22,422 bases of DNA from a virus: positions 1 through 22,422 of IMG/VR virus record IMGVR_UViG_3300038424_000215. One strand, 5' to 3'. How positions within the stretch are numbered: the first letter of the stretch is position 1; every line of letters starts with the position of its first letter. Of this stretch, positions 1 through 22,422 are shown one piece after another. The notes under the pieces were generated by a model. That model ran no database searches, had not been told where the DNA came from, and saw only the letters and a program-made list of their open reading frames with translations. The position numbers and the translations under genes were made by a program.

Positions 1-159
1 CTAAACTGGACCGAGAAGGAAGAGAAGATCCTCAAGAGATACTACGGGAAGGTGAACCTCTATAACCTGATGAAGCACCTCCCCGGGCGCACTCGATCTT
101 CGGTCTCAAGTAAGGCCCGCACGATGGGGATTCAGGACCACACCCGGAGGTCCCAATAA
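1..159 (+). CDS. Myb/SANT-like DNA-binding protein, C-terminal part
   Basis: This reading frame is open from the first base and stops with TAA at 157-159, so only the last 52 residues are present. It begins LNWTEKEEKILKRYY and continues to HLPGRTRSSVSSKARTMGI. That is the pattern of a Myb/SANT or homeodomain-like helix-turn-helix unit: an acidic tryptophan-led first helix, then a GRT/S-S-x-x-SKA recognition helix. Small proteins of this kind are common in methanogens and their mobile elements and are assumed to bind DNA. The next gene starts inside its stop codon (TAATG), so the two are translationally coupled. The true start and any N-terminal domain lie outside the window. The domain type is fairly clear from the motif, but the target and role are unknown. 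Confidence 0.7.
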   Translation, partial: LNWTEKEEKILKRYYGKVNLYNLMKHLPGRTRSSVSSKARTMGIQDHTRRSQ

Positions 160-428
160 TGGGGGGTAGATACGGACCGCAGGATCCCATAGAGGACCCC
201 TGGAAGCCCGTCGATGGCTACGTCTCGGTCTGTATTATCTGCGGATGGCCTCTCCCCAAGCAGCTTATCTCCGGAGCCCTCCGAGGGGAATTTATCGACC
301 ACGATGAACGGGGCCAGCCAGAGGAGATCTACGTTGAGGTCTGCTCTGAATGTAAAGCCCGTGCAAGGGAGTTCATCCAGGGGGGCATCCCCGCGGCGAT
401 CCGGAGACTGGAAGTGAACCGAGGATGA
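159..428 (+). CDS. Small four-cysteine (zinc ribbon-like) protein
   Basis: This is an 89-residue protein with two CxxC pairs, C25-x2-C28 and C62-x2-C65, about 33 residues apart, as in a treble-clef or zinc-ribbon metal site. The segment between them is acidic (DHDERGQPEE), and a basic helix (KARAREFI) follows the second pair. No catalytic motif is visible. The start overlaps the stop of the preceding gene (TAATG) and the stop overlaps the next start (ATGA), so it sits inside one polycistronic unit. A metal-binding structural or nucleic-acid-binding role is inference. The family is not recognised. Confidence 0.65.
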   Translation: MGGRYGPQDPIEDPWKPVDGYVSVCIICGWPLPKQLISGALRGEFIDHDERGQPEEIYVEVCSECKARAREFIQGGIPAAIRRLEVNRG

Positions 429-628
429 AGGGAGTCATGGAGTTCATCCCCGAGAACCCGACTCATGCCCATATCCTCACGGCCAGCCGCTTCGGGGAGT
501 ATATCTGGACTTGGCCGGACTTCGCCACTCATCGCAAGACCGAGGGCCTCGGGCAGTGTCAGCCGATCATCCTAGTCTCCCTGGTTGACGGGGTTCCCCA
601 GGGCCATCAATGGGGGCCGGCCGGATGA
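425..628 (+). CDS. Small hypothetical protein
   Basis: This is a 67-residue protein with no recognisable domain. It has several aromatic residues (FGEYIWTWPDF) and a hydrophobic strand (CQPIILVSLV), suggesting a small folded beta-containing protein. The chosen start overlaps the previous stop as ATGA. A second in-frame ATG four codons later (437) is possible. Support comes from position and spacing in a run of coupled genes rather than from homology. No function can be assigned. Confidence 0.45.
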   Translation: MKGVMEFIPENPTHAHILTASRFGEYIWTWPDFATHRKTEGLGQCQPIILVSLVDGVPQGHQWGPAG

Positions 629-645
629 GAGTGGGGGGCCCATAA

Positions 646-813
646 ATGGCAGAGAAAGCCGAACGACGCGGAAGCGGGCATATCTATATTTCCGATGAAG
701 GAATAGTCGCTGCCTTTAGAAACGGCATGTTTATCCATCAGATTGAGCGGACCCACCACGTCAGCGAGAGGCGGGTTAAGACCGTCCTTCGCCGGGAGGG
801 ACTTTATCCATGA
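646..813 (+). CDS. Small helix-turn-helix protein (55 aa)
   Basis: The reading frame from ATG 646 to TGA 811-813 encodes 55 residues. It contains a recognisable helix-turn-helix pattern: a first helix around residues 19-27 (EGIVAAFRN), the turn GMFIHQIERTHHV, and a recognition-type helix SERRVKTVLRREGLYP. This is the arrangement seen in resolvase-type and homeodomain-like HTH proteins (A...G.....I.R...V....V...L...G). It has the size of a stand-alone DNA-binding regulator or packaging accessory factor. The next small frame begins at 810 within its last codons (ATGA overlap). The HTH reading is from the motif; the regulatory target is unknown. Confidence 0.6.
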   Translation: MAEKAERRGSGHIYISDEGIVAAFRNGMFIHQIERTHHVSERRVKTVLRREGLYP

Positions 814-959
814 GGGCCGAGGATCTCCCCGAGACCCCGCTCTCGAATGGGACGGGCATCACGGCGGCCAACTTCAGGCGAGTCCCAAGGAGAAGCCTGA
901 AGGGACTGAAACACCTCCATCCGGGGGGTGGGTATCCAGAGGAGAGCGGCCATGATTAG
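810..959 (+). CDS. Very small hypothetical protein (49 aa)
   Basis: ATG 810 overlaps the previous stop (ATGA), is preceded at good distance by the purine run GGGAGGG (795-801), and runs to TAG 957-959. The product is basic in its middle (FRRVPRRSLKGLKHL) and has no known domain. The overlap, the ribosome binding site and the otherwise empty 200 bases support translation, but no homology can be claimed. It may be a leader peptide or a small DNA-binding protein. Confidence 0.35.
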   Translation: MRAEDLPETPLSNGTGITAANFRRVPRRSLKGLKHLHPGGGYPEESGHD

Positions 960-1020
960 GGCTTGCATTGATAATCTGAAGGGTTATAAGGATATTAGGG
1001 AGGAAAGCAGCCTTGCCTGA
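952..1020 (+). CDS. Possible 22-aa coupling peptide
   Basis: ATG 952 has a GAGGAG site at 938-944 with good spacing and stops at TGA 1018-1020, overlapping the start of the following membrane-protein gene at 1013. It is so short that it may only carry ribosomes to the next start. It is listed because its start signal is as good as those of its neighbours. No function is visible. Confidence 0.2.
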   Translation: MIRACIDNLKGYKDIREESSLA

Positions 1021-1234
1021 CCTTGGAACCCTCATGTGGTTCGTTACGGCTGCCTCCCTGATCGGGACCATCTCGAATATCTTCAAGAGATGGTGGTGCT
1101 TCGTAATCTGGCTCGGGACAAACGCGGCCTGGGCCTTCTACGATTTTCATATTGGGGCCTTCGCGCAGTCCGCCCTGGGTGCGGTCTACGTAGGGCTTGC
1201 AGTAGCGGGGATCATCAAATGGAGGCTCACATGA
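1013..1234 (+). CDS. Small PnuC-like integral membrane protein
   Basis: This 73-residue, almost wholly hydrophobic protein has three likely membrane segments (about residues 8-24, 27-44 and 47-69). The pattern WFVTAASLIGTISNIF, then WWCFVIWLGTNAAWAFYDF, then a GAxAQ-rich third helix ending GIIKW, resembles half of the PnuC nicotinamide riboside transporter and the short phage proteins related to it, which keep the TN..W..YD motif. The start is TTG 1013 with the strong site AGGGAGGAA at 997-1005. The stop overlaps the next ATG as ATGA. Transport of a nicotinamide precursor is only a family-level suggestion, because full-length PnuC is roughly three times longer. A membrane-modifying accessory role in infected cells is equally possible. 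Confidence 0.6.
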   Translation: MPDLGTLMWFVTAASLIGTISNIFKRWWCFVIWLGTNAAWAFYDFHIGAFAQSALGAVYVGLAVAGIIKWRLT

Positions 1235-1452
1235 GTAGGAAACATTGCGGAACCTGCCAGAACACTCTTTGCCGATACTACCCGCAGAGAGAAGTTCACA
1301 TGAGCTTGACATACCCGCGGGACGGGACCATGCTCTCGCCCGCTTCATTCACCATCGAGTTCGGCTGTGAGGCATGGATCGGGCCCCATAAAATCAAAGA
1401 GCCCGAAGTGATGGAAGGTGTTCTACGAGAAATCGGTGGGAGGCCCCAATGA
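1231..1452 (+). CDS. Cysteine-cluster small protein
   Basis: The real start is placed at ATG 1231, which overlaps the stop of the membrane-protein gene (ATGA). The frame is open further upstream to 1036, but that part lies on top of the membrane-protein gene and is rejected. The 73-residue product has C6-x2-C9-x4-C14 near its N terminus and a lone cysteine in FGCEAWIG around residue 46, a set consistent with one bound zinc. Proteins with a similar CGTC...FGCxxW layout occur as small uncharacterised phage proteins. No enzyme motif is visible, and the function is unknown. Confidence 0.55.
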   Translation: MSRKHCGTCQNTLCRYYPQREVHMSLTYPRDGTMLSPASFTIEFGCEAWIGPHKIKEPEVMEGVLREIGGRPQ

Positions 1453-1532
1453 TGGACGAGGCGATTCTCCTAGAGCGGGCTGGAGTCCGAGGCGAAGTAT
1501 GCGGCCATGCGGCCCGGGAAGGGAAAACCTGA
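1449..1532 (+). CDS. Very small hypothetical protein (27 aa)
   Basis: ATG 1449 (or the adjacent ATG 1452, which overlaps the preceding stop) follows a strong GGTGGGAGG site at 1436-1444. The frame stops at TGA 1530-1532, immediately before the start of the small terminase gene at 1533. The peptide is acidic then basic, with one cysteine and one histidine, and has no recognisable domain. It may serve mainly to couple translation to the terminase gene. Confidence 0.3.
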   Translation: MMDEAILLERAGVRGEVCGHAAREGKT

Positions 1533-2051
1533 ATGAGTAAGCCCTGCTCGATCTGCACATCACAAAGGTGCGGTGCGATTGATAAGGCCGTCGTATTAGG
1601 TGAACCTATTCGCACCATAGCGCACCGGGAGGGTATTTCGCGGTATGCTCTGATGCGGCACATAAAAGGGGGCCATGTTGCAGCCACCATCGCAAAGGCC
1701 AAGGATGCGAAAGAGGTCACCCGGGCCAACACCATTCTCCAGCAGGTTGACGATCTAAAAAAGGAGTTTAAGGATCTCATGAAGATTGCCAAGGAGGATG
1801 GGGACCGGGACTCCTTCATCAAGGCCGGCCGGGAGGTCTTCCGGGCTATCGAGCTTCTGGCAAAGGTGGCGGGGGAGCTCAATGGTGATGGTGTGCAGGT
1901 GACCAACCAGATTCTCATTCAGGAATCGAATCAACTGACCCAGATCTTCATGGAGGCATTGAGAAGTGAAATCGACCCCGAAAGCTGCCAGCGCGTCATC
2001 TCGTATCTTGAGAAACGCCGGGCAGCCCTCCCAGGCCCCGCGTCTGGCTGA
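1533..2051 (+). CDS. Terminase small subunit-like DNA-binding protein
   Basis: This is a 172-residue protein directly upstream of the large terminase gene. Its N terminus has a CxxC pair (C5, C8), then a helix-turn-helix-like stretch (residues about 24-45, GEPIRTIAHREGISRYALMR), then H43 and H48 in MRHIKGGH. This C..C...HTH...H....H layout is typical of many phage small terminase proteins that recognise the packaging site. A charged helical region (about 55-120) would support oligomer formation. The C terminus is Pro/Ala rich. The large-subunit gene begins inside this gene at GTG 1966, giving an 86-base overlap. Assignment rests on the motif plus gene order. The packaging-site sequence it binds is not identified here. 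Confidence 0.7.
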   Translation: MSKPCSICTSQRCGAIDKAVVLGEPIRTIAHREGISRYALMRHIKGGHVAATIAKAKDAKEVTRANTILQQVDDLKKEFKDLMKIAKEDGDRDSFIKAGREVFRAIELLAKVAGELNGDGVQVTNQILIQESNQLTQIFMEALRSEIDPESCQRVISYLEKRRAALPGPASG

Positions 2052-3603
2052 CCAGCTGGACCGCGTGATCAGCTCGTTCAAGGCAGGCCACCCCATCGCC
2101 GACATTCTCACCTTCTCGGAGGATCCCCGATATCTCGGCCGCAAACTCTACCCAGCCCAACGGGAAATCCTTGGGGAATTTTTTAACGGCCCGAGACCCT
2201 ATGAGGAGCTCCTCTTAATCTGCGGCCGGGATTCCACGAAGACCTTCACCGCCTCGATCATCGCGTCCTACATCGCTTACCTCTGGCTAGAAATTCCGGA
2301 TCCGTATTATCTCTATAGTGGGCGGGTTGACCGGGAGAAAGAGGTCCATATCATCTGCGTTGCCCGAAAGGAGGCACAGGCCACAATCCTCCTGGACGAA
2401 ATCAAAGCGAAGATCAACAGCAGCCCTTACTTCGCGGGGAAGATCCGCTCACAAAACAATTACGAGGTGGTGATAGAAAAGAATCTCCACATCCAAGCCG
2501 TCACCTCAAATAGCGCCTCGGAAGTCGGGAAGACGGCCATCCTCGTTCTCTTTGATGAGATCGGGAAATATGGTGAGGAGGTTGGAACCCGGGACGGCGA
2601 GGAGGTATACGACTCCCTCACGCCGTCTGTCGGGCGGTTCGCCTCCAACCGGCCCGAGTTCCTGAAGCGGTGCGCCGGCGACCCGGGCCTGGAGATGATC
2701 GTCCGAGCCCTCGGGAGGGTAGTGTCGATCTCCACCCCTATGGGGAAGAGTGGAATCCTCTGGCGGCTCTTCGGCACCGCCCAGCGCCTTCCATCCATCC
2801 TCCACTATCAGCGCCCGACCTGGGAGATGAACCCGAACTACCCGCCCGGGTGCGCCTACCTGGAGACCCAGAAGGCCAAGAACCCCCGGACCTTCCTGCG
2901 AGAATACGGGGCCAAGTTCGATGAAGCAATCGACGCGATGCTCCCGCCCGAGCTGGTCGATCAGTGTAGCGGGCCCACGCCACCCTACGACCATCAGATC
3001 GTCTATCATGGCGCAATCGACACCAGCCGCAAGAAGGACGCCTTTTGCTTCGCTATCGGGCACATCCAGGGGGGGAAGGTCTTCATCGACCTGATCCGCT
3101 ACTGGATACCCAAGGATGGCCGCCTCGAGTGGTCCCAGGTCCAATACGAGATCAAGCGGGCATGCCGCGCCTTCCAAGTAGAGGACCTCCTCCATGATGG
3201 CTACGAAGGGGAGGCCGTCAAGCTCTACTTCAACGAATTTCTCCTCCATGAGACGCCATTCACGCAGCCCTATAAGATGAAGATCTACGGGGCCCTGGAG
3301 GACCGCCTCTTCCAGCGGCAGATCCAGTATCCCCCGGACGAGCGTCTCCTCCGGGAGCTCAAAGCCCTTCAAAAGAAATGGAACGGCGAGAACTTCAGCG
3401 TCCACCATCCCGACACGGGCCCCATCCAGAACGATGACGGCCCGGACGTGATCGCCAATCTTGCCTTCCATCTCTTCTCTACCTTTGTCGCAACCAGGGA
3501 GGGGATCGATGACGACCGGGTTCAGGCCGGCGGGGAATACTGGCCGCTCGATCCGCGGGACGTTGAAACGACCGCGCTGATCGGTGGCGGGGGAAGTCAC
3601 TGA
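1966..3603 (+). CDS. terL: Terminase large subunit (ATPase-nuclease)
   Basis: This is the motor that pumps viral DNA into the capsid and cuts the concatemer. The 545-residue product has a terminase Walker A variant GRDSTKT at residues 87-93, a Walker B ILVLFDEI at 192-199 with the catalytic acidic pair, and an STP coupling motif at 256-258. The C-terminal RNase H-like nuclease starts at residue 346 with conserved D352 (YHGAIDTSRK), has a further acid near D411 (LLHDGYEG), and a last metal ligand around D490-D494 (NDDGPDVIANLAF). The GTG start at 1966 has GGAGG nine bases upstream and overlaps the small subunit gene. Length matches full-sized terminases. It is intact and sits at the head of the structural operon. 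Confidence 0.93.
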   Translation: MKSTPKAASASSRILRNAGQPSQAPRLADQLDRVISSFKAGHPIADILTFSEDPRYLGRKLYPAQREILGEFFNGPRPYEELLLICGRDSTKTFTASIIASYIAYLWLEIPDPYYLYSGRVDREKEVHIICVARKEAQATILLDEIKAKINSSPYFAGKIRSQNNYEVVIEKNLHIQAVTSNSASEVGKTAILVLFDEIGKYGEEVGTRDGEEVYDSLTPSVGRFASNRPEFLKRCAGDPGLEMIVRALGRVVSISTPMGKSGILWRLFGTAQRLPSILHYQRPTWEMNPNYPPGCAYLETQKAKNPRTFLREYGAKFDEAIDAMLPPELVDQCSGPTPPYDHQIVYHGAIDTSRKKDAFCFAIGHIQGGKVFIDLIRYWIPKDGRLEWSQVQYEIKRACRAFQVEDLLHDGYEGEAVKLYFNEFLLHETPFTQPYKMKIYGALEDRLFQRQIQYPPDERLLRELKALQKKWNGENFSVHHPDTGPIQNDDGPDVIANLAFHLFSTFVATREGIDDDRVQAGGEYWPLDPRDVETTALIGGGGSH

Positions 3604-3828
3604 ATGCCCTTTACGATTCTCGGCACGGAGCGGAAGGAGGTCTGCGAGATGGTCCTCCGAATCATGGAGGGGCTCGGCAACGAGGCGAAGACCGAGCTCC
3701 AGTCCATGAACGGCGATGAGACCCCGGGATGGTGGAGGGCCGTTGTAACCGTTGAATTCTACACGCACTACGATAACGAGCTCTCCCCCGCGATGCGGCG
3801 GACTCGGGACGGGAACGGCCATCTTTAG
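3604..3828 (+). CDS. Small hypothetical protein between terminase and portal
   Basis: ATG 3604 begins directly after the terminase stop, with a purine-rich stretch (GGGGGAAG) upstream inside the terminase gene. The 74-residue product has a helical first half (KEVCEMVLRIMEGLGNEAK) and a strand with aromatic residues (GWWRAVVTVEFYTHY). No family is recognised. Its stop codon lies inside the promoter of the portal gene, so it is probably the last gene of the upstream transcript. A head-assembly accessory role is only suggested by position. Confidence 0.55.
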   Translation: MPFTILGTERKEVCEMVLRIMEGLGNEAKTELQSMNGDETPGWWRAVVTVEFYTHYDNELSPAMRRTRDGNGHL

Positions 3829-3850
3829 ATTAATATAGTATAGCGGTGTA
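3824..3850 (+). promoter_or_regulatory. Archaeal TATA-type promoter for the portal operon
   Basis: This AT-rich stretch in otherwise GC-rich DNA begins TTTAGATTAATATAGTATAG and ends five bases before the portal start codon at 3855. A TATA element here would put transcription start near the ATG, giving a leaderless or very short-leader mRNA, as is common in archaea. There is no Shine-Dalgarno motif in front of this ATG, which fits. The same 27 bases recur with two differences upstream of the protease gene at 8738-8764. Matching twice at equivalent positions makes a promoter role much likelier than chance. Confidence 0.75.
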
Positions 3851-3854
3851 ATAC

Positions 3855-5363
3855 ATGGCTATGCGCGCAAGGGATCTCCATAGACAAAGGCAGGGCCGGG
3901 GGGATTCCGATGGAGAGGTCCGGGAGTTCCTGCTGGCCGCGGGCCTCATCACTTCGGACTTCAACCCCTCAAACCCCGTCGCCCCTCTTCTGAAGAATGA
4001 GAACTACCAGAACAAAGCCCTGGATACAGACGTCTACGGTGGCCGTAGAATCTCGTATTTCAACAAATACGACCGCTTCCAGCAGGTAGAGAAGATCAAC
4101 CCCCGGATCGGTGTCGGGCTCGTCAAGCTCGGCCTGCGCCTGCGCGGGAAGGAGTTCAAGCTCTTCGTTGACAAGAGCGCGGGGCTCGAAGGGGAGGCCG
4201 AGCAATCGATCCTCCAAGACGCGGGGGACTTCACCACGGCGCTCGATATGCAGAACTTCTTCACCGCGGCCGGCCGGCTCCTCGCCCGAGACGGCAGCGT
4301 CCCGATCCTGAATAGCGCCGATAAGCGCTTTGGCAACGGGGAGGGCATCACGACTCTTGACTTCATGCCGATGAGCCATACAACCTTCCTCCCTATCGAC
4401 GTGGAGCCCATGAGCGGGGTCCAGAACGAAGAGCAGCTCTGGGAGTATGCAACCATTATCGGAGGCGTTACCCAGGTCATCATCAACGAGCGGCTCCAGG
4501 CAAAGAGGGAGATCCACTACATGAAGAACGGCCGCGTGACCCTCATGCGGCTCATGCACCACGGCCATCAATGCCGCGATATCTACAACCGGAACACCAT
4601 CGGCCTTTATGGGGTCTCCCTGATGGAGCTCGTGGACGAGCAGGTCAAGAAGCTGGAGGATGTGAACTGGGGCTTCTCCAAGGCCATTGGACGATACGGA
4701 TACGGCCGCCTCCACATCGACAACGACCTCATGAAGCAGCGGATCCTGGATGACAAGCTCACGCTGAAGCAGGCCGCGAAGATCCTGGCAGCGGAGGCGA
4801 AGATTGCGAAGGGCATGAAACCCGACGAGGATATCATCAGCATCGGGAAGACCGTCCAGGCCATCCCGGGCGGCTTCCAGAACGCCTCCGGAGTCATCGA
4901 GTTCAAGGAGTCCCTGGAGCGCGATATCGCCTACGGCCTCCTGGAGACCGAAGCGGGCAGCGGGAAAGCCAAGGGGACGACCTTCGCGTCCTCCTACATA
5001 GCCGATATGGACGCGGTGCGGGTCCTCGAAGCGATGCGGATCCAGCTCAAGGTAGGCTTTGAGAAGATCTATCAGCAGCACCTCATCCTCCTCGGTTATA
5101 GCGAAGATGAGGCCAAGGCAATCCGGATCGAGCTGCAGCCCATCGACCAGCCACTCGTAGAACTCCCGACCCTTCTGGAAGTCGCCGCCCAGGACCCGAG
5201 CGCCCTGACCGTGCGGCAGGCCCTTGAAATTGTGGGGATCCATGTCCCACCCAGGGAGACCGTTGACAAGGAGGAGGGGCAGACCATCCAGGAAGACCAG
5301 AAGACCCCGGTCCCGGTCAACGTGGAGGTCAAGCCGGGAACCGCCCCGGGACAAAGGCCATAA
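3855..5363 (+). CDS. Portal protein
   Basis: This 502-residue protein has the position and character of the dodecameric portal, the ring at the capsid vertex through which DNA passes. Visible features are an N-terminal arm, a beta-rich wing domain (about 60-260, including LDFMPMSHTTFLPIDVEPM and a basic strand KREIHYMKNGRVTLMRLMHH), and a helical stem and crown region (about 260-420). In the stem, GLYGVSLMELVDEQVKKLEDV and the stretch ending LETEAGSGKAKGTTFASSY resemble the conserved stem and tunnel-loop region of archaeal and Mu-like portals. The C terminus is Pro/Val/Lys rich and probably disordered. It follows the terminase genes and precedes the MuF-type protein, the classical order. It has its own promoter. 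Assignment is by context and overall pattern, not by a single motif. Confidence 0.82.
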   Translation: MAMRARDLHRQRQGRGDSDGEVREFLLAAGLITSDFNPSNPVAPLLKNENYQNKALDTDVYGGRRISYFNKYDRFQQVEKINPRIGVGLVKLGLRLRGKEFKLFVDKSAGLEGEAEQSILQDAGDFTTALDMQNFFTAAGRLLARDGSVPILNSADKRFGNGEGITTLDFMPMSHTTFLPIDVEPMSGVQNEEQLWEYATIIGGVTQVIINERLQAKREIHYMKNGRVTLMRLMHHGHQCRDIYNRNTIGLYGVSLMELVDEQVKKLEDVNWGFSKAIGRYGYGRLHIDNDLMKQRILDDKLTLKQAAKILAAEAKIAKGMKPDEDIISIGKTVQAIPGGFQNASGVIEFKESLERDIAYGLLETEAGSGKAKGTTFASSYIADMDAVRVLEAMRIQLKVGFEKIYQQHLILLGYSEDEAKAIRIELQPIDQPLVELPTLLEVAAQDPSALTVRQALEIVGIHVPPRETVDKEEGQTIQEDQKTPVPVNVEVKPGTAPGQRP

Positions 5364-5386
5364 CGGGCCCCATTGGAGGTAAACGG

Positions 5387-5740
5387 ATGGAGTTTCTTGT
5401 CCGATTTGTCCGGGATGTCCTTGACCGACTCAAGGGATATCCCAAACCGGCAGCCCCCATCATGCCGGCGCCGGTTATCGAGAAGAAGAAGGTTGCTAGC
5501 CCCCCAATCATAGAGCGACAGATACTTCGAAGAGCTACACAAGGCACGCCCACCCCAGCAATCACCCATAGCTTAGGGGCAACCCCCACCGGATGCTTAG
5601 TTACCCCCTCATTAACAAACACCTCGGTCGATGTAGTGGGCTTGACATCTACAACCTTCCTCATCAATGGGACAAAGACCGGAACCACGACATACACTGC
5701 CATGACATCACAGACGATTTACTGGGAATGCTGGGTATAA
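5387..5740 (+). CDS. Short beta-rich virion surface-type protein
   Basis: ATG 5387 follows a clear GGAGGT site. The 117-residue product has three parts: an amphipathic basic N-terminal helix (MEFLVRFVRDVLDRLKGY), a Pro/Lys linker (about 20-50), and a beta-rich C-terminal domain with ITHSLGATPTGCLVTPS and a TSTTFLIN stretch ending IYWECWV. That last pattern (xHxLGxTPT..VTP...TTFxxN...YWE) is seen at the C-terminal ends of many phage fibre and head-surface proteins. The second half of the gene is relatively rich in A and C and uses codons unlike its neighbours, such as ATA, suggesting recent acquisition. It might be a head fibre or decoration anchored by the N-terminal helix. The exact role is not known. 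Confidence 0.55.
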   Translation: MEFLVRFVRDVLDRLKGYPKPAAPIMPAPVIEKKKVASPPIIERQILRRATQGTPTPAITHSLGATPTGCLVTPSLTNTSVDVVGLTSTTFLINGTKTGTTTYTAMTSQTIYWECWV

Positions 5741-7207
5741 ATGACCTGTATCCTCTGTGTCATCCACGATCCGGACGGCGGCCCCAACTACATCGCGGAC
5801 CTTGCGCGGGCGGCCCGGATCCCGCTGGAGATCTCCCGCGGCTATGAGGAGGACCTCCCGCACCCAGGCCCAGGGGATCGGGTCCTCCTCATGGGGGGAA
5901 AGGAGCCCCCGGAACGGCAGCCCTGGTTTGAGAAGGAGCAGGCCCTCATCACCTTCTGCAGAAAGGCGCGGGTCCCGCTCTGGGGGGTATGCTTCGGGGG
6001 CGAGATGATCGCCCTCAATCTCGGGAAGGCCCTGGAGCGGGAGAGCCATGAATACGGCTGGCGGGAGATCTCCATCCAGGGGACGCGCTCCCACGTCTTC
6101 GAGTGGCACGATGAGAGCTTCGGGCTCCCGAAGGACTGCCATCCCCTCGCCCGGGATATCGAGCTCGGCCATGTCCGCGGCTTTACTTGGGACAACTTCG
6201 TGCAGGCCGTCCAGTTCCATCCCGAGCAAACGCTCGCCAGACTCAAGGACTGGACGGACGATGACCCGCGGGTAATGGGCCCCGCCTCTGACTATCTACT
6301 GGAGTCCCAAGTGGTATGTAGGGCCCTTTTTGCGCGGTTTATCGGGCTCCAATCCCCAGCGGAGCAAACGGAGCCCCTGGTGGCCTCGAATAAGCGCAGG
6401 CTCGTCCAGCGACCGCACGGCCTTGATCCCGACCTGAACCGCAAGGAGTATCTGCTCGGCCGAGCCCTCCAGCGGAACCTTCAGAGAATGACCGAGGGGG
6501 TGGATGTGGAGGCCCCGACCGCGGCCCAGGCGCTCAAAGGATTCACTGCACATCGGAAGATCCTCCAGGGGAAAGAGTTCCGGAACCTCATCTACCAGTA
6601 TACCTCGCAGACCGTCCTCCAGGGGGCCCATCACGCGGACAAGATGATCCTCCGAGCGAGACCTCGCCGGCGAGTGGGTGGGGCCGTGACCCGGGCCAGC
6701 GCGGACTTCGGGAAGCTCATCGACCGGATGACCTTCCACACCGTCGACCACTTTGACCGCATCGCGGACGACCTGAAGGACCGGCTGACCGATACCCTTC
6801 AGGAAGGTTTCGATGGGGGGGAAGGGATCCCGGATCTCCGGAACCGCATCCAGGAGGCCCTCGGCATCGACAGCCGGCGGGCGACCGAGCGGGCCCGGAC
6901 CCTCACGATGGAATCCTTTAATCAGGCGCATATTGTCTCGTATACTGAAGTCGGGGCCCCTGGCGTGGAGTTCCTGGCGGGCATAGACGAGCGGACCTGC
7001 GAGATTTGTGGGGACCTCAACGGGACAATCTTTGCCCTGGATGACGAGGATATGGTCCGGCCGCCCGTTCATAACTTCTGCCGCTGCACCCTTGCGCCCT
7101 ACTTCGGGGATCTCCCGGACGATACCGGGGACGTGAGCCCAGATACCCGGGACTTCTGCGCGGATTGGCGAGACAACTACTTCGATATCCCGCTCTTCTC
7201 TGCCTAG
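5741..7207 (+). CDS. Fusion of class I glutamine amidotransferase and MuF/SPP1 gp7-type head protein
   Basis: This 488-residue protein joins two unrelated domains. Residues about 1-200 form a class I glutamine amidotransferase like the GuaA glutaminase unit (COG0518). The nucleophile motif is GVCFGGEM with C84, a strand EWHDESFGLP matches the family's H-x-D-x-F-x-LP motif, and the catalytic His and Glu are H160 and E162 in AVQFHPEQ, so the triad looks complete. Residues about 230-488 form a MuF/SPP1 gp7-type minor head protein: a long helical region, then the signature TCEICGDLNGTIF (C420, C423, D425) and PPVHNFCRCTLAP (H444, C447, C449). MuF proteins bind the portal region inside the head and can be ejected with DNA. 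The gene begins directly after the preceding stop. No synthetase or amidoligase partner for the glutaminase is seen nearby. Confidence 0.88.
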   Translation: MTCILCVIHDPDGGPNYIADLARAARIPLEISRGYEEDLPHPGPGDRVLLMGGKEPPERQPWFEKEQALITFCRKARVPLWGVCFGGEMIALNLGKALERESHEYGWREISIQGTRSHVFEWHDESFGLPKDCHPLARDIELGHVRGFTWDNFVQAVQFHPEQTLARLKDWTDDDPRVMGPASDYLLESQVVCRALFARFIGLQSPAEQTEPLVASNKRRLVQRPHGLDPDLNRKEYLLGRALQRNLQRMTEGVDVEAPTAAQALKGFTAHRKILQGKEFRNLIYQYTSQTVLQGAHHADKMILRARPRRRVGGAVTRASADFGKLIDRMTFHTVDHFDRIADDLKDRLTDTLQEGFDGGEGIPDLRNRIQEALGIDSRRATERARTLTMESFNQAHIVSYTEVGAPGVEFLAGIDERTCEICGDLNGTIFALDDEDMVRPPVHNFCRCTLAPYFGDLPDDTGDVSPDTRDFCADWRDNYFDIPLFSA

Positions 7208-7233
7208 GTATACTTTCGCATCGCGGGAATATA

Positions 7234-7243
7234 CTTTAAATAG
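7234..7243 (+). promoter_or_regulatory. TATA box of the winged-helix/pentamer cassette
   Basis: The sequence CTTTAAATAG lies in the AT-rich gap after the MuF gene, with its centre 27-28 bases upstream of ATG 7267. This matches a canonical archaeal TATA box at the right distance for transcription to begin at or just before the start codon. No ribosome binding site precedes the ATG, in line with a leaderless mRNA. It would start transcription of the winged-helix gene, the pentamer array and the RAMP-like gene independently of the head operon. Confidence 0.7.
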
Positions 7244-7266
7244 GTTTCTGTGACACAAATATATTT

Positions 7267-7767
7267 ATGGAAAATCCGACGGAGCTAAAACTTTACCCCC
7301 CTTCGCGTGAACTTGCCAGGGTAGCGGAAGGATGGACCTACGGATCGACGCATACGCATTCCGAGATCGCGGAGATCCTCGGTATCCCGCAGCAGGAAAA
7401 CACCTATTATCAGGCCGTTTCGGATGCCAACGAAATCCTCCTCCCGAAGTCAAAAATGATCAGAAACGTGCGAGGGGTAGGATATCTCGTGGTGAACCCG
7501 GATTCCTACGAGGACGTATCCTATGATCGGGTGAAGAAGTCAAAGGAATATCTCCTCCGGGCCTGTGAGATCGCGCAGTATGCTCCCCGGGAGGAGATGA
7601 CTCCAGAGGACCGGGCGCGGTTCGACCGGTATGTTGTGGGCCTTGGCACCAGGGCGGCCCTCTTCATGCGGGAGTTCGAGTCCAAGCAGGTGATCTCCGG
7701 CCCGATGAAGATCCGGCTCTCCGAGAGGCGGCCTTTGCAGCTGGAGAAGAAAGATGAACCGCAATGA
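7267..7767 (+). CDS. Winged helix-turn-helix protein
   Basis: This is a 166-residue protein. Residues about 25-78 look like a winged HTH: THTHSEIAEILGI as the first HTH helices, a longer helix QENTYYQAVSDANEILL in the recognition position, and a wing NVRGVGYLVV that resembles the OmpR/PhoB-type wing (VRGVGYRL). A helical C-terminal half (about 85-138), rich in Arg and Glu, could mediate oligomer formation. It ends with a charged tail. The gene is preceded by its own TATA box and followed directly by the pentamer array, so it may bind that array or the cassette promoter. The DNA-binding fold is inferred from the motif; the target is not known. Confidence 0.62.
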   Translation: MENPTELKLYPPSRELARVAEGWTYGSTHTHSEIAEILGIPQQENTYYQAVSDANEILLPKSKMIRNVRGVGYLVVNPDSYEDVSYDRVKKSKEYLLRACEIAQYAPREEMTPEDRARFDRYVVGLGTRAALFMREFESKQVISGPMKIRLSERRPLQLEKKDEPQ

Positions 7768-7792
7768 TGGGGCAACCCCGGAGCGGACGTAG

Positions 7793-7940
7793 CTTGGCTT
7801 CGCAAGGCTCGGTTGGGCTTGGCACGGCGCGGTTAGGTAGGGAATGGCGTGGTCTGGCGTGGCAGGGATTCCCTGGCTTGGTAGGGTAGGGTCCGGCTCG
7901 GCGTGGCAGGGTGTGGCTCGGCGCGGATTTCAAGGTAAGG
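7793..7940 (+). repeat. NNNGG pentanucleotide phased array
   Basis: GG dinucleotides recur every five bases on the + strand while the three bases between them vary, with the first usually a pyrimidine (YNNGG). Units in phase run from 7793 to 7867 (15 units, one of them ending CG instead of GG). An interruption of 9 bases, ATTCCCTGG, follows at 7868-7876. Ten more units occupy 7877-7926, then a second 9-base interruption ATTTCAAGG at 7927-7935, and a final TAAGG at 7936-7940. The start codon of the RAMP-like gene follows 9 bases later, so the array forms that gene's 5' leader and its last units act as ribosome binding site. It is preceded by a tiny GGGG-CAA-CCCC inverted repeat at 7769-7779. 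It has no coding potential on the + strand. Confidence 0.9.
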
Positions 7941-7949
7941 TGAAACAGC

Positions 7950-8522
7950 ATGAGAAAAGTTGACGTTTGGATTAAGGGGATTACCCCCCTTCTGATGCAT
8001 GATAGTCAGGGGATCAACCCATTACATCCCCTGATAAAAGAGCTGAAAAAGCTCACGGTGAAAGGGAAGAAGAAAACGGACGACGACAACATCCAGATCG
8101 CCCGTATCGAGTGGGAGCTCGGCCTCTATCTGGATAAGGACGGTAAACCCATGGTCCCGGCGGTCAATGTAGAAGCCTGCATTCGGGACGCTGCTAAGGA
8201 GGAGAAACAGGGCAGAACCGTCACCGCCGGGCTCAAAGTCTCCCCGGATGATATCCCCCTGATCTATCCAGGACCAACCACCAAGAACGGGCTCTGGGAA
8301 GCAGGATTCAGCGACTTCCGAAGCGCTAGGATCAAGGGAAGCCGAGTGAACCGATGCAGGCCACGGTTCAACAGCTGGGAACTTAAGTTCACCATCGAGT
8401 ATTCCGAGAAGGACTTCGATGATGAGGCCATCCGAAGGTTCCTTGAGATCGCAGGGGAACGGAAGGGACTTGGGGACTATCGCCCCCGGTATGGAAAGTT
8501 CGCCGTTATGAGCATGGAATAA
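7950..8522 (+). CDS. RAMP/Cas7-like protein downstream of the pentamer array
   Basis: This 190-residue protein has features of a single RAMP (RRM-derived) fold as in Cas7/Csm3-type subunits. It has a first beta strand with KVDVWIKGITPLLMHD (residues 3-18), a variable insert rich in Lys and Asp (about 30-50), and then a segment MVPAVNVEACIRDAAKE (68-84) that matches the place of the RAMP motif pGSSlKGalR. The C-terminal half has the strand WELKFTIEY, a helix DDEAIRRFLEIAGE, and a glycine-rich end GLGDYRPRYGKFAV (173-186) that resembles the conserved RAMP C-terminal loop (iGg..s.GyGrf.v). Similar small phage proteins with the LLMH and GLGDxRPRxGxF motifs exist and are uncharacterised to my knowledge. 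No other CRISPR gene is nearby. Nucleic-acid binding is probable, and filament formation on the array transcript or DNA is a hypothesis. Confidence 0.55.
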   Translation: MRKVDVWIKGITPLLMHDSQGINPLHPLIKELKKLTVKGKKKTDDDNIQIARIEWELGLYLDKDGKPMVPAVNVEACIRDAAKEEKQGRTVTAGLKVSPDDIPLIYPGPTTKNGLWEAGFSDFRSARIKGSRVNRCRPRFNSWELKFTIEYSEKDFDDEAIRRFLEIAGERKGLGDYRPRYGKFAVMSME

Positions 8523-8524
8523 CC

Positions 8525-8722
8525 ATGGCGACGCATAACTGGCAGGTCAGCATCAACGCGAACGGGGCCGAAAAGACTGAATATGTCTACGTAGAGCTCC
8601 CCGGTGCGTATCTTTGGCAAATTGAACGCATTATCCAAGACCCCCGGTTCGGATTCGCTTCCCGTGAGGCATTCCTATTAGATGCAATCCGGCAACACAT
8701 CATCAAATACGACTTACAATAA
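8525..8722 (+). CDS. Ribbon-helix-helix-like small protein with tape-measure-like N terminus
   Basis: This is a 65-residue protein. Residues about 20-63 fit a ribbon-helix-helix DNA-binding domain: strand EYVYVELPGAYL, first helix LWQIERIIQD, turn RFGFASREAF, second helix LLDAIRQHIIKYD, as in archaeal CopG-like regulators. The first 16 residues (THNWQVSINANGAEK) instead match residues 463-477 of the tape measure protein (THNWQISINVSGAGK), and the DNA of the two regions is also alike (8531-8575 and 17359-17403). The gene therefore looks chimeric. It starts two bases after the RAMP-like gene and is the last gene before the repeated promoter at 8738, so it probably closes the cassette. Autoregulation is plausible but unproved. 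Confidence 0.6.
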   Translation: MATHNWQVSINANGAEKTEYVYVELPGAYLWQIERIIQDPRFGFASREAFLLDAIRQHIIKYDLQ

Positions 8723-8734
8723 TAAACGACTCCC

Positions 8735-8740
8735 TTTTTT
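8735..8740 (+). terminator. T-run terminator candidate
   Basis: Six consecutive T residues follow the last gene of the cassette by 12 bases, in CCCTTTTTTAG. Archaeal RNA polymerase commonly terminates at such U-tracts without a hairpin. It lies directly upstream of the TATA element of the protease promoter, so one transcript could end where the next is initiated. Confidence 0.4.
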
Positions 8741-8764
8741 AGATTTATATAGTATAGCGTTGTA
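8738..8764 (+). promoter_or_regulatory. Archaeal TATA-type promoter for the protease/capsid operon
   Basis: This 27-base element begins TTTAGATTTATATAGTATAG and differs at only two positions from the element in front of the portal gene (3824-3850). The TTTATATAG core, centred about 29 bases before ATG 8777, is a textbook archaeal TATA box. The start codon lacks a strong Shine-Dalgarno motif, as expected for a short-leader mRNA. It would drive protease, scaffold, decoration and major capsid protein genes, probably in step with the portal operon. Confidence 0.8.
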
Positions 8765-8776
8765 TATTTTGAGCGT

Positions 8777-10063
8777 ATGCCGGAGTTCACCCTTTTAGGC
8801 AGCCTTCATCCATTTGTGATCGCTACCGCGGGGAATGCCCTTCTCATCGAGGGCCCTCTCTTCACCGCGGGAAAGATCAACAAGAACGGGTGGGGCATCC
8901 CCGAGGAAGAGGCTGCGGACTTCGCTGCATCATTCACGGGCAAGCCCATTCGATATTGCCCGTATGGAAAGGAGGTCATCCCGGGGGTCCCGGGCGAGCA
9001 TTACTGCGACGCCATCAACTCCCAGAAGGCCGTTGTAGGCACTATTCTCAAAGTCATGCCCGGGGGAAAGGATGACCAGAACCGCACCGTCTTCTACCAG
9101 CGAGCGAAGATCACAGACCCGGCGACCGTCAAGGGGATTCAATCCGGCACGATTCCCTTAACTGTCTCCCTCTGGGGTATCGCTGACGAACATGGGGAGG
9201 ACGGGATGATGCGGGGGATCCGGGGCGAGAGCGCAAGCATTGTCAGCGACCCCGCCTATACGGAGGCCCGCTTTACCTGGATGGCAGCGAAGTCCTACCC
9301 TTTCCAGAGCTCAAAAGGAGCATCTACTGTGACCGACAAACCAACCGAAGAGCAGGCCACCCTTCCGGGAATGGAGGCGGTGGCTCCTGGCGTGACGATC
9401 AACATCGCCGCCGGGAAAGGATCGACTGATGGAAAAGATGGGGGGGGATCTCCGGAGCACAACGCGGTATGCGCGGGATGTGGAGAGAAGCTCCCTGCCT
9501 ATGCGAAGTTCTGCCCGGCCTGTGGTAAGGGCCTTCATGCGGCCTGCGGAGGCTGTGGGGCATCTGTCCGACCCGGCGCGAAGTTCTGCGAAGCCTGTGG
9601 GACCCCGGTGGGTCAGACTGTGGGGGACAACTCCGTTGCGGCCTCGGTTGATAAGCAGGTCGCCGAGAAGCTGGCCGCAAAGCTCGAAGAGGTCCGCAAG
9701 CAGGATCTCGCTGCCTCAATCGTCCAGGTTCAGATCAGGGCCGGCCTGCTCAAGCAGGAGGACGCAGAGAAGCGGAAGACCGAGCTCGTGACCATCCCGG
9801 CCGCGGCACTCGAGATCGAGCTGGCGAACTACACCACCATCGCGGACAAGCTCGCAAAGCCTGATGAGCGGGGCCTCAAGAGCGGGCAGATCCCGGTCCC
9901 GGCCTCCACCCAGGAGAAGCCAAAGCTTCCGATGCCTGCCAACGCAGACGCCTTCCTCGCCCGGTTCAAGGGCCTTGACAACAAGGGCCTGACCTGGGAG
10001 GACGTGAAGAAATACGGGCCCGGTGGCACGTTCCATCAGGGTCGCGTAATCCAGGAGGTCTAA
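8777..10063 (+). CDS. Prohead protease fused to zinc-ribbon scaffold
   Basis: This 428-residue protein has two functional parts. Residues 1-173 resemble a head maturation (U35/S78-like) protease: NKNGWGIPEEE, GKPIRYCPYG, then a histidine in GEHYCDAI (H75), a serine in PLTVSLWG (S131), and a family-typical ESASIVSDPAYTEARF segment near the end. Residues 185-428 are a scaffold-like region: a low-complexity Gly/Asp linker, two zinc ribbons (C232/C235/C246/C249 and C257/C260/C271/C274), a long charged coiled coil (about 288-365), and a C-terminal part with ANADAFLARFKGL and a final GTFHQGRVIQEV. Protease plus scaffold in one frame, with an internal start at 9329, parallels lambda C/Nu3. Catalytic residues are assigned by position and pattern, not confirmed. 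The gene has its own promoter. Confidence 0.78.
   Translation: MPEFTLLGSLHPFVIATAGNALLIEGPLFTAGKINKNGWGIPEEEAADFAASFTGKPIRYCPYGKEVIPGVPGEHYCDAINSQKAVVGTILKVMPGGKDDQNRTVFYQRAKITDPATVKGIQSGTIPLTVSLWGIADEHGEDGMMRGIRGESASIVSDPAYTEARFTWMAAKSYPFQSSKGASTVTDKPTEEQATLPGMEAVAPGVTINIAAGKGSTDGKDGGGSPEHNAVCAGCGEKLPAYAKFCPACGKGLHAACGGCGASVRPGAKFCEACGTPVGQTVGDNSVAASVDKQVAEKLAAKLEEVRKQDLAASIVQVQIRAGLLKQEDAEKRKTELVTIPAAALEIELANYTTIADKLAKPDERGLKSGQIPVPASTQEKPKLPMPANADAFLARFKGLDNKGLTWEDVKKYGPGGTFHQGRVIQEV
9329..10063 (+). CDS. Nested capsid scaffold protein from internal in-frame start
   Basis: GTG 9329 is in frame with the protease gene at residue 185 and is preceded by AAAAGGAG (9313-9320) with eight bases of spacing, a stronger ribosome binding site than the parent gene has. 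It falls exactly at the junction between the protease domain and the downstream region. The 244-residue product would hold the double zinc ribbon, the coiled coil and the C-terminal capsid-contact region. In lambda, Nu3 scaffold is made the same way from inside gene C. The prediction rests on site strength, frame and domain boundary; expression is not shown by the sequence alone. Confidence 0.6.
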   Translation: MTDKPTEEQATLPGMEAVAPGVTINIAAGKGSTDGKDGGGSPEHNAVCAGCGEKLPAYAKFCPACGKGLHAACGGCGASVRPGAKFCEACGTPVGQTVGDNSVAASVDKQVAEKLAAKLEEVRKQDLAASIVQVQIRAGLLKQEDAEKRKTELVTIPAAALEIELANYTTIADKLAKPDERGLKSGQIPVPASTQEKPKLPMPANADAFLARFKGLDNKGLTWEDVKKYGPGGTFHQGRVIQEV

Positions 10064-10065
10064 AC

Positions 10066-11157
10066 ATGGGAAACCTTTCAGCACCCCTCGATGTTCCACG
10101 CCGGGAACCTCACACGGTCATCGCCCCGGTCAAGGCAAGCACGACCATCTATAAGGGCGCGATGCTCGAATACAACGGCGGCTATGTGCAGCCGTGGAAC
10201 CCCTCGGACGGCTATCCCTTCGCGGGAGTTGCCGAGAGCGGCACAGTCGTCCCGATTGTCGGGAGCGGCGCAAATGTTGTCGGGACCTCCGATGGATGGA
10301 TCTCGATCCCGGTCAAGCGCACCGGCATGTTCAAGATCGCCTACTCCTCGGCCGCCATCACCAACGTAGGCGCACTCGTCTACTTCAGCGACGACAACAC
10401 CCTCACGCTCTCCGCAACCGGGGATGCCGTTGGGGCCGTCGCGGACTACGAGAGCGGCTACCTCTGGATCGATATCACGGGCTTCACCCTCCCGACAGAC
10501 GTTAAAGCATTCCTGTCCTATCCCGTGGATCTCTCCGCGGCTACTGGCTCCGGCACGACTGGGGTTGCAGAGCGGATCGGGACCTCGGGCTCGCCCGTTG
10601 CGATGAGCATTGCCGGCCAGCGTGGGGCCCAGGAATACTACTCCACGACCGCGACCAGCGACACCTCCTACGGGCGCTACATCCAGCTCAAGGCCCTGGC
10701 TGCAGGGCTCGAAGCCATCGCGCTCCGTTCCCGGACCATGCTCTCCATCGCGGCCGTTGGGAACGCCCACGGGATGCACGCTACCCTGGAGCTCGATACC
10801 TCCGCGGGCAGCGTCACGGGCCTCGGCACGGGCCTCCGTGCGAACCTCGTCCTCCCCGGGCGGGCTGTTGCAGCCGGCGGGACCTACTACGGCCTCATGG
10901 CGGAGATCTTCTGTGCTGCGAGCGCCGATATCTCGCCCGTCACGCAGCATGCGATCCTCGCGGTCCAGGCCAACGGCGACGCGACCGCGGTGGGCAAGGT
11001 CCTCAACGCCATCGCCTTCGCAGGGGGCGACGGGACCGGCAAGATGATCTACACGGCGACGGACTCTGCCCCGACATTCACGGGCTCGATCCGGATCCTC
11101 GTGAACGGTGCGGTGCGATACCTGCATTTCACCAGCGCACAGGCGGCGAACTCGTAA
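10066..11157 (+). CDS. Capsid decoration protein with added C-terminal domain
   Basis: This is a 363-residue protein starting after a strong GGAGGT site. Residues about 12-145 match the character of DUF2190-type small head decoration proteins: a beta-rich domain with KASTTIYKGAMLEYNGGYV, FAGVAESGTV, the SIPVKRTGMFKI strand, and GALVYFSDDNTLTL. This domain stabilises expanded capsids in related phages and lies just upstream of the capsid gene, as here. Residues about 180-363 form a second, Gly/Ala/Thr-rich domain (QEYYSTTATSDTSYGRYIQL, LRSRTMLSIAAVGNAHGMH) like those seen on phage surface proteins. The fused form is longer than usual decoration proteins (about 110-150 residues). The C-terminal part may point outward from the capsid. 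Confidence 0.68.
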   Translation: MGNLSAPLDVPRREPHTVIAPVKASTTIYKGAMLEYNGGYVQPWNPSDGYPFAGVAESGTVVPIVGSGANVVGTSDGWISIPVKRTGMFKIAYSSAAITNVGALVYFSDDNTLTLSATGDAVGAVADYESGYLWIDITGFTLPTDVKAFLSYPVDLSAATGSGTTGVAERIGTSGSPVAMSIAGQRGAQEYYSTTATSDTSYGRYIQLKALAAGLEAIALRSRTMLSIAAVGNAHGMHATLELDTSAGSVTGLGTGLRANLVLPGRAVAAGGTYYGLMAEIFCAASADISPVTQHAILAVQANGDATAVGKVLNAIAFAGGDGTGKMIYTATDSAPTFTGSIRILVNGAVRYLHFTSAQAANS

Positions 11158-11475
11158 ATGCGGCGAATTTCCCTCATCCCTTACCGCTGCGCAGACGGTC
11201 AGTCCTACAAGGTGCGAGAATCCCTCGCAAACCTGCTCTTCCTCCCGACGCTCCAGCTCGGAGCTCGGGAGATCATTGAGCACGACCGGATCGCACGGAA
11301 GATTGAATCCGCGAAGGATAACGTGGTTCTCGAAGAGGCTGAGTTTGCCAAGGTCAAGCAGGCAATCGAAGCCTTCAAGGGATATGGTCGTGACGACCTC
11401 CAGCTCATCGCGCGGGTCATGGATGCGGCAGAACTCGACGCAAACACCAACGTTTCAAAAGGAGATGTGATGTAA
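11158..11475 (+). CDS. Small head-region protein, unknown
   Basis: ATG 11158 directly follows the decoration gene stop (TAAATG), and the gene ends just before the major capsid gene. The 105-residue product starts with a strand (RRISLIPYRC) and then is largely helical and charged, with EHDRIARKIESAKDNVVLEEAEFAKVKQAIEA split by short turns. Small helical proteins between decoration and capsid genes occur in Mu-like and related head operons, but I do not recognise this family. A chaperone or minor head role is a guess from position. Confidence 0.5.
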   Translation: MRRISLIPYRCADGQSYKVRESLANLLFLPTLQLGAREIIEHDRIARKIESAKDNVVLEEAEFAKVKQAIEAFKGYGRDDLQLIARVMDAAELDANTNVSKGDVM

Positions 11476-11476
11476 C

Positions 11477-12439
11477 ATGCCTATCGCACTTTCGGACCTG
11501 TATCCGGAATTCACGAACATGCTCATCCAGACCTACTTCTTCAAGGTCTATGACATGTATGTCCCGACCGACTGGGCGGACTTCACCCAGGTCCTTCCGT
11601 CAACGAAGGAAGCAGAGATCTACCCGACCCTCGGAGTGGTTCCGAAGATGTCCGAGTTCCGCGGCGAGCGGACCTTCACGGGCCTCGGGAACAAAGAGAC
11701 CTTCATGGTCCACAACAAGATGTATGATGGCGGCGTGAGCTTCCCCCTGACGTCCTTCCAGGACGACCAGTATGGGATCGTCTCCATGCGCATCGGAGAC
11801 CTCGCCATCGAAGGGAAGCGGTTCCCTACGGAGCTCGTCTACAACATCCTCCACAACGGGGCATCCGTCAAGGGCTACGATGGAGCCTACCTCTTCGCGG
11901 ACCACAAGGCAAAGGGCTCGGCCACCCAGAGCAACACCAACGGGACCTCGACGACCCTGGATGCGACCGGCCTGACCGGCGTCATCAAGGCCATGCGGAA
12001 GTTTGTCGATACCCAGGGCCGTCCGCTGAACATCGTCCCGGACACCCTCATCGTCCCGCCCGACCTCGAAGTCACCGCGGCCCAGCTCCTCAACACGACC
12101 TTCTTCATGGCGGTCGGAGCGAACACCTCCCAGAACGCTACGAGCGGTCAGGGGACGAGCATCGGCAACATCCCGACCTACAACCCCTTCGGCGGCATCC
12201 TCAAGCGGATGATCGTCAGCCCCTACCTCACGTCAACGACCGAGTGGTATGTGGCCTGCACGACCCGCATGACGAAGCCCGTCATCCTCCAGGAGAGGCA
12301 GCCCGTGACCCTCACGGTCAAGATGGACCCGTCCACCTCGGATAAGGTCCTCTCCAGCAACGAAGGGCTGGCATCCATCATCGCCCGGTGGGGCGCTGCA
12401 GCCGGCGACTGGCACACGGTCTTCCAGGGCTCAACCTAA
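11477..12439 (+). CDS. Major capsid protein, Mu gpT-like (HK97 fold)
   Basis: This 320-residue protein fits the Mu gpT-like major capsid family, in which the HK97-fold subunit lacks a long N-terminal delta domain. Visible family features are an N-terminal helix leading to YFFKVYDMYVPTDWADF, a central YDGAYLFADHKAKGSATQSN, then the segment GLTGVIKAMRKFVDTQGRPL followed by IVPDTLIVPPDLEVTAAQLL, and an MTKPVILQERQPV strand. The C-terminal part carries SNEGLASIIARWGAAAG, matching the gpT region where 'gvraR...' occurs. It follows the protease, scaffold and decoration genes and precedes the connectors. It is full length and probably the most abundant product of the window. Confidence 0.88.
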   Translation: MPIALSDLYPEFTNMLIQTYFFKVYDMYVPTDWADFTQVLPSTKEAEIYPTLGVVPKMSEFRGERTFTGLGNKETFMVHNKMYDGGVSFPLTSFQDDQYGIVSMRIGDLAIEGKRFPTELVYNILHNGASVKGYDGAYLFADHKAKGSATQSNTNGTSTTLDATGLTGVIKAMRKFVDTQGRPLNIVPDTLIVPPDLEVTAAQLLNTTFFMAVGANTSQNATSGQGTSIGNIPTYNPFGGILKRMIVSPYLTSTTEWYVACTTRMTKPVILQERQPVTLTVKMDPSTSDKVLSSNEGLASIIARWGAAAGDWHTVFQGST

Positions 12440-12445
12440 ACCCCC

Positions 12446-12469
12446 CTTCCCGTCTCTTTTTTCGGGAGG
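12446..12469 (+). terminator. Hairpin after the major capsid gene, overlapping the next ribosome binding site
   Basis: A 7-base-pair stem (12446-12452 with 12463-12469, one G-U pair) encloses a ten-base T-rich loop TCTCTTTTTT. The 3' arm CGGGAGG contains the ribosome binding site of the following gene (ATG 12476). The hairpin could attenuate or partly terminate transcription after the capsid gene through its U-tract, or mask the next ribosome binding site. Either would keep capsid protein in excess over connectors. Its function is inferred from the sequence only. Confidence 0.5.
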
Positions 12470-12475
12470 ATCACC

Positions 12476-12895
12476 ATGACCCTAAGCTGGGCGAACATAG
12501 TAACGGCGCAGATTGAGACTTCATGCAGCACCAGCTACGACCTCACCACAATCGGGGGAAAGGTAGAGGCCGAGATCAAGGCCGAGCTCGATGTTAACGG
12601 GCTCGATACGAACCCCCAGAACGTCTCGCAGAGTGGCGTGGGCCTCCTCGTAACCGCGGCCCAGGCATGGCTCTGTCGGGATATCCGAATCCTCCAGAAA
12701 CACGACCAGACGATCCCGAATGCCATCCACGAGGGAACGCTCGGGATCGATGTGACCATCGACGCCTCCATCAAGTTCTACGCTGACAAAGGGCGGGAAG
12801 CCCTTGATAAGTATATCGCCGCCATGACAGGGACAAACGAAGACGACACGGGCGAGATTGCGGGCCTTCTCGCTCTCGCAGGGGAGGAGTTATGA
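12476..12895 (+). CDS. Head-tail adaptor-like protein
   Basis: This 139-residue, mostly helical protein lies directly after the major capsid gene. That is the usual place for the adaptor (gp6/gp15-type connector) that docks on the portal. It has short helices with conserved-looking turns (DLTTIGGKVEAEIKAELDVNGLD, then LVTAAQAWLCRDIRILQKHD) and a long C-terminal helix (DASIKFYADKGREALDKYI) with an acidic tail. Size and helix content fit that family, but no signature is unmistakable. Its start follows GGAGG in the hairpin at 12446-12469. The stop overlaps the next gene (ATGA). Confidence 0.6.
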   Translation: MTLSWANIVTAQIETSCSTSYDLTTIGGKVEAEIKAELDVNGLDTNPQNVSQSGVGLLVTAAQAWLCRDIRILQKHDQTIPNAIHEGTLGIDVTIDASIKFYADKGREALDKYIAAMTGTNEDDTGEIAGLLALAGEEL

Positions 12896-13224
12896 CGGAA
12901 GGCTCGGAATGCGTTACCTTCACCAGAGAGAACGCGGAATGCCTCGCCCTTACCTGCGAGATCCTCAAACGAGTAGAGGAGGCCCAGAATACGGGCTTTA
13001 AGGCGGTCAACGAAAGGCTCGATACCCTCCATACCTCGATGAAGAAGCAGCGGGAGGAGTGCGATGCGAAGCTCGATAAGAAAGTCGCTGCCCTGGATGA
13101 GCGGATCAAACCCCTGGAGATCTTCAGGACCCAGACTACTACGGCCCTCCTCACCATCAACGGGATCCTCGGGCTCGCCCTCTCGCTCAAGGTCTTCCTC
13201 GGTAAGATCTTCGGGGTGCTCTGA
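12892..13224 (+). CDS. Coiled-coil protein with C-terminal membrane segment (XhlA-like architecture)
   Basis: This 110-residue protein has an N-terminal helical region with four cysteines among its first 60 residues (three within the first 22). A coiled coil follows at about 25-80, with heptad-like spacing in EAQNTGFKAVNERLDTLHTS and KLDKKVAALDERIKPLEIF, and then a C-terminal hydrophobic segment (about 83-107, ALLTINGILGLALSLKVFLG). That arrangement is like XhlA/hemolysin-type phage proteins linked to lysis, and like small membrane-anchored coiled-coil proteins in other viruses. It sits among connector genes, overlapping both neighbours' ends, which is unusual for a lysis gene. Either a lysis or a virion-membrane role is possible. 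Confidence 0.6.
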   Translation: MTEGSECVTFTRENAECLALTCEILKRVEEAQNTGFKAVNERLDTLHTSMKKQREECDAKLDKKVAALDERIKPLEIFRTQTTTALLTINGILGLALSLKVFLGKIFGVL

Positions 13225-13225
13225 A

Positions 13226-13573
13226 ATGTCGACTCTCTGCCCGCACCTCTGCACCATCCAGCTCCGGGCGTCGCTCGGGACCGGCTCCCTGGGCCCCGTT
13301 TTGGGCTGGAGTGATGAGCAGATAAATGTCCCCTGTCGCTTCGAGATGATGAGCGCGGACATGGTTCTGCGGCTCTACGGCGAAGGGGTCCTGAAGGCGG
13401 CACGGGTCTACCTCCCCAACACGGCGACCATCACCGCGAACACCCGGCAGATCACCACAACCCAGCCGGGCTTTGCCGGGACCTGGATCGTGAAGGGGGT
13501 TATGCCCTACTTCACGCTCCCGCACCAGGAAGTCAACCTGATCCCGGATATCGCAACCACGGCAGGACAGTAA
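13226..13573 (+). CDS. Head-closure/head-tail joining protein
   Basis: The start is placed at ATG 13226. The frame is open back to 13064, but that would overlap the coiled-coil gene almost completely. The 115-residue product is beta-rich, with an early CPHLCTIQLRAS and later EMMSADMVLRLYGEG, then ARVYLPNTATI, GTWIVKGVMPYF and HQEVNLIP. Size, position between the adaptor and gp10-like genes, and beta content match the head-closure (gp16-type) proteins that seal the DNA-filled head. No sharp signature is visible, so the assignment leans on gene order. Confidence 0.58.
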   Translation: MSTLCPHLCTIQLRASLGTGSLGPVLGWSDEQINVPCRFEMMSADMVLRLYGEGVLKAARVYLPNTATITANTRQITTTQPGFAGTWIVKGVMPYFTLPHQEVNLIPDIATTAGQ

Positions 13574-13574
13574 C

Positions 13575-13967
13575 ATGGACCTCACGCCCGAGCAACTGGT
13601 AGCAGCCCTCCTCCGAGTCTCGCAGGGGGCGCATAACGGGGCCTACAGGGGCATGGGGAAGGCGGCCGCGATGGTCAAGGGGGTAGCGATGAAATACGCC
13701 TCCCCGGGCACGACTCCCTTCCCAAAGGCCCCTTTTGATACCGGGCGATACCGGGCCGCCATGTATTCCAAGGTCAAAGAAGAGGCCGAGACCATCATCG
13801 GGACCGTAGGGAACAAAGCAGGTTATGGACTCTACATTGAGCTCGGAACGTCCCGCATGGCAGCCCGGCCCGTCATTCAGAGGTCCATCACGGACTCGGA
13901 GGCGGATATCGGGAAGACCCTCGCGGAAGAGACCTTCAAGGGCATCCGGGAGGCAGCCTACCTATGA
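13575..13967 (+). CDS. HK97 gp10-like tail completion protein
   Basis: This 130-residue protein carries the gp10-like hallmark YGLYIELGTSRMAARPVIQ (about residues 85-103), which matches the family pattern Y-x-x-Y-x-E-x-GTS-x-M-x-ARP. The N-terminal part has two helices around a basic stretch and an FDTGRYRAAMYSKV strand, also typical. These proteins complete the head-tail interface or tail tip of siphoviruses. It is preceded by the closure gene and followed, with a four-base overlap, by the tail terminator-like gene. Assignment is good because of the motif. Confidence 0.82.
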   Translation: MDLTPEQLVAALLRVSQGAHNGAYRGMGKAAAMVKGVAMKYASPGTTPFPKAPFDTGRYRAAMYSKVKEEAETIIGTVGNKAGYGLYIELGTSRMAARPVIQRSITDSEADIGKTLAEETFKGIREAAYL

Positions 13968-14431
13968 CCCCGACCATGACGGCAGCCCTCCTCGATTACT
14001 ACGAGGATGACGTTGCCCTTCAGACGCTTCTAGGCAGCGGAGCGGATGACGTCCGGATCGCGTATGCAACCCTCCCCATCATCTATCCCTCTGTCACCCT
14101 CCACCTTGACCGGGACGAGGCGCTCCCGCGGCTCGGCTACGATACCAACGGGGTCTCGGACTTCTCGGTATCTCTGGCGCTCCATGTGTGGACCCGGGAC
14201 GAAGGGAAGATCATCGGAACCGGGCAGTCCGCGGTAGCCTATGACGCCAACTCCCTCCAGCTCGCTATCGCGGAAAGGGTGAGGATCCTCTCCCTCAACA
14301 TCGACAAGACCATCGCGGGACTCCGAGATCTCGCCTTCAGCGCGATCCCACTCCCCTTCGAGGAAGACGTTCATATCCATCACACTGCATGCCTCCTCAA
14401 ATTCACCTACGCGGCGGTGGATGTTTTGTGA
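13964..14431 (+). CDS. Tail terminator-like protein
   Basis: This is a 155-residue protein. It starts with a helix (TAALLDYYEDDVALQTLLG), then strands around YPSVTLHLDRDEALPRLGYD, FSVSLALHVWTRDEGK, helical QLAIAERVRILSL, and a final strand HHTACLLKFTYAAVDV. Order and content match the DUF3168/gpU-like terminator that caps the tail tube and joins it to the head. The gene starts within the end of the gp10-like gene (ATGA) and is followed by the tail tube gene. The family match is by architecture and synteny. Confidence 0.68.
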   Translation: MTPTMTAALLDYYEDDVALQTLLGSGADDVRIAYATLPIIYPSVTLHLDRDEALPRLGYDTNGVSDFSVSLALHVWTRDEGKIIGTGQSAVAYDANSLQLAIAERVRILSLNIDKTIAGLRDLAFSAIPLPFEEDVHIHHTACLLKFTYAAVDVL

Positions 14432-14498
14432 CCCGAAACCTCCATCCTGGAGAATTGCACAACGAACACCAGAATGAGAAAGGAGAAGTGAAAGAACC

Positions 14499-15284
14499 AT
14501 GACCGATCCGGTTGCGGGGTCCTACACGGGCCTCCATGCTACAATCTCCTTCGCCAGCTCACGCGACTACGTGGCAACGAAGGGCGGCTATACGCTGGAA
14601 CAGACCTTTGAATCCCCCTGGCCTACGGGCGACGCGATGGAGCATAACGTCCCGACAGGGTTCAAGCTGACGACCCTCTACGTTGAGCGGCAGATGCTTG
14701 ACGACACCTTCATCCAGAAGCTCCTGACGACTACCCCAAGCGCAGGGACCGCGAAGACCGTGGTAACGGGCGGGACCTCCCTGAATACCGATGGAGTCGT
14801 TGCCCTGAACGGGACCGCCCCGGTTGACTCCGGAAATGGGCTTCTGAAGGTGACTATCGCTGGAGCGACTACCACGCTGGCGACGACCCTCTACGCGACG
14901 GGCTACGATGTGAATGGGAACCTCATCTATGATGCGATCTACATCCCGGTCGGGTCGCTCGTTGCGTCGACCTTCTACAGTCACAAGCCCTTCCACACGG
15001 TCAAGGAGATCGTCAATGCGGAGGCGGCAGGCACAGGTGTTACCTGCACGGTGGCCTCTGTTGTAGGGACTACGACCTACGGAGCAGCGAGCGGGCCGGG
15101 AGACCTCGTGAATATCGAGATGAAGCTCCTCCATCCCGTGACCGGGAAGATGGTCCAGGCGACCTTTTCCAACTGCTACGTGAAGACGCACCCGGTTGAG
15201 ACCCAGGGCGGGAAGGCCGTCAGCGGAAAGATCGAGTTCGTCATGCAGAACCCGAATGCCGATATGGTCTTCGTCTCCGCGTGA
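14499..15284 (+). CDS. Major tail tube protein with inserted beta domain
   Basis: This is a 261-residue protein in the position of the tail tube gene, before the assembly chaperone and tape measure. N-terminal strands (about 1-80, including KGGYTLEQTFESPW) and C-terminal strands (about 195-261, MKLLHPVTGKMVQATFSNCY and KIEFVMQNPNADMVF) look like the two halves of a tube fold. Between them, at about 82-190, is a Thr/Ala/Gly-rich domain (TAKTVVTGGTSLN, LLKVTIAGATTTLATTLYATG) with the feel of an Ig-like or surface beta domain. Upstream, AAGGAG at 14480 and a short non-coding gap of 67 bases precede ATG 14499. The insertion reading is inference. Confidence 0.65.
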   Translation: MTDPVAGSYTGLHATISFASSRDYVATKGGYTLEQTFESPWPTGDAMEHNVPTGFKLTTLYVERQMLDDTFIQKLLTTTPSAGTAKTVVTGGTSLNTDGVVALNGTAPVDSGNGLLKVTIAGATTTLATTLYATGYDVNGNLIYDAIYIPVGSLVASTFYSHKPFHTVKEIVNAEAAGTGVTCTVASVVGTTTYGAASGPGDLVNIEMKLLHPVTGKMVQATFSNCYVKTHPVETQGGKAVSGKIEFVMQNPNADMVFVSA

Positions 15285-15847
15285 GGGCCTTCATGGGCGC
15301 ACTCGAGGACAAATGGACGGAGATTGACCGGCAGATCGCAGAGAAGGAGAAGGCCACCCAGGGGGCCCGGGAGGAGGAGGTCCATCAGTGGGAGGTAGTG
15401 ATCAATATCCTCACGGATCGGGCTACCCACCCGGGGCGCAATGTAGAATACATTGACCTGGATACCGGGGAGCCCGTCTCGGGTCCCATTAAGGGCGCGA
15501 TCCCTATGCCGAAGAGATTCAATCAGGCCACCCAGAACGCGATCACAACCCTCCTCACCCGGAAGAACGAGCTGGTTCAGGCCATCTTGGATCTCCCCAA
15601 TAACCTCACACCTGACATAGATCCGGGGCTCCTCACGGTTCGCATGAATGACATGAAGGGAGAGCTCGGCACTATCGCCCGAAAGCTCTACGTGCTTCTT
15701 ATCGCGGATCCGCTGCTTACCGAGGACTGGCTCCTGGAGAACCCCGATAAGTGGTGCCCCCAGGACCTCGCCGTCCTCATCGCCCGATACGAAGCCCGCA
15801 ATCTGGAGGTGGTGGAGCGGATCCGTTCCTTTCGCCGCAAGCGATGA
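15281..15847 (+). CDS. Tail assembly chaperone, gpG-like upstream part
   Basis: This 188-residue helical, charged protein lies between the tail tube and tape measure genes, the standard place of the chaperone that coats the tape measure during tail assembly. The start at GTG 15281 overlaps the tail-tube stop (GTGA). ATG 15293 is an alternative. The C-terminal part (PLLTEDWLLENPDKW, then DLAVLIARYEARNLEVVERI) resembles such chaperones. The gene ends at TGA 15845-15847, but a second frame continues directly (see 15879-15980). TTT followed by C at 15830-15833 offers a +1 slip site, so part of the ribosomes may make a 232-residue long form, as in the lambda G/GT system. Confidence 0.68.
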   Translation: MRAFMGALEDKWTEIDRQIAEKEKATQGAREEEVHQWEVVINILTDRATHPGRNVEYIDLDTGEPVSGPIKGAIPMPKRFNQATQNAITTLLTRKNELVQAILDLPNNLTPDIDPGLLTVRMNDMKGELGTIARKLYVLLIADPLLTEDWLLENPDKWCPQDLAVLIARYEARNLEVVERIRSFRRKR

Positions 15848-15878
15848 TGGGATCGGATGGGCGGTCTTCCTTCGCTGG

Positions 15879-15980
15879 ATGGGCCTGACCTGGAGCGAGT
15901 GGTCAGCGATGCCCGAGACAGAGCGGGAATTCTGGTTAATCGCATTTCAGAAGATCTTCGAGGTGAAAGCGAATGGGTGA
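15879..15980 (+). CDS. Tail assembly chaperone, downstream frame (frameshift extension)
   Basis: This reading frame is open across the end of the 188-residue chaperone gene and continues to TGA 15978-15980, eight bases into the tape measure gene. From the joint at 15834 it encodes 48 residues rich in Trp (GIGWAVFLRWMGLTWSEWS, then MPETEREFWLIAF). The pattern looks protein-coding and resembles the T part of G/GT chaperones. Reached by +1 (or -2) frameshifting near 15830-15840 it would extend the chaperone. Reached from ATG 15879 alone it would give only 33 residues. Without it, the 125 bases before the tape measure gene would be unexplained. The frameshift route is a prediction. Confidence 0.5.
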   Translation: MGLTWSEWSAMPETEREFWLIAFQKIFEVKANG

Positions 15981-17484
15981 TGTTGAACTGGGGAACGTCT
16001 TCTATAACATCCTGGCGAAAGACCTTACTGGGGCGGGAACGTCAAGCGCAAAGGGGAACTTTGTAGCCGCGGGCCTCGCCATCAGCGCAGCCTTGACCGG
16101 GGTGGCGGTCGCCGCGGACGCCTTCATCGACAAGAATACGAAGCTCATGGGCTCCCTGGAGACAACTTCTCAAGAGACGGGGATCTCGGCCGATGCCCTG
16201 CGCTCCCTCACGATGAATCTGGCAAACGGGAAGGACACGATCGAGGAAGTCACCGCAACGATGGATACTCTCGGGAAGTTCGGAGTCACTACTGCAGACC
16301 AGATAAACACAGCAGCCCAGGCCGCGCTTGCTCTCGGGGATGCGAACAACACCACCGGATCGGATGTAGCGAACAATATCATCCCCGCGCTCCAGGCATA
16401 CGGCCTCACCGTGGACGACCTGGGAGCAAAGAGCGACGCTCTGACTGCCATCACGCACTCAACAAAATACGGCCTCGATGACATAACGAACATACTTACC
16501 CGGGCAGCCCCAACCGCGGCCGCGGCCGGTCTCTCCTTTGATGACATGACCCAGATGATCGAGGCAATGGGGCTGAAGGGGATCCCCGCCCGGAACGCCG
16601 TTAACCTCCTAAATACTAATATTAAGGAACTGGCCAAGGCCAACAAGGACGGCAAAGTAACTTTTGAGGAGCTCACGCAGAAGCTCGGCATCACCAGCAC
16701 GACTCTCACTGAAGCAACAGGGAAGATGAATGCCGCCGCGGGATCCACTGCGGCCTATAATGACATCGCCCAGACCCACATCGGGATCATGGCGAATATG
16801 GCGAGCTGGTGGGAGAAGACCTCACTTGCCGTAGGTGACGCCCTGACCCCCTACTCGGGGATCTTCCAAACCCTCACAGTTATCGCTCCGATCATGACGG
16901 CCGTGAATGGGCTCCTCATGCTAAACAACACCCTGAACATCACGGGAGCCATCGCCACCCAGGGAGCGGCCGCTGCACAGTGGCTCCTGAACATCGCCCT
17001 AGACGCGAATCCCATCGGCCTTGTTGTCCTCGCCGTGGCGGGGCTTGTCGCGGGGATCTACTTCCTTGATCAGCAGTTCCACTTCATCCAGCCAACCATA
17101 GACTTCATTCTCGGTCTCTTTACGAGGCTCTGGGACGTCATCCAGGGGGTCGCGGGTGCGATTGCGAGTATCCCTGGGGTCGGGGCCCTGATCAGTGGGA
17201 TCGGTTCGGTTGCGGGCATGCTCGCTTCAGGGGGTTCCGCGCAGCCCGGCCAGAGCTATGTTGTCGGGGAGAGGGGGCCCGAGCTCTTCAGGCCATCCAC
17301 CCCCGGGACGGTGATCCCAAACTCGGCTCTGGCGAACACCACCAACAACGCGGGGGATACGCATAACTGGCAGATCAGCATCAATGTGAGTGGTGCCGGA
17401 AAGAGCGGGAAAGATATTAGCAAGGAGATCGCCGCCTCTCTCAGGACGGAGATGCGGCAGCGCGGAATTCCCACGGGAGGCTGA
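15973..17484 (+). CDS. Tail tape measure protein
   Basis: This is a 503-residue protein with the standard tape measure layout: an N-terminal hydrophobic Gly/Ala segment (about 30-52), long helical Ala/Thr-rich regions (LSFDDMTQMIEAMGLKGIPA at about 187-206 matches a common tape measure motif), and hydrophobic segments (about 300-315, and 345-366 in ANPIGLVVLAVAGLVAGIYF). The C-terminal motif SYVVGERGPELFRPSTPGTV is diagnostic of phage tail tape measures. Residues 463-477 match the start of the RHH-like protein at 8525. With roughly 1.5 angstrom per residue, the tail would be short (about 75 nm). It starts inside the preceding chaperone frame. Confidence 0.86.
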   Translation: MGDVELGNVFYNILAKDLTGAGTSSAKGNFVAAGLAISAALTGVAVAADAFIDKNTKLMGSLETTSQETGISADALRSLTMNLANGKDTIEEVTATMDTLGKFGVTTADQINTAAQAALALGDANNTTGSDVANNIIPALQAYGLTVDDLGAKSDALTAITHSTKYGLDDITNILTRAAPTAAAAGLSFDDMTQMIEAMGLKGIPARNAVNLLNTNIKELAKANKDGKVTFEELTQKLGITSTTLTEATGKMNAAAGSTAAYNDIAQTHIGIMANMASWWEKTSLAVGDALTPYSGIFQTLTVIAPIMTAVNGLLMLNNTLNITGAIATQGAAAAQWLLNIALDANPIGLVVLAVAGLVAGIYFLDQQFHFIQPTIDFILGLFTRLWDVIQGVAGAIASIPGVGALISGIGSVAGMLASGGSAQPGQSYVVGERGPELFRPSTPGTVIPNSALANTTNNAGDTHNWQISINVSGAGKSGKDISKEIAASLRTEMRQRGIPTGG

Positions 17485-17486
17485 GG

Positions 17487-17837
17487 ATGACCGTCACCTA
17501 CGGCACGGCGACCCTGACCCTTGCGGGGAAGCCCACGGTCACACCCCCTATTATTGTCAAGAAGACCCATGTCTTTGGTGCGATGGTGGGAAACATTCAG
17601 GAGGTCACGACCAATATCCAGCAGGCCCTAGGCTCTGGGGTAACGGTCGCCCTGAAATGCACCACTACGGACCTCGACGACTACACTGATCTCCTGGAGC
17701 TCGCGGGAACCCTCCAGACCCTCACGCTCGAATACTCCGAGACTTACCTGAACATGGCAATCACCAGGCTCTCGCGGCCTGAAATCGGAAAGGGCGTGTG
17801 GACCTATGAGGTTGAGTTTGAGCAGCACACCGCCTAG
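17487..17837 (+). CDS. Small minor tail protein
   Basis: This is a 116-residue beta-rich protein after the tape measure gene, with GGGAGG upstream. Strands include TATLTLAGKPTVTPPIIVKK, NIQQALGSGVTVALKC and a YLNMAITRLSRPEIGKGVWT to YEVEFEQHTA end. A DDYTDLLELAGT helix lies between. Size and position suggest a distal tail or tail-tip component (between tape measure and hub). No firm family signature is seen, and the name reflects context. Confidence 0.55.
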   Translation: MTVTYGTATLTLAGKPTVTPPIIVKKTHVFGAMVGNIQEVTTNIQQALGSGVTVALKCTTTDLDDYTDLLELAGTLQTLTLEYSETYLNMAITRLSRPEIGKGVWTYEVEFEQHTA

Positions 17838-17846
17838 GGGGGGAAG

Positions 17847-19319
17847 ATGACACTCCCCGCGAAAGCCTACGAGATCCGGGTCTCCCGCACCCTCCAGGAC
17901 TCTTACTACAAGGCCGACCTCCTCGTCGATGGATGGGCCGATTACGCCGCGTGGTCCCAGGTCGAGGTTGACATGCTAGACTACACGGGAACCACGCAGA
18001 AGGTCTTTCTGGGGATCCTCCCGTATGCAACTCATAAAATGGTGGAAGCGGAGAACAAGACCACCTTGGCGGCTTACTCCTATGACTACTACCTCACCAA
18101 GAACCCCGTCCCGCGCTCGTTGTGGACCACGAACGGCACGAGCGACCCTGGGACGGTGATCACGGCTCTCCTCAACGCCATTGCGGTTTCTGGGGTTCCT
18201 GCGATCACCTGCGCCCGCTGTGACGCGACCCCCGGATGGGGGAGTACCCTCCCCTTGAAGCAGTTCAAGGCCACCGAGAAGACCACGATGATGGACTTCA
18301 TCAACGAGATCCAGAGATACTGCAGCATGCTCTTTATCGTTGAGAAGAAGGTCATTGGGGGAGTCCTCACGCCCGTCTGGTATTGGATTGCCGAGACCAC
18401 CTTGGACGCGGACCTTGATATCCTCCCTAGCCCCCTCACGCTCACGGCCGGCACAGACAACTACGTGGATTCCGAGGTCGGGATCGATATCACCACCCGT
18501 CCTGATGATAGCTACAACGGGGTCATCGCTCGGGGGACGGACTCCAGCGGGAACCTGCTTGAGAAGATTATCACCACGGGGGGGGTCCTCCCGGTGATGT
18601 ATATAGACCCCACGAACGCCGCCTACAATACTCAGGCCCTTGTGGACGCCCGGGCCGCCATGCTCTACTCATTCCTCACGAATATCCCCTACGTGTACAC
18701 CGCTGAGCTGATCGGCCGGACGGACCTCCGCCTTTACCAAAAGGTTAAGTTCGTGGGCTTCAAGGCCGTGGGGCCCGGCGGGGCAGAGACCGCGATCCCT
18801 GAGGTGTGGATGCGCGTCGTCGCTATCACGTACTCCATGAAGACCTCCGAGACGGAAATCGACATCCGGGCGATCATTCAGTTCACCGTTGACACCTACC
18901 TCTCGGACAAAAAGCTCCTCTTCCCCGTGATGGACTCCAGCGCGGTCACGGAGATCGGAAACCTCGTCAACTATGGGATCGGCCAGATTCAGATGCCGAA
19001 GATCGCAACCGTAACGGCCGTGGCGGGGGGCCTCGTGACAGTCAGCTCCCCAGATGGCACCACCACGATCGCCCTAGATGGTTACGGCTCCGGGAGCCCT
19101 TGGATTGAGGGATCCGGGGTGCCGGGCTCCGGGGATGGCGCAGATGGGGACTTCTATCTCCGAACCACCACGGGGGATATCTACTACCGGCAAGCGGGAA
19201 CATGGTCCTTGATTGCGAACATCAAAGGCACCGCTGGGACCAATGGCACGAATGGGACCAACGGCACAAACGGAGCCCCGGGAAGTGTCTGGTATGAGGG
19301 TTCTGGAGATCCATCATGA
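17847..19319 (+). CDS. Tail hub/tip protein with C-terminal fibre module
   Basis: This is a 490-residue protein. Residues 1 to about 385 have the feel of a baseplate hub/tail-tip protein (gp27/gp44-like): early strands KAYEIRVSRTLQDSYYKADL, a KTTLAAYSYDYYLTKNPV stretch, a helix EKTTMMDFINEIQRYCSMLF, and DDSYNGVIARGTDSSGNLLE. From about 425 it has a module shared with the next fibre gene, GADGDFYLRTTTGDIYYRQ and GTWSLIANIKG, then a collagen-like (GTN)n stretch at 460-475, then GSVWYEGSGDPS at the end. The stop overlaps the next gene's ATG (19316). It may anchor the fibre proteins. Confidence 0.7.
   Translation: MTLPAKAYEIRVSRTLQDSYYKADLLVDGWADYAAWSQVEVDMLDYTGTTQKVFLGILPYATHKMVEAENKTTLAAYSYDYYLTKNPVPRSLWTTNGTSDPGTVITALLNAIAVSGVPAITCARCDATPGWGSTLPLKQFKATEKTTMMDFINEIQRYCSMLFIVEKKVIGGVLTPVWYWIAETTLDADLDILPSPLTLTAGTDNYVDSEVGIDITTRPDDSYNGVIARGTDSSGNLLEKIITTGGVLPVMYIDPTNAAYNTQALVDARAAMLYSFLTNIPYVYTAELIGRTDLRLYQKVKFVGFKAVGPGGAETAIPEVWMRVVAITYSMKTSETEIDIRAIIQFTVDTYLSDKKLLFPVMDSSAVTEIGNLVNYGIGQIQMPKIATVTAVAGGLVTVSSPDGTTTIALDGYGSGSPWIEGSGVPGSGDGADGDFYLRTTTGDIYYRQAGTWSLIANIKGTAGTNGTNGTNGTNGAPGSVWYEGSGDPS
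19236..19271 (+). repeat. Four 9-bp repeats coding for GTN triplets
   Basis: Four tandem copies of GGNACNAAY (19236-19271) code for Gly-Thr-Asn units in the collagen-like stalk of the tail-tip protein. The third bases vary, so selection at the protein level is more likely than recent slippage. Copy number may change readily. Confidence 0.75.
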
Positions 19320-19978
19320 CAAAGAAGGGGATAATCTTCATGGATAACCTAGGAAATACAGTTCTCCTTCAGGACCTCACCCCGGCGCATATCGGGGATG
19401 TGGGGGCTCTCTTCAATAATGTCTCCGGGCAGCCGGTCTTCATCAAGGCCGGGGCCTCGATGGTCGGGGATCGGGGTGCCCTAGTCCCATCCTCCTCCGG
19501 GCTGCCGCGGTTCATCCGGGCGGGTTCCACAGGGGCCAACGTCGTTATCGACCCCTGCTTCGCTGCGGGAGAACCCCCTTGGACACAGCATCCTGAAACT
19601 ATCGGATTTGGTCTCGTAGAGTATGATCAAGCCGATGGCGGCGGGGGCTGTCCCACCCACGTAAAGTTATACAATATCCAGACCGGAGGAGTTGTTACTA
19701 TGTCAGCAGGAACCCATCAGACATTCACTCCGTTAAATGCCCGGACAATCTCCTTCTGGTATAAATTCACCTGCACGGGGACACCGGATGTTTGCAGATG
19801 TATAAGTAACCTCGGAACGATGGGGCCACTGATTCTTCCGCAGGAGAGTGACTGGACCAAGGTAACTCTTACCGGGCCCTTTATAGGATTGGCAAATATT
19901 GGGTTCCAATACGGCCAAGCTTGGCCGGTTACGATAACCGGGGAGTTTGACGTTTCGGGGGTCTTCGTATGTGGGTGA
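19316..19978 (+). CDS. Fibre-associated protein with jelly-roll-like domain
   Basis: This is a 220-residue protein whose start overlaps the stop of the tail-tip gene (ATGA). Residues 1-75 contain two alike units (HIGDVGALFNNVSGQPVFIKAG and MVGDRGALVPSSSGLPRFIRAG). Residues about 78-220 form a beta-rich domain, with VVIDPCFAAGEPPW, RTISFWYKFTCTGTPDVCRC and DWTKVTLTGPFIGLANIGFQ, much like the carbohydrate-binding jelly-roll domain (ISFWYK/FSFWYK) in the next gene. Several cysteines occur. Its DNA, especially 19600-19950, is more AT-rich than neighbours. The gene splits two copies of the same module and so looks inserted. Receptor binding is inferred. Confidence 0.62.
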   Translation: MTKKGIIFMDNLGNTVLLQDLTPAHIGDVGALFNNVSGQPVFIKAGASMVGDRGALVPSSSGLPRFIRAGSTGANVVIDPCFAAGEPPWTQHPETIGFGLVEYDQADGGGGCPTHVKLYNIQTGGVVTMSAGTHQTFTPLNARTISFWYKFTCTGTPDVCRCISNLGTMGPLILPQESDWTKVTLTGPFIGLANIGFQYGQAWPVTITGEFDVSGVFVCG

Positions 19979-19982
19979 TGAG

Positions 19983-21428
19983 ATGACGGGAATCAATGGC
20001 GATTACTACTTAAAAACCACCACCGGAGATGTTTACCAGAAGCAGTCCGGGGCCTGGGTGCTCATCGGGAACATCAAAGGCGCGAATGGGGCTCCCGGTG
20101 CGCATGGGAGTGTCTGGTATGAGGACGCCGGCCCGCCGGGCTTCGGGATCGGAGACAACGGCGATTACTACTTGGACACAACCACCGACGACGTCTACTA
20201 CAAGTCGGGCACATGGTCGGTGATCGCCAACATCAGGGGCGCGGCGGGCGTCGTGGGTAGTGTCTGGTACGAGGGCTCCGGAGCTCCGCCTACGGGCAAC
20301 TACGTGGTCAACGGCGGATTCGAGACGGGCGTCCTCACGCCATGGGTGGACAATTCCAACGTCGGGGGTTCGGTCAACGTCGGCGGGAGCTATGCCCACA
20401 CGGGTTCATATGGAGTGCAGGTCCTCGACGTGATCATCTACGGGGCGCTCAACCCCGACACCTCGGAGATCTATCAGGATCTCGGGGCGGTGCCGATATC
20501 GCAGCCGTTCTCATTCTGGTACAAGATCATCTACTCCAGCTGGACCTACACGGCACATGTGACGGTGACTATCTCGGACGAGTCTGGCACCCCGCACTCG
20601 GAGACCCTGCTCGATCTCACCAACCCCGACATCGGCGACTGGATACATGTGACCGGCACAACCGTGAGTGCCTACGAGGCGGGCCGTCTGCATGTGAAGA
20701 TCGTTGCGTCCGCGGCGAGCGACGATGGGATGGAGGTCTTTGAGGTGGACTCCGACGACTTCTCCATCGGGAGCGGGATCGGCGTTGATGGAGACTACTA
20801 CCTCGACACTGATAACGGGGACGTCTATCACAAGGAGAGCGGGACATGGGTCCTGATCGGGAGCATTAAGGGAGCCACGGGGCCGGCGGGTCCGAATGAC
20901 ATCACTACGAGCACCACTACCAACCTAACGGGAATCCTCGAAGGAGATGGGAGTCATGTCGGGGCAATCTCCCCCTCAGCTCCAGGGTCGGGCCTGAGAA
21001 GTGTTGTGGGCATTGACCACGGTGATACGGCCTTCTCTGAGAAAGCCTTGCTTGATACCACAAACCCGGCCGACCTCGGGACGGCCGGCCCTGGGACTCA
21101 GCTGGTGGCAGCAAGAAGAGATCACATCCACACCCTGCCGAAGCTTGACGACCTCGCCGCGCCCGACGACGGCACGGACCTCGACGCCACGACGTCCCTG
21201 CACGGTCTCTCCAAGAAGGCGACTGCCCCGGCCTCTGGGCTGCTTAGCGTGCTCGCCATTGGGAATGGAGAGACCGCCCGCTCCGACAAGGCCATTTTCG
21301 ACACCACGAACCCCGCGATGGATGGAACGGCGGGCCCCGGGACGCAACTCGTGGCCGCGAGAAGGGATCATGTCCACCCATCAGATACGTCCCGCGCGAT
21401 GCGAATATTTTCATTCTTTATAGGATGA
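19983..21428 (+). CDS. Modular tail fibre protein
   Basis: ATG 19983 is chosen because GGTGAT lies just upstream; TTG 19947 and GTG 19971 are in-frame alternatives. The 481-residue product has module copies GINGDYYLKTTTGDVYQKQ...NIKG, then GSVWYEDAGPP, GDNGDYYLDTTTDDVYYKS...NIRG and GSVWYEGSGAPP. A jelly-roll carbohydrate-binding-like insert follows (residues about 103-260, NYVVNGGFETGVLTPW, HTGSYGVQV, FSFWYKIIY), then another DGDYYLDTDNGDVYHKE module. The C-terminal end has two 51-residue repeats (20979-21131, 21225-21377), each ending GTQLVAARRDHxH. The HxH motifs may bind metal in a trimeric fibre. It is a probable receptor-binding or stalk component. Confidence 0.78.
   Translation: MTGINGDYYLKTTTGDVYQKQSGAWVLIGNIKGANGAPGAHGSVWYEDAGPPGFGIGDNGDYYLDTTTDDVYYKSGTWSVIANIRGAAGVVGSVWYEGSGAPPTGNYVVNGGFETGVLTPWVDNSNVGGSVNVGGSYAHTGSYGVQVLDVIIYGALNPDTSEIYQDLGAVPISQPFSFWYKIIYSSWTYTAHVTVTISDESGTPHSETLLDLTNPDIGDWIHVTGTTVSAYEAGRLHVKIVASAASDDGMEVFEVDSDDFSIGSGIGVDGDYYLDTDNGDVYHKESGTWVLIGSIKGATGPAGPNDITTSTTTNLTGILEGDGSHVGAISPSAPGSGLRSVVGIDHGDTAFSEKALLDTTNPADLGTAGPGTQLVAARRDHIHTLPKLDDLAAPDDGTDLDATTSLHGLSKKATAPASGLLSVLAIGNGETARSDKAIFDTTNPAMDGTAGPGTQLVAARRDHVHPSDTSRAMRIFSFFIG
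20979..21377 (+). repeat. Two 51-residue repeats ending in HxH
   Basis: Copies at 20979-21131 and 21225-21377 code for units that are 37 of 51 residues identical by direct count. Both contain DTTNPAxxGTAGPGTQLVAARRDHxH. The spacer between holds a DDGTDLDATTSLHGLSKKAT segment. Histidines in HxH order, as in T4 gp37 and similar fibres, may hold metal on the trimer axis. Confidence 0.8.
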
Positions 21429-21432
21429 GACC

Positions 21433-22422
21433 ATGACACTTGTGCTAAACACGACTGAAACGATCCGGGGGGTGGCGGGAACGGCTTCCGCCGTTACCTG
21501 CACTATCACCGGGGCGGAGATCTCTGGCGGTGTGGAGACCTATAAAGTTCTCTATCAGGGGCAGCTCCCCAGCTCGGCCGGCACCCTCTACACGGTGCCG
21601 GCCTCCACGATGGCCGTGATCCGGAACATCAACCTGACGAATGCGACCGGGAGTGCAGTATTGGGGGTCATCCTCTACGTGAACGGCACCGCCGCGGTGA
21701 ACCAGATCTGCGGCAGCACCACGATCCCCGCATACGCTACCCTCATGAGGACGGACTCCGGCTGGGTGATGACGGGCCCGGATGGAATTCAGCAGCAGGG
21801 GACGACCCCCCAGGCGGCGATCCACAACCGGAACATCCTCATCAACCCCGGATTCACCATCAAGCAGCGTGCCTATGCCTCCGGTGCGACTCTCGCGGCC
21901 GGGGTATACGGACATGATCGATGGAAGGCTGGCGCTGGTGGGGGAGATTACACCTTCACACAGCTGGCAGGTCCGACAACGATCACGATCGCCTCGGGGA
22001 AGACCCTTATCCAAGTAGTCGAGGATAAGAACGTCCTCGGGGGGACGTATATCCTCTCGTGGGCCGGCACGGCGCAGGCCCGATATGGTCTAAATTCCGC
22101 CACTCCCTCGGGTTCCTATGCTGCGTCTCCGATTATCATCTCGGGGCAGTCTGCAGGCACTACGATGTCCGTGGAGTTCAATGCGGGCTCTCTCGGCACG
22201 GTGCAGCTAGAGTTGGGAAGTGTGGTGACGGCATTCGAGTTCCGGCCGTTCTCGATGGAGCAGACGTTGTGCAAGAGATATTTTCAGTCGTTCAACGTCG
22301 TGATGATCTCAATCACCGTGAATGCACTGGCGGGAACTTGTATTTACCCGGTAGAGATGCAAACGACCCCTACATTCGCGTTCAGCTACCTCGGCGTCGC
22401 GAACACCGTCTATAATATCCTT
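21433..22422 (+). CDS. Tail fibre/receptor-binding protein, C-terminal end missing
   Basis: This frame starts at ATG 21433, four bases after the previous stop, and is open for 330 codons to the window end. The N-terminal part (about 1-115) is beta-rich, with LPSSAGTLYTVPASTMAVIR and NINLTNATGSAVLGVILYV, like fibre-attachment domains. About residues 135-275 form a jelly-roll-like domain: NRNILINPGFTIKQR, HDRWKAGAGGGDYTFTQL, GGTYILSWAGTAQARYG and GTVQLELGSVVTAFEFRPFS. That last segment, followed by EQTLCKRYF, is a frequent mark of phage tail-fibre/side-tail proteins (QLElG...T.fe.R......C.rYf). The rest is truncated. It is a probable host-surface sugar binder. Confidence 0.72.
   Translation, partial: MTLVLNTTETIRGVAGTASAVTCTITGAEISGGVETYKVLYQGQLPSSAGTLYTVPASTMAVIRNINLTNATGSAVLGVILYVNGTAAVNQICGSTTIPAYATLMRTDSGWVMTGPDGIQQQGTTPQAAIHNRNILINPGFTIKQRAYASGATLAAGVYGHDRWKAGAGGGDYTFTQLAGPTTITIASGKTLIQVVEDKNVLGGTYILSWAGTAQARYGLNSATPSGSYAASPIIISGQSAGTTMSVEFNAGSLGTVQLELGSVVTAFEFRPFSMEQTLCKRYFQSFNVVMISITVNALAGTCIYPVEMQTTPTFAFSYLGVANTVYNIL

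Follow-up and report, generated by a model that had tools for sequence, protein, structure and literature searches.

The plus strand of the window, by which we mean the whole stretch of 22,422 nucleotides analysed here, carries at 5741-7207 a single uninterrupted ORF of 488 aa (ATG at 5741, stop codon at 7205-7207). Its N-terminal part is a glutamine amidotransferase (GATase) domain and the remainder is a MuF/gp7 minor head protein (Table 1). The initial annotation had read this ORF as a one-frame fusion from the sequence alone, and both domains were found to exceed the curated cutoffs of their families at exactly defined coordinates. The fusion gene lies near the portal gene, between the terminase and capsid genes, as is the case for the MuF family.

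Table 1. Features around the GATase-MuF fusion gene (window coordinates).
Feature	Position	Strand	Basis or remark
Terminase large subunit	1966..3603	+	phrog_9 6.2e-22, phrog_2 2e-20
Probable archaeal promoter (TTAATATA at 3830-3837)	3819..3850	+	Repeat D4, TTWATATA
Portal protein, 502 aa	3855..5363	+	Position after TerL and before MuF; no Pfam/PHROG match
117-aa ORF upstream of the fusion	5387..5740	+	Stop abuts the fusion start (TAA/ATG)
GATase domain	5741..6358	+	Residues 1-206; PF00117, invariant columns, VIA-align model range 1-206
Possible internal start (GGAG, 6 nt, GTG at 6380, V214)	6370..6382	+	MuF of the relatives begins here
Complete MuF/gp7 minor head protein	6380..7207	+	Residues 214-488; PF04233, TIGR01641, phrog_2841
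Probable archaeal TATA box (TTTAAATA)	7235..7242	+	28-29 nt before the next gene, ATG at 7267
Major capsid protein (Mu-like gpT)	11477..12439	+	PF10124 1.9e-40

A second viral record, G001, contains the fusion gene letter for letter, differs at other sites, and is without ~175 bases of the 117-aa ORF upstream of the fusion. G001 is probably from the same virus population and is hence regarded as a replicate and not as independent support. GC3 is alike in the two halves of the gene (0.82 in the GATase half and 0.79 in the MuF half), and thus the composition does not flag the GATase as a recent insert. The 117-aa ORF gave no family match in profile searches; its GC3 is 0.57 vs ~0.8 in the neighbouring genes, and it may be a recent insert. 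An assembly chimera or a frameshift that merged two genes might be suspected because no earlier report of the two domains in one frame was found. However, the identical gene in G001, the matching GC3 of the halves, and two divergent full-length fusions, L029 (40% identity) and L052, contradict such an artefact. The divergent fusions already refute it, and its remaining probability is negligible. The sequencing error that had been raised as a possible origin of the fusion was excluded on the same evidence.

The GATase half was matched by PF00117 at residues 46-166 (E 2.2e-8; 34.4 bits vs the Pfam cutoff of 22.8), and the same family scored 46.4 bits in L029 and 47.7 bits in L052. Alignment placed C84, H160, and E162 on columns that are invariant in cellular class I GATases, which confirms the complete class I triad proposed initially; further residues on invariant columns are H9, G52, P61-W62, E66, G82, G86, G95, G106-W107, W122-H123, P130, and Q158. 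The nucleophile C84 is within GVCFGGE, and H160 and E162 are within Q158-F-H160-P-E162, so that the Cys-His-Glu triad sits in GxCxG and QxHPE contexts. An AlphaFold2 model built from five sequences (mean pLDDT 72, GATase core mostly about 70-89) predicted a complete class I GATase fold for residues 1-206, and structure prediction, which had been suggested as a check on this domain, agrees with the alignment at the level of the fold. The highest VIA-align Z scores of the modelled domain were obtained with stand-alone class I GATases: 24.9 to 3m3p, 24.1 to TM1158 (1o1y), 23.9 to DnfC (8khs), 22.6 to MsGATase (7d54), and 22.6 to Arabidopsis GGP1 (9k7i). These proteins share the whole fold of ~200 residues and the triad with the window domain at 16-24% identity, whereas GATases linked to synthetases ranked lower (Z about 20 and below). 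The GATase subunit of GuaA/GMP synthetase belongs to the same superfamily and has the same catalytic residues, but its Z score was 17-19, and the window has neither an ATP-pyrophosphatase domain nor a partner of this kind. The guaA_Nterm model (NCBIfam) gave 24.1 bits, far under its cutoff of 172, and membership in GuaA was rejected. The label GuaA-like given at first should thus be replaced, as the domain groups with stand-alone GATases. Peptidase_C26 (PF07722, cutoff 20.5 bits) scored 17.3 in the window, 20.5 in L052, and 32.0 in L029, and these matches cover the nucleophile surroundings only. Two GATase matches in INPHARED were rejected as viral relatives: that of an Acinetobacter 'phage' is adjoined by ribosomal protein genes, and that of a Listeria 'phage' is of the same kind as a match in a 2.9-Mb Listeria record.

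The MuF half was matched by PF04233 (Phage_Mu_F) at residues 349-451 (E 5.3e-15; 56.6 bits vs the cutoff of 29.6), by TIGR01641 (phageSPP1_gp7, NCBIfam; 2.9e-20; 72.7 bits vs 39.65), and by phrog_2841 (3.7e-20). In the related viruses L014 and L017, the gene directly 3' of the portal gene codes for a MuF protein without a GATase (287 and 295 aa, respectively). Residues 220-487 of the window protein are co-linear with nearly the whole MuF protein of L014 (46% identity), and residues 214-488 with nearly the whole one of L017 (50% identity). These end-to-end alignments and the two family matches establish that the MuF/gp7 domain is full, as had been claimed, and the presence of the same MuF protein minus the GATase in relatives indicates that a whole MuF protein acquired the GATase at its N-terminus. 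C-terminal to the PF04233 match there are only ~37 residues, and the added domain is N-terminal, unlike the layout of MuF polymorphic toxins. A dual start may yield a short GATase-free MuF from the internal GTG. However, a GGAG-type motif precedes 3 of the 17 internal in-frame start codons and is not conserved in L029 or L052; given how often the motif arises by chance and its lack of conservation, we treat the dual start as a weakly suggested possibility.

The portal protein is 75, 65, and 63% identical to its counterparts in L014, L017, and L018, respectively, and 52% identical to that of L029. In L018 (373-3520) the portal is followed by an ImmA/XRE-like protein and not by MuF, so that the portal-MuF order is broken there. 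The portal gene is probably the first of the unit that holds the fusion. Repeat D4, a 32-base sequence present at 3819-3850 and 8733-8764 (88% identity), lies upstream of the portal and zinc-ribbon genes. TTWATATA occurs twice vs 0.18 times expected, and TTTAWATA twice vs 0.07 expected. The TATA-like boxes at 3830, 7235, and 8744 precede genes at 3855, 7267, and 8777, a spacing that fits archaeal promoters (roughly 20-30 bases expected). The ORF after the fusion has 166 aa and a putative promoter of its own. No comparable ORF lies directly after the L029 fusion, and the L052 fusion is followed by an ADP-ribosyltransferase (ART)-like ORF; a conserved downstream immunity gene was not seen across the three fusions.

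Several other repeats were observed in the window. Four imperfect repeats of 54 bases (19137-20834; 61-76% identical to the reference copy) run through the genes at 17847-21428, which include one with a match to a carbohydrate-binding domain, and these repeats are possibly from a fibre. A 46-base repeat (85%) occurs in a small ORF (8531-8576 within 8525-8722) and at the 3' end of the tape-measure gene (17359-17404). G-rich short imperfect direct repeats are found at 7780-7930, between the genes at 7267 and 7950.

A search for other GATase-MuF fusions, as recommended initially, was carried out with alignments of the MuF and GATase domains against 2.9 million viral contigs. At least three distinct viruses, namely that of the window, L029, and L052, were found with the short patterns used, which make this count a lower bound, and the fusion is rare. 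L029 (3300009548_000008, 53 kb) encodes a 505-aa fusion with 40% identity across residues 1-487. L052 (3300032156_000008, 60 kb) encodes a 914-aa fusion directly after the portal, and its terminase and portal differ from those of the window. The L052 fusion consists of a GATase at 38-159 (PF00117, 1.9e-12), a minor head/MuF region at 301-404 (phrog_115, 3.3e-12; PF04233 under its cutoff), a JAMM-like motif at 502, and topoisomerase IB (PF01028, 2.4e-22), and the next ORF has a weak match to an Alt-like ADP-ribosyltransferase (phrog_802, 1.1e-3). The motif GHxAxNPDMxRDExGK/R...GG precedes the JAMM-like and topoisomerase IB domains and recurs in the Alt-like ORF (L052:5998-9631); it may serve as a tag of effector modules or as a site for processing. 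A genome scan with a single protein as the query detected no relative, and the scan with the fusion alignment returned MuF matches only. The GATase and MuF matches in 345 archaeal genomes were separate, with no fusion among the matches listed.

When placed in a tree together with 21 cellular homologues, the GATases of the three viruses formed one clade with support of 99/97; the tree has several long branches, and the placement of the clade among cellular GATases is not settled. The viral domains differ from the cellular homologues in the Glu that replaces Gln at Cys+4, in the loop after GW (10-11 vs 16-23 residues), and in the fusion to MuF. At an identity of 33-44%, the three viral domains still share the triad and the substrate-site residues around it. 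The two halves gave conflicting identities: the window protein is 44% identical to L052 in the GATase and 22% in the MuF half, whereas the values for L029 are 33% and 49%. This conflict indicates that the GATase module probably moved among MuF scaffolds, or was lost from some, with its catalytic residues retained. Such a pattern, as read from these sequence comparisons, is what one would expect if the GATase were a mobile effector module under selection.

Together, the window and the record G003, which overlaps it, make up a genome of ~39.5 kb, and its 61 ORFs were scanned for partner enzymes. The family scan recognised no synthetase, amidoligase, or ATP-grasp family in these 61 ORFs. The early remark that no synthetase partner is nearby therefore holds for both the window and G003, and the proposed examination of linked amidoligase or synthetase genes had the same outcome over the ~39.5 kb. 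No amidoligase was present among the best 25 of 27 family matches in G006 or the best 25 of 39 in G007. G003, which contains the rest of the virus, encodes a ParB-like protein and two DNA methyltransferases (L022:2017-3354 and 11247-12664).

Of 340 genomes in the archaeal phylum to which a euryarchaeote belongs, 12 were matched by the portal profile of the virus group (best E 2.5e-44), vs none of 338 in the phylum of a Bacillus. The best archaeal portal match, in G160, has a MuF gene beside it, and genes for an MCM helicase and PKD-repeat proteins are present in the sister virus G006. Based on the portal matches, the TATA-like boxes, and these proteins of G006, the host of the window virus is probably an archaeon, an assignment made at the phylum level. 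Since the host is probably archaeal, an attack on a bacterial cell-wall polymer is unlikely, and the initial proposal that the enzyme acts on glutamine-containing envelope polymers lost ground accordingly. L052 encodes DNA polymerase A and Prim-Pol, which makes a bacterial host possible for it. In archaea, MuF proteins extended at the C-terminus by HExxH-type or JAMM-like domains were also observed (L067, L072, L076, L082), and these extensions are likely to be further packaged enzymes.

We propose, with about an even chance of being correct, that the fusion protein of this tailed virus is a gamma-glutamyl hydrolase or glutaminase effector that is carried in the virion and delivered to the host. 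The portal of SPP1 has been shown experimentally to place gp7 inside the procapsid (PMC6316719), and toxins on gp7-like proteins are thought to be delivered (PMC5576092). By analogy with SPP1 gp7, the MuF half would bind the portal and put a few copies inside the procapsid, and the GATase would exit the head together with the DNA into the new host. There it would work without a synthetase: a gamma-glutamyl intermediate would form on Cys84, activated by H160/E162, and would be resolved by hydrolysis of glutamine or a gamma-glutamyl compound. We infer packaging, ejection, activity, and the preference for direct hydrolysis over ammonia transfer. Direct hydrolysis appears most economical because the nearest folds are stand-alone GATases, one of which is a gamma-glutamyl peptidase. 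Packaging and delivery remain the natural reading of the MuF context, as stated initially, although the GATase is N-terminal whereas the described MuF toxins are C-terminal. The effector proposal is also favoured by the extra enzyme domains predicted in the L052 fusion and by the Alt-like ORF next to it. On the other hand, the described MuF effectors are C-terminal fusions, for most stand-alone GATases of this class no function is proven and some may act with partner enzymes that are not linked to them, a host synthetase could be the partner, and the fusion is rare (three distinct viruses in 2.9 million contigs). A wider and rather improbable version is that class I GATase effectors packaged in heads form a mobile family in archaeal, and perhaps bacterial, viruses and cleave a gamma-glutamyl compound in a cell that has just been infected. 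Archaea have gamma-glutamyl coenzymes, such as F420 and methanofuran, which are possible targets; a defence-related metabolite is a possible alternative.

The same fold would serve a true amidotransferase that supplies ammonia to a host or viral synthetase or amidoligase modifying nucleotides, DNA, or protein, with MuF as a location or carrier. Some phages indeed pair a GATase with amidoligase and ATP-grasp genes, as found in LUZ24-like and OM43 phages (PMC3890496, PMC10580990). However, the GATases of those phages are class II (PF13522), not class I, the scan of the 61 ORFs found no amidoligase, ATP-grasp, or synthetase family, and the window domain sits among structural genes on a head protein, and we consider this unlikely. 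It is similarly doubtful that the GATase is active in the producing cell late in infection, or acts on viral proteins as they assemble, and that MuF only positions it in the procapsid. The fusion belongs to the portal unit, with which it would be expressed, and the MuF family participates in head morphogenesis; but relatives with the same portal and MuF do without the GATase, which is thus not required for assembly, a function in the cytosol would not call for attachment to a head protein, and the GATase is found on differing MuF scaffolds. If the domain were not catalytic, it could be a binding module or a structural spacer in the head. The retained fold and the stand-alone relatives, whose function is mostly not established, would allow this, but it is quite improbable given that three viral domains of 33-44% identity have all preserved the triad and the substrate-site residues.

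Like the window fusion, the MuF polymorphic toxins and effector fusions described previously (PMC5576092, PMC3482391, PMC5512222) combine MuF with an enzyme, are encoded next to the portal, and are predicted to be packaged and delivered. In those proteins the enzyme is C-terminal, whereas it is N-terminal here, and the window fusion differs further in that no conserved downstream immunity gene was seen and in being from a probable archaeal virus. The LUZ24-like phages also encode a glutamine amidotransferase, but theirs is a class II enzyme (PF13522) with an early gene of its own, next to which lie amidoligase and ATP-grasp genes (PMC3890496), whereas that of the window is class I and, unlike theirs, linked to MuF. 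Alt of phage T4, an ADP-ribosyltransferase, is the type case of an injected head-packaged enzyme (PMC5512222); the logic of a head-packaged enzyme injected with the DNA is shared, but Alt is unrelated to GATases and has no MuF domain. The literature searched contained no paper on MuF with an amidotransferase or on a glutamine amidotransferase fused to a minor head protein, and the view of the initial annotation that this fusion partner is unusual was upheld. The term 'amidotransferase' does not occur in the text of PMC5512222 or PMC3482391, nor 'glutamine' in that of PMC5576092, and the T4 baseplate gamma-glutamyl hydrolase provided no usable precedent in the literature searched.

Head-carried enzymes act on the cell ahead of viral gene expression. 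Head-packaged MuF fusions are already known; the enzyme class found here is new among them and its position is unusual, as a class I glutaminase/gamma-glutamyl hydrolase fold is added to the MuF-fused enzymes at the N-terminal end. The fusion protein, with a single catalytic cysteine, is a defined protein for tests, and the signature GxCxG[GA]E ... QFHPE ... DWTxxDPxV ahead of a MuF domain can be used to find more. Three divergent viruses carry the fusion, and at least some of them are probably archaeal, where injected effectors are little known. If the proposed delivery is true, the fusion would be a novel type among injected viral enzymes, attached to the N-terminus of MuF.
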